Source: a virus
DNA: 53,854 nt
IMG/VR virus record: IMGVR_UViG_3300046011_006760
Coordinates: 1 to 53,854 of that record
Reading direction: 5' to 3' (one strand)
In this document: positions 1 to 53,854 of the stretch, one piece after another
Numbering within the stretch: position 1 is the stretch's first letter
Layout of the letters: every line of letters starts with the position of its first letter
Notes under the pieces: generated by a model
Seen by the model: only the letters and a program-made list of their open reading frames with translations
Databases searched by the model: none
Told to the model about the DNA's origin: nothing
Made by a program: the position numbers and the translations under genes

Positions 1-373
1 ATTGGGTTTCTAAAGGTGTACCTACTAATACTAGTAAATCATCCCAACGACCAAACTCGCTAATCAAGTGTAAGTTTTTACCAAGAACCTCTGTACGGTT
101 TTTAGCTAAATATTCGATGATATCTCTAAAGATTTGTCTTTCTCCAGCACCACCTCTAACGTCACGAGCCCAGAAAAGTAAACGCATAGCATTTAACGGG
201 TTCTCACCAAAAGCTTTGGTAAACGCGTTGATAAGTCTGGTTTTATCCTGACCTCTCATAGCACCAATTTGGAAAAATAAGTCAACACATAAGTTCAATG
301 AACTTGAATTTGTTGTCATTCCGTTTTCAGTTAAAGAATTGTTAGTTTGCATAGCTTTTAATAAAGTGCTCAT
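1..373 (-). CDS. Ro60/TROVE-like (DUF2828-type) protein, N-terminal part
   Basis: The gene is cut by the window edge; 124 N-terminal residues are visible from an ATG at 371-373. The visible part matches the start of the TROVE/DUF2828 RNA-binding family: a SSSLNLCVDLFFQIGAMR segment (residues 23-40), then NPLNAMRLLFWARDVRGGAGER (58-79), whose RDVRGGxGER core is the family hallmark, then SEFGRWDDLL (105-114), matching the PxYGRWxDLL region. Family members are HEAT-like rings that bind misfolded or Y-type RNAs, usually with a C-terminal vWA domain; that part is outside the window. No structured RNA gene is evident beside it here. A strong TAnnTTTG promoter lies 40 nt upstream. The family call is by recognition of these motifs; the role in the phage is unknown. 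Confidence 0.62.
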   Translation of the reverse strand, partial: MSTLLKAMQTNNSLTENGMTTNSSSLNLCVDLFFQIGAMRGQDKTRLINAFTKAFGENPLNAMRLLFWARDVRGGAGERQIFRDIIEYLAKNRTEVLGKNLHLISEFGRWDDLLVLVGTPLETQ

Positions 374-412
374 AATATTTGTTTTTAAAGTTTATTATTT
401 ATTTCAGTGATG

Positions 413-444
413 CAAAGATACGAAGTTTTTTACTCCGTGTCAAA
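413..444 (-). promoter_or_regulatory. Bacteroidota-type promoter for the TROVE-like gene
   Basis: On the minus strand TATCTTTG (413-420) is an exact TAnnTTTG -7 box. TTTG (441-444) lies upstream with a 20 nt spacer, matching the published Bacteroidota TTTG/TAnnTTTG architecture. The ATG is 40 nt downstream. Confidence 0.75.
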
Positions 445-496
445 TTTTTTTGCAACTTTTTTTAAAATATTTTTTTGTTTGTTGATTTTCAGTGGT

Positions 497-1096
497 TTAG
501 GATACAAAGTTTTTTATATATTGTGTCCTATGGTATCTACATGGGCCGTGTTGTTTTATAGCGGCTATGTGTCCAGCACTTAAATAACCCTTATTACCAC
601 TCCATTCATATTGTGGGTGTAGCTTGTGTATTTTACCCATGTATTCATCACGTCTAACCTTAGCTACTATAGCAGCAGCTGCTATACATGTGTATGTATC
701 GTCACCCTTAGGTACTGTTGTTACTGGCGTATCTGAGTATTTTTCCCATACGGTGCCATCAACAAGTATGTGTTCTGGTGTTTTGGTTAGTTTATCTAAA
801 CATAGGTGCATTGCTTTGAATGTTGCTGGGTTGATACCTATTTCGTTGATATCGATGGCTGAGACAGCTTCGCATACAATATCAATCGCATTATCCATAA
901 TTAATTTGTATGCGTCTTTGCGTTGTTTTTCGGTAAGTTGTTTGCTATCTCTTATAAGTTCTGATTTAAAACCCTTAGGCATTATCACAGCTGCCGTTAC
1001 AACTGGCCCAGCACCAGCTCCACGACCAACCTCGTCTAATCCGACTACATAATCGTAATCACCAAAGTCTTCAAGTATTTTCTTTGTCTTTGCCAT
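497..1096 (-). CDS. rnhB: Ribonuclease HII
   Basis: This is a 199-residue RNase HII, a normal length for the family, which cleaves the RNA strand of RNA-DNA hybrids and removes single ribonucleotides. The signature is clear: GLDEVGRG (residues 19-26) supplies the catalytic Asp21 and Glu22, DSKQLT (50-55) matches the DSKxLS block, ILVDG carries the third acidic residue, and AAAAIVAKVRRDEYM followed by HKLHPQYEWSGNKGY matches the C-terminal substrate-binding block with its Asp. It probably removes replication primers alongside the FEN-type nuclease at 51436-52488. The ATG at 1096 is preceded by a -7 box 14 nt upstream, so it is probably the first gene of its own transcript. Confidence 0.95.
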   Translation of the reverse strand: MAKTKKILEDFGDYDYVVGLDEVGRGAGAGPVVTAAVIMPKGFKSELIRDSKQLTEKQRKDAYKLIMDNAIDIVCEAVSAIDINEIGINPATFKAMHLCLDKLTKTPEHILVDGTVWEKYSDTPVTTVPKGDDTYTCIAAAAIVAKVRRDEYMGKIHKLHPQYEWSGNKGYLSAGHIAAIKQHGPCRYHRTQYIKNFVS

Positions 1097-1109
1097 TAAT
1101 TATTTTTGG

Positions 1110-1117
1110 CAAATATA
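1110..1117 (-). promoter_or_regulatory. Bacteroidota-type -7 box upstream of rnhB
   Basis: The minus strand reads TATATTTG, an exact TAnnTTTG match, 14 nt before the rnhB ATG. No TTG is found at the expected 19-20 nt spacing, so only the -7 element is supported. Confidence 0.55.
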
Positions 1118-1127
1118 CTACTTTTTT

Positions 1128-1361
1128 TTATTCTTCGTAATTTTTTTTAACAAATTTTATTAAAATACCACTAATTTCAACTTCAAATTCATCAACTGGT
1201 TCAAAATTGGTATTAACACCTTGTGTTTTTTGTAGTAATTCTAAGTTCATCGACAAGTGGGCTTTTGGATGTAATTGGTAGGTTAGCACCAGACCATTTT
1301 TTTCTATTTTCTCATTTTCGAATATTTCGGAAACTGTTTCAATTAATTTATCAAAGTTCAT
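1128..1361 (-). CDS. Hypothetical protein, 77 aa
   Basis: This small unrecognised protein starts MNFDKLIETVSEIFEN and has an amphipathic N-terminal helix. Its C-terminal half, FEVEISGILIKFVKKN, looks like a beta hairpin. There is no signal peptide, membrane segment or metal motif. The stop codon of the next upstream gene (1363) is only one base from this ATG, so the two are translated from the same message. Coding is supported by the tight spacing and intact frame rather than by any family match. Function unknown. Confidence 0.6.
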   Translation of the reverse strand: MNFDKLIETVSEIFENEKIEKNGLVLTYQLHPKAHLSMNLELLQKTQGVNTNFEPVDEFEVEISGILIKFVKKNYEE

Positions 1362-1362
1362 A

Positions 1363-1578
1363 TTAAAATTTAGTAAACACTTTTTTTATTGCTGATATTA
1401 TTTTTGATGTGAAGCTTTTTTTAATCACTTTAGGTTTTGGGTTCTTTTTAATCTCATCACCAAGGCCGTTTTTAACTTCGTTTATAAATTGTGTTTTTTT
1501 AAGTGCTGTTTTATATTTTTCAACCAACACATCTTTATCAGCCAACGACTGTTCTCTACTTATTATTTTATCGTCCAT
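1363..1578 (-). CDS. Hypothetical small basic protein, 71 aa
   Basis: This unrecognised 71-residue protein is lysine-rich (MDDKIISREQSLADKDVLVEK at the start, FTSKIISAIKKVFTKF at the end). The C-terminal 16 residues form a strongly amphipathic basic helix that could bind membrane or nucleic acid; that is inference from composition only. It is packed directly upstream of the 77-aa gene with no gap. A variant of the recurrent AT motif (TATATTTAAT, minus strand, about 1585-1595) lies just before its ATG. Function unknown. Confidence 0.55.
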   Translation of the reverse strand: MDDKIISREQSLADKDVLVEKYKTALKKTQFINEVKNGLGDEIKKNPKPKVIKKSFTSKIISAIKKVFTKF

Positions 1579-1598
1579 ATTTTTTTTTATTAAATATA

Positions 1599-1772
1599 CT
1601 AGTTATTTTTGTTTTTGTCAATATAATTTGATTCATTATCAAACCCACATTTATGACAAACATACAAATCTTCTTTTGAAGATTCAGATTCTTTCCAAGA
1701 CCAACCACATTTTTTACATTTTATGATTCTATCTATGGTTTCTCTAAGTAATTTTTTTATAAGATTCTTCAT
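1599..1772 (-). CDS. Zinc-ribbon microprotein, 57 aa
   Basis: A 58-codon frame on the minus strand runs from ATG 1770-1772 to TAG 1599-1601. The protein has two CxxC knuckles, CKKC (residues 19-22) and CHKC (39-42), spaced 16 residues apart, with GWSWKESE between them and GFDN after. This is a classic four-cysteine zinc ribbon. The N-terminus MKNLIKKLLRETI is a basic amphipathic helix. CGWSW and CHKCG are, from memory, recurrent in small proteins and protein tails of Bacteroidota phages. Such ribbons bind nucleic acid or protein; the target here is unknown. The ATATTTAT element lies 11 nt upstream of the ATG. Confidence 0.75.
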   Translation of the reverse strand: MKNLIKKLLRETIDRIIKCKKCGWSWKESESSKEDLYVCHKCGFDNESNYIDKNKNN

Positions 1773-1782
1773 GTTTTTTTTA

Positions 1783-1793
1783 TTATAAATATT
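1783..1793 (-). promoter_or_regulatory. Recurrent AATATTTATAA element before the zinc-ribbon gene
   Basis: The minus strand reads AATATTTATAA, 11 nt upstream of the ATG at 1772. It is one of a set of near-identical elements before late-type operons in this window. The promoter role is inferred from recurrence and position. Confidence 0.35.
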
Positions 1794-1831
1794 GACTAAT
1801 TTATATATTATGTTTATATTTAATAAAAATT

Positions 1832-2167
1832 ATGAATACAATTGTTTTTTTACTGATTTGTTATGGGGCATGTAATAATTTAATTTATGGGTCTTTATTC
1901 GAAAGTTTCAGAAATTTCTTAAGTAAATATGGGACTGGTGGTTATAGTTTACATAAACTATTCACTTGTTTTATGTGCTTAGGTACATGGATGGGTTTTG
2001 CGATATCGTTCATTTTTATTTATTTTGGTTATTCAGATTTAACACCTGTTGGTTCTATGGGCGTAACCGATTTTTATTTAGTGATTTTCCTAAACGGATT
2101 ATTATCAGCTGGAGGAGTCTGGTTGATACATACTTTTCAAGAGTTACTTGAAAGAGCATTTTCTTAA
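1832..2167 (+). CDS. Small integral membrane protein with CxxC (DUF1360-like)
   Basis: A 111-residue plus-strand protein, the only plus-strand gene here that is not in a mobile cassette. It has hydrophobic segments at about residues 2-20, 50-67 and 82-100. The motif LFTCFMCLGTWMGF (44-57) contains C46xxC49 at the start of a membrane helix, resembling the CPxCLGFWxG signature of DUF1360-type proteins common in phages. The C-terminus LIHTFQELLE is amphipathic. It converges on the gene at 2216-2884, with a shared bidirectional terminator between them. Function unknown; a cysteine pair at the membrane interface would suit redox or metal binding, which is inference. Confidence 0.75.
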   Translation: MNTIVFLLICYGACNNLIYGSLFESFRNFLSKYGTGGYSLHKLFTCFMCLGTWMGFAISFIFIYFGYSDLTPVGSMGVTDFYLVIFLNGLLSAGGVWLIHTFQELLERAFS

Positions 2168-2183
2168 TGTTATTGTTTTAATT

Positions 2184-2217
2184 AAAAAAAGCCTTAGAAT
2201 TTCTAAGGCTTTTTTTT
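2184..2217. terminator. Bidirectional intrinsic terminator between convergent genes
   Basis: The stem AGCCTTAG (2190-2197) pairs with CTAAGGCT (2203-2210) around a 5-nt loop, flanked by an A-run on the left and a T-run on the right. It therefore works as a terminator on both strands, between the plus-strand membrane protein and the minus-strand gene ending at 2216. Confidence 0.9.
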
Positions 2218-2884
2218 ATCTAGGTGGTAACTCTATTTTGCTAGCCATCCCGTTTTTTTTGTTTTTAAACATTTTTCGATTTCTTTCAGCTCTCGCTTCT
2301 TCTTCCATCATTTCCAATTCTTCTTCTGTAAATTGAATTGGTTTTCCGTTTTCATCTAAGTATTGTGGAGTTGTCATTGTTTCAGACATTTCTTCAACAC
2401 CCATATTGTCTATCATTTCAGAAGTATAGATAATAGGTTCTTGATAATTTTCACTTGGTTGGATGTCTTGTGGTTCAACATCTTCGTCTATGTTTAAATC
2501 AAACTCACCTAAAGACGGCACTATGTCTTCTTCTGAAAAACTAAATTTTAATCTAGAAAGTTTTGTTAATGAATTTTCTTTAAATAATTTTTTAAGTTCT
2601 TCAACTTTAACTCTTAATAATTCATGTTTTTTTTCTCTTTCAAGATTTAATTTAATTGTTTTATCAACAAAAGACAATAATTCATCAATCCCAATCCCTT
2701 TTTTTTCACTATAAATCATATAGTAATTCATTCCTTCATCACCCTTAACTTTAGTGATTGCTGGGTCCTCTGGAACTGTCCACCCTTCTTTAAACACTGT
2801 ATCAATTAAAGGTAATCCTTCTAGATACCTAATACCTATAACATAAGGCTGTAATGAATCTAAAGCTTTTTGAATACTTGACAT
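2216..2884 (-). CDS. Hypothetical acidic protein, 222 aa
   Basis: This is the last gene of a compact operon (3518 to 2216) ending at the terminator at 2184-2217. The N-terminal part (residues 1-60), with YVIGIRYLEGLPLIDTVF and GWTVPEDPAI, looks like a folded domain. Residues 65-110 are a charged helical stretch. From about residue 120 the chain is acidic and probably disordered, with a Glu/Met-rich helix (EEELEMMEEEARAERNRK) and a basic tail. No catalytic motif or family is recognised with confidence. The ATG at 2884 is 4 nt from the preceding stop. Function unknown. Confidence 0.7.
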   Translation of the reverse strand: MSSIQKALDSLQPYVIGIRYLEGLPLIDTVFKEGWTVPEDPAITKVKGDEGMNYYMIYSEKKGIGIDELLSFVDKTIKLNLEREKKHELLRVKVEELKKLFKENSLTKLSRLKFSFSEEDIVPSLGEFDLNIDEDVEPQDIQPSENYQEPIIYTSEMIDNMGVEEMSETMTTPQYLDENGKPIQFTEEELEMMEEEARAERNRKMFKNKKNGMASKIELPPR

Positions 2885-2888
2885 ATTT

Positions 2889-3101
2889 TTAAATTTTAAT
2901 ACCTGTAAAAATAACAGATAAAATATATCCTATTGATAAACCTAACAATATTAATGATGTTTTTGAAATCACATATTTTAATTGTTGTTCCTCAGTTGAT
3001 GAAACAATTGCTTGGATAAAATAATATGCATGTCTAATTGAATTTAGTAATGAAACGAAAAACAAAAACATAAATAATTTATTAAGTAAAACTTCAAACA
3101 T
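2889..3101 (-). CDS. Small two-helix membrane protein, 70 aa
   Basis: This 70-residue protein has two hydrophobic helices: about residues 7-28 (LFMFLFFVSLLNSIRHAYYFI) and 45-68 (KTSLILLGLSIGYILSVIFTG), joined by a polar linker with STEEQQ. It is tightly packed in the operon, 7 nt after the Hc1 gene stop and 4 nt before the next ATG. Two-helix small membrane proteins in phages include holins, but this gene is not beside the endolysin, and holin is only one possibility. No specific family is recognised. Confidence 0.6.
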   Translation of the reverse strand: MFEVLLNKLFMFLFFVSLLNSIRHAYYFIQAIVSSTEEQQLKYVISKTSLILLGLSIGYILSVIFTGIKI

Positions 3102-3108
3102 ATTTTTA

Positions 3109-3288
3109 TTATTTAGATTCTTTATTTTTAGTAGAAACGTCTACTCTAATAGTTTGAGCCATAGCTTTGATATCTTGCAATCCTTTTCTAAGTCTTACAC
3201 CAGCTGCTTTATTGTTTTTTTCATAAAATTTATTAACATCTTCTTCTAATGCTAATAATGTTTCTTTTAATTCGTTAAAATTTTCCAT
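3109..3288 (-). CDS. Hc1-type histone-like DNA-binding protein, 59 aa
   Basis: A 60-codon frame runs from ATG 3286-3288 to TAA 3109-3111. The protein begins MENFNELKETLLALEEDVNKF, followed by YEKNNKAAGVRLRKGLQDIK (residues 22-41). It matches the short Bacteroidota histone H1-like Hc1 family along its whole length, including the hallmark GNKAAGTRxRKxLQDIK-like centre, where residue 25 here is Asn. Members are basic helical proteins that bind and compact DNA. It sits 2 nt downstream of the stop of the 75-aa gene and 7 nt upstream of the next gene, within one operon. Roles in phage DNA packaging or in altering the host nucleoid are inference. Confidence 0.8.
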   Translation of the reverse strand: MENFNELKETLLALEEDVNKFYEKNNKAAGVRLRKGLQDIKAMAQTIRVDVSTKNKESK

Positions 3289-3290
3289 TT

Positions 3291-3518
3291 TTAATCTTTT
3301 TTTAAATCATTATTATTGTTATTTTGTAGCATAGCTTGTAGTTTAACCACGCTTTGTTCAATTGTTGTTAATTTTACCAACAATCGTTTAACCTCAATTA
3401 ATTTTTCAGTTAGAGGTTTATTTTTATCATTGATAGCTCTTTCCAAATCATCTTCAACCATAAGTTGGTCAGTGGAATAACTCATCAATAAAGCTTGTAT
3501 TGTTCTATTAGTTTCCAT
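3291..3518 (-). CDS. Hypothetical coiled-coil protein, 75 aa
   Basis: This is the first gene of the 3518-2216 operon. It is almost entirely helical: ERAINDKNKPLTEKLIEVKR and LLVKLTTIEQSVVKLQAMLQ give heptad-like hydrophobic spacing (residues 26-66). It ends in a run of five Asn and a LKKD tail. There is no cysteine, signal peptide or membrane segment. It is directly followed by the Hc1 gene (2 nt gap). Function unknown; oligomerisation through the helix is likely. Confidence 0.6.
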   Translation of the reverse strand: METNRTIQALLMSYSTDQLMVEDDLERAINDKNKPLTEKLIEVKRLLVKLTTIEQSVVKLQAMLQNNNNNDLKKD

Positions 3519-3564
3519 AATTACCTAAAACTAAACATTTATTTTTAAAAATAAATAGTAAAAC

Positions 3565-4041
3565 TCATTTTTTATTGGTTTTTAATGAAATATCCATTAA
3601 TGAATATATCTCAACCAACGCATCAACATCTGAATTTGTTTTTGTTTTATTGTAATTAAATAGGTCATTCCAAATATTTAAAATACCTATTTCAAATCCT
3701 TGTTTTGATTTATCTTTATTGGAATAAAATACTTCAAAACAAAATTCTAAAAAATAATGATATAGATTATCATTATTAAATAAAAAACCTTCACCTTCAA
3801 AACCCTCAAGGGTTTTAACCCAACACCAATTAAAATGGTTAAGTTGTTCGTTTTGATTCGTAACATCATCGCCCATGTAAGTTTCGAAAACCTTCAATAA
3901 TAAACTCTTAACAAAATCATTAAAGAGTTCACACTTTTGAAATAGTATATTATTTTTAGTGTATATCATTTGAATGGCTTCCCAACTCATGGGCTGATGT
4001 ATGTACGCTAGAAATCTAGATTTATCGTAATTTTCATTCAT
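3565..4041 (-). CDS. Hypothetical protein, 158 aa
   Basis: This unrecognised protein is rich in aromatic and acidic residues, with segments such as FNWCWVKTLEGFEGEGFLF and HYFLEFCFEVFYSNKD. It appears to be a compact soluble helical domain, with no signal peptide, membrane segment or metal motif. The ATG at 4041 is at the foot of a 10-bp inverted repeat (4041-4078) that separates it from the endolysin gene upstream, so its translation or transcription could be affected by that structure. No function is proposed. Confidence 0.6.
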   Translation of the reverse strand: MNENYDKSRFLAYIHQPMSWEAIQMIYTKNNILFQKCELFNDFVKSLLLKVFETYMGDDVTNQNEQLNHFNWCWVKTLEGFEGEGFLFNNDNLYHYFLEFCFEVFYSNKDKSKQGFEIGILNIWNDLFNYNKTKTNSDVDALVEIYSLMDISLKTNKK

Positions 4042-4078
4042 TCTAATGTTTTATTATAATATATGAATAACATTAGAA
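4041..4078. other. Inverted repeat between endolysin and the 158-aa gene
   Basis: The arms TTCTAATGTT (4041-4050) and AACATTAGAA (4069-4078) are perfect complements separated by 18 nt of AT-rich sequence. There is no U-run after the hairpin in the minus direction, and the left arm touches the start codon. It may be a weak terminator or a leader structure. Confidence 0.4.
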
Positions 4079-4095
4079 AAATAAATACTTTTTGG

Positions 4096-4710
4096 TTATG
4101 CTGTTAACCAACCGTAGTATTTTTTTGTTTTCTCAGTTCTATCATCTAGACCGTGAGTTCCACCGTTAATTCTTTTGGTTAACGCTAAAATTGAAGCATC
4201 GTTAACACCTTTGTCGCAAATATCCCATAATTTGTTTTTATTGAAAAAGAAAATAGCTGATTCAAAAGCTAACTCTCCAGCAACTAAATCTGGGTTTGTC
4301 ATAATTTCAGGTCTTTTAAGGCTTTCAGAGAATAATTTGTAATTATCCTTACCAGTTAATTGAAGCGCTCCTCTACCTCTGAATTTCCATCCATCGCCAG
4401 ATTTCTCATCTCCGTTACCCATTCTAGATGCGTAAACTCTGTTTGCAATCTTTTCTGGTTGACGAGCGTAAGATTCCTCAAGCGTACCTGGGAAATACTT
4501 ACCAAAGATACCTTGTAATCCTTGTGCTGAATAATTTAAATTTTCGCTGAATTTTGCGAAACCACCAGTTTCATGTGAAGTTTGCCCAAAGAAATGTGCT
4601 GCTCTTTCTGGTGTCATGTTATAAAACGCCATTGCTTTTTTTAGCGTGTTAGGCCCGAAGGCTCCATCGGCTTGTACACCGATTTTTTCTTGTAGTTTTG
4701 AGATACTCAT
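4096..4710 (-). CDS. GH19-family endolysin with partial peptidoglycan-binding repeat
   Basis: This 204-residue glycoside hydrolase family 19 protein is the main candidate for host cell-wall lysis. Residues 4-27 (ISKLQEKIGVQADGAFGPNT) resemble the second half of a peptidoglycan-binding domain. The catalytic domain follows: FFGQTSHETGGF (40-51) has the HETGG motif with Glu47 as the predicted proton donor, RVYASRMGNGDEKSGDGW (91-108) matches the NRMGN region, and KFRGRGALQLTGKDNY (109-124) is the invariant FRGRGxxQLTG block. GH19 endolysins cut the sugar backbone of peptidoglycan. There is no signal peptide, so a holin or another exit route is needed. It is a stand-alone gene with an ATATTTAT element upstream. 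Confidence 0.93.
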   Translation of the reverse strand: MSISKLQEKIGVQADGAFGPNTLKKAMAFYNMTPERAAHFFGQTSHETGGFAKFSENLNYSAQGLQGIFGKYFPGTLEESYARQPEKIANRVYASRMGNGDEKSGDGWKFRGRGALQLTGKDNYKLFSESLKRPEIMTNPDLVAGELAFESAIFFFNKNKLWDICDKGVNDASILALTKRINGGTHGLDDRTEKTKKYYGWLTA

Positions 4711-4725
4711 AATATATATTGTTTT

Positions 4726-4737
4726 TATATAAATATT
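4726..4737 (-). promoter_or_regulatory. Recurrent AAATATTTATATA element before the endolysin
   Basis: The minus strand reads AAATATTTATAT, 16 nt upstream of the endolysin ATG and just after the terminator at 4747-4778. It belongs to the recurrent ATATTTAT set. Promoter role inferred. Confidence 0.4.
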
Positions 4738-4746
4738 TTGTAAAAC

Positions 4747-4778
4747 AAAAAAAACCCTCTAAAATTTAGAGGGTTTTA
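4747..4778 (-). terminator. Intrinsic terminator after the 571-aa gene
   Basis: The stem AAAACCCTCTAAA (4751-4763) pairs with TTTAGAGGGTTTT (4765-4777). A plus-strand A-run on the low side gives a U-tract on minus-strand transcripts. It lies 10 nt after the stop at 4787. Confidence 0.9.
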
Positions 4779-4786
4779 ATTTTTTT

Positions 4787-6502
4787 TTATTCTTCGTCTT
4801 CGTAGTCTTCTTCGTCTTCTTCTTCACCTTCCATCAATGAATCCATTTCATCCATGTCTTTTTCTTCTTCTTCAAATTCATATAAAGAATCCATTTCTTC
4901 ATCCATAGGGATATTAAGTTCTCTTGGAGGGTTTGGTAATTGGTCTTCATCGTCTCTACCCATTGTGTAATCAACGTATTCTTCTTCTTCACCCATGTAG
5001 TTTTCACCCATACCACCATTCATCATTTCTTCCATCCATGCTTCATCCATTGGTGCGAAATAACTTTCACCTAATTGGATACCTTCTTTCATGTGAACAT
5101 GTTTTTTAGCGTCTGACGCGTGAGCTGGTTTAGCTTTATCCCATTCACCTGTAGCTGGTTTTGCAGCATATGTAGTTTTTGATGGATTACCATGAGCAGC
5201 TGCTTGTGGTACATCTATTTGGTCCCATTCACCTTCACCTTCAGATTGGTCACCAAGACCTAATCCTACTTTTTTCTCAACACTACCTTGTACGTGTTTT
5301 TTAGCGTCTGGTGCTTGTTTTTTAACTTTTTCTAATGAATCAGCTGAACCAGTTTTAGCAGCAGGTGCTTTTGTGCCTTTGTCAGTGGTTTCTGAACCCT
5401 TAACATGTTTTTTAGCTTCACCAGCTTGAGCAACTTTTTCGTCAGTTTTTTTCTCTGGAGCTTTTTGTGATTCAATATCTTCACCTTCAATAAGAACTAC
5501 AGATTTTTTCCAGATATCAGAGAAAATAACATTTTCATCAATTCTAGATTTACCTTTAACTGTTCCAAGAGTATCTTGAGATTTATACCCCATAAGGTGT
5601 TTCATTTTTTGCATATCCTCGTTAACCAAGGTTTTGTCAGAAGCCATAAGCACAATTGCTTTACCTTCAGTAAGTGTTCCCTCCCAACGCATTCTATATG
5701 ACTCAACACCGTCAGTCATTTCAAATACTTTGTTATCAACTCTATATGATTCAGGGATAAGCTTCAAAGCGTTTCCAACACCTTTGAATTCTTGTTTGAA
5801 TTTTAATCTTTTCATTCCTTCTTTTATTTGTGATTTATTGTTAGTTTTATCTTTCATAGCGATTTCTCTGCTAGCTTTTTCGTAGTCATCACCAGAAGCG
5901 TCTGATTGTGACATATCATCTGGGTCATCCATTTTTGTTTTGTCTTCACTCTCAGACAAAGATGAAAATTTAGCCATTGGTGCATAATTATCTGGTACTG
6001 TTTCAATGTCGTCACCAAAACTAATAATACCCTTAACAGCGTCTTCTCTCTTTTTATTTGAGTCTTTAATAGCTTGAACCAACTTTTTACCAAAAGTTGG
6101 TCCTGTAAACCCTTGTTGTTCTGGAACAACATTAGCATAGTCTGGACTATTACCCATAGTTGGGTGACCTTCTATTGCTCTTTTTGCTCTTTCTTTGAAC
6201 ATTTTGTCTGGGTCTCTATCATATTCATTCATTTCTGGACCATTCATTATCTCCATTTCTTGGTGATACTCTTTCTCAAAATCAGAATTGTAGTTGAATT
6301 TGTTTTGCGCCATGTCCTTGGTATTAGAAGCAGATTTCTTTTGACCTTTATCGGCAGCTTTAAGATTTTTCTCGATGTCTTTTAAACCTTCATCATTAAA
6401 CGCTTTAGATTTAGTTAAAATAGCTTTTGTTACATCGATACCAGGAGTGGCTTCGTTTACAAATCTTTTAACTAATTGTTTTTTAATGTTATTTTTATCC
6501 AT
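4787..6502 (-). CDS. Large acidic, probably virion-associated protein with AKKHV repeats (571 aa)
   Basis: The frame is open to 6556, but the upstream terminator hairpin (6523-6553) covers that extension. The ATG at 6500-6502 (MDKNNIKKQLVKRF) with an ATATTTAT element 13 nt before it is the better start, giving 571 residues. The N-terminal 200 residues are charged and low in hydrophobics. The middle contains a likely folded domain (EGMKRLKFKQEFKGVGNALK and following residues). A linker rich in Ala, Lys, Pro and Thr carries three copies of AKKHV (EAKKHVKGS, DAKKHVQGS, DAKKHVHMK). The C-terminal 90 residues are extremely acidic and Met-rich. There is no known catalytic motif. The composition resembles scaffold or internal head proteins; that is inference. 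Confidence 0.75.
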   Translation of the reverse strand: MDKNNIKKQLVKRFVNEATPGIDVTKAILTKSKAFNDEGLKDIEKNLKAADKGQKKSASNTKDMAQNKFNYNSDFEKEYHQEMEIMNGPEMNEYDRDPDKMFKERAKRAIEGHPTMGNSPDYANVVPEQQGFTGPTFGKKLVQAIKDSNKKREDAVKGIISFGDDIETVPDNYAPMAKFSSLSESEDKTKMDDPDDMSQSDASGDDYEKASREIAMKDKTNNKSQIKEGMKRLKFKQEFKGVGNALKLIPESYRVDNKVFEMTDGVESYRMRWEGTLTEGKAIVLMASDKTLVNEDMQKMKHLMGYKSQDTLGTVKGKSRIDENVIFSDIWKKSVVLIEGEDIESQKAPEKKTDEKVAQAGEAKKHVKGSETTDKGTKAPAAKTGSADSLEKVKKQAPDAKKHVQGSVEKKVGLGLGDQSEGEGEWDQIDVPQAAAHGNPSKTTYAAKPATGEWDKAKPAHASDAKKHVHMKEGIQLGESYFAPMDEAWMEEMMNGGMGENYMGEEEEYVDYTMGRDDEDQLPNPPRELNIPMDEEMDSLYEFEEEEKDMDEMDSLMEGEEEDEEDYEDEE

Positions 6503-6514
6503 TTCAATGTATTT

Positions 6515-6526
6515 TATAATAAATAT
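6515..6526 (-). promoter_or_regulatory. Recurrent ATATTTATTATA element before the 571-aa gene
   Basis: The minus strand reads ATATTTATTATA, partly overlapping the low arm of the terminator hairpin at 6523-6553, 13 nt before the ATG at 6502. Promoter role inferred from recurrence. Confidence 0.4.
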
Positions 6527-6553
6527 CACAGTTTTATATAAAAACTGTGATAT
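6523..6553 (-). terminator. Terminator-like hairpin after the 442-aa gene
   Basis: The arms ATATCACAGTTTT (6523-6535) and AAAACTGTGATAT (6541-6553) form a perfect 13-bp stem with loop ATATA. It lies 7 nt after the stop codon at 6560. No long U-tract follows on the minus strand. Confidence 0.65.
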
Positions 6554-6559
6554 CATACT

Positions 6560-7888
6560 TTATATGTTATTTTTTTTAACAAGTCTATCTAACTTATAAA
6601 TCGTGTATTTTTTACCTTCAGATAATGATGGTGCGTTAATATTACTTTTGGTGCTCTTTAATTTAACAACATTGTTAGCAGCCCCTGTACTACATTTACC
6701 CTTCTGCGCTTCTTTGTTATTATTTAACTTCGTACAATCATCGAATTCAACAAATGAACCACCAGCCCATTGTGTGTTTTTTTGAGCTTTAGTTTTTTTT
6801 GGGTTGGTTGGGAATTTACCATCTCTTGAAATACCAACAAAACCTGGATTGTCATAACCTATATTACCAACACTTGCTGTGTCTGTTTCAGTAACTACTG
6901 GTGGTAATTTTTTTTCATTGTATTCTTCTGGTTTTTGATTTGAAGGTGAGAATAAAGCAGTATAAGCACCAGAAGATGCCGCTCCAGTACTTTCAGCTAT
7001 CGGTTCTAAAACCATAACTAATTTACTGTCTTTGTCGTATAAATACAATAACTCATCTTTTAATTCTTCATCAATTAACACTAAATCCATTCTGTTTTTT
7101 TCAAAGTCTTTAACACCCTCACCCTTAGACATTTCTTGAAAATTATCGTTAACATAGTTTTCTAATACCTCATCATCAATATCAAAATCATCGTTAAATT
7201 CTATATCACCAACAGAATCTAATTCACCATATTTATCAACATATGGTTCAAATATTTTTGGGTCCATTTGTCCATAATCAAACACATATAATTCACCAGT
7301 GTTTAAATCTTTTAATATAGCCATTTCTAAGTTCATATATTGTAAATCAACATATTTTTTAGTAGATTTTTGTCCTGACATTTTGTTTAATTCACCTCTA
7401 TTGTATGGTGCTTTAGAATCAAATTCAGCTCCAGCTGGATAATCTTCATCGATTGGTGTAATCATTTCTGAAAGTGTTTGTGATATAGCTTCTTTTACTG
7501 AATTAACATCACCCATTTTTTTAGACACTTTATAAGAACCTTCTTTTTTTACTAAATAACCCTTAGATTCTAATGCTTCACATAAGTCTTCGTAGGTTAA
7601 ATTATGATTTTCCCAAAATGTTGAGAATTCTTCATTTAAACCGTAGATGTATTCTAATAAAGAATTAACTTCTTCATGTATTGAGTTTTTTATTCCTGGT
7701 AATGGTTTTTTTAAATTAAGTTTATCACCAAAAATAACTTTCTCTTCTGGTACATATTTTAAATTACGTATATCCTTACCAGCCATACTTCTCCTAAAGC
7801 TTTTAGTTATTACATCTTCACCTTCTTTTATGATACCTATTTTAGTTAGGTTCTCATATTGTTCTTTTGTTATTTTTATTTTTTTCAT
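6560..7888 (-). CDS. Conserved-looking phage protein, probably virion-associated (442 aa)
   Basis: The N-terminus MKKIKITKEQYENLTKIGI is a short helix of the KIxITxxQ type that recurs, from memory, on Bacteroidota phage proteins. The central part is acidic, with FDIDDEVLENYVNDNFQEM-like segments. Near residue 305 is STGAASSGAY, followed by a Pro/Asn-rich linker, then GGSFVEFDDCTKLNNNKEAQ and KGKCSTGAANNVVKLKSTKS. These Ser/Gly/Ala-rich junctions separate domains and could be processing sites. No enzyme motif is seen. It is co-transcribed with the 83-aa gene upstream (2 nt gap) and ends at the hairpin 6523-6553. A structural or internal virion role is inferred from composition and neighbours only. 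Confidence 0.7.
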   Translation of the reverse strand: MKKIKITKEQYENLTKIGIIKEGEDVITKSFRRSMAGKDIRNLKYVPEEKVIFGDKLNLKKPLPGIKNSIHEEVNSLLEYIYGLNEEFSTFWENHNLTYEDLCEALESKGYLVKKEGSYKVSKKMGDVNSVKEAISQTLSEMITPIDEDYPAGAEFDSKAPYNRGELNKMSGQKSTKKYVDLQYMNLEMAILKDLNTGELYVFDYGQMDPKIFEPYVDKYGELDSVGDIEFNDDFDIDDEVLENYVNDNFQEMSKGEGVKDFEKNRMDLVLIDEELKDELLYLYDKDSKLVMVLEPIAESTGAASSGAYTALFSPSNQKPEEYNEKKLPPVVTETDTASVGNIGYDNPGFVGISRDGKFPTNPKKTKAQKNTQWAGGSFVEFDDCTKLNNNKEAQKGKCSTGAANNVVKLKSTKSNINAPSLSEGKKYTIYKLDRLVKKNNI

Positions 7889-7890
7889 GG

Positions 7891-8142
7891 TTATGCGTTT
7901 TTATTTGATAATGAGTCTCTCCAGACACCTCTTTTAACCCAAAGAGTTTTATATAATTGTGTCAATACGTTTTTAGTAATTTCAACAACTTTATCTTCTA
8001 ATTCTTTATCATTTTTAAGTCTATCTTTAACTATTTTTTCAACTTTATTTTTAAAAGTTGTTGAATCCATGTAGACCTTAATCTCTTTTGAAATATCAGA
8101 TTTGGTAATATCTTCGTTTATTTTTTTACTATTTTTATTCAT
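7891..8142 (-). CDS. Hypothetical helical protein, 83 aa
   Basis: This Lys/Glu-rich helical protein has a conserved-looking core LEDKVVEITKNVLTQLYKTLW followed by VKRGVWRDSL near the C-terminus. I have a recollection of this LTQLxKTLWxKRxxWR pattern in Bacteroidota phages but no functional name. The gene leads a two-gene operon with the 442-aa protein (2 nt gap), and an ATATTTAT element lies 12 nt before its ATG. There is no membrane segment or metal motif. Function unknown. Confidence 0.65.
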   Translation of the reverse strand: MNKNSKKINEDITKSDISKEIKVYMDSTTFKNKVEKIVKDRLKNDKELEDKVVEITKNVLTQLYKTLWVKRGVWRDSLSNKNA

Positions 8143-8153
8143 AGTTATATTTT

Positions 8154-8167
8154 ATTAATAAATATTT
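8154..8167 (-). promoter_or_regulatory. Recurrent AAATATTTATTAAT element
   Basis: The minus strand reads AAATATTTATTAAT, 12 nt before the ATG at 8142 and just after the terminator at 8175-8203. It belongs to the recurrent ATATTTAT set. Confidence 0.4.
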
Positions 8168-8174
8168 ACAATAA

Positions 8175-8203
8175 ATAAAAAAAGCCCAAAACGGGCTTTA
8201 TTT
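8175..8203 (-). terminator. Intrinsic terminator of the lysis-like operon
   Basis: The stem AAAGCCC (8181-8187) pairs with GGGCTTT (8193-8199) around AAAAC, followed on the minus strand by a U-rich tract (plus-strand A-run 8172-8183). It lies about 20 nt after the stop at 8220. Confidence 0.9.
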
Positions 8204-8219
8204 TTGTTTTCATTTAATT

Positions 8220-8621
8220 TTATTTTATCAAAAGGAAAGATGTTGTTATAATACCTAAAAAAGTACCAGCTTTCCAAAAAAATGATTTAACCTTTTGACC
8301 TTTTAATTCTTTGTGTAAATCATCAGTTAAATGTTCGTATTGGTTTATTTGCAAATCTTTTTGGTGAATGATAAACTTATTGTTTTCATCTTTATCTTTA
8401 TACAATGAAATTATAGTATCTTTTTGAGCTTCTCTTTCTTGAAGTTTTAAGATTTTTTCTTTAGTCAATTCTAACTCAATTTTGCAACCGTCGTATCTAA
8501 GTAAATCCTTAGCTACTAACCTTAGAATTTTATTTGGTAAAATTGTTTTCGTTGTATCTACTTGTGAAAAACTGCTCAAGCTCAGCATTAGAAAGCTTAT
8601 CAATATTATTAACTTTTTCAT
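8220..8621 (-). CDS. Secreted coiled-coil protein with C-terminal membrane helix (spanin-like candidate)
   Basis: This 133-residue protein begins MKKLIILISFLMLSLSSFSQ, a clear Sec signal peptide with the FSQ end typical of Bacteroidota exported proteins. There is no lipobox cysteine. Residues 40-108 are a charged helical stretch (ELTKEKILKLQEREAQKDTI), followed by a C-terminal hydrophobic segment (AGTFLGIITTSFLLIK). The gene overlaps the upstream 120-aa gene by 92 bases in another frame. Two overlapping envelope genes behind a cell-wall amidase recall Rz/Rz1 spanin pairs, but the missing lipobox and the extra C-terminal helix differ from classical Rz1. It is the last gene before a terminator. 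Confidence 0.65.
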   Translation of the reverse strand: MKKLIILISFLMLSLSSFSQVDTTKTILPNKILRLVAKDLLRYDGCKIELELTKEKILKLQEREAQKDTIISLYKDKDENNKFIIHQKDLQINQYEHLTDDLHKELKGQKVKSFFWKAGTFLGIITTSFLLIK

Positions 8622-8892
8622 TTGTTTGATTTTTTACTATTGTTATTGTGTTATCTATATGTTGTATTTCTTTTGTAATAGAAATCACATTTTCTTTTAC
8701 TGAATCTATTTTGGTCGATATGTTTTTATCAACAACTTGAGCTGAGTCAACCTTTGTTTGTATTGATTCTATTTTATCTTTATACGCTTTTACATCTGTT
8801 TTAATACCATTGGTGTTAATAATGTTGTATAACGCTAAAACGATTATAATACCTAATAAAACGTTTTGTTTGTTTAATTGTAATAAATTCAT
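8530..8892 (-). CDS. Inner-membrane-anchored coiled-coil protein (i-spanin-like candidate)
   Basis: This 120-residue protein has one N-terminal membrane helix (VLLGIIIVLALYNII, residues 11-25). A long predicted periplasmic coiled coil follows, with repeated D-x-x-x-TKIDSV and VKNQTNEKV heptads. The C-terminal segment is LSNAELEQFFTSRYNE. This is the topology of an Rz-type inner-membrane spanin. The downstream exported protein starts inside this gene in another frame, which is also the classical nested spanin arrangement. It is 7 nt from the upstream 165-aa gene. The spanin role is inference from topology and context. Confidence 0.65.
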   Translation of the reverse strand: MNLLQLNKQNVLLGIIIVLALYNIINTNGIKTDVKAYKDKIESIQTKVDSAQVVDKNISTKIDSVKENVISITKEIQHIDNTITIVKNQTNEKVNNIDKLSNAELEQFFTSRYNENNFTK

Positions 8893-8899
8893 AATACTA

Positions 8900-9397
8900 T
8901 TATTTTAAATAATCATCAATATTTTGTTTAGCCCATTCTGTTGCCCAAACATCATAATAACCTTCTAATTTATTTAATATTTCTGGTAATTTAGGGTTAG
9001 AAACGTTTTTAACAATAGGGTCCTCAAAACCTTTAATTAAATCCATTTCAAAATATACACCAGAACGATTATCTTGGTTAACCCAAGTTGGCATTTGTTG
9101 TCTGTCTGATTGGTTATTGTTTACACCACTACCTTCATCACCTTCTAAAAACACAACTTTCATGTTAACGTTTCTAGAATCACCTTGTTTTGAAACCGTG
9201 ATAGATTTTATCACAGCAATAGGGTAAACTATCTCTTTTAATTTTTTTAACTCATCTTTATAAATCGGTGTGTTTTTTTCAATCTCGACAGCTTTAACGT
9301 CATCGCTATTTTCTTTTACCAAAACATTTTGATAACCACCTCTTATCATAGACATCATTTTTTTTGTCATGTCATGTTCGTTTATACGTTCTTTCAT
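8900..9397 (-). CDS. Hypothetical protein, 165 aa
   Basis: This unrecognised protein starts with a Met-rich helix, INEHDMTKKMMSMIRGGYQ (residues 5-23). The rest looks like a mixed alpha/beta domain, with IYPIAVIKSITVSK-like strands (around residue 60), an Asn/Ser/Gln-rich linker, and a C-terminal helix LEGYYDVWATEWAKQNIDD. There is no signal peptide or catalytic motif. The ATG overlaps the amidase-like gene's stop by 4 bases (ATGA-type coupling), placing it in the lysis-like operon. Function unknown. Confidence 0.65.
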   Translation of the reverse strand: MKERINEHDMTKKMMSMIRGGYQNVLVKENSDDVKAVEIEKNTPIYKDELKKLKEIVYPIAVIKSITVSKQGDSRNVNMKVVFLEGDEGSGVNNNQSDRQQMPTWVNQDNRSGVYFEMDLIKGFEDPIVKNVSNPKLPEILNKLEGYYDVWATEWAKQNIDDYLK

Positions 9398-10005
9398 AGT
9401 TCTTCTAGTTTTTCTTTAAATATCTCAAAACCCCATGATGGGTTTAAATCTGTAAAATTTTTATCCAAATTGCTTTTATATAACACACCAGAATAATCAA
9501 AAAAATTATCTATTTTTGTATTATGACTAATAACTTTTTTAGGTATATTAAACTCATCACACAAATCTTTAATTAATTCTAAACACGAATTAAATTGTTC
9601 TGTAGTATATGAATCCCAATATTTGTTATTTCTCCAGCGCTTATCTATTACCTCTTTTGGTTTATTATAAATATCACCTAACCACGTAATGTATTGATTT
9701 TTTTCAACAACTTTGCTTAAAGAACCATAGTTTTCTAAAAGGATTATAATTGATTTGTCGTTTAAATCGTCTGAATTAAAAAAATCAGATTTAAATTTTG
9801 GTTCGAAATGTTTATAAACAAAACCAGCCGCATCTATAGTAAATGCAGCTGTTTTTTTATATTTTCCATTATATCGGTGTTTCCACCCAAAAAAATGTTT
9901 CATTTGGTCATTAAACGTATGACCTATTACTATTTGTGTTTTTTTTGTTTCCTCTTTAATATAATTATTTTCAGATAACACATATGTTTTTTCATCTAAA
10001 ACCAT
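9394..10005 (-). CDS. Degenerate N-acetylmuramoyl-L-alanine amidase-like protein
   Basis: This 203-residue protein has the layout of the amidase_2/PGRP fold. TQIVIGHT (residues 23-30) is the first strand with a candidate zinc ligand His29. FTIDAAGFVYKHF (55-67) matches the HFxIDxDGxVYxH strand, with the usual His replaced by Ala. IIILLENYGSL (87-97) matches the IELENxG strand. VISHNTKID (159-167) carries His162, the GHxxI position. DLNPSWGFEIFKEKL (187-201) matches the DPGPxFxWxxF end. Since at least one expected ligand or catalytic position looks altered, it may bind rather than cut peptidoglycan. It overlaps the upstream gene by one base (TAATG). Confidence 0.6.
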   Translation of the reverse strand: MVLDEKTYVLSENNYIKEETKKTQIVIGHTFNDQMKHFFGWKHRYNGKYKKTAAFTIDAAGFVYKHFEPKFKSDFFNSDDLNDKSIIILLENYGSLSKVVEKNQYITWLGDIYNKPKEVIDKRWRNNKYWDSYTTEQFNSCLELIKDLCDEFNIPKKVISHNTKIDNFFDYSGVLYKSNLDKNFTDLNPSWGFEIFKEKLEEL

Positions 10006-11417
10006 TAACGTTTCCCAGTTATTCTTTGAATTAAATTATTTCTTTTTGGTTCTGGAATGTTTACCGAAAAACCTCTATTTCTTTCTTTAACTTCTTTAAT
10101 TTCTTCTAAGGTTATCTTACCTTTAGCGTTTAAATTTTCTTCTTCAATTGGTAAAATCTCTTCTTCAACTACAGCAACTTCTTCTTCTACTTTAGCAACT
10201 TCATTTTCAACTTCAACCACTTCTTCATAATCACCTAAAATGTGGTTCATAACCATATCTAACGCATGTGATTCATCATATTCTTCCTCATCTTCTTCTT
10301 TTTCTTGTGGTGATGGTAAGAACACTTCTTGATTTATTTCTAAAGGTTTTTCTGGGAATTTAATTTCTCCAGATTCTCCATCTATGATAAGTTCATCAAC
10401 TGGGTCTATTATATTCTCAAAAATTGGTTGTTCAATTGTTTCATCATCTGAAAATTCGATTGGTTCTTCTAAAACATCGTTATCATGCTCTCTAGTAGAT
10501 ACTCCAGGTGATTTATATTCGAATTTATTATAATTTGGTTCATTTTGTACTTCAACATTTTTTTCATCTTCATTATTTAACACTTCAACTATATCTTCTA
10601 ATATTTTTTTAGTTTCATCTTCTTCTTCTTTTTCAATTTGAAAAACTTTGTTTGTAATAAGAACCAAAGCAACTGCTAATGGGTCAAAAACAAAAATTAA
10701 AAGTAATATCAAATAATTAACAACACTAGCCATAGAGATACCAGTTAATTGGGCAATGTATTTTAAAGGACCAACTTCAGCAGCGACTGAACTACCAGAT
10801 TTCAATTCAATTGCTTTAACATTGTATGCGTTTATAGAATCTGAAAGTACAATGTTTTTAGCATTTAACACATCTATTTCAGTGTTTAATTTTTGTATTT
10901 CACTATCAGCAGACTTAATATCACCTCTAACGCTATTTTTAGCTCTATTAGAACCAGAATTATCTAATCTAGATTCTTGACTACTTCTTAAGTTAGATAG
11001 TTGGTCTAAACGCTTTGTTTTAGTGTCTATTAATTTTTGATTATCAACTACACTTTTTTCAAAGGTTGCTTTTTTAGCATCTAAAACACCTAACTCACCT
11101 TCATGGATTTCTAACTTATTTGCTGTTGATTGGTAAGCGTTTGAAAGAAACCCATAGATACCAGCGGATGTGATAACCATTAATATAACAACACTTATCG
11201 CTAAATAAATTCTAAGTGTTTTGGCTAACTTGTTCCAATAAGTGTGTAAGGCTGTTGTTGTTACTAATTTACCTAATTCTAATACTGACGCCATTATAAT
11301 AACAGACACGCTAGCACCTGCAAATAGTTGGCTAAGACCCCATACTGAAAAGTATGCTGCGCAACCAGCAACAGCGAGAGCTAGACCTAACATGACATAT
11401 TTAAGTTTGAACTTCAT
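10005..11417 (-). CDS. Polytopic membrane protein with coiled coil and long acidic tail (470 aa)
   Basis: Hydrophobic helices lie at about residues 7-32, 35-57 and 70-92, then a soluble coiled coil (about 97-205, with KATFEKSVVDNQKLIDTKTK). A fourth membrane helix follows at 234-256 (NYLILLLIFVFDPLAVALVL). Residues 260-470 are acidic and probably disordered (VEVENEVAKVEEEVAVVEEE), ending in a basic tail, NNLIQRITGKR. An even number of membrane spans would place both ends and the acidic tail in the cytoplasm. It leads the operon that continues into the amidase-like and spanin-like genes, which suggests envelope or lysis-timing work. No family name can be assigned. Confidence 0.75.
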   Translation of the reverse strand: MKFKLKYVMLGLALAVAGCAAYFSVWGLSQLFAGASVSVIIMASVLELGKLVTTTALHTYWNKLAKTLRIYLAISVVILMVITSAGIYGFLSNAYQSTANKLEIHEGELGVLDAKKATFEKSVVDNQKLIDTKTKRLDQLSNLRSSQESRLDNSGSNRAKNSVRGDIKSADSEIQKLNTEIDVLNAKNIVLSDSINAYNVKAIELKSGSSVAAEVGPLKYIAQLTGISMASVVNYLILLLIFVFDPLAVALVLITNKVFQIEKEEEDETKKILEDIVEVLNNEDEKNVEVQNEPNYNKFEYKSPGVSTREHDNDVLEEPIEFSDDETIEQPIFENIIDPVDELIIDGESGEIKFPEKPLEINQEVFLPSPQEKEEDEEEYDESHALDMVMNHILGDYEEVVEVENEVAKVEEEVAVVEEEILPIEEENLNAKGKITLEEIKEVKERNRGFSVNIPEPKRNNLIQRITGKR

Positions 11418-11418
11418 A

Positions 11419-11432
11419 TTTAATAAATATAG
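11419..11432 (-). promoter_or_regulatory. Recurrent CTATATTTATTAAA element before the membrane-protein operon
   Basis: The minus strand reads CTATATTTATTAAA immediately before the ATG at 11417. It belongs to the recurrent ATATTTAT set; if it is a promoter, the transcript would be nearly leaderless or start inside the gene. Confidence 0.3.
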
Positions 11433-11447
11433 ATTTAAACTTATTTG

Positions 11448-12269
11448 TTATAAATTAATAAGACTTTGTAACTTTTTTGTGTTATGTCTTAATTTTCTTA
11501 TTGCTTTTTCTTTGATTTGTCTGATTCTTTCTTTCGTTAAATCATATTTGTCACCGATAGCTTCAAGTGTCATACCATCATGTTCGTTATTAATACCAAA
11601 ATAAGATTCAATTATCATTCTTTCTCTTTCATCTAAAATAGATAGTATGTTGTTCAATTCTATTTTAACTATGTCTGATATTTCAACATCTTCTAATTTA
11701 TTTTCTAACTCATCACCAATAATTAAATCGATTATCTCACCACCGTCTTCATTTACATTTTGATTAAGAGATGATGTTTTAGGGTAATTTAATAACGACT
11801 CATCAAAACTAGACATTTCACGCATTAATTCATCTTCATTATCCTCACCATTACCAAACTCTTTATTTAGTTTTGAAATTTTATTGATAACATTTGCTGG
11901 TAATCTTACAACTCTAGCGTTATCATTTAAACTTTGAATTATTGATTGTTTAACCCACCAAACAGCATAAGATATAAATTTAAAACCTCTTGTATGGTCA
12001 AATCTAGTTGCAGCTTTAATTAATCCGTAATTACCCTCACTTATTAAATCAGATAACGTTAAACCTTGACCTTGATAATCTTTGGCAATTGAAATAACAA
12101 ATTTTAAATTTGCATTAACTAATTCATCTATCGCTAACTGGTCACCTTTTTTTATTCTTATTGCTAACTCAACTTCTTTGTCTGGAGTTAACACAGTTGA
12201 TTTTTTTATTTCTTTAAAATATTTTGATATGGTATCATCTGCATTGTAGTTTAAAAATTTTTTACTCAT
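11448..12269 (-). CDS. Sigma-70 family RNA polymerase sigma factor (group-1-like)
   Basis: A 273-residue sigma factor with regions 1.2, 2, 3 and 4 and no region 1.1, the same size class as the primary sigma of Bacteroidota. Region 1.2 begins near residue 10 (DTISKYFKEIKKSTVLTPDK). Region 2 carries ANLKFVISIAKDYQGQGLTL and the core-binding/-10 block GFKFISYAVWWVKQSI. Region 3.0 is RLPANVINKISKLNKEF. Region 4.2 has the HTH MTLEAIGDKYDLTKERIRQI. It probably redirects host RNA polymerase to phage promoters. It stands alone between two transcription boundaries, with a perfect inverted repeat (12290-12311) in its leader. A host-like full-length factor differs from the small T4 gp55 late sigma. Confidence 0.93.
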   Translation of the reverse strand: MSKKFLNYNADDTISKYFKEIKKSTVLTPDKEVELAIRIKKGDQLAIDELVNANLKFVISIAKDYQGQGLTLSDLISEGNYGLIKAATRFDHTRGFKFISYAVWWVKQSIIQSLNDNARVVRLPANVINKISKLNKEFGNGEDNEDELMREMSSFDESLLNYPKTSSLNQNVNEDGGEIIDLIIGDELENKLEDVEISDIVKIELNNILSILDERERMIIESYFGINNEHDGMTLEAIGDKYDLTKERIRQIKEKAIRKLRHNTKKLQSLINL

Positions 12270-12289
12270 TAATACTTTTCTTTTTTCTG

Positions 12290-12311
12290 TTTATTGTTAT
12301 TTAACAATAAA
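12290..12311. promoter_or_regulatory. Perfect palindrome in the sigma-factor leader
   Basis: TTTATTGTTA (12290-12299) and TAACAATAAA (12302-12311) are perfect complements separated by two T. The palindrome lies 20 nt upstream of the sigma ATG. It could be an operator for a dimeric regulator or an mRNA hairpin; this is inference. Confidence 0.45.
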
Positions 12312-12315
12312 TTAT

Positions 12316-12352
12316 AATGATAAAACCCTTAAAAGTCAAGGGTTTTATCATT
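12316..12352 (-). terminator. Terminator hairpin after the 169-aa gene
   Basis: The arms AATGATAAAACCCTT (12316-12330) and AAGGGTTTTATCATT (12338-12352) form a perfect 15-bp stem with a 7-nt loop, right at the stop codon of the gene ending at 12352. The U-tract on the minus strand is weak. Confidence 0.75.
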
Positions 12353-12861
12353 TATTTTACTAACAAATCCAATATTTTTTTATCTTCTTCTGTTAGATTT
12401 TCAACCCCAGCATCAATTATCTTGTCGAATAATGCTTGCTTTTGGTTTTTGGTCATTTTCTCTATTTCTTTCTCAGTGACCACACATTTAGTTATTATAT
12501 TTTCTGTTTTCGCTGTTACGATAACATCTTCATTTTTTAATACATTTAAAAAATCTTCCGATTTATGTTTTAATGTTTCTTCATCCATATCCCTTAAAAA
12601 ACCAAATAAAGATTCATGAATATCTTTTTTGTTTATACAATATCCTGAATTATCTTTGTTTAAATCAAATAATAAAAAATTCCTATTATTAAAAGTAAAA
12701 TAATCGGTTAATTCTATTGGGTCCATAAAAGAAGTGAAGGTTGATATAATCATACCCTTACCATCTAAAAAATTTGGTTTACCTTCACTTACCTTGTCAA
12801 CTTCAGGATAAACAGCTTTAGTATCACCAATAACAACAATACAATAATTTCTGAATTTCAT
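12352..12861 (-). CDS. Hypothetical protein, 169 aa
   Basis: The N-terminal half is a probable alpha/beta domain: YCIVVIGDTKAVYPEVDKVS (residues 6-25), FLDGKGMIISTFTS (31-44) and YFTFNNRNFLLFDLNKDNSG (54-73). The C-terminal half is helical, with KNEDVIVTAKTENIITKCVV and KDKIIDAGVENLTEEDKKIL-like segments. I recall similar proteins in other Bacteroidota phages but no function. It has its own promoter, an exact TATCTTTG box with TTG 20 nt upstream, and its own terminator, so it is expressed as a single gene. The use of a host-type promoter suggests early expression. Confidence 0.7.
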   Translation of the reverse strand: MKFRNYCIVVIGDTKAVYPEVDKVSEGKPNFLDGKGMIISTFTSFMDPIELTDYFTFNNRNFLLFDLNKDNSGYCINKKDIHESLFGFLRDMDEETLKHKSEDFLNVLKNEDVIVTAKTENIITKCVVTEKEIEKMTKNQKQALFDKIIDAGVENLTEEDKKILDLLVK

Positions 12862-12877
12862 AATATAAGTTTTTTTA

Positions 12878-12908
12878 CAAAGATATGATTTTTTTCTTTA
12901 ATTTACAA
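12878..12908 (-). promoter_or_regulatory. Bacteroidota-type promoter for the 169-aa gene
   Basis: On the minus strand TATCTTTG (12878-12885) is preceded by TTG (12906-12908) with a 20 nt spacer. The ATG lies 17 nt downstream. Confidence 0.75.
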
Positions 12909-12923
12909 CTTTTTTAGTGTAAA

Positions 12924-15299
12924 TTATGATATCTTAACTGTTGAAATGTTATTGTTTTTCACTACCGTGATATTTTTTGTCGACCAGTCTTTAACTAAAT
13001 CGTTATGTGTTATAAAGAAAACAATCTCATACATGTCTTTTATTTTATCAAATAATGTTTTTAATTTCTCTAAGTTCTCTGGTGCTACTTTACCTAACAC
13101 TTCATCAAAGGTTATAAAATTAGGCATAGGTAATGTTGATAATTTACCTAATACGGCTCTTAGCGCTAAACTAGCAGCTGTTTTTTCAAACCCAGACCCA
13201 GATTTTAATAATTTTTGAACATTATCCTTGGTTAACATGAAATGAACATCATTCTTATCATTAATAAATATCTCAACTTCAAAATCTACAACATCTTCTA
13301 ACAATCTTTGTAATTCAGAATTAATTATCGGCAATACAGAACGTAAAACTAATTTGCTAATACCTTTTTTACCAACTAATTCAATGTATAGTTTGAAAAT
13401 TTTATCAATTTCTTCTTCTTTCTGAATCGTTGTTATTAACTTATTTTTGTTAACTATGCTTTCAGCGTTAATTTTTAAGTCAGATTGGATTCTTTCAATT
13501 TTTTTAATAGTTTCATCTTTAGAATAATTCTCAACATTCAAATCTGTTTTTATTTTAGTAATTTGAATATCTAATTTTCTATTCAAAGTAATTGAATCTA
13601 AATTTAAATTGTATTTTTTAAGGTCATTTTTCTTTTCTATGATTTTATTTCTTAAACCACCCATTTCAACCTCAAACCTATCAATATCTAACTCTTTTTT
13701 ATTTTTTTCATCAACTAATTTTTTAGTTGTGTTTAACGATGTTAGTTCAGATTCAGTTAATTTTAATTCTTTTTCGGTTTGTTCAACCTCTTTTAATAAT
13801 TTTTCAATCTCTAACTCATGACTCGCTATGTGTTCTGAATTATCTACATCATCAAGTTTTCTATTACATGACTGACATATACCACCAGCTATTAAACTTG
13901 AAATAACTTTTTGTAATCTTTTAATCTCAGCTTCTTTTAAAGCTAATTTTGTATTTAAAGAAGCTGAATGTTTTGTTAGCTGGTGATGAATGTCTTCGTT
14001 AAAACTTATATCACCTATTTTAAGCAATTCTTCTTTGATTACAGACACTTTATTGTTAATCGTGACACCTTTTTCAGTTAACACCTTAATAGTCTCTTCT
14101 AGGGACTCTGGATTCATTTCTGATATAGTTACATCAATTGTTTGTTTATTTGATAATAACCCATCTCGTTCATCTTCTAGCTCTTTAATTTTATTTTTAT
14201 AAGTTTCTAGACTTTCGTTAAGTGTTTGTTCTAAATCTTGTAAATCTTGAATTTTAGTTTCGTGGTCTTCAATTTCTTGTTTTAATGTAATAACATCATA
14301 TTCGTTAGATTTTTTCTTTTTAGCAAATTCATTATACATTGAACGAGAAATGGTTTCTTTCAATTCTAAAACTTCTAAACCAATTAATCTAGTTAATACT
14401 TTACCAGATTCAGTTGTTGTAAGACCAATAAGTTCATCTAAGTTTTTTTCAGTTGCTAATACAAGCATTTCAAAATCTTTTTCAGAACCAATACTATCTT
14501 TTATTTTTTTAGTCGTTTGTTTAGCGTCCTCTTCATTTAATTCTTCCTCATCACCATCTGGTAAAATCTTATAGTAGTTTACTTTATTGGTAACTGTCCA
14601 ACCACCACCTTTTTTGGCGGTTCTTCTCATTTTACGCTCAATGATTGTTTCTTCATTTTCAATTTCAATCATACCTCTAACAACCAATTCATTCTTATCT
14701 GAAAATTGATTAAATATTTGTTCGTTGGTATCGGTCTTAGTTGTATTACCATGTAATAAAAATTTAATAGCGTCAATTGTAAGTGACGTTTTACCACCTT
14801 GATTACTAGGGACTGAATTAACAATAGTCAACCCTTTAAGTTTTGTAAATGGAACATAATTTTGTTCACCAAAAGATAAAAAATTATCAATCATTATCCA
14901 TTTTATAGACCAAGTCTTATGTTGGATATTATTTAAATCGATATTTAACTCACCGTTTACTTTCTCATCTAAAGCAACGATTCTATTAAAATCAATGTTT
15001 TTACCCTCTCTGTCTAAATACTCTCGCATAAGACTTCTTTGGTAATTAACATCCATGATGTTTTCAATACCAGCACCAGTAATTTCAATAACGTCACCAT
15101 TTGCCGTTCTTTTAACTGGACGGTAAACAATATTTATATTGTTTTTGTTAAAACCATACTTAGAAGCAAAATAATTTTTAATTTTATTCTTAGCTTCGCG
15201 ACTATAATTATGAGGTAAATCATCCCAATAGATTTTAATCTTAGCGTTTGATGATAACAAATTTAAATTGTCAGTCATGTGTTGTGTGTTATTCGCCAT
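12924..15299 (-). CDS. 46: Recombination exonuclease ATPase subunit (T4 gp46 / SbcC / Rad50-like)
   Basis: A 791-residue SMC-type ATPase that works with the gp47 nuclease to resect DNA ends for recombination-dependent replication. Walker A is SVPSNQGGKTS (162-172, Lys170). Coiled coils flank a zinc-hook motif, CQSC (475-478). The ABC signature region is near LLKSGSGFEKTAASLALRAV. Walker B is FITFDEV (Asp732, Glu733), and the H-loop is ITHN (His765). Unusually, Walker A is preceded by about 130 residues; in T4 gp46 and SbcC the ATP-binding fold begins at the N-terminus. This extension (WDDLPHNYSREAKNKIKNYF and onward) looks like a separate folded domain. The gene overlaps the upstream 139-aa gene by 11 bases in an operon with gp47. 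Confidence 0.95.
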   Translation of the reverse strand: MANNTQHMTDNLNLLSSNAKIKIYWDDLPHNYSREAKNKIKNYFASKYGFNKNNINIVYRPVKRTANGDVIEITGAGIENIMDVNYQRSLMREYLDREGKNIDFNRIVALDEKVNGELNIDLNNIQHKTWSIKWIMIDNFLSFGEQNYVPFTKLKGLTIVNSVPSNQGGKTSLTIDAIKFLLHGNTTKTDTNEQIFNQFSDKNELVVRGMIEIENEETIIERKMRRTAKKGGGWTVTNKVNYYKILPDGDEEELNEEDAKQTTKKIKDSIGSEKDFEMLVLATEKNLDELIGLTTTESGKVLTRLIGLEVLELKETISRSMYNEFAKKKKSNEYDVITLKQEIEDHETKIQDLQDLEQTLNESLETYKNKIKELEDERDGLLSNKQTIDVTISEMNPESLEETIKVLTEKGVTINNKVSVIKEELLKIGDISFNEDIHHQLTKHSASLNTKLALKEAEIKRLQKVISSLIAGGICQSCNRKLDDVDNSEHIASHELEIEKLLKEVEQTEKELKLTESELTSLNTTKKLVDEKNKKELDIDRFEVEMGGLRNKIIEKKNDLKKYNLNLDSITLNRKLDIQITKIKTDLNVENYSKDETIKKIERIQSDLKINAESIVNKNKLITTIQKEEEIDKIFKLYIELVGKKGISKLVLRSVLPIINSELQRLLEDVVDFEVEIFINDKNDVHFMLTKDNVQKLLKSGSGFEKTAASLALRAVLGKLSTLPMPNFITFDEVLGKVAPENLEKLKTLFDKIKDMYEIVFFITHNDLVKDWSTKNITVVKNNNISTVKIS

Positions 15300-15708
15300 A
15301 CAAATCTGTTTTCTTTTTCTTTTTTTCTTGTTCTAATTCTATTTTTAACTTTTTGTGTTCAATTTCAAGAGCAGCTAATTCACCTATAGCTTTATCTTTG
15401 TTTTCAGCTGTTGTTTTTATCACACCGTTTAACTTATCAATCTCTTTGGTTAGTTTTTTCATTTCTTTGTTATCAGTTATGAAAACTTCTTTCTCAACAA
15501 TTACTTCTACAATTTTTTCAATAGGTACTTCTACAATCTTTTCAACCTCTTTCTCAACAATTTTTTCTTTTGTGGTTGGTGTTGCACCAAACTTTTCAGA
15601 TGTGAAACCTTGTTTTAAACATTTCAACATAAATTCATCTATATTCGTTATATTGTTTGCTCTACAATAGTTCCAGATTTCATCGTTTAATTCTTTATTC
15701 ACCTCCAT
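15289..15708 (-). CDS. Coiled-coil protein, 139 aa
   Basis: The N-terminal 45 residues form a helical domain (NDEIWNYCRANNITNIDEFM). A Val/Glu/Lys repeat follows, with VEKEV, VEKIVEV, IEKIVEV and VEKEV steps (about residues 50-75). A long charged coiled coil ends in a lysine-rich tail, EQEKKKKKTDLYGE. It overlaps genes on both sides (14 bases with 15695, 11 bases with gp46), so it is translationally coupled in the gp47/gp46 operon and may be an accessory of that complex. That role is inference from position only; no family is recognised. Confidence 0.65.
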   Translation of the reverse strand: MEVNKELNDEIWNYCRANNITNIDEFMLKCLKQGFTSEKFGATPTTKEKIVEKEVEKIVEVPIEKIVEVIVEKEVFITDNKEMKKLTKEIDKLNGVIKTTAENKDKAIGELAALEIEHKKLKIELEQEKKKKKTDLYGE

Positions 15709-15925
15709 CTAACATATTTGTTACATCTTCTTGCGTTTGATGGAATAAACATATCTCTTGTGAGCTTTGGTCCACAAACAAAGCAATTATTGGTTTGTCA
15801 ATTCTATATACCATAGAATTATCATCACTAGGGTCTAAATACCCAACTTCTCCGTTTACAACAGACCATTCACCCATTTCTTCTGGTAGTCCATTTACAA
15901 ACTTTTTTAATTCGTTTAATGTCAT
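15695..15925 (-). CDS. Hypothetical acidic protein, 76 aa
   Basis: This small acidic protein starts MTLNELKKFVNGLPEEMGEW, with a central beta-rich part (MVYRIDKPIIALFVDQ, EICLFHQTQ). There is no metal or catalytic motif. Its ATG shares a base with the gp47 stop (TAATG-type junction at 15925), and it overlaps the next gene by 14 bases, so all are co-translated. It resembles small conserved proteins found between recombination genes in T4-like phages, but I cannot name a family. Function unknown. Confidence 0.65.
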   Translation of the reverse strand: MTLNELKKFVNGLPEEMGEWSVVNGEVGYLDPSDDNSMVYRIDKPIIALFVDQSSQEICLFHQTQEDVTNMLDGGE

Positions 15926-16737
15926 TATAAATTAGTTAATACCTCTGTCCCGTTATCGAGGTCTTCAAGGGACTTTATTTTAAATTGATAGAATGGTGCT
16001 TTGTTTTCAACATCATGCTCTGTAAATGTTTTGGTTTCAACATCCCATAATAAGAATCCATGTTTACTTACATTCTCACCAAAGTTTTGTTGTATCAGAC
16101 TTGATGGATATGCTATTGGTATCCCCTTATGGTTGAACGATTGTCTTTTGTGAATATCACCAAGCATAACCATATCACAACCCTCGAACTCTTCCAACGC
16201 AGCACCATGGTCAATCTCGTAGCCTATATCTGTTTTAGCGTTGAGTACTGGTGCGTGATATAAACCGATATATGTTTTGTCATCACCAAATTGAGCTCTA
16301 GCACCTTCAATATCTGGTCTAGAATTTTCTTCAAAAATAGAATAAACACACCATACGATGTTATCATCTAAATAACACTTTGATTCTTTGAAGTAATTCA
16401 CATTTTTGTCGAATAAAAATTGAACCATCGGTGATATAGAATCCATACGGTCTTTATTATTTTCTAACAAATCATGATTCCCAGCTATTATAATAACTGG
16501 TGCTATTTCTTCAAGTTTTCTAATAAACCATGTTCCAAGCATAAGTTGCTCATTCGAGATTACAATTTTTTGGTGAACTAAGTCCCCAGCAATTACCACC
16601 CTAATTTCTTCTTTTTTATATTCTGTTAACAAATCTGTTAAATCAGAAATTAATTTTTTGAATACTGACATATACTCTTCGTGCATGCGAAAAGTTCTAA
16701 TATGAATATCAGCGAGATGTATTATCTTCTTTACCAT
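15925..16737 (-). CDS. 47: Recombination exonuclease nuclease subunit (T4 gp47 / SbcD / Mre11-like)
   Basis: A 270-residue calcineurin-type phosphoesterase. The metal-binding motifs are in order: HLADIH (residues 7-12, Asp10 and His12), AGDLVH (50-55), AGNHD (85-89), LYHAP, and MLGDIHKR. It degrades DNA ends together with gp46, feeding single strands to UvsX. The length is close to the catalytic core alone, with a short C-terminal cap (PSSLIQQNFGENVSKHGFLL). The start MVKKIIHLADIH lies 29 bases inside the end of the 89-aa gene. It is the second gene of the operon starting at the promoter at 17053. Confidence 0.95.
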   Translation of the reverse strand: MVKKIIHLADIHIRTFRMHEEYMSVFKKLISDLTDLLTEYKKEEIRVVIAGDLVHQKIVISNEQLMLGTWFIRKLEEIAPVIIIAGNHDLLENNKDRMDSISPMVQFLFDKNVNYFKESKCYLDDNIVWCVYSIFEENSRPDIEGARAQFGDDKTYIGLYHAPVLNAKTDIGYEIDHGAALEEFEGCDMVMLGDIHKRQSFNHKGIPIAYPSSLIQQNFGENVSKHGFLLWDVETKTFTEHDVENKAPFYQFKIKSLEDLDNGTEVLTNL

Positions 16738-16978
16738 TTTCTTCGTTGTATTTATTTAATTTGTAAATATATTTATCCATTAAACCTATCATATCTAATA
16801 ATTCTTCTCTATCCATTATTAGAATACTAGCAGTGCTTTGCATTAATAACGCTAATACTTGGTCGGTACCATGTTTTAATTCATGAGTTAAAGCAACTTT
16901 AAATTCTGACCAACCATCATGAACAATTTTATATAATTGTTCATCATTAAAGGGTTCATATAAACTTCTGTTATGCAT
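16709..16978 (-). CDS. Hypothetical helical protein, 89 aa
   Basis: This is the first gene of the gp47/gp46 operon. It is all-helical: NDEQLYKIVHDGWSEFKVAL, then HGTDQVLALLMQSTASILIM, then REELLDMIGLMDKYIYKLNK, with a charged tail. No family is recognised. Its ATG (16976-16978) overlaps the stop of a decayed 3' fragment of the PD-(D/E)XK nuclease gene (16971-17039). This suggests that before the mobile cassette inserted, the nuclease gene overlapped and was coupled to this gene. A canonical host-type promoter (17053-17083) now drives it. Function unknown. Confidence 0.7.
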   Translation of the reverse strand: MHNRSLYEPFNDEQLYKIVHDGWSEFKVALTHELKHGTDQVLALLMQSTASILIMDREELLDMIGLMDKYIYKLNKYNEENGKEDNTSR

Positions 16979-17039
16979 TTTTCATTAAGTTATAGTGGTG
17001 CATCTCAATAAGCTTCTTGGCTTCATGTTTAACACCAAA
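16971..17039 (-). pseudogene. Relic of the 3' end of the PD-(D/E)XK nuclease gene
   Basis: Read on the minus strand this encodes VKHEAKKLIEMHHYNLMKNA and a TAA stop at 16971-16973. The intact nuclease gene ends LKHEARKLIEMHHYNIMKNN, 16 of 20 residues identical. At DNA level 16983-17030 matches 18544-18591 at about three quarters of positions. The relic has no start and its frame closes upstream. It lies on the far side of mobile cassette 1 from the intact gene, so it is the original gene end left behind when the cassette and a replacement end were acquired. Confidence 0.85.
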
Positions 17040-17052
17040 ATTATTTTTTCTA

Positions 17053-17083
17053 CAAAGATACTAAATATTTTAGACTTTTACAA
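17053..17083 (-). promoter_or_regulatory. Bacteroidota-type promoter for the gp47/gp46 operon
   Basis: On the minus strand TATCTTTG (17053-17060) is preceded by TTG (17081-17083) with a 20 nt spacer. It lies between the relic and cassette 1 and drives the gene starting at 16978. Confidence 0.72.
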
Positions 17084-17090
17084 GAATTAT

Positions 17091-17103
17091 AGATATTTAT
17101 TTG
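17091..17103 (+). promoter_or_regulatory. ATATTTAT element before cassette 1
   Basis: The plus strand reads AGATATTTATTTG, 28 nt upstream of the ATG at 17131. It has the same core as the recurrent elements of the minus-strand operons. Confidence 0.3.
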
Positions 17104-17130
17104 TATAACAAAAATTAAAATTGTATTACA

Positions 17131-17883
17131 ATGGAATTAAAAAAATTTCAAAAAACATTATTAACATCTTTAAATGAAAATAGATTTTCATTAATAAAAC
17201 ACTCCAGACAAATGGGTGTTTCAACTGTTTTAATAGAATTTATAATAGAAAATTTATTAAACGAAAATAACAAAACTATAGTTTTGTTTACTGAGAAATT
17301 ATCCTCATGCAAAGAATTATTAAATAAAATTAGATTAGATAATCGAATTATTTCTTTAAAAAAAACAAAAGATACCGTTTCATATTTAGAATTTGAAAAT
17401 GGTAATCGAATAAAAATAGCGTCAAGTTTAGACGGTTTGAGAGGTTATGGTTTTGAATACTTAATAATAGACAACGCTTGTTTTGTTGGTAATTTAGATA
17501 ATTTATTAACAAATATTTTACCTATATTAAACGCTAAAACAAATTCTAAATTAATACTTGCGTCATCAAACAAAAAAGGTTATTCATATTTTAACGAATT
17601 GTTTAGTAATGATAACAATATTTTTATTAAGAACATACTACATTGGAGTATTGATGAAGAAAATCTTAAAAAATATGAAGAATATAGACTTATTGTGGAT
17701 TCTGAAACTTTTAAAGTTGAGATGGATTTAGAGGATGTCTCTGGGAAATTAAATAAGGACCATTTATTAAGTTTTAGGGTAAATGATGATTTATACATGG
17801 CTTTATCAAAAAAATTATTAGGTTTAGATTTGTCATTATCTGAATACCTAAGAATGTTAATTAAACGTGATACAGATGAATAA
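17131..17883 (+). CDS. Truncated terminase-like ATPase with C-terminal ribbon-helix-helix domain (250 aa)
   Basis: Residues 1-195 resemble the N-terminal ATPase of large terminases of the T4 gp17 type. FSLIKHSRQMGVSTVLIEFI carries the Walker-A-like SRQMGVST, YLIIDNACFV is the Walker B position with Asp followed by Asn instead of the catalytic Glu, and LILASSNKKGYSYFNELF matches the motif III/coupling region. There is no RNase H-like nuclease domain; full terminases run to 500-600 residues. Instead the C-terminus, LLSFRVNDDLYMALSKKLLG and LSLSEYLRMLIK, is a typical ribbon-helix-helix DNA-binding domain. It overlaps the HNH gene by 8 bases. It is therefore part of the cassette, not the packaging enzyme, and its ATPase activity is doubtful. 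Confidence 0.75.
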   Translation: MELKKFQKTLLTSLNENRFSLIKHSRQMGVSTVLIEFIIENLLNENNKTIVLFTEKLSSCKELLNKIRLDNRIISLKKTKDTVSYLEFENGNRIKIASSLDGLRGYGFEYLIIDNACFVGNLDNLLTNILPILNAKTNSKLILASSNKKGYSYFNELFSNDNNIFIKNILHWSIDEENLKKYEEYRLIVDSETFKVEMDLEDVSGKLNKDHLLSFRVNDDLYMALSKKLLGLDLSLSEYLRMLIKRDTDE

Positions 17884-18535
17884 AAAATATTTAACAGAAG
17901 AAGAACGTAAAGAGGCTAAACGTTTATATAATAAAGAATATAGAGAAAAAAATAAAGAAAAAATAAAAGAATTACAATCAAATTGGTTAAAAAATAACCC
18001 TGATTATTTTAAAAATTTAGCCAAAACGGAAAAAGAGATTAATCGTAAAAAAGAATGGAATACTAATAATTTGGATGTCAATAGAAAATCTAAAAAAGAA
18101 TGGGTTAAAAATAACCCAAATAAAGTTAAGGAAGCAAAAAATAAATGGTTAGACAAACGACCTAATTATTATAATGAATATATTAAAAAGCGTAGTGAAA
18201 TAGATTTTCTTTTTAAATTATCCAATAATATTAGATGTTTAATAAGAAATTCTATTAAAAGAAACGGTTTTGATAAAAATAATACTACAAGTAATATTTT
18301 AGGTTGTACTATTGAAGAATTCAAACAACACCTTGAATCTAAATTTGAATCATGGATGACTTGGGATAATTATGGTTTATATAACGGAACAGCTAACTAT
18401 GGTTGGGATATGGACCATATAATACCATCTAGTTCAGCAATTACAAAAGAAGAATTACTGAAATTAAACCATTTCAGCAATCTTCAACCGTTATGTTCTT
18501 ATTTTAATAGAGATGTAAAAAAAGATATTTTTTAA
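17876..18535 (+). CDS. HNH homing endonuclease
   Basis: A 219-residue protein starting at ATG 17876 (MNKKYLTEEERKEAKRLYNK). An earlier GTG at 17867 exists, but the ATG overlaps the upstream stop in the usual coupled way. The N-terminal 100 residues are basic helices with repeated WxKNNPxxxKxxxxxW units that probably grip DNA. The C-terminus holds the nuclease: ILGCTIEEFKQHLESKF, then WDMDHIIPSSSA with the catalytic Asp-His, then LKLNHFSNLQPLCSYFNRDV with the second His and Asn. This is the standard free-standing phage HNH endonuclease layout. It converges on the nuclease gene, overlapping its stop by 4 bases. Confidence 0.92.
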   Translation: MNKKYLTEEERKEAKRLYNKEYREKNKEKIKELQSNWLKNNPDYFKNLAKTEKEINRKKEWNTNNLDVNRKSKKEWVKNNPNKVKEAKNKWLDKRPNYYNEYIKKRSEIDFLFKLSNNIRCLIRNSIKRNGFDKNNTTSNILGCTIEEFKQHLESKFESWMTWDNYGLYNGTANYGWDMDHIIPSSSAITKEELLKLNHFSNLQPLCSYFNRDVKKDIF

Positions 18536-19314
18536 TTATTCTTCATTATATTATAATGGTGCATTTCTATTAATTTACGTGCTTCATGCTTGAGATACAT
18601 TATTTGTATTTTTTGGAAACTCATTTTTTCTTTATCCCAATAACCAATACAGATTTGTCTACATTTTCTATGTGGAAATTCTAATTCGTACATGTAAGCA
18701 TACACGCTTAATTGTAATGTATAAATTGACCATTGACATGCTTGTAAGTGGTCGAATGGTTTGAAAAGAGTTTCATAACCGTATTGGTTAAAGAAGTTGA
18801 ATTCTCTGTTGGTTTTCCAGTCCCAAACATCAAAGTAAGTATCATCAATATCGATAATAAGGTCAGACATACCAGCTAGTTCATATTGTTCAGAGAACAT
18901 AATTCTTTCTGGCCACATTGCGATACCTTCATCAATTTTTAAGTCGTTAAAACCATCAATCACTTTTTGTTCAAACTTACCTTCTTCTGTGTCGTCTGGA
19001 AAATACCATTTGTTGGCTAACAAATATCTTTCAACAATATCGTGCACCTTTGTACCATACACATTCGCTTCATCATTAAGCATTTGCCAATAATCAAGTA
19101 TTTGTTGTTGCGTCAAACCAATATATCGTTCTTGTTTTACGTTGTTTGGTTGATTGACAATAGCGGCTGACACAGCTTCAGAGTCAAAGTGTGGTTCGAT
19201 TGATGTAAGTGTAGTTGTAACTGATTTATAAATTTTACCAGTTTCTCTGTGATGATATTTGTGTTCAATTGGTTCCAAGTAGACTGGCCCAACCCATAGT
19301 TTAGCATTTGACAT
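18532..19314 (-). CDS. PD-(D/E)XK superfamily nuclease (260 aa)
   Basis: A RecB/Cas4-like nuclease core is visible: YGTKVHDIVERYL (residues 86-98, His91), a Glu in SEQYELAGMSDLIIDID (141-157, with GMSD giving Asp151), YFDVWDWKTNR (160-170, the DWK catalytic motif) and the QLSVYAYMYE helix (201-210, QxxxY motif IV). Such phage enzymes process DNA ends during recombination or packaging. The gene has its own promoter (19331-19362). Its 3' end borders mobile cassette 1 and is probably a replacement copy, since a diverged duplicate of its last 20 codons lies across the cassette at 16971-17039. The C-terminal helix HEARKLIEMHHYN is duplicated there. Confidence 0.88.
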   Translation of the reverse strand: MSNAKLWVGPVYLEPIEHKYHHRETGKIYKSVTTTLTSIEPHFDSEAVSAAIVNQPNNVKQERYIGLTQQQILDYWQMLNDEANVYGTKVHDIVERYLLANKWYFPDDTEEGKFEQKVIDGFNDLKIDEGIAMWPERIMFSEQYELAGMSDLIIDIDDTYFDVWDWKTNREFNFFNQYGYETLFKPFDHLQACQWSIYTLQLSVYAYMYELEFPHRKCRQICIGYWDKEKMSFQKIQIMYLKHEARKLIEMHHYNIMKNN

Positions 19315-19330
19315 AGTTTTTCGTTTATTA

Positions 19331-19362
19331 CAAATATACTAAATTTTTATGCCAAATGCAAA
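19331..19362 (-). promoter_or_regulatory. Bacteroidota-type promoter for the PD-(D/E)XK nuclease
   Basis: On the minus strand TATATTTG (19331-19338) is preceded by TTTG (19359-19362) with exactly 20 nt between them. The ATG at 19314 is 17 nt downstream. Confidence 0.78.
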
Positions 19363-20307
19363 TTATTCTTTTAATTTGTGACTACTCATTAATAACTTAA
19401 CAATACCACTATTACCCAAATATTGAAATACACTGGAAGGGTCATAACCATCTGGTGGTGTACATATTTTTATACGGTCTTTTAAATCACCAGTATTTAA
19501 TTCCCAATAAAGTCTTTCAGCGTCATCATAAGCGTCACTATCTAATAATATAACAACAAACGCTTTAGCTTTTTCGTGTAATAGATATTTTAATTTATCA
19601 CTAATAAACTTACCTAATAATGGTATTGAATTAGGTACAACAATATGGTCAGTCGCACCTTCAACTAAATAAATTGTTGCGTCCCAATTTATTTTATTCT
19701 CATTAAATATTATTTCATATTTTTCAGCATGAGGGTTAAGGTATTTTACTTTGGTTTTTTTATTTAAAAACCATCTAGCTATAAAATAATTAACATTACC
19801 ATCAGAATCATAAGAAGGTATTATTATCCTATTTTGGAAGTCACCAGATATTGTATAACCGATATTATATTCTTTTATAATTTCATCGGTAATACCTCTA
19901 TCTTTTAAATATTTTATAGCTAAATCTGATTTGTAGTCAAGTTTGGTACATTCTGATAATTTTTTATACCCTTCTGGTAACCTAACAATTATTTTTTCAG
20001 AATTTTTAGAACCATTGTAGTTGTATTCTGGTTTGAATAAATTATATTCTCTTAGGTGGCTTTTAGTTCCGTATTTTTTAACTAGATTTTCTAAAGAACC
20101 GTACATGTGATTTGTTTCGTAACAAACCCAGCATTTATATACACCTTTATGGTAATTAAGTTCTAAATTACCCTTACCATCACCATTATATAAACCTTTA
20201 TCAGCAGAGCACGCTGGACAGTCAAAGGCTGTTTGACCTGATTCTTGATTATGTTTTCTAGGTTCCCCCAGAAATGATTCAAATATACTTAATAAATAAT
20301 TTGACAT
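19363..20307 (-). CDS. DNA primase (DnaG-type zinc finger and TOPRIM)
   Basis: This 314-residue primase has two cysteine pairs forming a zinc ribbon: CPAC (residues 30-33) and CWVC (59-62). The TOPRIM domain has IYLVEGATD (212-220, Glu216) and VVILLDSDAYDDA (251-263, Asp256 and Asp258). It would synthesise RNA primers for lagging strands with the gp41-like helicase at 49412-50860. There is no separate helicase-binding domain, so it is shorter than DnaG. The first 20 codons and the promoter are duplicated as a relic across mobile cassette 2 (21276-21350), indicating that the present 5' end is a replacement copy. Confidence 0.92.
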   Translation of the reverse strand: MSNYLLSIFESFLGEPRKHNQESGQTAFDCPACSADKGLYNGDGKGNLELNYHKGVYKCWVCYETNHMYGSLENLVKKYGTKSHLREYNLFKPEYNYNGSKNSEKIIVRLPEGYKKLSECTKLDYKSDLAIKYLKDRGITDEIIKEYNIGYTISGDFQNRIIIPSYDSDGNVNYFIARWFLNKKTKVKYLNPHAEKYEIIFNENKINWDATIYLVEGATDHIVVPNSIPLLGKFISDKLKYLLHEKAKAFVVILLDSDAYDDAERLYWELNTGDLKDRIKICTPPDGYDPSSVFQYLGNSGIVKLLMSSHKLKE

Positions 20308-20321
20308 ATTTAATTTTTAGA

Positions 20322-20329
20322 CAAATATA
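20322..20329 (-). promoter_or_regulatory. Bacteroidota-type -7 box of the primase gene
   Basis: The minus strand reads TATATTTG 15 nt before the primase ATG. No TTG lies at the usual spacing, unlike most other boxes of this type here. A second copy of this box occurs at 21343-21350. Confidence 0.55.
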
Positions 20330-20380
20330 CTAAAATTATTTTAAAATATTTAATTTTTACCCGACTTTTTTATTTTTATC

Positions 20381-20397
20381 CGATATTTATTATTAAA
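20381..20397 (+). promoter_or_regulatory. ATATTTAT element before cassette 2
   Basis: The plus strand reads CGATATTTATTATTAAA, 9 nt upstream of the ATG at 20407. It has the same core as the recurrent minus-strand elements. Confidence 0.35.
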
Positions 20398-20406
20398 CAA
20401 AAAATT

Positions 20407-20646
20407 ATGGGACGACCAAAACTAGAAGAAAAAGAAAAAAAAATTAAATTAGGTATAACTATATCTAAAAATTCATTTACCATGTTAGAAATGTTAACAA
20501 ATAATAAATCAGAATTTATTGAAAAATTGATAAATAATCATGTAAAGAACATAACAATAACAAATAATATTGAACTTAAATACGATGAAAATAACAATTA
20601 TATTGGTAGTAAAACCACTAAAATAATTGATGTTGATGAAAATTAA
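20407..20646 (+). CDS. Small ribbon-helix-helix DNA-binding protein, 79 aa
   Basis: The start MGRPKLEEKEKKIKLGITIS gives a basic arm and a beta strand. Two helices follow, NSFTMLEMLTNNKSEFIEKL and INNHVK, the layout of a ribbon-helix-helix (CopG/Arc-like) domain that binds DNA as a dimer. The C-terminal 30 residues are strand-like (ITITNNIELKYDENNNYIG). It overlaps the GIY-YIG gene by 11 bases and is translationally coupled to it. A repressor or targeting partner for the endonuclease is the natural inference, and the parallel RHH domain in cassette 1 strengthens it. Confidence 0.7.
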   Translation: MGRPKLEEKEKKIKLGITISKNSFTMLEMLTNNKSEFIEKLINNHVKNITITNNIELKYDENNNYIGSKTTKIIDVDEN

Positions 20647-21271
20647 ATCTGGTATTTATAAAATAACGAATAAAAATAATGGTCGTTATTATATTGGAAG
20701 TTCCGTAAATATTAATAATAGATGGAATGAACACAAACGCACGTTAAAACAACACAAACATGATAATCACTTTCTACAAAAGTCATGGAATAAACATGGT
20801 GAAGAATCATTTTTATTTGAAATTATTGAATATGTTTTAGATTTAGATAAATTATTAGAACGTGAACAATACTATTTAGATTTAATAACACATAATAAAA
20901 AAATAACTTATAATTTATGTAAGACAGCTGGGAATATGTTAGGGTTTAAACATACAGAAGAATCTAAAAATAAGATGTCTAATAGTCGTATTGGTAATAA
21001 AAATAGTTTAGGGTTTAAACACACAGAAGAAACTAAAAATAAGATGTCTAAATCTCATTTTGGTCTTAAACATGATGATAAAACAATTAGTTTACTAATT
21101 AATATAGGTAAAAAAAATGATTTAAAATCAAAAAAATTTAATAGTAAAATTTCTGATGATATAAGAACAGAACTAATAAATAAATATAGTTCTGGTTCTT
21201 ATTCAACTAGAAAACTTAGCGTTTTATATAATATTAGTAAATCAACAATATGGAATATTGTTAGAAAATAA
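20636..21271 (+). CDS. GIY-YIG homing endonuclease with NUMOD3 repeats
   Basis: A 211-residue protein starting at ATG 20636 (MKIKSGIYKITN); other in-frame ATG/TTG codons just upstream add only a few residues. SGIYKITNKNNGRYYIGSSV is the GIY-YIG core, with the conserved Arg in NNRWNEHKR and Glu in LEREQYYLD. Two NUMOD3 DNA-binding repeats follow (LGFKHTEESKNKMSNSRIG and LGFKHTEETKNKMSKSHFG). A C-terminal helix-turn-helix has YSTRKLSVLYNISKSTIWNI. This is the full I-TevI-like free-standing homing endonuclease layout. Its stop codon lies almost at the edge of the primase relic. Confidence 0.95.
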   Translation: MKIKSGIYKITNKNNGRYYIGSSVNINNRWNEHKRTLKQHKHDNHFLQKSWNKHGEESFLFEIIEYVLDLDKLLEREQYYLDLITHNKKITYNLCKTAGNMLGFKHTEESKNKMSNSRIGNKNSLGFKHTEETKNKMSKSHFGLKHDDKTISLLINIGKKNDLKSKKFNSKISDDIRTELINKYSSGSYSTRKLSVLYNISKSTIWNIVRK

Positions 21272-21275
21272 CAGT

Positions 21276-21338
21276 ATCGTGGTTGTGTTTTCTAGGGTCA
21301 CCTAAAAAACTTTCAAATATGCTAGCTAAGTAATTCAT
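21276..21338 (-). pseudogene. Relic of the 5' end of the primase gene
   Basis: From ATG 21336-21338 the minus strand encodes MNYLASIFESFLGDPRKHNHD. The intact primase begins MSNYLLSIFESFLGEPRKHN. Similarity stops at about codon 20, where cassette 2 begins; the frame then runs into a stop at 21261. The upstream -7 box is duplicated too. It is the original gene start, stranded when the cassette and a new 5' end were inserted. Confidence 0.88.
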
Positions 21339-21342
21339 CTAG

Positions 21343-21350
21343 CAAATATA
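21343..21350 (-). promoter_or_regulatory. Stranded -7 box upstream of the primase relic
   Basis: The minus strand reads TATATTTG, 5 nt before the relic ATG, as a duplicate of the box at 20322-20329. If active it would transcribe the relic and the antisense of cassette 2. Confidence 0.5.
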
Positions 21351-21377
21351 CTAATAAAAAATTATATTTACAATAAT

Positions 21378-22034
21378 TTATTTATTTTCATTTTCTAAAT
21401 TTCTTTTGTTGAAATAAGCTAGACCACATACGTAGGCATCTGAAGTATCAAAAGTTTCTTTTTTAAGTTTGTTGTTTTTATCATAAAACCAACTAATCTG
21501 TGGTTCTAATTCAGCAACTTTTTCCCATAAAACATATTTTTTATCAATATCAAAAGGGTAACCACCAAAAAGAACTGGTGTGTTTTTTGATATTTGTTTT
21601 TCTGTTAAGGGTGTACCATCTTTTTTAGTAGTTCTAACCGCCATTAAATCTGGAAAAGCGTATTTACGAGCATCATAAGATGAAATAAATTCTGGAACAA
21701 CACCCAATGTATCGTATACCGATTTAGATATCATACCATTGAACCTTAAAAGAGTGGCAATTGTATATACGTTATTTGATTGAAGAAGAGGTTCTTCAAT
21801 GATTACTTTAGTTATACCAAAATCAGCATAATTTGATAAGAACTCACTTTCAAAAATTTCAACTTTTCTAAAAAGTTCTTCCATTTTATCTGTAGGTTTT
21901 GGTTTAACTTTAGGACTGACATGGTGTAATAGTTTAATATCACCCTTATTACCTTTGTCCTCAAAAAGTGCAATACCTATAGTAGATGTAGATACATCCA
22001 ATGCTAATAAAAATTGTGGTTCTTTTTCTTCCAT
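21378..22034 (-). CDS. RuvC-like Holliday junction resolvase
   Basis: A 218-residue RNase H-fold protein. FLLALDVSTSTIGIALF (residues 8-24) has the first catalytic Asp13 in the RuvC-like DxSTxxxG strand. KVIIEEPLLQSNNVYT (76-91) supplies Glu80/Glu81 and the QSN helix. FDTSDAYVCGLAYF (195-208) gives the C-terminal acidic pair (Asp196, Asp199) in the DxxDAxxxA helix. Such resolvases cut recombination intermediates so that branched DNA can be packaged, replacing the T4 gp49 role. It stands alone between the terminator at 22054-22085 and the stranded primase promoter. Confidence 0.85.
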   Translation of the reverse strand: MEEKEPQFLLALDVSTSTIGIALFEDKGNKGDIKLLHHVSPKVKPKPTDKMEELFRKVEIFESEFLSNYADFGITKVIIEEPLLQSNNVYTIATLLRFNGMISKSVYDTLGVVPEFISSYDARKYAFPDLMAVRTTKKDGTPLTEKQISKNTPVLFGGYPFDIDKKYVLWEKVAELEPQISWFYDKNNKLKKETFDTSDAYVCGLAYFNKRNLENENK

Positions 22035-22053
22035 ATAACTTTTTTATAGTAAT

Positions 22054-22085
22054 TTAAGACTTTATTGTGAAAAATAAAGTCTTAA
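22054..22085 (-). terminator. Terminator hairpin at the end of the tail module
   Basis: TTAAGACTTTATT (22054-22066) pairs with AATAAAGTCTTAA (22073-22085), a perfect 13-bp stem with a 6-nt loop, overlapping the stop codon of the 400-aa tail gene. Confidence 0.75.
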
Positions 22086-23284
22086 ACACTAATTTTTATT
22101 GAAAGAGCTAAAAATTCATTTATATTTTTAGATATTTGTCGGTCAGGTTTAGCATAAGCTATTAAATTACCAACATCATCATATAAACCAACTTCAGAAA
22201 TTCTAGGGATATCATCAAATTCAAATGTAGGGTTAGTTGATGACCCAAATTCACCTCTATCAGCAATACAATTAACTATTTGGTAAACACCTGTTGATTG
22301 ACTATCGAAACTAACTGTTGTTGCTGTACTAGCTGATGATGTAAAATTATTAACAATTGTAGGGTCCGTAATAACGATAAAACCTTTATCTAAATACGCT
22401 ATACCAACTAAGGTATCCGCTGTTAATGATAAATTTGTATTTGTTTGATAATTATATGCTTTTTTACCGTTATAACTAAAAGGTCTGTTTGTGTTATAAC
22501 CAGTAGCCCAACTTAAACTAGAATCACCACCATTTGGTGTTTTTATTGAATCACAAACTAACATAGATACATTGTTACCAAACATACTACTTTTAAGGTT
22601 ACCATCGGTTAACAAACTATCCATTATATTTAATGGTTGTGTGTTATACTGATAAGTAGAATAAATAGTATATGTTCCAGCACTAGTTGGTAATTCAATT
22701 TTTAAAGATTTACCATCTATCAATTCACCATAAGTAGAATCGTTAATAGCAATTGCCACAATTTTATTAACCGCGAACCCGCTAAATGCTGTATTCGCGT
22801 ATCCGTTATTTGTTGCCGTTGTTGATGTAAATGTGGTAAAGTTTGTATCGTTTATCGGTAACCCAAAAGAATAATATAAATTTGTTTTACTATCAGTAGT
22901 GTAATCTGTTCTATTGATAACAGAAAAACTTAAATTACTACCACTTATTGTTGTGTAACCAATTAATTCTGATTCTGTTAAAATATTTGTAGATTGTGTA
23001 CCTACAGATTTAGTTAGTAATCCACTAGTATTAACTATAAGTGGATTTTTAATACCTGTAACTTTAGTTGTACTATTATTGTTAGTGTTATTAACACCTA
23101 TATCACCAGCTATACTAGGTACTTCACCTGTTCCTAAGGATAGATTGGTGTAGTAGTTAGCATCTGAATCACCCAAACTAAAAGTTTTTATTAAACCATT
23201 ATTTGTTGAAATCATTTTTTGTCTGCCTATCGGTGTTAATTTAGCAGTTAATGTAAGTGTTGTGGCTGTATTGTTATATCCCAT
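22082..23284 (-). CDS. Tail fibre/collar-like virion protein (400 aa)
   Basis: The N-terminus has LTLTAKLTPIGRQKMISTNN and FSLGDSDANYYTN, and the C-terminus has PRISEVGLYDDVGNLIAYAK. The upstream 715-aa protein has the same two landmarks: KLTQKGREQLAQGK...WAVGDSELNY and IKITEVGIYDSSNNLV. The C-terminal pattern (I/V)(S/T)EVG(L/I)YD resembles the E(I/V)GxYDxxGxLI strand of P2-type tail-fibre N-terminal domains. The body is rich in Thr, Asn and Ser, typical of fibres. It is the last gene of the tail module; the 12-nt gap to the upstream gene implies co-transcription. It is probably a tail-tip or fibre-attachment protein. Confidence 0.65.
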   Translation of the reverse strand: MGYNNTATTLTLTAKLTPIGRQKMISTNNGLIKTFSLGDSDANYYTNLSLGTGEVPSIAGDIGVNNTNNNSTTKVTGIKNPLIVNTSGLLTKSVGTQSTNILTESELIGYTTISGSNLSFSVINRTDYTTDSKTNLYYSFGLPINDTNFTTFTSTTATNNGYANTAFSGFAVNKIVAIAINDSTYGELIDGKSLKIELPTSAGTYTIYSTYQYNTQPLNIMDSLLTDGNLKSSMFGNNVSMLVCDSIKTPNGGDSSLSWATGYNTNRPFSYNGKKAYNYQTNTNLSLTADTLVGIAYLDKGFIVITDPTIVNNFTSSASTATTVSFDSQSTGVYQIVNCIADRGEFGSSTNPTFEFDDIPRISEVGLYDDVGNLIAYAKPDRQISKNINEFLALSIKISV

Positions 23285-23296
23285 TTTTTTATTATA

Positions 23297-25444
23297 TTAA
23301 AAATCCATACTTAATTCTAGCATTATTGTGTTACCTCCAGATAAAGGAATAGGTGTTGATAATTTACCGATACAAACTAAATTATTACTAGAATCATAAA
23401 TACCAACCTCAGTTATTTTTATTGTAGCTGGGTTAGTAGCTGGATTAGTACTTCTAGTTGGGTTTGTAGTAGAGTCAAACTGACCCGCATTTACCGTAAT
23501 GTTAAAAATTGTTTTGTAAATTGTTGCACCAATGTACGTTGTTAAATTACCATAGAAAAATCTTTCATCACCAAATTGTAAATAAGTAGGGTTTGTATTT
23601 GCTGGTAAATTTAAAGATTGTATCGCATTATATGTTGTTGCGTTGTTATCTTTTAATTTATCTAAAATAAAACCAGTGATATTAGAGTTTTGATTTTCTA
23701 ATAATTTAGGGTCTATCGTTTTGTTAGCAACAGATGTGATAGCTGTTGATGTAAAATCATATTGTTTCCAACTACCAGATGCTGGTCTTGTTGTTGATTC
23801 AGCAACTATTTGATACAATAGCTTAAATGTATCAGCATAAAAACCATACCCATCATAATCAACATTTTCTATCTTACGCATATAAGTTAATAAATCAGTC
23901 CCATTTATTCTAAACGCAACATCTTTTGCTGTCGATGTGTTGTTTGTGATTTTTATATATTTTTGACATGATAGTGAAGTAGTTAAACCACTATTGTAAT
24001 TGTTTTCTAATGCGTATGAAATATACATAGTTTCACCAACTGCTAACACACCTGTAGAAGTACCACCAGATGGTGCTTGTAACACAGCTGATAATTCTGG
24101 TAATGTCCAGTTTCTATTTGATTTGTATGACATAGCTGAAACAATTTCATCATCAGTAAACACAACTGTTTTTAGTTGTGGGAATACTTTACCAACAACA
24201 TTAGCCGTTAAACCAGTGTTTATTTTTGTTGGGTCCTCGATTAAATCAATATATTCAATATCAGTATTTGTTATGTATTTAGTACTACCAGACCCTATAA
24301 AATTCATACCCATACTAGTACCACTAGCAGTGGCACCTGTTGTTCTATGATACATTAAGTCAGGTAATGTAATGTTTAAATATTTACCTGATGTTAAATC
24401 AGTGTAAAAATATTCACCATATAAATTAGAAATTGTGTTATTTGTATAATGAACTATTGATATAGATTTGCTTACATCGTCTAAATAACTTAAACCAACA
24501 CCATCACATGTTGCTGGACCTGTCGTGCTATCAGATTCACAATCAATTTCAAAATATGGTTGTTTTTGTCCTAAGAAATTATAAGAACCAAATTTAGTAT
24601 AATCTTCATATAAATTTGTAGATGTTAAACCAGTGATACCAGCTATATTTTCACACCAAACATTATTCATATTCCAAACGGGAACATCTGAACATGTTAC
24701 ATTGTTAGCTGAATCAAAAGATAAAGTACCAGTATCCCAATAAGCTGTTGTATTACCAGTTGCTATCGTATTATAAACCTCACCACCTCTATAAACAATA
24801 ACTTGATTAGTGGTTGTTTGTGAAGAAAAATTAGGTAAGTTTCTATCTAAAGTTAAAGTATTCGTACCTACTGATTGAACCTTATACCATAAATTAGGTA
24901 GTGGTTTTGTGTTCGCGTTAACTGTTATGTTACCAGCGCTAGTATTAGACGATTTTAACAAAATTAAATCACCAACGTTAATTGTACTTCCAGTTGGTAT
25001 TGTTATGTTCAATACAGTACCACCAGTTAATACATTATTTGATACAGTGGTTGTGAATGGTGTATAAGTACTACCAGTTAAAGTTGTATATATACCACCA
25101 GAATTAGAGAAAAAACCTCTTTCTGTTGCAGCATTGTTTACTTGTGCTTTGATAACATTTAAAACGCTAGCATCTATAGTGTTTAAAGGACTAGACGCAT
25201 TGCTAGGTTTAACAAAATATTTAAGATTAGGTTCTCTATCTACTGGTCTCATAACAACACTTGTTGCAGATAATGAAACATCTGTTGGGTTTGCGTCTAC
25301 GTTAGCTTCCCTAACATAATTTAATTCAGAATCACCAACAGCCCAATATGTAAAATTTAATTTACCTTGTGCTAATTGTTCTCTACCTTTTTGTGTTAAT
25401 TTAATGCTAACAAACGGGCTAGTACTTTGTATTATATAACTCAT
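23297..25444 (-). CDS. Tail fibre/collar-like virion protein (715 aa)
   Basis: A longer relative of the 400-aa protein downstream. The shared N-terminal block is VSIKLTQKGREQLAQGKLNF plus YWAVGDSELNY (about residues 12-43), and the shared C-terminal block is ITEVGIYDSSNNLVCIGKLS (about residues 680-700). The middle is Thr/Asn/Ser-rich with possible beta-sandwich repeats. It has its own ATATTTAT element 30 nt before the ATG. The pair probably arose by duplication and now occupies adjacent positions in the baseplate or fibres. Exact role unknown. Confidence 0.65.
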   Translation of the reverse strand: MSYIIQSTSPFVSIKLTQKGREQLAQGKLNFTYWAVGDSELNYVREANVDANPTDVSLSATSVVMRPVDREPNLKYFVKPSNASSPLNTIDASVLNVIKAQVNNAATERGFFSNSGGIYTTLTGSTYTPFTTTVSNNVLTGGTVLNITIPTGSTINVGDLILLKSSNTSAGNITVNANTKPLPNLWYKVQSVGTNTLTLDRNLPNFSSQTTTNQVIVYRGGEVYNTIATGNTTAYWDTGTLSFDSANNVTCSDVPVWNMNNVWCENIAGITGLTSTNLYEDYTKFGSYNFLGQKQPYFEIDCESDSTTGPATCDGVGLSYLDDVSKSISIVHYTNNTISNLYGEYFYTDLTSGKYLNITLPDLMYHRTTGATASGTSMGMNFIGSGSTKYITNTDIEYIDLIEDPTKINTGLTANVVGKVFPQLKTVVFTDDEIVSAMSYKSNRNWTLPELSAVLQAPSGGTSTGVLAVGETMYISYALENNYNSGLTTSLSCQKYIKITNNTSTAKDVAFRINGTDLLTYMRKIENVDYDGYGFYADTFKLLYQIVAESTTRPASGSWKQYDFTSTAITSVANKTIDPKLLENQNSNITGFILDKLKDNNATTYNAIQSLNLPANTNPTYLQFGDERFFYGNLTTYIGATIYKTIFNITVNAGQFDSTTNPTRSTNPATNPATIKITEVGIYDSSNNLVCIGKLSTPIPLSGGNTIMLELSMDF

Positions 25445-25473
25445 AATTTTGTTTTGTCTTTTATCTTTATTTT

Positions 25474-25487
25474 AATTATAAATATGC
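25474..25487 (-). promoter_or_regulatory. Recurrent GCATATTTATAATT element before the 715-aa gene
   Basis: The minus strand reads GCATATTTATAATT, 30 nt upstream of the ATG at 25444, between two virion genes. Its long distance from the start suits a promoter better than a translation signal. Confidence 0.4.
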
Positions 25488-25501
25488 AATTGTAAAGAAT
25501 A

Positions 25502-27031
25502 TTAATATGAATTTATCGAATTCGTTGCAATTGTTATTGGTATTATATCACTATATGAATAACTATTGATAATGTTGCCACAAATAGTCTCATAATTTTT
25601 ATCATTTTTAACTCTATAAAATAACCTATCACCATAAGTGTAACCAGAAACTGGGAAATCAACACTATAAAAAGGTGAACCAACGTAATAGTCAGTTATT
25701 GACGAATAAACAATATTTTTAAAATCAACATCTGTAGATAATTGTAATGTAAAATATCCGTTAACTTTATTTGGTGTTGGTGTGACTGACCATGAAGCTG
25801 ATGGGCTTTCAGTTATTATATCACCAACAACACCATCTGGAAAATAAGATATAGTTATGATGTCATTTAAAACAACATCACCATTAAGTATTATTCTTCT
25901 AGGGTTTGATGTTGATTGGTAAAAATCAATCCCATTCGCCAACATAACACCATTAATCATAAGTAAAACTTTGCTAAAATCTATTGGTTTAGCCGATGTA
26001 AATAATTCGTATCTGTTGGTAGTTGTGTTGTAATATACTAAATAATTCCCTTGTCCATTTGTTGCTCCGCTAGGTATCACACTATTTATTTCAATAATGT
26101 CATTTTTTAACGTGTTTGGTGAAGATGAAGTATATATTATAGTCACAACATCTTCAGGGTCCAAAGGTGCATTTAAATAGACAATACTATTACCAGAATA
26201 AGTATAGTCAGCATTTGGTGCTAGAACTAAACCATTTAAAGTTAATATAAAAGGTGTGTCTATTTGAGCAGGAATCCCTATCATTGTGTTATTTTGTTCT
26301 GGTATTAATTCGTTACCATCTTCAAATTCCTCTTCATCAAAATTAATGTTTAATTGGTCAATGTCAGGATAAATTGTGTAATAATTTATTGGTAAGTAAG
26401 ATTGTTGTAAAGAACTGTTGGCCACACTATTACTAGCATTATAACTGAATTGTGGTGTAGCAGCAGCTTCAATAACAGCAAAATAATAATCAAAATTTTT
26501 ATTATAGATACCGTATTCTGAACCACCAACATATTTAGATGTGTCTATTGTATAACCTAATTTACCCATGTAATCAGTACATGCTGAAAAACTATAGAAC
26601 CCTTTTATCATATATTCAGCATCTAGTGTTAATCCAGATGATGGAATTAATTGTGTTGTCGCACTAGCGGTTAATGAAGAATAATATATATTGTTTGACG
26701 AATAACTAGGTATTGCAGTAAAACTATTATTATTTTCTTCAAATTTATATAATTTATAATTAAAAATTGCGTTGTTAATTGTAAAGCTTTCAGTATTTGA
26801 GGTAAAAGTAATTTTTAATGGTATATTTTGAGTTTCACCTGAAATTATATGAGAGTATCCACTAACAGATGTTGCACTTAATACAGTACAATCTAAGGTT
26901 GTTGCACCACTAATATAATATGATGGTGCATTGAAAACACAGATATCTGAACTCATATTAAATATGGTTATATCTTTGTTTCTCAAAGCACTTACATTTG
27001 TTTGTGGGTATATTCTTTCTTGATATCTCAT
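25502..27031 (-). CDS. Virion protein with paired fibre-type domains (509 aa)
   Basis: Residues 1-200 are Thr/Ser/Asn-rich beta structure. Two copies of a fibre-type domain follow: FILTLNGLVLAPNADYTYSG (about residues 260-280) ending DPEDVVTIIYTS, and VLLMINGVMLANGIDFYQST (about 355-375) ending LNDIITISYFPDG. The NGxxLxxGxDYxxxGNxIxxxxxxxxxDxVxVxY pattern is familiar from tail-fibre and baseplate proteins of T4-like phages. The C-terminus may be an Fn3-like domain (TLQLSTDVDFKNIVYSS). There is a 5-nt gap from the 80-aa gene upstream. It is most likely a fibre or baseplate-periphery component. Confidence 0.65.
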   Translation of the reverse strand: MRYQERIYPQTNVSALRNKDITIFNMSSDICVFNAPSYYISGATTLDCTVLSATSVSGYSHIISGETQNIPLKITFTSNTESFTINNAIFNYKLYKFEENNNSFTAIPSYSSNNIYYSSLTASATTQLIPSSGLTLDAEYMIKGFYSFSACTDYMGKLGYTIDTSKYVGGSEYGIYNKNFDYYFAVIEAAATPQFSYNASNSVANSSLQQSYLPINYYTIYPDIDQLNINFDEEEFEDGNELIPEQNNTMIGIPAQIDTPFILTLNGLVLAPNADYTYSGNSIVYLNAPLDPEDVVTIIYTSSSPNTLKNDIIEINSVIPSGATNGQGNYLVYYNTTTNRYELFTSAKPIDFSKVLLMINGVMLANGIDFYQSTSNPRRIILNGDVVLNDIITISYFPDGVVGDIITESPSASWSVTPTPNKVNGYFTLQLSTDVDFKNIVYSSITDYYVGSPFYSVDFPVSGYTYGDRLFYRVKNDKNYETICGNIINSYSYSDIIPITIATNSINSY

Positions 27032-27036
27032 TTTAA

Positions 27037-27279
27037 TTAATAATTGATGTCTATGTTTTGTTCTGTTATACCAATTGGTGGTGTGTAACCAAACGTAAAT
27101 GGTTTAGCTAATCTATTAGTGATTGGTGTTTGTGATAAATTTTGTAAAAAAGCGGTAAAAGCGTATATGTTTATATAATCTTCTCTTTGTATATCAGCTT
27201 CAATACTTTTTGCATAAGTTATCTCACCCTTTATTTCGGTTATAAAATTACCTTGTATGTTTTGTATTAATTGTATCAT
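27037..27279 (-). CDS. Small probable virion protein, 80 aa
   Basis: The N-terminal strand-rich part IQNIQGNFITEIKGEITYAK is followed by YINIYAFTAFLQNLSQTPIT and a Pro/Gly-rich C-terminus. No family is recognised. It lies between the nucleotidyltransferase and the 509-aa fibre-like protein, 5 nt from the latter, and is preceded by an ATATTTAT element immediately before its ATG. A minor tail component is likely by position only. Confidence 0.55.
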   Translation of the reverse strand: MIQLIQNIQGNFITEIKGEITYAKSIEADIQREDYINIYAFTAFLQNLSQTPITNRLAKPFTFGYTPPIGITEQNIDINY

Positions 27280-27280
27280 A

Positions 27281-27294
27281 CTAATAAATATTAT
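27281..27294 (-). promoter_or_regulatory. Recurrent ATAATATTTATTAG element
   Basis: The minus strand reads ATAATATTTATTAG, covering the gap between the nucleotidyltransferase stop and the ATG at 27279. Confidence 0.3.
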
Positions 27295-27599
27295 GGTATT
27301 GGAATATATCCTATGTTATTTTTACCAAACATTACATCCACTTTAACACCAACTTCTTCTCTAATTTTATCTCTAATGTCGGTGTGTATATCATTAAATA
27401 CAATAACGTCATAATCAGATTCTTCATCCCAATAACCATGATTATAACTACCAAAAACAAAAACTTCAGTAGTTAAATATTTTTTTAAACTTTCTTTTAT
27501 TTTTTTAAAAATTTCTTGTTTATCAATAGGTAATTCAGAAAAACTATTAAGTTTACCTCTATTTAATCTTTCTCTACCTTTAATTATAGTTTTATTCAT
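27291..27599 (-). CDS. Minimal nucleotidyltransferase domain protein (102 aa)
   Basis: The motif FVFGSYNHGYWDEESDYDVIVF (residues 47-68) is the GSxxxGxxxxxSDxD signature of the DNA polymerase beta-type nucleotidyltransferase superfamily: Gly50-Ser51, Asp62 and Asp64. VKVDVMF (86-92) supplies the third Asp (Asp88). Stand-alone proteins of this size belong to the minimal nucleotidyltransferase group (MntA-like), which transfer nucleotides to proteins or tRNA and are often toxin-neutralising partners of HEPN proteins. No HEPN gene lies beside it; it is embedded in the tail module and overlaps the 1223-aa virion gene by 8 bases. Substrate unknown. Confidence 0.8.
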   Translation of the reverse strand: MNKTIIKGRERLNRGKLNSFSELPIDKQEIFKKIKESLKKYLTTEVFVFGSYNHGYWDEESDYDVIVFNDIHTDIRDKIREEVGVKVDVMFGKNNIGYIPIP

Positions 27600-30500
27600 A
27601 TACGATATTTTTTAAACAGTCATAACCTATATTGTCGGAAGTGCTACAATAATAATATTTATTACCTTTTATAAGAAAAAGACCTATATCTGTATAATTA
27701 CATATTGTACTAACATCACTATCACTCTGAATTACAATTGAAAAAGCATCATTTTTAGGATAACTTATATAAAAACCATTCATACTACACTCATTACCCA
27801 CACCTTGTTTTTCTTTTAAGGAAATTATTGCTTTATATTCAGTTAAACCTAAATTAGTGAAGGTGTCATTTAAGAAATCAACAAAATTAGTGTATGTCCA
27901 ACCAGTTATACCACCACTAGTACAACCAGATATGATGTTATTTTCAGCTCTGACAAAATTAACATTATTAGGTGTCATTGTTGTTGAACTTAAAGGTGTT
28001 GTTACGAAGGATGTACCATTTACTGTTAAAGCACTGATTGAAAACGTAACTGCTGTTGTACCAATAGGGTAACACACTAAAGCTTCCATTATAAATTCTG
28101 GTCTATCAACCATGTTATACCACCTAATGTTTTTATCACAGGTATTACAAAAAGTATCGTTATTAATATAATTATTACTACCATCTCTTATATCAACATT
28201 ACCAACAAACTCAGAACCCCAATTCATTTGTGATATACAAATACTATTAAACGTTTGTTTATTTGACGTGTAAGATGTAACACCTGACGTTGTTTGTACA
28301 TTTTGAACTATTATTTCAATATCTTTACATTGACCGTCAGAACCATTTATCGGACTTGGTAATGTTGTGAAGTTTAAAGGACTGTTACATAACAATGTTG
28401 TATAACTTCTATACTTAAATTTTTGTTGGTCAAATAGGGTGTTTGTGTAAACTTTAACATTACCCCAAATAGTTGTTGACGGAACAACTTGTTCAATCAA
28501 ATCATCCCAATACGTTTTTACAAGACTAGTAAATTGGTCCATCTTATAGTAATCAAATTCATTACTGTTTGTTAAACCATATTCTGTAGCATCCATATAC
28601 CTATCATATACTGCTCTAAGTGATGGGTAGCTAGAAAGTGTTTTTCTATTTTTAACATCAATCAATTCTGATGTCATTAAATCATCAAATGATTCTAACG
28701 TTTTAATTTCAGATATATTTGTTGACATAAAACCAGAGAAATCAATTCTTTTATCACCACATGTATTATTACAAAAATTACACGTACCATCTGAATTCCA
28801 AAAAGCTTCATATAACGGATGGTCTGAATTAGTTCGAACTATAAAATCATTTATAACTTCTATATAAGAAGTTAAAGCACCTAAACTAGAACCATTAAAT
28901 ACAAAATTAACTAAAATATCACTTAAACAATCTTCAGAATAAAACACACCACCATCATCACTAACACGCAATTTAAATAAATCTATTTTTAAACTTATTG
29001 GGTCTAAGGTAGATTGTGTTATATTAAAAATAGTGTTTTGTGTGTTTGTATTTGCGCTTATATAATAAAAACCTAATTCCCCATCCTGACATGTAACCCA
29101 AAGACTTCCATTACCATTATCTAATAAAATTTTTAAAGTATTACCACATACTTGGTTTTCTATCTCTGGATAACATATATCTATTTTTGGATAAGGCGCC
29201 GCCGCAACACAACTATATAAATAGTTTGTAGCATCCCCTATAATTACCGACACATCTGTTAATGTTTGTGCAGTTGGTAAATTGATTGGGTTACCATAAA
29301 TATCTGTTGGTGTTAAACCCGTGCTTGAACTACATGTTTGACCTGTTAATAAATTAGGGTTATCAACCAAATAACACCAAACATCGTTTTCAATAGCTGA
29401 CGCCATATTCATGGTTAAATCTATTTCTTTAGTGTTTAATATTAACCTTTCTTCATCAACAGTGTATTCTGTTTGACGAATTTGATTAGCATCGTTATAA
29501 TTTCCAATGTGGAAATCTCTTTCGGTATATGAGTCAGCTTGAAGCCAAGATTTTTTATTATCGATAACTCTAGTTAAATTAAAACCTGGTGATTGGCTAA
29601 TAAATATATTTGTTCTATTAGCGTCTTCACAAACTTTTGTCATATTAATTTGGTCAACTAAAAGACATAAATTACCACATGAACTGTTGATAATCACATT
29701 TAATTTTATTTGATTATTTGTGATACCAGTTATTATAGCTTGGTCATCAATTGTTGTTTCATATGTTAACCAATTTGAATTAAACGCATTTGGTGATAAT
29801 GATTGATTGAAATCAGATGTTGAGACTAACCCTGAGTTATTGTATAATTCACTATATAATGTTTCTTTAACTATTTGACAAATAGATACGTTTATATTGT
29901 CTGATTCTGGGTCAACAGTTAAAACACCATTTGTAAATTCTGGATAAATTAAACCAGTACACCCAGATGCCCATGTTTCTGTTTCTGACGCTTCACCACA
30001 TACAAGAAACCCACTGTTATCTGTATTCTCACTTAAATAATTATATAAGTTACCTATTTGATTAAAAAGAGTTTGTGAATAAAATTGAGTTGTTGTACCG
30101 TTATCATTTACTAAGTCTAAGGTTACTGTTGCGCTTAAATTTTCAAATTGACCTAATAACGTTGAGCAAACGTTTGTGTCTTTTATATCTGTTATATTTT
30201 TAATTTTAACATCAACATTGTCTTGTTTTGTTTTGTTTTCTATTTTAAGTTTAGATAATTCTTCAATTCTATTTAACGTTCTAGTTTTTTCACCAAAAGG
30301 TGTGTTACACTCAAACAATAATTCTGGTTGGTTATTTAACAACGCAGTTTTGTTTAACTCATATATAGACACCACATCTAAACATGTGTAACTATCAGCA
30401 ATACCGTTTATAAAACCTGAATAATTATCTTCACCGATTACTTGTCTCCAACTATCTAAACCAATTTCAGTTAAACAAAAATTAACAGTTTTTGTTTTGT

Positions 30501-31263
30501 ATACTGGACCTACTTTAGTATTTGTTAACGATAAATCGGTTGTATTTGTTAATGAACCAAATCCAGTGTTAGTAAACGGTAAAGTTTGTGAAGCACTTAT
30601 TTTTGTTTCTGGTGTTGATTGTAGGACTTCATCGTTTGTTGGGAATTCATTACATACAATAGAATAATTTAATTTAGCGTTTTGTTGTACTAAATTATCT
30701 AATTCGTTATTTATATCAAAAGAATTTGATTCTAATTCAAATTTTGATTGTCTTAAAATTAATAACTCATCATTTGACGCTACATTAAAAGATGGGTTGG
30801 CGGCTGGACCGCTTATAATATCTTTTAACACTTCACAATTTATTTTAAATAAATAATTAAATTTTACCTTTAAAGAACATGTATCGTTTTCAGTTAATGT
30901 AAAAAAAGCGCCATCATTACCAACTGGGTTTAACACTATTTTAATTGGTGTATTTTCAGTTGAGCATGCATTTTTAGGTTCTTCTGACCATCTACATTTT
31001 TGTTCATCTAAATCAAAGTATATGTTCTGTGGGTTAACGTTGCTAGGTGTGTTTGGGTTATTAGTAGCTGATTTTGCTAATATTAAACAACATCTTTGTG
31101 TTATTTCGTAATTAGTAAACGTTCCATCACCATTAGCTGTTTCAGCATATATTGTACCATCTGGTACATACACTATATTCCCACCACCATAGTTTAATAT
31201 GTTATTCCAAATCTTAGTACATTTACTATCTACGTCAATAATATCTTGTTTTGTTAAAGGCAT
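27592..31263 (-). CDS. Large cysteine-rich virion protein, probably baseplate (1223 aa)
   Basis: A very long Asn/Thr/Ser-rich protein starting MPLTKQDIIDVDSKCTKIWN. Cysteines are unusually frequent for a virion protein, often in local groups: QRCCLIL (near residue 57), CRWSEEPKNACS (about 90-101), FCNNTCG and FCNTCDKN further on. Repeated IxLNPVGNDGAFF- and CxxVSIYELN-like beta segments suggest several beta domains. There is no enzyme motif. It leads a transcription unit with an ATATTTAT element 12 nt upstream. By size and location between baseplate and fibre genes it should be a baseplate-peripheral or fibre-attachment protein. Confidence 0.65.
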   Translation of the reverse strand: MPLTKQDIIDVDSKCTKIWNNILNYGGGNIVYVPDGTIYAETANGDGTFTNYEITQRCCLILAKSATNNPNTPSNVNPQNIYFDLDEQKCRWSEEPKNACSTENTPIKIVLNPVGNDGAFFTLTENDTCSLKVKFNYLFKINCEVLKDIISGPAANPSFNVASNDELLILRQSKFELESNSFDINNELDNLVQQNAKLNYSIVCNEFPTNDEVLQSTPETKISASQTLPFTNTGFGSLTNTTDLSLTNTKVGPVYKTKTVNFCLTEIGLDSWRQVIGEDNYSGFINGIADSYTCLDVVSIYELNKTALLNNQPELLFECNTPFGEKTRTLNRIEELSKLKIENKTKQDNVDVKIKNITDIKDTNVCSTLLGQFENLSATVTLDLVNDNGTTTQFYSQTLFNQIGNLYNYLSENTDNSGFLVCGEASETETWASGCTGLIYPEFTNGVLTVDPESDNINVSICQIVKETLYSELYNNSGLVSTSDFNQSLSPNAFNSNWLTYETTIDDQAIITGITNNQIKLNVIINSSCGNLCLLVDQINMTKVCEDANRTNIFISQSPGFNLTRVIDNKKSWLQADSYTERDFHIGNYNDANQIRQTEYTVDEERLILNTKEIDLTMNMASAIENDVWCYLVDNPNLLTGQTCSSSTGLTPTDIYGNPINLPTAQTLTDVSVIIGDATNYLYSCVAAAPYPKIDICYPEIENQVCGNTLKILLDNGNGSLWVTCQDGELGFYYISANTNTQNTIFNITQSTLDPISLKIDLFKLRVSDDGGVFYSEDCLSDILVNFVFNGSSLGALTSYIEVINDFIVRTNSDHPLYEAFWNSDGTCNFCNNTCGDKRIDFSGFMSTNISEIKTLESFDDLMTSELIDVKNRKTLSSYPSLRAVYDRYMDATEYGLTNSNEFDYYKMDQFTSLVKTYWDDLIEQVVPSTTIWGNVKVYTNTLFDQQKFKYRSYTTLLCNSPLNFTTLPSPINGSDGQCKDIEIIVQNVQTTSGVTSYTSNKQTFNSICISQMNWGSEFVGNVDIRDGSNNYINNDTFCNTCDKNIRWYNMVDRPEFIMEALVCYPIGTTAVTFSISALTVNGTSFVTTPLSSTTMTPNNVNFVRAENNIISGCTSGGITGWTYTNFVDFLNDTFTNLGLTEYKAIISLKEKQGVGNECSMNGFYISYPKNDAFSIVIQSDSDVSTICNYTDIGLFLIKGNKYYYCSTSDNIGYDCLKNIVYE

Positions 31264-31274
31264 TTTTTTCTTTT

Positions 31275-31288
31275 TATTATAAATATAT
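31275..31288 (-). promoter_or_regulatory. Recurrent ATATATTTATAATA element before the 1223-aa gene
   Basis: The minus strand reads ATATATTTATAATA, 12 nt upstream of the ATG at 31263. Confidence 0.4.
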
Positions 31289-31300
31289 TTAATTTAATTA

Positions 31301-34300
31301 TTAACATGGAACTGAGGATACAAGTGTTATATAACCATCGTTATCAACTTTGCAAGGTCTTTTCCAATAATTTTGGTCTTGATAATCTAAAACTACCCAT
31401 TTATCGTTACCTCTAAACACCTCATTTACAGAAATTTTTACCCTGTCACCTATTGTGAATCGTCCAATATTTTGTGGATATAATATACAATCAAAATAAT
31501 TATTAGTGTTATTACAAACTACACCTAATTGTGTAGGGGTAGGTACTCCTGTTGCCACACCAAGTTCACTATCAGAAGCTGAAAAATCACCTCTTTTTAT
31601 ACTTACATAGTCTTTTTCTTTTCTATTATCAATTGTTAATATATTTGAAGATACTGTACACTCAGTAAACGGTTCGTTACAGTCGCTACTTATTTCATAT
31701 GTCACATTTAATCTAAAATAAATTAACAAATTATCATAAAAAAGTCTAGAGTCAAGTGGTATGGTATACGCTAATAAATTACCGATTGTTGAATTAAGAA
31801 TGGTAAAATCACTAAAATCAACACCATTAAAAGAATATTGTAATCTAAGTGTCCCTTCACCACATGGTCTTTGTTGTAATGTCCATGTATATCTATAACC
31901 ACCATAGTCTCGCCAAGACACCTCAGTTAGTGTTGGGGCTATACATGTTACTGGTTCTGATTCTACATCTGGGAAAACATATCCACACCCTGCGTCTTTT
32001 TTAATTTTGTCTTGATAAGCTGTATATAATACATTAATATTCGCTAAACCATATTGTGTTAATTTACAACCAAAACCAACTAAACCAGTGTATGGGTCTA
32101 TAATATTATTTACAGGTGTTGCCCATAGTTGACCGTAACCTGCTGAATTAACAGATGGGCAAAGACTAGAGTCGGCACCAACAACAACATTATTTCCAAA
32201 ACCGTTAAGTGTTATAAATTTTAAATAATTTTCACCATTTATCTGTATTGGCGATTGTGAAATAACCCAATCTTTAGCAACATTACATGCACAATCGATA
32301 CCTTTTTTACAACACACATAACCTGAAGAAATACTATCTTCAACACTATCATAAACATCATTATACATAGAGTAACCTTCGATTGGTGGTGCTGAACAAC
32401 AATCCCTATCTATAAATTCTGTTTGATAGATAGAATTTGTATTATTACCTTGATTGTCTTCATAATATTGTACAAATACATATAACCCTGTTTTTGGGTC
32501 TTCAGTATATCTAGCATAACATTCATCTTCAACTATTGGTGTTTTTTCTGTTTTTAAACAAATACTTAAAGATTCATCTTTTATAGATTCACATGGACAA
32601 CCACATTCGGTTATTATATCTTCTGGTTTTGGGTCTTTAATTATTTCTGTTGTGTATGTTATACAATCAGCTAAATTAGAACCATTTAAATTTTGAACAT
32701 CTACATATATAGCCCCATCATAATCAGTAATCTCACCTGTGTTATAATTTGTAAATAAATCTTGAGATGTTGTAGTAACTGTATTTGATGTTATAGTTAC
32801 TGGTGTAAAATCTGGGATAAGCGTTCTTAATTGATTGAAGTATTTATAACCTCTATCATAAGGACCTATATGTGGGTTATTACCAGCTGTTATATCTAAA
32901 ACAGAATTAACACCACTGGTTTCTCTATACCATAAACCATTACCTTGAAAATACATGTCATTGGTATCAGCGAAAAATCTAGGATAACCTTCACTATCAA
33001 CTGGGTAATTTGTAATATCAGTATCTAAACCATTTAATTCCAAAATTGTTAAGAACAATTCCATATCTATTGGTTTATCTGCTTTATATACATGTTCATT
33101 GAATGTAATCAAACCATTTGGGGTTCCTATAAATCTAAGTAAAAACTCAATAGTTTTTCTAGTACCTTTTGATTTCCAAATCCATGGTGTGTTTAGTATT
33201 ATTCTTCTCCATAATTCAATATCAGCTTCTACTGGTGTTAAACCTACCGATTGGCCACTAAAAGATGATTCGCTAGACTTTATATAGTCTGTTAATAAAT
33301 CGTTGCTTATAACCGATTCTATTAACTCCCAACCCATAACCCTAGCTATGTTTTTTAAATAAACATCTGGTGTGTTATCTAATTTATTATATGTAACGGT
33401 ATTTGCAAATGAAATACCTTCAATGTATCTATTTAAATCATCATAAGAAACACCATAAATGTTAAGTAATTTATTAACTTTACCACCAGAAGTATCTTGG
33501 TCTTCGTCAGATAAATAATATGGCATCGTATCAAAACCAGTAATAGATTCACTAACTAAAAATCTAGTCATTAAATTACTGTTGATTAAATCACTGTCAT
33601 TGGCTAAATTAAATAATGAAGTAGCATACGTTTCGTAATAATCGGTTGAATAATCTAAGTTATAACCATCCGTTGTAGGCCATGTTACAGAAGTTTCTGT
33701 GTATAACAAAACACCAAAATCCGTTCTTAACGGATATTTAAATGTTGCAGTGTATATAGGTAATGTTTGTCTATTTAATAAATAATATTCAAATTCATCT
33801 AACGTGTTAAAAAAGTTATCACAAATTATACTTTTTGGTTTAATGTGAAAACTAAACGTACTACTAGTTGCAGTAAATGGATTGTTTTTAATTTCAAAAT
33901 ATATGTAGTCATTTACAGTACTAGTTGTACCAGTAAAACCAATTACATCATATTCTACTGTATTATATAATAATGCATATGAATCATAGTTTGTTACCAA
34001 ATTTCTTAACGTGTTTGATTCGTTAAAAGTACCGCTAATATCACCGTTTGTTAAATAATTTATATTGTATGGGTTAACGATAAAATTAGTAGGTATTCTA
34101 AATGACGCTACGTTTGTTATTTCATTGTAAGAATAATTTTCATAAGTATTACCAGTTATTTCAAAACCAGTGTCTAAGGTTTTAATTGGTGACGTATAAA
34201 TAGATGCTGGCCAGTTAATTATTATATTTTCCAAGCCAACACGCATAAATTCAGTTAATGAACCAAATGTCGCGTAGTATGATAATTTTGATTTATCAAC

Positions 34301-34591
34301 ATTTAAAAAAACTGTCGCGTTATTATTTAATAATGTTTCACTTTGGCTAACTGTCAAGTTTAACCCATCTAATGTTACAAAATCAGAAAATTGTTTTGTT
34401 ATAAAATTCTTATCTGTCTTAGGGTCTACATTAGTTGTAATATTGAAATTACCCATTGTAAATAATGGGGTACCACCATCGCTAGTAAGTTGTAAACCTA
34501 CAAGGTCTGGATTGTAATTTCTATATTCTATGTTACCGTTGTATATTGTTTTTTTAACATACCCAGCAACTTTTATGTTTTCGTTAGCCAT
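31301..34591 (-). CDS. Large baseplate protein with tail-protein-I-like segment (1096 aa)
   Basis: The N-terminal 350 residues are Asn/Thr/Tyr-rich beta structure. Residues 400-520 hold a helical block, WRRIILNTPWIWKSKGTRKT followed by FLLRFIGTPNGLITFNEHVY. It resembles the P2 gpI/tail-protein-I pattern of a helical plate domain followed by (L/I)GxPNxLI. The C-terminal third is cysteine-rich (ECGCPCES, RDCCSAPP, YVCCKKGIDCACN) and then has Fn3-like strands. It follows the 312-aa protein by 8 nt and precedes a new transcription unit. Most likely a baseplate component; the gpI comparison is tentative. Confidence 0.62.
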   Translation of the reverse strand: MANENIKVAGYVKKTIYNGNIEYRNYNPDLVGLQLTSDGGTPLFTMGNFNITTNVDPKTDKNFITKQFSDFVTLDGLNLTVSQSETLLNNNATVFLNVDKSKLSYYATFGSLTEFMRVGLENIIINWPASIYTSPIKTLDTGFEITGNTYENYSYNEITNVASFRIPTNFIVNPYNINYLTNGDISGTFNESNTLRNLVTNYDSYALLYNTVEYDVIGFTGTTSTVNDYIYFEIKNNPFTATSSTFSFHIKPKSIICDNFFNTLDEFEYYLLNRQTLPIYTATFKYPLRTDFGVLLYTETSVTWPTTDGYNLDYSTDYYETYATSLFNLANDSDLINSNLMTRFLVSESITGFDTMPYYLSDEDQDTSGGKVNKLLNIYGVSYDDLNRYIEGISFANTVTYNKLDNTPDVYLKNIARVMGWELIESVISNDLLTDYIKSSESSFSGQSVGLTPVEADIELWRRIILNTPWIWKSKGTRKTIEFLLRFIGTPNGLITFNEHVYKADKPIDMELFLTILELNGLDTDITNYPVDSEGYPRFFADTNDMYFQGNGLWYRETSGVNSVLDITAGNNPHIGPYDRGYKYFNQLRTLIPDFTPVTITSNTVTTTSQDLFTNYNTGEITDYDGAIYVDVQNLNGSNLADCITYTTEIIKDPKPEDIITECGCPCESIKDESLSICLKTEKTPIVEDECYARYTEDPKTGLYVFVQYYEDNQGNNTNSIYQTEFIDRDCCSAPPIEGYSMYNDVYDSVEDSISSGYVCCKKGIDCACNVAKDWVISQSPIQINGENYLKFITLNGFGNNVVVGADSSLCPSVNSAGYGQLWATPVNNIIDPYTGLVGFGCKLTQYGLANINVLYTAYQDKIKKDAGCGYVFPDVESEPVTCIAPTLTEVSWRDYGGYRYTWTLQQRPCGEGTLRLQYSFNGVDFSDFTILNSTIGNLLAYTIPLDSRLFYDNLLIYFRLNVTYEISSDCNEPFTECTVSSNILTIDNRKEKDYVSIKRGDFSASDSELGVATGVPTPTQLGVVCNNTNNYFDCILYPQNIGRFTIGDRVKISVNEVFRGNDKWVVLDYQDQNYWKRPCKVDNDGYITLVSSVPC

Positions 34592-34599
34592 TTTTTATA

Positions 34600-35538
34600 T
34601 TAAACTTGTGATATATTATTAAAATTTTTAGAAAAATCAATATTGTTTCTTTGTTCTCTAACCTCAAATAATGGTTTCCCAGTAAATTGGTCTTTAACTT
34701 CGTATAAATTGTATTGTTTATAAATTTGATTAGTGAAGTTGTATATAGTATAAATACCATCTTCAAGAGATTTCGATTGATTTCCAAATAATGCAAATGC
34801 AAGTGTTTCAATATCGTGCTCAACCATTTCAACTTCAATCATAATTGGATTGAAGTACGTATTTGTTATAATAACGTTTTGGTTTGGTTGACCTATAAAC
34901 GGTAATACGTTAGGTTTAACATTTGAAGCAGATGCTGGTGAAACAGTACAAAAAGTTAATGTTGAATTATCGTTAAATCGATATCTAATAGCTTTTTGAA
35001 CCGTATCAGTTAAATTTTGGTTTACAGGTTCTGAACGATTATTAGATGTGATTACTCTAAAAAAATTATTAAGTTTTATGTTGTCCCCAGTAGGATTTGG
35101 ATTGTTATATTCTATTCTATAGCCGACCAATCCATTATTCTCAAATTTAGGTAAAAATCTAGCCTCAACTGTTGATAAATCAAACACTAACCCTTTAATG
35201 TCTGGGTAAGCAGATAATACACCTACATCTACAATAGTTGTTCTTATTTCCACTGGTTTAATCATAATAGTATAGTAACCTTTAACACCAAAAGTATTTA
35301 CTGGTAATTTAAGTGTATATAACCCACCAAATATTTCAAAACCAGTGTTTGTGTTATTTGTGTTTAAATCAGGGTTTCTGTAATTAGGATTGTTTATTGG
35401 TATTAAAACCTCATTTGGGTTTAACTCCCTTAATTCCGTACCTTGTGATTCTCTAGTTGGAGAAAAACTATAAAATATTTGCACGTCTTCTGGTAAAACG
35501 TCTGCTGGTCTTACTATTCCGTATGTTCCTGTTGCCAT
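34600..35538 (-). CDS. Baseplate-region virion protein (312 aa)
   Basis: Starts MATGTYGIVRPADVLPEDVQ. Beta-rich, with YTLKLPVNTFGVKGYYTIMI and VEARFLPKFENNGLVGYRIE segments, and a C-terminal helix-poor domain. No family is recognised. It is co-transcribed between the 289-aa and 1096-aa virion genes with gaps of 21 and 8 nt. There is no signal peptide, membrane segment or cysteine cluster. A baseplate role is inferred from its position downstream of gp25 and gp6 in the same module. Confidence 0.6.
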   Translation of the reverse strand: MATGTYGIVRPADVLPEDVQIFYSFSPTRESQGTELRELNPNEVLIPINNPNYRNPDLNTNNTNTGFEIFGGLYTLKLPVNTFGVKGYYTIMIKPVEIRTTIVDVGVLSAYPDIKGLVFDLSTVEARFLPKFENNGLVGYRIEYNNPNPTGDNIKLNNFFRVITSNNRSEPVNQNLTDTVQKAIRYRFNDNSTLTFCTVSPASASNVKPNVLPFIGQPNQNVIITNTYFNPIMIEVEMVEHDIETLAFALFGNQSKSLEDGIYTIYNFTNQIYKQYNLYEVKDQFTGKPLFEVREQRNNIDFSKNFNNISQV

Positions 35539-35559
35539 TTTTTTGTTTTTATTTTTATT

Positions 35560-36429
35560 TTATATCGTATCAATTCTATAATAACCGTTTCCGTATTGTT
35601 GTAATTGACCTAAATTCTTTATTTCAGATAACCTCAAATGATAATCTAATACTGGTGTGACACCTCTATCAATAAATACATCGTTTTCAACTTCTGGACG
35701 AGAAATTATTCCTAATAAAAACTCTTCTTTAGTTAACGCTGCTAATGATGTATTTGTTTGGTTCCAACCTTGTGTTATAAATCTAAAAGATGATGTTGGA
35801 AAGTCAATACCCTCACTGTTTAATATTGTTGTTGTTGCCGCAGAAAAATCTTTATATTGAATACCATAAATTTGATTGTCCGTACCTATGTTTAAATCAT
35901 TAACTGCGTCAAAGACATATATTTTAGGTTCACCAACGCTAGTGACTCTATTAACACCATTTATTGAATTACCTAAGTAATTAGAATATGTTTCTTTTTT
36001 GATATCAAAACCAACTATGTATGGTTGATTTTGTTTATAGGAACGAACATCATCTATTTTTGAATCTGTAGAACCAGTTAATGGGTTGTTACCATATAAA
36101 TAATATTGTGGTAATGTTTTTTGTGGTAATTTTAATGTAACTTTATCGGTTGGTGATAGTAAACTATCAAAATTTATTGGAACAACGCCATTCATAAACG
36201 GGAACGATATACCTTCTTCATTTAATTTATCAACCAACAAATCATAATTAACAGTACTACCATCCTTAGATATAAAAGCTAAATCAGTAAACATTCCCAT
36301 ATCATCTATAGTTTGATTTAGTTGAATGTTTAAATAAAAAGTAGTAGCTGTGACAGTACCCCATGTTTTACTACCATAGTTTCTATCAATCCCTTCTTCT
36401 AATAATATTTTTCTTTTTATTACTTCCAT
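35560..36429 (-). CDS. Baseplate-region virion protein (289 aa)
   Basis: Starts MEVIKRKILLEEGIDRNYGS. The centre contains KVTLKLPQKTLPQYYLYGNN and a DIKKETYSNYLGNSING region; the C-terminal part ends RLSEIKNLGQLQQYGNGYYR. Strand-rich with no recognised family. Its ATG shares one base with the stop of the 284-aa gene (TAATG), so translation is coupled. The position in the tail module suggests a baseplate or tail-tip component. Function unknown. Confidence 0.6.
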   Translation of the reverse strand: MEVIKRKILLEEGIDRNYGSKTWGTVTATTFYLNIQLNQTIDDMGMFTDLAFISKDGSTVNYDLLVDKLNEEGISFPFMNGVVPINFDSLLSPTDKVTLKLPQKTLPQYYLYGNNPLTGSTDSKIDDVRSYKQNQPYIVGFDIKKETYSNYLGNSINGVNRVTSVGEPKIYVFDAVNDLNIGTDNQIYGIQYKDFSAATTTILNSEGIDFPTSSFRFITQGWNQTNTSLAALTKEEFLLGIISRPEVENDVFIDRGVTPVLDYHLRLSEIKNLGQLQQYGNGYYRIDTI

Positions 36430-37283
36430 TACAATGCAGCTACTTGGTATAATTTAACAGTAACACTATTACCGTCTATTGTTATATTGTTTGTTATGTT
36501 TGGTGTTGTCGTATTACCTTGATATGTTTCATCAAATTTATAATAATAACCAGTTGTTGTTCTAGTTATTATTATTCTAGTATATAATTCATGCACTAAG
36601 TTGCTAACTGTTTGTGGCGCGTTTTTAACCATTAAATTAACTGACTTACCTGTCTTGGCATTATTAAAATTAGCTTTTATATATAAATATTTACTTTCAC
36701 CAATATTTAAAGAATCTTTATAATAATAAATGTGGAAACCTTCTGAAAACCCTCTTTTATTAATAATAGGGTTTTCGACTGTAAAATTAATCGGTATTTG
36801 ATTTATTGGTTTAGGTAAACCAGCTATTGTAGTCGTAGAGCCACTTTCCAAATCAACTGTTCTAAGTCTACTATACAATGTAGTATAACCCACTAAATTT
36901 TGTGTCATAGGGTCATCAGTATCATAAATAGCTAACCTTAAAAAACTGTTGCTAAAAGCATTCTTTCTAAATTTAACATCATCATATTGAAAACCAACAC
37001 CACCATAAAAACTAGTGTATATATTGTTTGAATCTAATAAACTTAAATCATAAGTTATTTCTGAAACTAATTCATCGTTTTGTGTTAGTGGCATGTATCT
37101 AACTCTATCATAATCCAATATTTTGTTAATAGAATTTTCTACTTCTGTTGCAACAAACACCCTGTCAATCAATTCTGAATTATCAACAATTTGAAATTGA
37201 GTCCCAATTGGGATTGTTATGTATTGTTCAGTACTACCCGTATTGAAATTATTTATATTTAATTTGTATTTATTAGCAAACAT
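36429..37283 (-). CDS. Baseplate-region virion protein (284 aa)
   Basis: Starts MFANKYKLNINNFNTGSTEQ. Beta-rich, with FHIYYYKDSLNIGESKYLYI and LYTRIIITRTTTGYYYKF segments. No enzyme motif, cysteine cluster or membrane helix. It overlaps the 595-aa gene by 11 bases and the 289-aa gene by one base, so the three are translated together and probably assemble together. No family is recognised. Confidence 0.6.
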   Translation of the reverse strand: MFANKYKLNINNFNTGSTEQYITIPIGTQFQIVDNSELIDRVFVATEVENSINKILDYDRVRYMPLTQNDELVSEITYDLSLLDSNNIYTSFYGGVGFQYDDVKFRKNAFSNSFLRLAIYDTDDPMTQNLVGYTTLYSRLRTVDLESGSTTTIAGLPKPINQIPINFTVENPIINKRGFSEGFHIYYYKDSLNIGESKYLYIKANFNNAKTGKSVNLMVKNAPQTVSNLVHELYTRIIITRTTTGYYYKFDETYQGNTTTPNITNNITIDGNSVTVKLYQVAAL

Positions 37284-39060
37284 CGTCTGAACTTTTTACT
37301 GTGAATCTATCTGTTATTCTATCACCTGGCGCGTCTGAAGGGAATTTTGTATATAATAACCCCCATTGCGCGTAAGGGTCTTGTCTTTTTAAATTAAAAC
37401 AATAATTTTGATATCTATAATGTGAACCATTTAAGAATGGGTAATCTAAACTATTATCATCACCATCATTAAAACCTATTGAAAGTAAATCTCTCCAAAC
37501 ATATTTACCATCATTTCTAAGTGTTGCGTATGTTGGAATACCATCTACTAAACTATCAGCTTCTTCTATGTAATTAGAAAAATTTCTTATTTTAATAGAA
37601 TGGTGAGGTTTGTAAAAATACCCTTCTTGTCTAGGACCTAAATTTAAAGACCTAGTTTGAGCTAATTGAGTTGAACTAGTTGTTGTTGAAAAATATTCTT
37701 GAATATTATTAGTTTGTTCTCTATTGATAGTATTAAACCTATGTTGTACGTCAGCTAAAACAGTTTCTAATAATGTTGTGTTGTTATATTCAACGATATC
37801 ACCATAAAAACTATCTGGTAACCCATTTAATGTTTCTAATTGTTTATGTGAAATATAAGGTAAACTACCGCCATTATGTATTTTTTGTATTACTGGAATG
37901 TCTCTCAAATATGTTAAAACATCACTATTATTCAAATTAGAAATGAAAGGCGCTTCTATACCAGATTTAACACTAGTAAATAAATTATTACTACTAGTTT
38001 TGAATATTGTTAAAAAAAATTCAGATAATGGTCTTCCTAAATTATCTTTTAATCCAGAAACATCTATTTCTTCATTAAAAACAAATTGGATAATAGGGTC
38101 ATTGAAAAAATTCTCACTAAAACCAGCTTGGTAAGTCTCATAATCATCCGTTTCTATTATATTTGAATTTCTAGTTTTTATTTTAGAAAATTTTCTAAAA
38201 TAATAATTAACCTTAACATTATCAACTATTTTAGTGATTCTAGTGTTGTTACTGATAGTACCGTTTGCTGGTAAGTCTATTACAAAATAATAATCTTTTA
38301 AATCACCATTTTCAAGTCCTACACTATAAACAACATGTTCACCATTATATCCATTAGTGTTAGTAATTTCAACTACATCACCAGAAGATAAATTGTGTTT
38401 ACATGTAACCGCAAAACAAACCATTTGTCTTTCAGAAATTATTATTGGTTTAGAATCAACAACCAATAAACCATTTCTTACCATGGTATGTCCTGTGTCT
38501 GATGAAGATGGGTATGTTATTGTTAACTCCCAGTTCTTAACACTATCTGAGCTATTTGTACTCTTATATGGGTTATAATCTAATAAAAATGAAAACCTTT
38601 CTCTTTTTGGTTCCATATCAAAAAAACCACACAATGATTTTTTAGAAACATCTGGGTCATAATAACCAAACCAACCATCTTTTTCTTTTAAATAATAGTC
38701 AATAGATTTAGAATAAGTTAAGTCTTCCTCATCATTTAAATCTAAATCTTGAGGATATGACCTACTTAAAAATGGCAACGTGTTAAACGCAGCATATGTA
38801 AATGAATTGTTTATACTAGTATCAGTTAGATTAAACAAACAATTACTAACCGTAGAGTTAATGGTACCTAAAACCTTATAAAAACTACAAGATTGTCTTT
38901 CTTTATTAAATTGTTCAGCAACATTTAAAATATGGTTTATTTGATTCGTTGGTAATAACCTTTCTTTACCTTCAATGTTTATATTGAGGTATGTATCGGT
39001 ATTTACCGATTGTTTTGATGTTTGATTACCTAATCTTTGTTTTGTTCTTTCTGTACTCAT
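37273..39060 (-). CDS. Baseplate-region virion protein (595 aa)
   Basis: Starts MSTERTKQRLGNQTSKQSVN. The middle holds beta domains (AVTCKHNLSSGDVVEITNTN). Near the C-terminus are TYATLRNDGKYVWRDLLSIG and DYPFLNGSHYRYQNYCFNLK, a pattern that I recall from large virion proteins of Bacteroidota phages. There are no catalytic motifs. It sits 6 nt downstream of the 1496-aa gene and overlaps the next gene by 11 bases. A baseplate role is inferred from context. Confidence 0.6.
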   Translation of the reverse strand: MSTERTKQRLGNQTSKQSVNTDTYLNINIEGKERLLPTNQINHILNVAEQFNKERQSCSFYKVLGTINSTVSNCLFNLTDTSINNSFTYAAFNTLPFLSRSYPQDLDLNDEEDLTYSKSIDYYLKEKDGWFGYYDPDVSKKSLCGFFDMEPKRERFSFLLDYNPYKSTNSSDSVKNWELTITYPSSSDTGHTMVRNGLLVVDSKPIIISERQMVCFAVTCKHNLSSGDVVEITNTNGYNGEHVVYSVGLENGDLKDYYFVIDLPANGTISNNTRITKIVDNVKVNYYFRKFSKIKTRNSNIIETDDYETYQAGFSENFFNDPIIQFVFNEEIDVSGLKDNLGRPLSEFFLTIFKTSSNNLFTSVKSGIEAPFISNLNNSDVLTYLRDIPVIQKIHNGGSLPYISHKQLETLNGLPDSFYGDIVEYNNTTLLETVLADVQHRFNTINREQTNNIQEYFSTTTSSTQLAQTRSLNLGPRQEGYFYKPHHSIKIRNFSNYIEEADSLVDGIPTYATLRNDGKYVWRDLLSIGFNDGDDNSLDYPFLNGSHYRYQNYCFNLKRQDPYAQWGLLYTKFPSDAPGDRITDRFTVKSSDDVC

Positions 39061-39066
39061 GTTATA

Positions 39067-42000
39067 TTATTGTGTATATGTAAAATTAAATGGACAACCA
39101 ACATTATCTAATCCACTAACACTAGTAGCGTTTGGTTGACATGACACTACGTATGGTGTGTTTGGTAAGAAACCATTAGTTACCGTATATGGTGCGATAC
39201 CTCCAGATAAACTATATCTTCTAATACATTGACCACTTACAGTACTTTGACTCCAGCTATCTGAAAAACTACTAGTTGGTAGTGGGATATTGTTTATTGG
39301 TAACCAAGATGATTGACAACCAACATTATCAGTTACTCTAAATTTAATACTACATCTATTACTTGGTAAATTTGATGAATTTCTTGGTACAGCAAGTCTA
39401 ATAGGTTGTTGATTTTGTGTTATAGATGTTTGGTAAATTGTTTGTGTTCCGAACACACCAGTTTGTCCAGCTATTTGATATTCCAACCTATATGGTGCTC
39501 TATATGTTGCAAACACATTTAAATGACTTATATTAAATTTGAATGTAACAAAATTAATCTCACATTGTCTAGTATTATCCACATTATTAACATCAACAGA
39601 TAATACGTTTGGTGGTAATTTCATTTGTGAAACATCAAAATCAGTACCATCTTCATTATAATCACTACCACATGTTCCTTGTGCGTTAGATAACCTAATT
39701 ATTACAGAAGCTAACATTTGTGTTCTAGGTATTGTCACTTTAACTCTAAAAGGCCCAGCGGATGTAGGGTTATTTAAATATGTATACGGTTGTGGTGTAC
39801 CCCAAATTGGGTTACCGTCACTATCTTCATTACTATCAAAATTAAATTGTAAATAACAACGAGTAACACCATTTACTTGTGTATAATTTTGATTTAGATT
39901 ATTTTGACCACCGTTAATTACATCTAAATAGATTGTGTAATTATTAGGGTCACACTGTTGTGGTAATAAAACTAAATCTGGTTCAAGTTTCATTTCTGGC
40001 TCAGTTGGTAAAAGCGTTGTTGTAACTGTTACTACTTGAGCTGGTGATGAACTATCTGTAACCGTTGTTGTGTACACACCTTGCCCTAACGAAGATGAAT
40101 TATTCCCAACGAAAGAACTATCGCTAGAAGACGTTACAATATTATATGGTAATCTACCACCAGAAGTGGTTATTTTTATTTCACCATTTTTAGCATCATA
40201 ACATGTAGGTTTTATATTACTAGTAATCACATTTAAACCACTAACCCCTTCTAATATTAAATTGTATATTATATATTGTTGTTGTGGTGAACTTGTATCT
40301 CTAATAATAATATAATAACCAGTATTACCACTATGTGTTGAACTAGTATTTGGTGACGTATCCATAGGTAAACCACAAAAACTTATAGGTGTTTGGGTAA
40401 CTGAAGTCGGGTTTGATGAAGCACCGTTTGCTTGACATGTTCCTATTGATACTAATGAATTACTAGAATTGTATAACGAAGCAGTATAAGTACCATTACC
40501 ACCACCAACAGATGTTATTGTTATTTGTCCATTATACGGTGATGAAATTGCTGTGTTTGTATTACTAACAATCGCCGACGCATATAAAGGAGTTGGTCCT
40601 GAAATTTCAAATGATTGTGAAATAGAAACACCAGAAGAGTCTGTAACGTTAATGATATAAGAACCTTGTGCTAAACCATTTAACGATTGTGTTAGATTTG
40701 GTTCTGTTAATGTTCCACTAGAATTATACCCATTAGGACCACTTACAATATAAGTAAACGGACCAACACCAGATACTATTGTAAAAGTAGTACTACCATC
40801 ATTAACATTGTTAGCGCTAATAGCATCAGTATTATCGATACGAATAAAAAATTCAACGGTTAATGTTGGAAAACATTTAGTAAAAAATTTGCTATTCATT
40901 TTATCTAAACCAGTTGCACCTGGAGTTGAACCAAAATAGAAATAATAAGAATGTTTAGGTTGAGAAAACGAACTATTATCCAAATAACCCCTAAAATTAA
41001 CATAATCACTACCATTGTCGCCACTTAATGCGAAATTGTAGTCTCCCACATTATTTGTATTAAAATTAGTTGTTGGTGGTGGGTTTAAATTTACGTTTAT
41101 ATTATTTGTCACATTATTTAATAAAAAGAAAACATCTCTAAAATATTTACCATATTCTGAATTTATTTCATTTGCACCTACAATATGGTCTGGTTCTAAT
41201 AACGTACCATTATCCGTTTCATCTAATTCATTTAAGTCTACACCAAATTCACATGAATGTCTTATATTTAAACATTGTGTTTTATCAGACGATATTTCAA
41301 TACAATTAATATCAAAAAACAACCCACCATAATTCTTACCTATATCAAGCATACCACTAACATCTAAAACATTAGCTTGTTCTTCAGAATATTCGTCAAT
41401 AATTGGTGGTTTAATATATGTTGTTGGTATTAAATATTCTTGTAGTTTTGGTACCCCTTGCCAATCACAATTAAATACTGACCCCAAATTAATTATTTCA
41501 GTTGCAAATAATTTAAACGTAGCTGTTTTATTAGATGGTGCGTAAAATAATTCGTTATTGTATTTTTTAACAACACCTTCTCTAAAACCTATAACTTTAC
41601 CATTTTTTAAATCATTGTAACACGTGTCTATTAAAACAGAACTTTTACAATTAGCTCCAGAACAATCATAATTACAATATTTTTCTTTCCTACCTCTTTT
41701 TTTAAACTTAATTAAAAAATAATACAAAGAACCATTTAACCAATCATTGTAGAAATCAAATTGAAGTAAATTTAATTTTTCAGCCATCACAAAAGAAACA
41801 CACTTAGATAACATATTAATTTCAGTGTTAATATTAAAACCTGTTTCTTTTTTTTCTAACTCTTTATACCCTTTACCAAAAGATAATGGACCGTCTTTGA
41901 TGCAACCTGGTGCAAAAATACCAGGTTCACCTTCACTTTCACCAAATGGGCACCTAGAGTATAAACATGGTACGTAATTAATCTTATCATACCATTCACA

Positions 42001-43557
42001 GAAAATTTTAAAAACTCTAATACCTATTTTTTTTAATTTTCTATGAACACCACACAAAAGTCTTAATATAATATCTTTAACTATGTAGATTATCGTATTT
42101 ATAATTGGTATAATTGCGGAATTTATAATAAACATAATAAATTCAATTATACTCATTATTAAACATATTATGTTAAATAATGGGTTAATAACAGTGTTTA
42201 CTCTATTGAAAGGGATTGGTAATTTATCACCAACACAATCGTCAACATCTTTTAAACCAATAAAATTTCTATTTTTAACTCTACCGTTTTTTTGATATCT
42301 AGATATGAAGTTAGAAACTGAATAAATTTTATTCCAATACAAATCTCTAAAACTACTGTCTTTGGTTAATTCACCAAATTCATAATCAATCTCATCTGGT
42401 TTACCAGCTGTTGGGTTGTGTGGGATTAGATAATTAGCTTTTGTTCTAAGTCTACCTAAACCACCACTTTCATCCATAGCAATTTTAAACCTAACATTAG
42501 CTCTAGTAGGTATACCTTTATTTGGGTCTTCTGACAACACTAAATCACCAAATTCGTTTGTATAATAATAATCTAAGTTCATAGGTATTTGATAGGCCCA
42601 TGAACCATTTTCATCCATTAAACGACCACCCTCGATATCTAATTTTTCTATTTTACCATCTAGGGTTTTTCGTATCATTTCAATAGTTCCTTCACTAGTG
42701 TTTTGTTCACAAATTTTACCCATGCTTTTTCTAGGTCTACAATTTTTGTTAACACTATTTTTATCGCTATCACCAAAGGCACCACCCATAAAGATAGCTG
42801 AAGGTGTTATAGTATAATTTAAGTCTAAATCTATTCTACTTATACCGATTTCACAATTTTCAACAGAACCCCAAAATGGTTGAACATTAACACCAGCATT
42901 TACTGTTTTTACTTGTACTAGTTTATCTAAATTAGTACCACCTTTAAATTTTGTTGGACTATCAAACATTTGGATAGGTGCTCCTTGACTAATGCTGTCG
43001 TAAGGTCTTTGTGAGGCTATACCTATATCAGAAATATCCGCGTCAACATGAACAGTATAATTACCAACTGGTACACCAAATATCATATAATCACCAGCAT
43101 AGTTTGTCGATGTGGTAAATTTATAATATTTACAATAAACATGACCCATTTCTGGGTCGTCTAAAACTTCTCTTTTGTTTGGAAAAGTACCAACTGGTGT
43201 GAAACAATCATTGTCAGTTTCACTATTTTTTGGTAGAAGGTTATATCTCTTACCATCTATATCTTTATCGGTAACTAGCTCATAAGGATACAATCCTTTT
43301 AGTATTGGGTCATTTTTATCTATATCGTCTATAGGTATAAAAATACTAACCCTAGCATTAGGGATACCAAACCCATTATTTATAAACACTCTACCAACAA
43401 CAACACCATAATCAGCACAAAAATTTCTATAAACTTCTTCTTGTGTGATTTTAAGTGATAAAACTTCAATAAAATCAAATTCTTGGTCTAATTTTACTTT
43501 GACAAATTTATCCTTATTGTCTGTTGTTGTTCTTATTCTTATACTGTTATTTGACAT
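39067..43557 (-). CDS. Giant baseplate/fibre protein with SprB-like repeats (1496 aa)
   Basis: The N-terminal 150 residues include a carboxypeptidase-regulatory-like beta domain: VVVGRVFINNGFGIPNARVS followed by NYAGDYMIFGVPVGNYTVHV. Around residues 456-499 is a striking hydrophobic stretch (LFNIICLIMSIIEFIMFIIN and AIIPIINTIIYIVKDIILRL), followed by a cysteine-rich, basic part. From about residue 915 to 1180 are SprB-like repeats: GVGPFTYIVSGPNGYNSSGT with YIINVTDSSG, a second with NGQITITSVGGGNGTYTA, and a third with YDAKNGEIKITTSGGRLPYN. The C-terminus has another, SLSGGIAPYTVTNG. SprB repeats come from Bacteroidota gliding adhesins. The protein lies between gp6 and other virion genes; host binding is the likely job of the repeats. 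Confidence 0.72.
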   Translation of the reverse strand: MSNNSIRIRTTTDNKDKFVKVKLDQEFDFIEVLSLKITQEEVYRNFCADYGVVVGRVFINNGFGIPNARVSIFIPIDDIDKNDPILKGLYPYELVTDKDIDGKRYNLLPKNSETDNDCFTPVGTFPNKREVLDDPEMGHVYCKYYKFTTSTNYAGDYMIFGVPVGNYTVHVDADISDIGIASQRPYDSISQGAPIQMFDSPTKFKGGTNLDKLVQVKTVNAGVNVQPFWGSVENCEIGISRIDLDLNYTITPSAIFMGGAFGDSDKNSVNKNCRPRKSMGKICEQNTSEGTIEMIRKTLDGKIEKLDIEGGRLMDENGSWAYQIPMNLDYYYTNEFGDLVLSEDPNKGIPTRANVRFKIAMDESGGLGRLRTKANYLIPHNPTAGKPDEIDYEFGELTKDSSFRDLYWNKIYSVSNFISRYQKNGRVKNRNFIGLKDVDDCVGDKLPIPFNRVNTVINPLFNIICLIMSIIEFIMFIINSAIIPIINTIIYIVKDIILRLLCGVHRKLKKIGIRVFKIFCEWYDKINYVPCLYSRCPFGESEGEPGIFAPGCIKDGPLSFGKGYKELEKKETGFNINTEINMLSKCVSFVMAEKLNLLQFDFYNDWLNGSLYYFLIKFKKRGRKEKYCNYDCSGANCKSSVLIDTCYNDLKNGKVIGFREGVVKKYNNELFYAPSNKTATFKLFATEIINLGSVFNCDWQGVPKLQEYLIPTTYIKPPIIDEYSEEQANVLDVSGMLDIGKNYGGLFFDINCIEISSDKTQCLNIRHSCEFGVDLNELDETDNGTLLEPDHIVGANEINSEYGKYFRDVFFLLNNVTNNINVNLNPPPTTNFNTNNVGDYNFALSGDNGSDYVNFRGYLDNSSFSQPKHSYYFYFGSTPGATGLDKMNSKFFTKCFPTLTVEFFIRIDNTDAISANNVNDGSTTFTIVSGVGPFTYIVSGPNGYNSSGTLTEPNLTQSLNGLAQGSYIINVTDSSGVSISQSFEISGPTPLYASAIVSNTNTAISSPYNGQITITSVGGGNGTYTASLYNSSNSLVSIGTCQANGASSNPTSVTQTPISFCGLPMDTSPNTSSTHSGNTGYYIIIRDTSSPQQQYIIYNLILEGVSGLNVITSNIKPTCYDAKNGEIKITTSGGRLPYNIVTSSSDSSFVGNNSSSLGQGVYTTTVTDSSSPAQVVTVTTTLLPTEPEMKLEPDLVLLPQQCDPNNYTIYLDVINGGQNNLNQNYTQVNGVTRCYLQFNFDSNEDSDGNPIWGTPQPYTYLNNPTSAGPFRVKVTIPRTQMLASVIIRLSNAQGTCGSDYNEDGTDFDVSQMKLPPNVLSVDVNNVDNTRQCEINFVTFKFNISHLNVFATYRAPYRLEYQIAGQTGVFGTQTIYQTSITQNQQPIRLAVPRNSSNLPSNRCSIKFRVTDNVGCQSSWLPINNIPLPTSSFSDSWSQSTVSGQCIRRYSLSGGIAPYTVTNGFLPNTPYVVSCQPNATSVSGLDNVGCPFNFTYTQ

Positions 43558-43558
43558 T

Positions 43559-43906
43559 TTATTTGCTTGTTATTGGTGTTATTTCTTCTACGTCTAACAT
43601 CTCATAGTTTTCTTCTGTAAATTCATCATAATCATCATCATCATCATCCTCTTTTTCATAATCTTCGTTAAATGGTTTTATTTTTGAAGTCATGATATTG
43701 GCTATTTTTTTCATATCAATTTCTTTGTTCAACATTAACAATTCAAACATAAACCATATTACACCCATCATTATTATTGGTAAAAATAATAACCCTAAAC
43801 TGAAGGCAAGTATTCTAAGAACAATATTTGTATTATTTTTAGTTAATGTTTTATTTAAAGATTTTTGATTTGTTGGATAATTTTTTGTTTTGCAATTACA
43901 GCTCAT
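43559..43906 (-). CDS. Small membrane protein with acidic tail (115 aa)
   Basis: The N-terminus MSCNCKTKNY has a CxC pair. One or two membrane helices lie at about residues 29-57 (VLRILAFSLGLLFLPIIMMG and on). A basic stretch follows, then an acidic C-terminus with a run of seven Asp. Its stop is one base from the ATG of the 1496-aa protein, and it lies downstream of gp6. A membrane protein inside a baseplate operon is unusual. Its role is unknown; it could assist assembly at the membrane or act in infection. Confidence 0.65.
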   Translation of the reverse strand: MSCNCKTKNYPTNQKSLNKTLTKNNTNIVLRILAFSLGLLFLPIIMMGVIWFMFELLMLNKEIDMKKIANIMTSKIKPFNEDYEKEDDDDDDYDEFTEENYEMLDVEEITPITSK

Positions 43907-43969
43907 TTTTCATTTATTTTATTTAATATTATGGTTAAATATATTGATTTTTTTAATATAAGGAAACAC

Positions 43970-45790
43970 TTATTTAACCCTAACCATAATATCAGTAGTT
44001 GGTTGGCGTATTTCAAACATTGAAGTTGGTTCTCCGAATAATGTATATTCACCACTGATATCTATTTGTCTAGTTTCAGTGTCTAAATATGGTTGTGAAA
44101 TTTCATTTAAACTATATTTACCCTCACCTACTTTGTTATAAACCCTTACGTCAATTACGTTTAAAACACCACCAACATTATTAATTGTTTCAATCATAGG
44201 GGATAAATAAACATTATCACCCATATCATATTTATTGACATCTAAATAAGTGGTTACATTGTTAATAACTTCAGAAATAATCTGTGCTTGAGGTTGTTTT
44301 TTATCGATATATAAATCTATTTCAAAACTTAAGTTTATGATTTTTCCATCAGTTATTTGAACGTAATCATTCATCATTCTAAAATCTGATAAATATGTTG
44401 CCATATTATCTCTTAGCGCGCTAGTTGAATTGTTATTCAATTTATTAAACTGGTCTAAACCTATTGTGTAAATTTTAATTTTGTTTTGTTCTTCCATTAC
44501 ACCCATTCTGAATGGTACTCCAAATTGACTCGGCATTTTAGAAATAATAGCTTGGTAATCCTTAATGGTAACCGCTCTATTCTGTGATGCAAAGTTATAT
44601 TTTGTCATGTATCTAATTTCATCAACGCTAGGTGCATTTCTACCACCAAGTGCTGGGAATGAATTGTTTACGGTTAAAGAGTTTTTAACAGCTAAATTTG
44701 TGTTTTTATTAGCACCATTTATTGTAAAGTTTAATAAACCAACGCTCTTTAAAACATTAGGCCCAACATTTGTATCTGAACCACCACCAACTCTATATTT
44801 AATAAACATTGTTGTGTTTGCTGTTGGTGTTTGACCTAAAGAGAAATTATTTATAAAATCACCTATTTGATTAACTAAAGGAATGTTTGAATCAAAATCA
44901 CATAAACTACTAGTATCTTTAGTACCAGAACCAAATATTATCTTTGTAAAACCTAAATCGGTATATTCAGTAATAAATTTTTTATCAACTGTAATCCATT
45001 TACCTGGTTTTACACCTGAATTATCAGTTATTTTATTATAATCCTCAACAAAAACTTTATTTTCAGCTAACGCATCAACTTCATACCATCTAAGACTTTG
45101 GTTTGAAAACTGACTTAATGATGGTATTGTGTTTATATTAGTACCATCTAAGGTAATAATTGAATCTATTGATAAAACATTATCTTCTGGTAAAATTACT
45201 TCTAAAAATGGTCTTACATCTGAAATATTGATTACTTTTTTAAAGATTCTAGTAAAACCATTTGTAACTATTTCTCTTTTAGTTAGAGTATAATTAATAA
45301 GAGTTCCATTTGAATTAAAGTTTGGTATAATTAATCTGTTAGGTATACCATTGGTGTTGAATGGATTTGAAAAATCTATATCGTATAAATTTTCAAATAT
45401 TTTACCAGCACCTGTAACTTGAGAACCAGCGTTAATGATTGGTGCGTATGAAATGTCAAATGAATCACCTAGAACTGGAACTGTAACACTAAAATCGACT
45501 ATTGTTACAGATGGTCTTTTACCAGGAATTTTTAAACCAAACGTTCTAGCCATAGATAAAACGGATTTAGTTTGCTGTGCATAATCTATTTGAGTTTCTT
45601 GAAACATTCTATCAGTGTTAAAAGAAAGCATGTCACCAACAGCTGCATTTAATTCTAATAACATCATACCTACAGACGCGTCATTAAAATCATTAAAAAT
45701 ATCTGGGTAATATTGTCTAGCCATATCGACTAAACCGCTTCTTATGTCTGCAAAGTTTCTGTAACCGTAATTTATTCCTTGGTTTGCCAT
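43970..45790 (-). CDS. 6: Baseplate wedge protein, gp6-like (baseplate J superfamily)
   Basis: A 606-residue protein. The N-terminus carries SGLVDMARQYYPDIFNDFND and SVGMMLLELNAAVGDMLSFN, the pattern of T4 gp6-type wedge proteins and baseplate J relatives. RNAPSVDEIRYMTKYNFASQ followed by QNRAVTIKDYQAIISKMPSQ (about 380-420) is the conserved J-type core motif. The C-terminal part (VYNKVGEGKYSLNEISQPYL) matches gp6-like ends. In T4, gp6 dimers form the wedge ring around the hub together with gp25 and gp53. It lies one base downstream of gp25, the usual partner order. Confidence 0.9.
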   Translation of the reverse strand: MANQGINYGYRNFADIRSGLVDMARQYYPDIFNDFNDASVGMMLLELNAAVGDMLSFNTDRMFQETQIDYAQQTKSVLSMARTFGLKIPGKRPSVTIVDFSVTVPVLGDSFDISYAPIINAGSQVTGAGKIFENLYDIDFSNPFNTNGIPNRLIIPNFNSNGTLINYTLTKREIVTNGFTRIFKKVINISDVRPFLEVILPEDNVLSIDSIITLDGTNINTIPSLSQFSNQSLRWYEVDALAENKVFVEDYNKITDNSGVKPGKWITVDKKFITEYTDLGFTKIIFGSGTKDTSSLCDFDSNIPLVNQIGDFINNFSLGQTPTANTTMFIKYRVGGGSDTNVGPNVLKSVGLLNFTINGANKNTNLAVKNSLTVNNSFPALGGRNAPSVDEIRYMTKYNFASQNRAVTIKDYQAIISKMPSQFGVPFRMGVMEEQNKIKIYTIGLDQFNKLNNNSTSALRDNMATYLSDFRMMNDYVQITDGKIINLSFEIDLYIDKKQPQAQIISEVINNVTTYLDVNKYDMGDNVYLSPMIETINNVGGVLNVIDVRVYNKVGEGKYSLNEISQPYLDTETRQIDISGEYTLFGEPTSMFEIRQPTTDIMVRVK

Positions 45791-45791
45791 T

Positions 45792-46178
45792 TTATAAATT
45801 TATTTGTATTAAGTCAGATGATTCAAATATATCATCTGTTATTGTGTAATCTATTGTGACTAAAACAGCATATTCATTCAAAGGTGATGGTTCTACTGTC
45901 AAATCATTTAACCTAACTTGTGGTAAGTATTTTTTAACCGATGTTTCTATTTCGTTTTTAACATCATTAAATGTTAAACCGTCATAGGGTTCGTATATGT
46001 ATTCTAATAAACTAGTCCCAAATTCTGGGTTATAGAGTCTTTGTCCTTTTCTAGTTAATAGTAAGTGTAACAAATCAGCTTTAACCGCTTTGTTATCAGT
46101 TTCCGTTAAGTCTAAGAAAAACCCTTTAGGACTATCTTTGAAGGGGTAATTAATGTTTATGTATACTCCGTTGGCCAT
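45792..46178 (-). CDS. 25: Baseplate wedge protein gp25 (lysozyme-like family)
   Basis: A 128-residue GPW/gp25 family protein. The core motif is VKADLLHLLLTRKGQRLYNP followed by EFGTSLLEYIYEP (about residues 32-64), including the invariant EPR-like Glu/Pro region, here EPYDG. The C-terminus NEYAVLVTIDYTITDDI is the typical terminal beta strand. gp25 initiates sheath assembly at the baseplate. It opens the tail/baseplate transcription unit with an ATATTTAT element 12 nt upstream of the ATG, and gp6 follows after one base. Confidence 0.93.
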   Translation of the reverse strand: MANGVYININYPFKDSPKGFFLDLTETDNKAVKADLLHLLLTRKGQRLYNPEFGTSLLEYIYEPYDGLTFNDVKNEIETSVKKYLPQVRLNDLTVEPSPLNEYAVLVTIDYTITDDIFESSDLIQINL

Positions 46179-46189
46179 AATGTTCTTTA

Positions 46190-46206
46190 TTTCATAAATA
46201 TTATAA
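46190..46206 (-). promoter_or_regulatory. Recurrent TTATAATATTTATGAAA element before gp25
   Basis: The minus strand reads TTATAATATTTATGAAA, 12 nt before the gp25 ATG and about 30 nt after the nrdA terminator. Confidence 0.45.
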
Positions 46207-46236
46207 TAAACTATTTTTATTAGTAAATATGTGAAA

Positions 46237-46268
46237 TAAAAAAAGGAGCCTTATAAGCTCCTTTTTAT
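46237..46268 (-). terminator. Intrinsic terminator after nrdA
   Basis: AAAAAGGAGC (46240-46249) pairs with GCTCCTTTTT (46257-46266) around a 7-nt loop, with an A-run on the low side giving a U-tract on the minus-strand transcript. Confidence 0.92.
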
Positions 46269-46285
46269 ATCTTTATTTTTAATCG

Positions 46286-48442
46286 TTAAGCTGAACACCC
46301 AAAGCATTCAAATTGAGAATCTTTTGGTTTTTCAACTTGGTTTGCTATTTGATTACTAGCTAATTTAGAATTCGCTTCTAATTTAGATTTAGTTCTAGTG
46401 TAATAAACACCAGTTTTAAGCCCACCTTTCCATGCGTACATAAGCGCGCTGGCTATTTTACCGTATTTTGCATCAGAATGATAAACATTAAGTGATTGAG
46501 ATTGGTCAACATATTTATTTCTAATTATCGATAAATCTAACAATACTCTTTGTGGAATTTCCCAAACATCTTTATATCTATTTCTAATCTCTTCTGGAAT
46601 TTCAACAATGTTTTGAACACTACCTTGATTTTTAATTACTTTATCAATTATGGTTGAATCCCAAAGATTATTTTCAATTAATTCATTAACCAAATATTTG
46701 TTAACAACTAAAAATTCCCCTTGACCAACTCTTCTGGTAAACAAATTTGCAGTTGCTGGTTCAAATGATTCAAACACACCTAACAAAATTGCTGATGAAG
46801 CTGTTGGCATCAAACCTAATAACAAACTGTTATACATAGGAATTGGTTCACCCTCAGGTTTTGGTGACCAACCTTCAATATATGTCTCACCTTTAGAGTA
46901 TCGACTACCTTCCCATGCTGGATAATTCTCACCTTTTTCTTCTGCCAATAACATAGATTCAATAACAGCTGTTTTGTACATTGTTTCGAATATATCTTTA
47001 TTCCATTGTTTAGCTTCTTCGCTCTCAAAAGATATTTTCTTTTTAGCAAAGAAATCAGCTAAACCTGCAACACCAATAGCTAACGCTCTTTGGTCTAAAC
47101 CAGCTTTCTCGCTCCAATTATCACTCCATTTGTTTTTGTCAATCACTTTGTTAAGTGCTCTAACAAGAACTCTAGTTGTTTGCGCGATAGTTTCTAACGT
47201 ATCGTGTTCAGCTAAGTTAACAGATGCTAATGTACATTGTGGTGTGTATTTTGGTTTAGACGCTTGCATTACCTCAATACATAAGTTTGATTGTTTTATA
47301 GGCCCGATATTATCTTGCATATTGCGTTTGTTAGCGTTGTCTTTGAACATAACATAAGGTCTACCACTTTCAACTTGTGATTTAATGATAGCATCAAAAA
47401 TATCCTTAGGATTAACTTTTTTACCTATACCTAAATCAACAGCTTTTTGATATTCAGCGTTGAACTTTTCACCATGTAAATTATATAATGGTTTTAAACC
47501 AGCTTTTTTAATGTCATTAGGACAAAATAAATACCAATCTTCACCTTTCTCCAATTTGTCCATGAACAAATCATTTACAATGATTGATGTAAATAAATCT
47601 TTGGTTCTTAATTCAGCTGAACCAATTGGTAAAGTTAATTCTAAGAAATCCATAATATCTCTATGCCATAAAGATATATATAACGCGCAACTTCCAGAAC
47701 GAGAACCTTGTTTATAAAATCTCATTTTAGATTGAACCATATCGGCAAGTCTTACAACACCACCAGCGTTGCCTTGAAATGACTCTACCATGCTCTCTTT
47801 GCTACGAAGTGGGTCAATTAATAAACCAATACCAGAACCTTCTTTAGATGCCGCAGAAATCTTCTTAAGCGTTTCTTCGATACCTTCAAAAGAATCATCT
47901 TCTAAATGTGTAAGGTTACAGCTAATCATACCACCTCTTTTTTCAATACCAGCATTTGTATATGTTGGTGTTGCAAAATTACCTCTTTTAGATTTTAATT
48001 CTTCTAATAATTCTTCTCTGTCAATATCATTATCACCGTGTAAGTGCATACCTACTCTTTCGTACATACATGACGGTAATTCCAATGGTGTTTTATTTTC
48101 ATCTCTCATTGAGTATTTACTCAAGAATGTTGTTGCTGCAAAAAAATCATAAGTTAAGTCTACTGGTTGTAGTTCTTTACCTATTAATTTTGATTGGCGG
48201 CTTAATAATATACGACCACCTAATAACGAATAATCTGGGTGTTGTATAATTTTATCAGCAGCTTTGAAAGCAATAACTTCGTCAATTTCAGTTGTTGTAA
48301 TATTATCTGTAATTAACGGAATTACTTCTTGGAATAACACATCAGAATCAATTTTTAACCCCTTGGCTTGTGTTTTAATTCTAGTTAGAATTTTGTTAGG
48401 CGTAAACGCCTGTGTCGTTTTGTCTCTTTTTACTATTTTCAT
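46286..48442 (-). CDS. nrdA: Ribonucleotide reductase class I, alpha subunit
   Basis: A 718-residue NrdA that makes deoxynucleotides for phage replication with NrdB. The N-terminal ATP-cone (1-85, VKRDKTTQAFTPNKILTRIK) is the allosteric activity site. The catalytic residues are present: Cys175 in GGMISCNLTH, the NLCIE motif (Asn386, Cys388, Glu390) and Cys403 in PQCTLASVNL. The radical-transfer Tyr pair is in GVYYTRTKS (Tyr680, Tyr681). The C-terminal redox pair is Cys713 and Cys716 in ECFGCSA, closer spaced than the E. coli tail (CxxxxC). It is the last gene of the helicase-nrdB-nrdA operon, 14 nt after nrdB. Confidence 0.97.
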   Translation of the reverse strand: MKIVKRDKTTQAFTPNKILTRIKTQAKGLKIDSDVLFQEVIPLITDNITTTEIDEVIAFKAADKIIQHPDYSLLGGRILLSRQSKLIGKELQPVDLTYDFFAATTFLSKYSMRDENKTPLELPSCMYERVGMHLHGDNDIDREELLEELKSKRGNFATPTYTNAGIEKRGGMISCNLTHLEDDSFEGIEETLKKISAASKEGSGIGLLIDPLRSKESMVESFQGNAGGVVRLADMVQSKMRFYKQGSRSGSCALYISLWHRDIMDFLELTLPIGSAELRTKDLFTSIIVNDLFMDKLEKGEDWYLFCPNDIKKAGLKPLYNLHGEKFNAEYQKAVDLGIGKKVNPKDIFDAIIKSQVESGRPYVMFKDNANKRNMQDNIGPIKQSNLCIEVMQASKPKYTPQCTLASVNLAEHDTLETIAQTTRVLVRALNKVIDKNKWSDNWSEKAGLDQRALAIGVAGLADFFAKKKISFESEEAKQWNKDIFETMYKTAVIESMLLAEEKGENYPAWEGSRYSKGETYIEGWSPKPEGEPIPMYNSLLLGLMPTASSAILLGVFESFEPATANLFTRRVGQGEFLVVNKYLVNELIENNLWDSTIIDKVIKNQGSVQNIVEIPEEIRNRYKDVWEIPQRVLLDLSIIRNKYVDQSQSLNVYHSDAKYGKIASALMYAWKGGLKTGVYYTRTKSKLEANSKLASNQIANQVEKPKDSQFECFGCSA

Positions 48443-48455
48443 ATTTTATTATCAA

Positions 48456-49409
48456 TTAAAAATCTGCGTCAAACATTCCTTCAGTGGTTGTAGGTATTTC
48501 AACTCTAGTATACTCACCATCTCTTTTTTCAAAGAAATTATTTTTAGCCGATAAACCAATTCTAGCCATATAATCTAAAGGGTTTGTTACGTTGAATTCC
48601 ACATCACAACCAAAATCATTAAGAACGATATCTGTTACATATTGTACGTAACGAACCATATCATCTTTTGTCATTCCTTGTAACCCATCTGGCATACTAT
48701 CTTCAACAAATACTTTTTCTATTTCGTAACAACCTAAAATTATGTTTCTAAGTTCCTCTTTTGAAAGTTTGTAATCATCTTTCAAATAATTTTTATACAA
48801 GTTAAGTGCAAACTCATAATGGAATGTTTCATCTCTTAAAATTAATTCATTCATACCACCTAAACCTGGCATTTTATTCTTACTTCTAAACCAAAATACT
48901 CCAGAAAATACACTCGCGAATGAAATACCCTCTACACAAGCAAATGCAACTAATCTATGACCAAAAGACGGATGGTGAATCCAATTTTCAGCCCATGTTG
49001 CTTTTTTAGCAACCGCTTGGTTAGTTTCCATAGCATCGAATAACTCTTCTCTTTCGACTAAATTTTTAATATAGGTTTCAATTAATAGTGAATATCCATT
49101 TGCATGAACTTGTTCTATAAATGTTTGATGACCATAGAAATACTGAGCTTCTAACAACTCAACTTCGTTTAAGAAGTTAGTTGCTAGATTGTCAATAACT
49201 AGACCATCCGATATGGCAAAAAATGCCAATATGTTTTTTAAGTATGTTTTTTCAGCGTCTTTTAGACCCTCGAAATCATCTTTACTTAAATCAATTTCTT
49301 CAGCTACCCAAGTTTGGGCTTCAGCTTTTTTATACATTTGCCACAAATCATTATGTATGATTGGGAAAATAGAATATCTTTTTTTTACGGTACTGTCTTT
49401 TAAATACAT
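48456..49409 (-). CDS. nrdB: Ribonucleotide reductase class I, beta subunit
   Basis: A 317-residue di-metal radical subunit. The metal ligands are Asp40 in EEIDLSKD, then Glu99 and His102 in IEQVHANGYSLLIETY. Tyr106 is at the radical position, and the second set is in ACVEGISFASVF and LRDETFHYEF. A tyrosyl-radical class I enzyme is therefore predicted. LAFFAISDGLVIDNL and the C-terminal tail FDADF match the eukaryotic-type lineage (mouse R2 tail FTLDADF) more than E. coli NrdB. The tail docks into NrdA. The gene starts 2 nt after the helicase stop. Confidence 0.97.
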   Translation of the reverse strand: MYLKDSTVKKRYSIFPIIHNDLWQMYKKAEAQTWVAEEIDLSKDDFEGLKDAEKTYLKNILAFFAISDGLVIDNLATNFLNEVELLEAQYFYGHQTFIEQVHANGYSLLIETYIKNLVEREELFDAMETNQAVAKKATWAENWIHHPSFGHRLVAFACVEGISFASVFSGVFWFRSKNKMPGLGGMNELILRDETFHYEFALNLYKNYLKDDYKLSKEELRNIILGCYEIEKVFVEDSMPDGLQGMTKDDMVRYVQYVTDIVLNDFGCDVEFNVTNPLDYMARIGLSAKNNFFEKRDGEYTRVEIPTTTEGMFDADF

Positions 49410-49411
49410 GT

Positions 49412-50860
49412 TTAAATTTCTTCTTTGTTTAAATTCTCGTTAATTAATGTGTTTAAAACAACCTCTTTATTCAAGATGTTATCTCTGTTTTGTTTTTGTT
49501 CATAAATTTCTCTAACCCTTTGTTGTTCACTAACCTTCTTGTGTTCCTTTTGCTCTGAGTACGTTCTACCGCCTTTGTTTTCACCCATATCAATTTGAAT
49601 TCTAGCGTTATCAAATGTAATGTCTTGGAAAACAATACCGTCTTTACCAAATCTAGATTTTAGTATTGCCATTGTAGCAGTACCACTTTCTTTTTGGTCT
49701 AATGATTTAGCTATCGATACTATGAAGTGACCAATTTGACCTTTTTTGATTGAACCACCTATTTGGTCAGATTCAACAACATCGGCTTTAATTGAGCTTC
49801 TATTACCTTGAACGGCTGTCCATCCAGCTATATCAAATTCGGATAATAATGATTCAAATTGTCTCATTACACTACCCTCACCGACATTAGCATCTGTAAA
49901 TTTTTTAGATGGTTCAACACAATCAATATAATCTAATAATACGATATCTGGTCTAAACCCTTGAGCTGAAAGCTTTCTTATATAATTTCTTATTACTGGT
50001 ATAGTTGTTCCATCACTTGAAAACTTTTTAAGTTTAAGAACACCTTGTTTAGTTTTCATAAGTTCAACCATTTCTTTAAGTTTGTCTTTATGTAAAGACA
50101 AATCGTTTAATGCATAACCAGACCAACAAGCTAAGTGTTTTCTTTGAATTACTTTTGGATTATCTTCAAAGAAAATTTGTAATACATTTTTACCTAAATT
50201 CATAGCTGTGTTAGCAATTTTTGTTATCATTGTTGTTTTTCCAACACCAAAAGGTGCTAAGATAACCGCCAATTCACCCTTAGATAAACCACCATCCATA
50301 ACTTCATCTAAACCTTCAATTCCTGTTGGTATAGGGTTACGGAAATCATCAACTAAAACATTATCAACATTTTCCAAAACATCAACTACATCATCTCTAG
50401 AATCACCATGTTCTAAAGCTTTTCTAAGTATTTTTTCACATTCATCATAACTGTCAATATCACCATTTTCAATAATTCTAGAAATTTCACCAACTGATTT
50501 TTTTAATTCTTGTTGTTTACAGAATTTCATAGCTGATTCTTGAACATAGATACTATCATTTAAATTAGAGTTTTCTATTTTTCTCAATTCTGAAATCAAA
50601 GCTCTTCTGTTTAACTCGTCTGGAATTTTTTCCAATAAACGATATTCTAAACCTTGTTTATCTATAATCGTATCGTCTTGTTCTTTTGCATCAATTATAG
50701 TAGAAACTATTAAACTTAAATTTGTATCTTTAAAGTATTTTGGGTCAATAATGTCTATAATTGAATTAGCAAACCTGCGGTCCGTTAGTAATTGTAATAT
50801 TAATTTGTATTGGTATTCGTTACCTAAATATGAAAAATCTTCTCTTAATTGTTTTGCCAT
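49412..50860 (-). CDS. 41: Replicative DNA helicase (T4 gp41 / DnaB-like)
   Basis: A 482-residue hexameric helicase. The N-terminal domain (1-165) is helical (EYQYKLILQLLTDRRFANSI). The RecA-like domain starts near PTGIEGLDEVMDGGLSKGEL, with Walker A APFGVGKTT (202-210, Lys208). Walker B is in RPDIVLLDYIDCVEPSKKF, and the later motif ESDQIGGSIKKGQIGHFIVS includes the DnaB H4-like element. It unwinds the fork and should load with the primase at 19363-20307. The C-terminal tail is charged and glutamine-rich. It leads the operon with nrdB and nrdA. Confidence 0.93.
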   Translation of the reverse strand: MAKQLREDFSYLGNEYQYKLILQLLTDRRFANSIIDIIDPKYFKDTNLSLIVSTIIDAKEQDDTIIDKQGLEYRLLEKIPDELNRRALISELRKIENSNLNDSIYVQESAMKFCKQQELKKSVGEISRIIENGDIDSYDECEKILRKALEHGDSRDDVVDVLENVDNVLVDDFRNPIPTGIEGLDEVMDGGLSKGELAVILAPFGVGKTTMITKIANTAMNLGKNVLQIFFEDNPKVIQRKHLACWSGYALNDLSLHKDKLKEMVELMKTKQGVLKLKKFSSDGTTIPVIRNYIRKLSAQGFRPDIVLLDYIDCVEPSKKFTDANVGEGSVMRQFESLLSEFDIAGWTAVQGNRSSIKADVVESDQIGGSIKKGQIGHFIVSIAKSLDQKESGTATMAILKSRFGKDGIVFQDITFDNARIQIDMGENKGGRTYSEQKEHKKVSEQQRVREIYEQKQNRDNILNKEVVLNTLINENLNKEEI

Positions 50861-50885
50861 TTATATATAGTTTTTAAAACTGTGT

Positions 50886-50900
50886 AATTATAAATATGGT
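50886..50900 (-). promoter_or_regulatory. Recurrent ACCATATTTATAATT element before the helicase operon
   Basis: The minus strand reads ACCATATTTATAATT, immediately after the terminator hairpin 50898-50926 and 26 nt before the helicase ATG. The distance favours a promoter. Confidence 0.45.
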
Positions 50901-50926
50901 AAAGTAGTGTGAATAACTACTTTACC
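50898..50926 (-). terminator. Terminator hairpin after the 171-aa gene
   Basis: GGTAAAGTAGT (50898-50908) pairs with ACTACTTTACC (50916-50926), an 11-bp perfect stem with a 7-nt loop, overlapping the stop codon at 50917. The U-tract is weak. Confidence 0.75.
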
Positions 50927-51432
50927 AAAAATTCTTTTTGAGATTTTTTCCAAGGCTTTGTTTTACTGTCAATCGTGTAAGTTTTTTGACTTAAATACGT
51001 TCTGATTTCACTCATAATCTCTGGGATTATTTCTCTAACATCGACAGCGTATCTAATTTTAGGTGGAAAATTGTTTCCACTAAATTCAGTTTTAGCAACA
51101 CACTTATCATCAATTTTAATTTCAAATTGAAAGTTGTCTTTTCTGTCAACAACATTTCTAATGTTGTCTTCGGTTTGTTGCATATATGGGTTGTAATTGT
51201 CCCACAAATAAGTTAATGACTTTTTTTGTAAGTAACGCGGTATGATACCTAAAGAACCATGTTGTCCGTTATTCATTCCAGCAATAGATGCCATTAATTC
51301 TTTTAATTCCATTGACTCTAATGATTCTTCATTAAAATCAAAAATGTTAAAATATCTTTGACACACAATATGGTCATTGATATATAAAATGAATTGATAT
51401 CTCAATTCTTCGTTTTTATTATAATCGCTCAT
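50917..51432 (-). CDS. Hypothetical protein in the recombination operon (171 aa)
   Basis: The N-terminal part has ELRYQFILYINDHIVCQRYF (residues 9-28), a two-strand pattern, followed by NNGQHGSLGIIPRYLQKKSL. The C-terminal half is helical with VDVREIIPEIMSEIRTYLSQ and a basic tail. No family name is recognised, but the IVCQRYFNI pattern seems familiar from Bacteroidota phages. It lies 3 nt after the FEN-type nuclease gene and before a terminator, in the uvsX unit. A replication or recombination accessory is inferred from context. Confidence 0.65.
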   Translation of the reverse strand: MSDYNKNEELRYQFILYINDHIVCQRYFNIFDFNEESLESMELKELMASIAGMNNGQHGSLGIIPRYLQKKSLTYLWDNYNPYMQQTEDNIRNVVDRKDNFQFEIKIDDKCVAKTEFSGNNFPPKIRYAVDVREIIPEIMSEIRTYLSQKTYTIDSKTKPWKKSQKEFLVK

Positions 51433-51435
51433 TTT

Positions 51436-52488
51436 TTAAATTGTTTTTGTTTCTCTAGTAATTAATTCTTTAAATGGTATAAGGTAGTTTTCATATCTAG
51501 TTTCACCTATCAATTTTCTTAAACCATCTTTTTCCATGTAACTAAGAACATTCTTGATGCTTCGACCATTTGGGTCTAAATCACCTTCAATTAGAAGTTC
51601 TAACTCTCTTTCGCTATCTTTTGTCATAAATGGATTTTTTAAATCTACTAATTTATAATTTATTTCATAGATTTTATCACCCAACACACTATCCGTTACT
51701 TTGTTGATAATGTTGTCTAATACTGCTAGAGGTTTCTTTTTTTGCTCAGCTCTTTCTTTTTGTATTTCTTTTGCTCTTTCAATTATTTGGGTTAAACTTA
51801 CTTTTCGTTCTTTTAATTCTGGGAAGTGTTTTACCAACGTATCTTCACCTAAACTCTTAATACCTTTGATTGAATCTGAATTATCTCCAACCATTGATTT
51901 TACCAAAGCGGCATTTTCTAAATGATAACAAAAATACGAAGAAAAATTGACATTATCAACATAATTTTTTAAACGTAGGAAATAAATTCTAACATCTTCA
52001 GAAATTAATTGCGCCATGTCCGTATCATTGGTACATATTGTTATTTTTTCATTTTGTTTTTTGTTTAAACAATAATAAGCTATGAAGTCATCACTTTCAA
52101 CGACCTCATGTTTTAATTGTCTAATAAATAATTCTTCTAGATATTGCATCACAACTCTTCTTTCGCGAAGTTCATCTTCGTCTATTGGTTGCGTGCCATT
52201 TAAGTAGTCTTTCCCTCTACTGCTCTTGTAGGGGCTATATATTTCATATCTTAATTTACCACTAAAATTACCATCCCAAAAAACATATACTTTATGATAC
52301 ATGTTCTCAGTTAATAATTTTCTTACCATGGTTAGGAATTGGTAAATACCACCAATATGTTCTCCTTTGTAGTTGTACTCACCCTTGGCACCGAAATACC
52401 CTGATTTGAACAGGGCATTTCCGTCTACCAATAAAGTGTTTTGTATTTTTTGTCTTATTTCACCATTCTTAGGTGGTCTTTTATTCAC
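51436..52488 (-). CDS. rnh: FEN-family 5'-3' nuclease (T4 RNase H-like)
   Basis: A 350-residue flap/5' nuclease that removes RNA primers and flaps on the lagging strand. Acidic metal ligands appear in the FEN order: LLVDGNALF (Asp22), VYVFWDG (Asp72), VVESDDFIAYYC (Glu131, Asp133, Asp134), TICTNDTDMAQLI (Asp155, Asp157) and MVGDNSDSIKGIKSLGEDTL (Asp202, Asp205) with the helix-hairpin-helix that follows. The long C-terminal helical part matches the T4 Rnh layout. It is followed by the 171-aa gene at 3 nt. Together with RNase HII at the other end of the window it gives the phage two primer-removal enzymes. Confidence 0.92.
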   Translation of the reverse strand: MNKRPPKNGEIRQKIQNTLLVDGNALFKSGYFGAKGEYNYKGEHIGGIYQFLTMVRKLLTENMYHKVYVFWDGNFSGKLRYEIYSPYKSSRGKDYLNGTQPIDEDELRERRVVMQYLEELFIRQLKHEVVESDDFIAYYCLNKKQNEKITICTNDTDMAQLISEDVRIYFLRLKNYVDNVNFSSYFCYHLENAALVKSMVGDNSDSIKGIKSLGEDTLVKHFPELKERKVSLTQIIERAKEIQKERAEQKKKPLAVLDNIINKVTDSVLGDKIYEINYKLVDLKNPFMTKDSERELELLIEGDLDPNGRSIKNVLSYMEKDGLRKLIGETRYENYLIPFKELITRETKTI

Positions 52489-52515
52489 GACATTTCTTTT
52501 TAAATGTTAATACTA

Positions 52516-53625
52516 TTAAGCTGACATGTCTTTGCCAGTTAACCCAATTTCTTCTTTCTCAATGATAAAATCATCATACTCAGTATTCAAATGAGCTTTG
52601 ATAAACTCTTTGTGTTGGTCTTTGTAATCATTAATTTTATCTGGGGCCCAATACCCATGTGGTGTAGAAGCAATTTTACCCTTCTGAACAACACCATTTA
52701 CTTGGTTCTTTTCGCATCTAACGCGAGTCTCAACACCAAATTCATATTCCTCACCACCTAATGTAGCTTTAAGTTTCTCAGTACTATGTGTTAATATACC
52801 ACCAAAATGAACAATAAGTCTTGGAGAATAGAAGAAAGCTTCACCACCTTTGTGTTTGATAACTTTATTTTCATTATCAAGCCATATTTGTTGTACCACA
52901 GCAAATGTAGCGGTATAAGGTGAATCTTCGTTTCTAGACGCTGGGATTCTGTAATTGATAAGAGATTTAAAACAATTCGCCAAAGCACCAGCAGTCCATT
53001 GGTTATTTGTTGTTTTTGAAGTAGCTCCTTTGAAACAGTTGATTGAACCTACTGAATCCCAAAAGAATGCTACGTCTCTTGGTAACACACCTTCTTGTTG
53101 TTTATCTAAGATATAATGCATGTGTGTTGATATATCTTCAACTACTGGTTCATATCTTAATGGTTTAGTACCCATTTTGCTATGTTGATGGTCATAATTT
53201 TGATAACGCTTTAACAAATCTGAGTTTCTCATAAAGATAAAATCACCCTTGTAATTTGTTATTTCACCTGTTTCTTCATCAACAACTTCTTCGTATTTAA
53301 CTCCGATGTTTCTAGCATGTTCCCAGTTCCAGTTACCTTCTGTTTCGTAGATAATAGGTAGGATACCTAATTTTTGACAACCAGCAACACCTTCATACAT
53401 TGCAGTTGATTTCCCAGTGTTCGAATAACCTCTAAAACTGGTAAAGAATCCAATTGGAATACCTGGAATCTTTAATGCGTCATGGAATGCTTCTGATAAT
53501 GGAATCCATGATAATTCTTTGTCTTTGACAACATTGTCTAATCCTTCACTTTCTTTAAAATCATCTAAATTAAATTCTTTTTTTGCAATTGTTGTTTTAC
53601 TTGTTTTGGTAGGTTTTACCGCCAT
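52516..53625 (-). CDS. uvsX: RecA-like recombinase UvsX
   Basis: A 369-residue strand-exchange ATPase. Walker A is GYSNTGKST (residues 66-74, Lys72). The RecA-specific Glu follows in IIYETEGNWNW, and Walker B lies in VAFFWDSVGSINCF. The L2-like DNA-binding region surrounds TSKTTNNQWTAGALANCFKS. The C-terminus is acidic to mixed (FIIEKEEIGLTGKDMSA). It pairs single strands made by gp46/gp47 with duplex DNA to prime recombination-dependent replication. It leads the uvsX-rnh unit, directly downstream of SSB, with a terminator hairpin between them. The N-terminal extension (1-40) is basic and probably flexible. Confidence 0.94.
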   Translation of the reverse strand: MAVKPTKTSKTTIAKKEFNLDDFKESEGLDNVVKDKELSWIPLSEAFHDALKIPGIPIGFFTSFRGYSNTGKSTAMYEGVAGCQKLGILPIIYETEGNWNWEHARNIGVKYEEVVDEETGEITNYKGDFIFMRNSDLLKRYQNYDHQHSKMGTKPLRYEPVVEDISTHMHYILDKQQEGVLPRDVAFFWDSVGSINCFKGATSKTTNNQWTAGALANCFKSLINYRIPASRNEDSPYTATFAVVQQIWLDNENKVIKHKGGEAFFYSPRLIVHFGGILTHSTEKLKATLGGEEYEFGVETRVRCEKNQVNGVVQKGKIASTPHGYWAPDKINDYKDQHKEFIKAHLNTEYDDFIIEKEEIGLTGKDMSA

Positions 53626-53657
53626 TTTTAAATATTATTATTCCCTTGTTATTTTAG

Positions 53658-53692
53658 ACCAAAAATGGAGCAATTTCTCACTCCATTTTGGT
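53658..53692 (-). terminator. Terminator hairpin between SSB and uvsX
   Basis: ACCAAAAATGGAG (53658-53670) pairs with CTCCATTTTGGT (53681-53692), with one unpaired A. It lies 18 nt after the SSB stop and may set the expression ratio of SSB to UvsX. Confidence 0.7.
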
Positions 53693-53709
53693 TAATACAC
53701 TTTCTTAGA

Positions 53710-53854
53710 TTAGAAAGGTAAATCATCGTCATCTTCTTCAGTAGAAGCTTGTGTTGATGTTTCAGTAGCTACTTGAGCTTGGATGTTAGATTTAACATTT
53801 TCAATACCCATAGTCAACTCAGATTCTAATTTGTTTTTAGCTTCACTTTCGTTG
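53710..53854 (-). CDS. Single-stranded DNA-binding protein, C-terminal part
   Basis: Only the last 47 residues and the stop (53710-53712) are in the window. They form a helix (NESEAKNKLESELTMGIENV) and a flexible Thr/Ser/Gln-rich linker ending in STEEDDDDLPF. An acidic tip ending DDxLPF or DDDIPF is the protein-interaction tail of bacterial SSB, and gp32-type phage SSBs also end in an acidic tail. Position directly upstream of uvsX fits an SSB. The DNA-binding domain is outside the window, so SSB versus gp32 lineage cannot be decided here. Confidence 0.75.
   Translation of the reverse strand, partial: NESEAKNKLESELTMGIENVKSNIQAQVATETSTQASTEEDDDDLPF

Follow-up and report, generated by a model that had tools for sequence, protein, structure and literature searches.

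A GIY-YIG endonuclease cassette between a chimeric phage primase gene and its stranded original start

From alignment with its relatives, the DNA primase gene of the viral genome studied here (the window, that is, the whole stretch of 53,854 nucleotides analysed) is a chimera, with a foreign 5′ end on a recipient body, and the original start of the gene lies stranded behind a GIY-YIG endonuclease gene. We think it highly probable that this arrangement is a homing cassette that replaces one end of its target gene.

Results

The primase locus of the window has the following parts.

19363..20307, minus strand: DNA primase gene, chimeric (recipient-type body and foreign 5′ end); PHROG 47, DNAG_N; body 98.7% identical to L003
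20232..20307, minus strand: foreign replacement 5′ end of the primase gene, ~76 nt, from alignment with L003, tract end set by eye; 93.3% identical to L015 over 60 nt
20322-20329, minus strand: TATATTTG box of the working primase gene, from the sequence
20308..20406, no strand assigned: divergent promoter region borne by the cassette; 98.0% identical to L015, 84.7% to L009
20407-20646, plus strand: 79-aa ORF (MGRPKL...), from alignment; overlaps the start of the endonuclease gene
20636-21271, plus strand: GIY-YIG homing endonuclease gene, 211 aa; Pfam GIY-YIG, NUMOD3 and C-terminal helix-turn-helix; I-TevI catalytic domain by sequence and fold
21272..21338, minus strand: relic, the first 67 nt of the original primase gene, now stranded; 67/67 nt identical to L003
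21343-21350, minus strand: TATATTTG box of the relic, from the sequence

The working primase gene begins with MSNYLLSIFESFLGEPRKHN at 20307 (minus strand). Across the cassette, which consists in order of the new primase 5′ end with its promoter, the 79-aa ORF and the I-TevI-like GIY-YIG gene, a stranded start of the same gene, MNYLASIFESFLGDPRKHNHDT, runs from 21338 to 21272 (minus strand), and a TATATTTG box stands upstream of both copies. TAnnTTTG is a Bacteroidota promoter element, the meaning given to these boxes here. The two starts with their boxes, one intact and one stranded, are where a sequence-only reading of this DNA had placed them. That reading also had the stranded copy end at about codon 20, which proved too short: the old start is indeed stranded, but the relic extends to nt 67, where codon 23 opens. 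It directly abuts the endonuclease stop codon, which lies on the opposite strand and ends at the adjoining base. The residues of the relic equal those with which the primase of a cassette-free relative begins (tblastn E ~3e-11). Since 22/22 residues and 67/67 nt agree, and the upstream sequence and box are the same, the relic is more than a chance resemblance.

In Pfam, the 211-aa endonuclease matches GIY-YIG (44.3 bits), NUMOD3 and a helix-turn-helix, and its catalytic domain matches I-TevI by sequence and fold (1mk0/1ln0). It combines a GIY-YIG catalytic domain with separate DNA-binding modules, as do members of the I-TevI group, and its gene is free-standing beside the target, with no intron, like the seg and mob genes of T4. 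The primase ORF is whole, not interrupted and spliced as with a group I intron or intein, and no Rfam family, introns included, reached its gathering score in window 12900-26000; the cassette is thus kept without intron or intein, as had been proposed.

The 79-aa ORF was found by alignment in all six cassettes compared. Its model is a strand-helix-helix of low confidence (mean pLDDT 66) with no match in the PDB at E<=0.001, and our guess would be that the product is a small DNA-binding regulator. The divergent promoter region holds two direct repeats of the TCGGATAAAAA kind (window 20308-20406, L015 and L009), a candidate operator for this product.

We rejected an assembly error as the cause of the duplicate. 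A second contig, L002 (IMGVR_UViG_3300046009_004585), spans window positions 18639-25307, including both junctions, with 99.985% identity over 6,669 bp, and the similar arrangements in other lineages described below also argue against it.

A scan of viral contigs with the window primase gave 12 loci, among which L003, L004 and L005 have no primase cassette, and the relic is their working primase start. Indeed, the match to L003 (67/67 nt) continues into the upstream sequence and box. Over the same stretch the window's working start is only 72.7% identical to L003's contig, against 98.7% for the rest of the primase; the clustered differences end at about nt 76, with one mismatch ~20 nt further before background identity is reached. 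The start of the gene was therefore replaced and the old one left behind. Among 33 other primases, the nearest to the working start is that of the cassette-bearing L155 (90%), and the nearest to the body is that of the cassette-free L078, which is L003's contig (98%). The sequence-only reading had proposed that the endonuclease came with a diverged 5′ end and promoter, stranding the old start, and that cassette-free relatives should resemble the relic. L003-L005 support the proposal: they carry the relic's sequence as their primase start, and the working start is the foreign one.

The cassette has also moved laterally together with its gene end. Between the window and L015, the endonuclease gene (92.7% identity), the small ORF (92.5%), the promoter region (98.0%) and the new 5′ end (93.3%) are all more alike than the flanking RuvC (84.4%) and tail genes (78.8%), and a cassette at 92-98% between genes at 79-84% points to lateral movement. 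The same holds for L009 (endonuclease 87.2%, small ORF 89.2%, promoter region 84.7%, against RuvC 78.4% and tail gene 71.2%), except that the new 5′ end, at 73.3%, falls below RuvC.

Alignment of nine primases yielded a collection of 78 loci, and the window exonuclease another of 61. When primase starts were searched by tblastn against 216 loci and the window, convincing second starts appeared in five lineages: the window (equivalent to L002/L014/L081/L172), L015/L155, L101/L192, L184 and L187. A sixth lineage with cassette and relic, L321/L322, brings the primase loci to six. Double rows in L060, L128, L131/L176 and L141 were set aside, as they overlap one start or are weak. One of the other pairs is L184 with L179, which are 98.9-99.3% identical in aligned blocks; the cassette is in L184 and is of a different type from the window's. 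Through codon 25, the L184 relic equals the L179 primase start; the L184 working start is 67.9% identical to it and returns to near identity at the CPAC codons. L155 and L083 give the same picture of replacement on a background of 91.6%.

An insertion flanked by two copies of one gene end could also arise if insertion of the cassette had doubled the primase start of the phage itself, with later divergence of the two copies. This would predict a working copy like that of the relatives and a drifting relic, and the reverse is seen: identity is 100% for the relic and 72.7% for the intact copy with L003, and 97.4% and 67.9% with L179. The relic, not the working copy, matches the relatives in both the window and L184, which contradicts own-gene duplication there, though this contradiction does not extend to the RuvC 5′ events described below; overall we consider duplication extremely improbable.

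The relics end at closely similar points. In window numbering, by eye, these are nt 67 in the window, 62 in L155, 72 in L184, 68 in L187 and 72-73 in L101, L101 and L187 being placed with no close cassette-free relative. Where close relatives serve as reference, the gap between relic and endonuclease stop codon is 0 nt (window), 2 nt (L155) or 1 nt (L184). If the enzyme cuts, the alignments suggest that the break should fall between the relic end (nt 62-73 across the five events) and the return to recipient sequence; in the window, where this return comes after about nt 76, it would be codons 21-28 rather than the 19-21 first suggested. CNNNG, a cleavage motif of I-TevI, was sought by eye at codons 19-21 and rejected, as many cassette-free primases do not have it. 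In L009-type phages the cassette adjoins the RuvC stop and has no relic.

Just beyond the relic ends lies the codon that follows a GQ pair. We compared it in 34 related primases picked by hand from the collected loci, 6 with a primase cassette and 28 without. The residue is I, M or V in 24 of the 28 cassette-free primases (the exceptions being L082, L103, L107 and L110) and in none of the six cassette-bearing ones, which have T, T, A, C, S and C (Fisher p = 1.6e-4, for sequences that are not independent). L321, from outside this set, also has T. These residues make the codon a possible resistance codon.

The window contains a second cassette on the same plan, missed in the earlier reading, at the 3′ end of an exonuclease gene.

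18532..~18592, minus strand: foreign replacement 3′ end of the PD-(D/E)XK exonuclease gene, from alignment with L003, border set by eye
17867..18535, plus strand: HNH-type endonuclease gene, 222 aa; Pfam HNH E 0.04, 14.5 bits, below the cut-off of 21.4; relatives in 34 loci
17131..17883, plus strand: accessory terminase-like ORF; Terminase_6N, 28 bits
16971..17032, minus strand: relic, the stranded original exonuclease 3′ end; 100% identical to L003 over 16901-17032
17053..17060, minus strand: TATCTTTG box before the relic and the next gene, from the sequence

The stretch 17033-18537 is absent from L003 and L005 and present in L004. Over the relic stretch the window's exonuclease 3′ end is 70% identical to L003's contig, and the relic is 98.3% identical when the stretch takes in one foreign base. 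These alignments indicate that an HNH cassette replaced the 3′ end of the gene and stranded the old one. The terminase-like ORF lies upstream of the HNH gene and overlaps it; its C-terminal end, like the 79-aa ORF, resembles a ribbon-helix-helix by eye.

The exonuclease relic extends over the start codon of the following gene (16709-16978), and the primase relic retains its box and start codon, so that the relics might be kept for a function of their own, such as an extra primase promoter or antisense control of the endonuclease. Such a function would leave the origin of the relics unexplained, the window relic may just not have had time to decay, and phages of the L009 type do without one; we consider this explanation very improbable.

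Queries made from gene ends found relics at further core genes: RuvC 5′ in L163, L105, L109 and L178, and weakly in L108 (E 0.009); RuvC 3′ in L163, L105, L108, L188 and L198; primase 3′ in L171; and exonuclease 3′ in the window/L004, L216 and L200. Rows at E 0.0003-0.009 (L087/L161, L098/L099/L167/L168, L141, L194-L196) and rows that lie near or within the gene (L139, L147, L148) were left out as chance or artefact. ORFs in the relic intervals match GIY-YIG or HNH, with scores below the Pfam cut-offs for HNH and, in L109, for GIY-YIG; L216, which is full of frameshifts, has only pieces and no open ORF of 70 aa. In L145/L216/L047 (IMGVR_UViG_3300040786_000030) many frameshifts interrupt the core genes and the HNH cassette, and these look more like sequencing error than biology. 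L163, L105 and L108 have a relic and an endonuclease gene at both ends of RuvC.

At the RuvC-primase junction, 9 of 13 HEG-bearing lineages have a relic (L105, L108, L163, L188, the window, L198, L184, L101 and L187), and none was found in the other four (the L009 group, L060, L209 and L135, the last with a weak row at E 0.024); L155, also relic-bearing, stands outside this table. Among the 60 HEG-free lineages, 57 were scanned (L141, L147 and L148 being left out) and none showed a relic, a contrast that is partly trivial because 30 of the 57 junctions are under 60 nt and too short to hold one. Strong matches to a primase start at ten HEG-free and four HEG-bearing junctions were read as true starts, at a non-ATG or earlier codon.

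For 16 relics, both copies of the gene end were compared with the relative whose gene body is most similar. The relic is the closer copy in nine (primase 5′ in the window, L184 and L192; RuvC 3′ in L163, L106 and L198; primase 3′ in L171; exonuclease 3′ in the window and L200) and the intact end in seven, namely all five RuvC 5′ events and RuvC 3′ in L108 and L188. Only the window, L184 and, more distantly, L200 have relatives close enough for a clean answer, and there the relic is the native end. By this comparison, replacement is clean for primase 5′ and exonuclease 3′ ends; with the intact end closer in every RuvC 5′ event, the test did not favour replacement there.

Three more scans added 174 loci, 170 of them with a recognised endonuclease ORF, and for each flanking gene a copy of either end was sought across the endonuclease at E<=1e-3. 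There were 27 rows for the near end on the same strand, against 4 in three control classes (three rows for the far end on the same strand, one for the near end on the opposite strand and none for the far end on the opposite strand); L312/L313 make up two of the three far-end rows and are the reciprocal of a near-end case. The 27 rows do not give a frequency, because rows repeat and the queries came from relic-bearing loci: some contigs are repeated or near-identical, some lineages were already known, and the L255 row is itself a GIY-YIG-like ORF, not a target gene.

Phage genomes are mosaic, and on this ground the block might have arrived by ordinary phage recombination, leaving one ragged border, with the endonuclease uninvolved. 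We regard such passive exchange as unlikely: the relics of five primase lineages end within one narrow region, every core-gene relic interval examined except that of the frameshifted L216 contains an endonuclease ORF, and copies are biased to the near end and the same strand.

Besides RuvC, the targets in this wider set include the 5′ end of thymidylate synthase (L312/L313 and L272, identified by Pfam, and L317, recognised by its similar start) and of an oxidoreductase-like gene (L279/L280), and the 3′ end of a portal gene (L347), a PD-(D/E)XK nuclease gene (L254) and an unnamed gene (L344). In L312, L317 and L272 a GIY-YIG gene lies upstream of thymidylate synthase and is preceded by a stranded start of the latter's own kind; td is the home of I-TevI. 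A separate scan, from which further rows (tail-gene paralogues, repeated endonuclease genes) were dropped by eye, added DNA ligase 5′ (L036, with a NUMOD3 ORF), a DUF932 gene 5′ (L048, where the ORF is an HNH-type relative with no Pfam match) and gp25 5′ (L042 4638-5387, also L040). The L042/L040 GIY-YIG ORF itself opens with the stranded first ~12 codons of the baseplate gene gp25, and an intact gp25 follows; here the old gene start has become fused to the endonuclease.

In GenBank phages (463 records with a match), nine GIY-YIG neighbourhoods (L217-L225) held no convincing gene-end relic; four rows in L221-L223, two of them in L222, were put down to chance or to a repeat belonging to the endonuclease itself, and a tenth region, the primase neighbourhood L226, gave two rows. 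Other kinds of insertion were also seen. In L207 6001-7785 (also L205 and L206) the exonuclease frame continues through an in-frame insertion of ~1 kb with LAGLIDADG_3 just under the cut-off, probably an intein by its sequence. In L009 8165-10010 and L200 7440-9077 a gp47-like nuclease gene is split, and a ~300-aa ORF with weak TnsA-like or endonuclease matches follows the N-terminal part.

Discussion

How would such a cassette move? Most likely the GIY-YIG enzyme cuts primase alleles that lack the cassette, near the beginning of the gene. A phage that carries the cassette would then serve as repair template, from which the endonuclease gene, its small partner ORF, the promoter and a diverged primase 5′ end resistant to cutting would be copied in, and exchange would stop in conserved primase sequence just downstream, giving a working chimeric primase. 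The recipient's own 5′ end and promoter would be left stranded behind the endonuclease gene, and splicing would be unnecessary. The left junction could be made by homologous repair against the relic in the donor, as in the WHO model, or by end joining. We count in favour of the cassette mechanism the comparisons with L003-L005, L184/L179 and L155/L083, the greater likeness of the cassette than of its flanks between the window and L015, the I-TevI-type nuclease, the clustered relic ends, the GQ codon, the exonuclease cassette and the 27 rows against 4; we count against it the relic-less L009 cassette and the intact end being closer in 7 of 16 cases, all five RuvC 5′ events included.

The closest known parallels are in fungi. 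In Torulaspora and Lachancea yeasts, WHO elements home into FBA1, whose 3′ end they replace; as in the phages, a stand-alone endonuclease gene lies beside the target, the gene end is replaced and diverged, fragments of the old end are stranded on the far side, nothing is spliced, and either orientation to the target occurs (PMC7282813). They differ in being LAGLIDADG and intein-derived, in acting on the 3′ end only of a nuclear gene, and in that cutting and resistance have been demonstrated (PMC7282813), whereas the phage cassettes encode GIY-YIG or HNH enzymes, target phage genes at the 5′ or 3′ end, and carry a promoter at the 5′ end. A foreign working end with a stranded end like that of cassette-free relatives, which marks a WHO-like mechanism, was found for the window primase, L184 and the window exonuclease; with GIY-YIG and primase, the window's element is outside the WHO family proper, which has a LAGLIDADG/HO-like endonuclease aimed at FBA1. 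Four mitochondrial genes of Glomus possess two carboxy ends, a native one resembling those of relatives and a foreign one that arrived with a mobile ORF (PMC3630166). The mobile ORFs of Glomus and Allomyces likewise lie between a foreign end in the working gene and a native end resembling relatives, and are GIY-YIG in one of the four Glomus cases (atp9); the hybrids are mitochondrial, and those described concern carboxy-terminal ends (PMC3630166). The phage cassettes share the logic of the WHO and fungal elements, and differ in nuclease family and type of genome.

Among phages, the free-standing GIY-YIG and HNH endonucleases of T4-like phages belong to the same nuclease families, have neighbouring targets, undergo co-conversion and displace or embed promoters, but their intronless homing involves intergenic insertion (PMC2988022). 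Phage endonuclease insertions are described as intergenic, in introns or gene-splitting (PMC2988022, PMC10448857); the available parts of these two papers describe no gene-end relics, and the word stem 'duplicat' has 0 occurrences in the PMC2988022 text. By sequence and fold, the window's enzyme shares its catalytic domain with I-TevI of the T4 td intron. The gene for I-TevI lies within a group I intron, of which none was found in window 12900-26000. In nad2, a copy of the first third is 99.6% identical to the gene, and is thus no replacement (PMC5626475). The part of PMC6221350 available held nothing relevant to gene-end replacement, and by title and opening of the abstract none of the matches listed, in partial coverage of the literature, concerned gene-end replacement in phages or a 5′ version of it.

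Introns and inteins let homing elements live in essential genes through splicing. Gene-end replacement is a third way, described earlier for yeast FBA1 and fungal mitochondria, and in phages it recurs, uses two types of nuclease, affects 5′ as well as 3′ ends and brings a promoter along. Because nearly identical phages exist in cassette-bearing and cassette-free form, the recipient, the junction and the foreign tract can be placed to within a few nucleotides, and cutting, resistance and repair become directly testable. One phage core gene can combine two histories in a single reading frame. More generally, and at the primase in particular, such a cassette probably forces a change at a conserved codon, the I, M or V after GQ, and would in this way drive the chimeric evolution of a replication protein.
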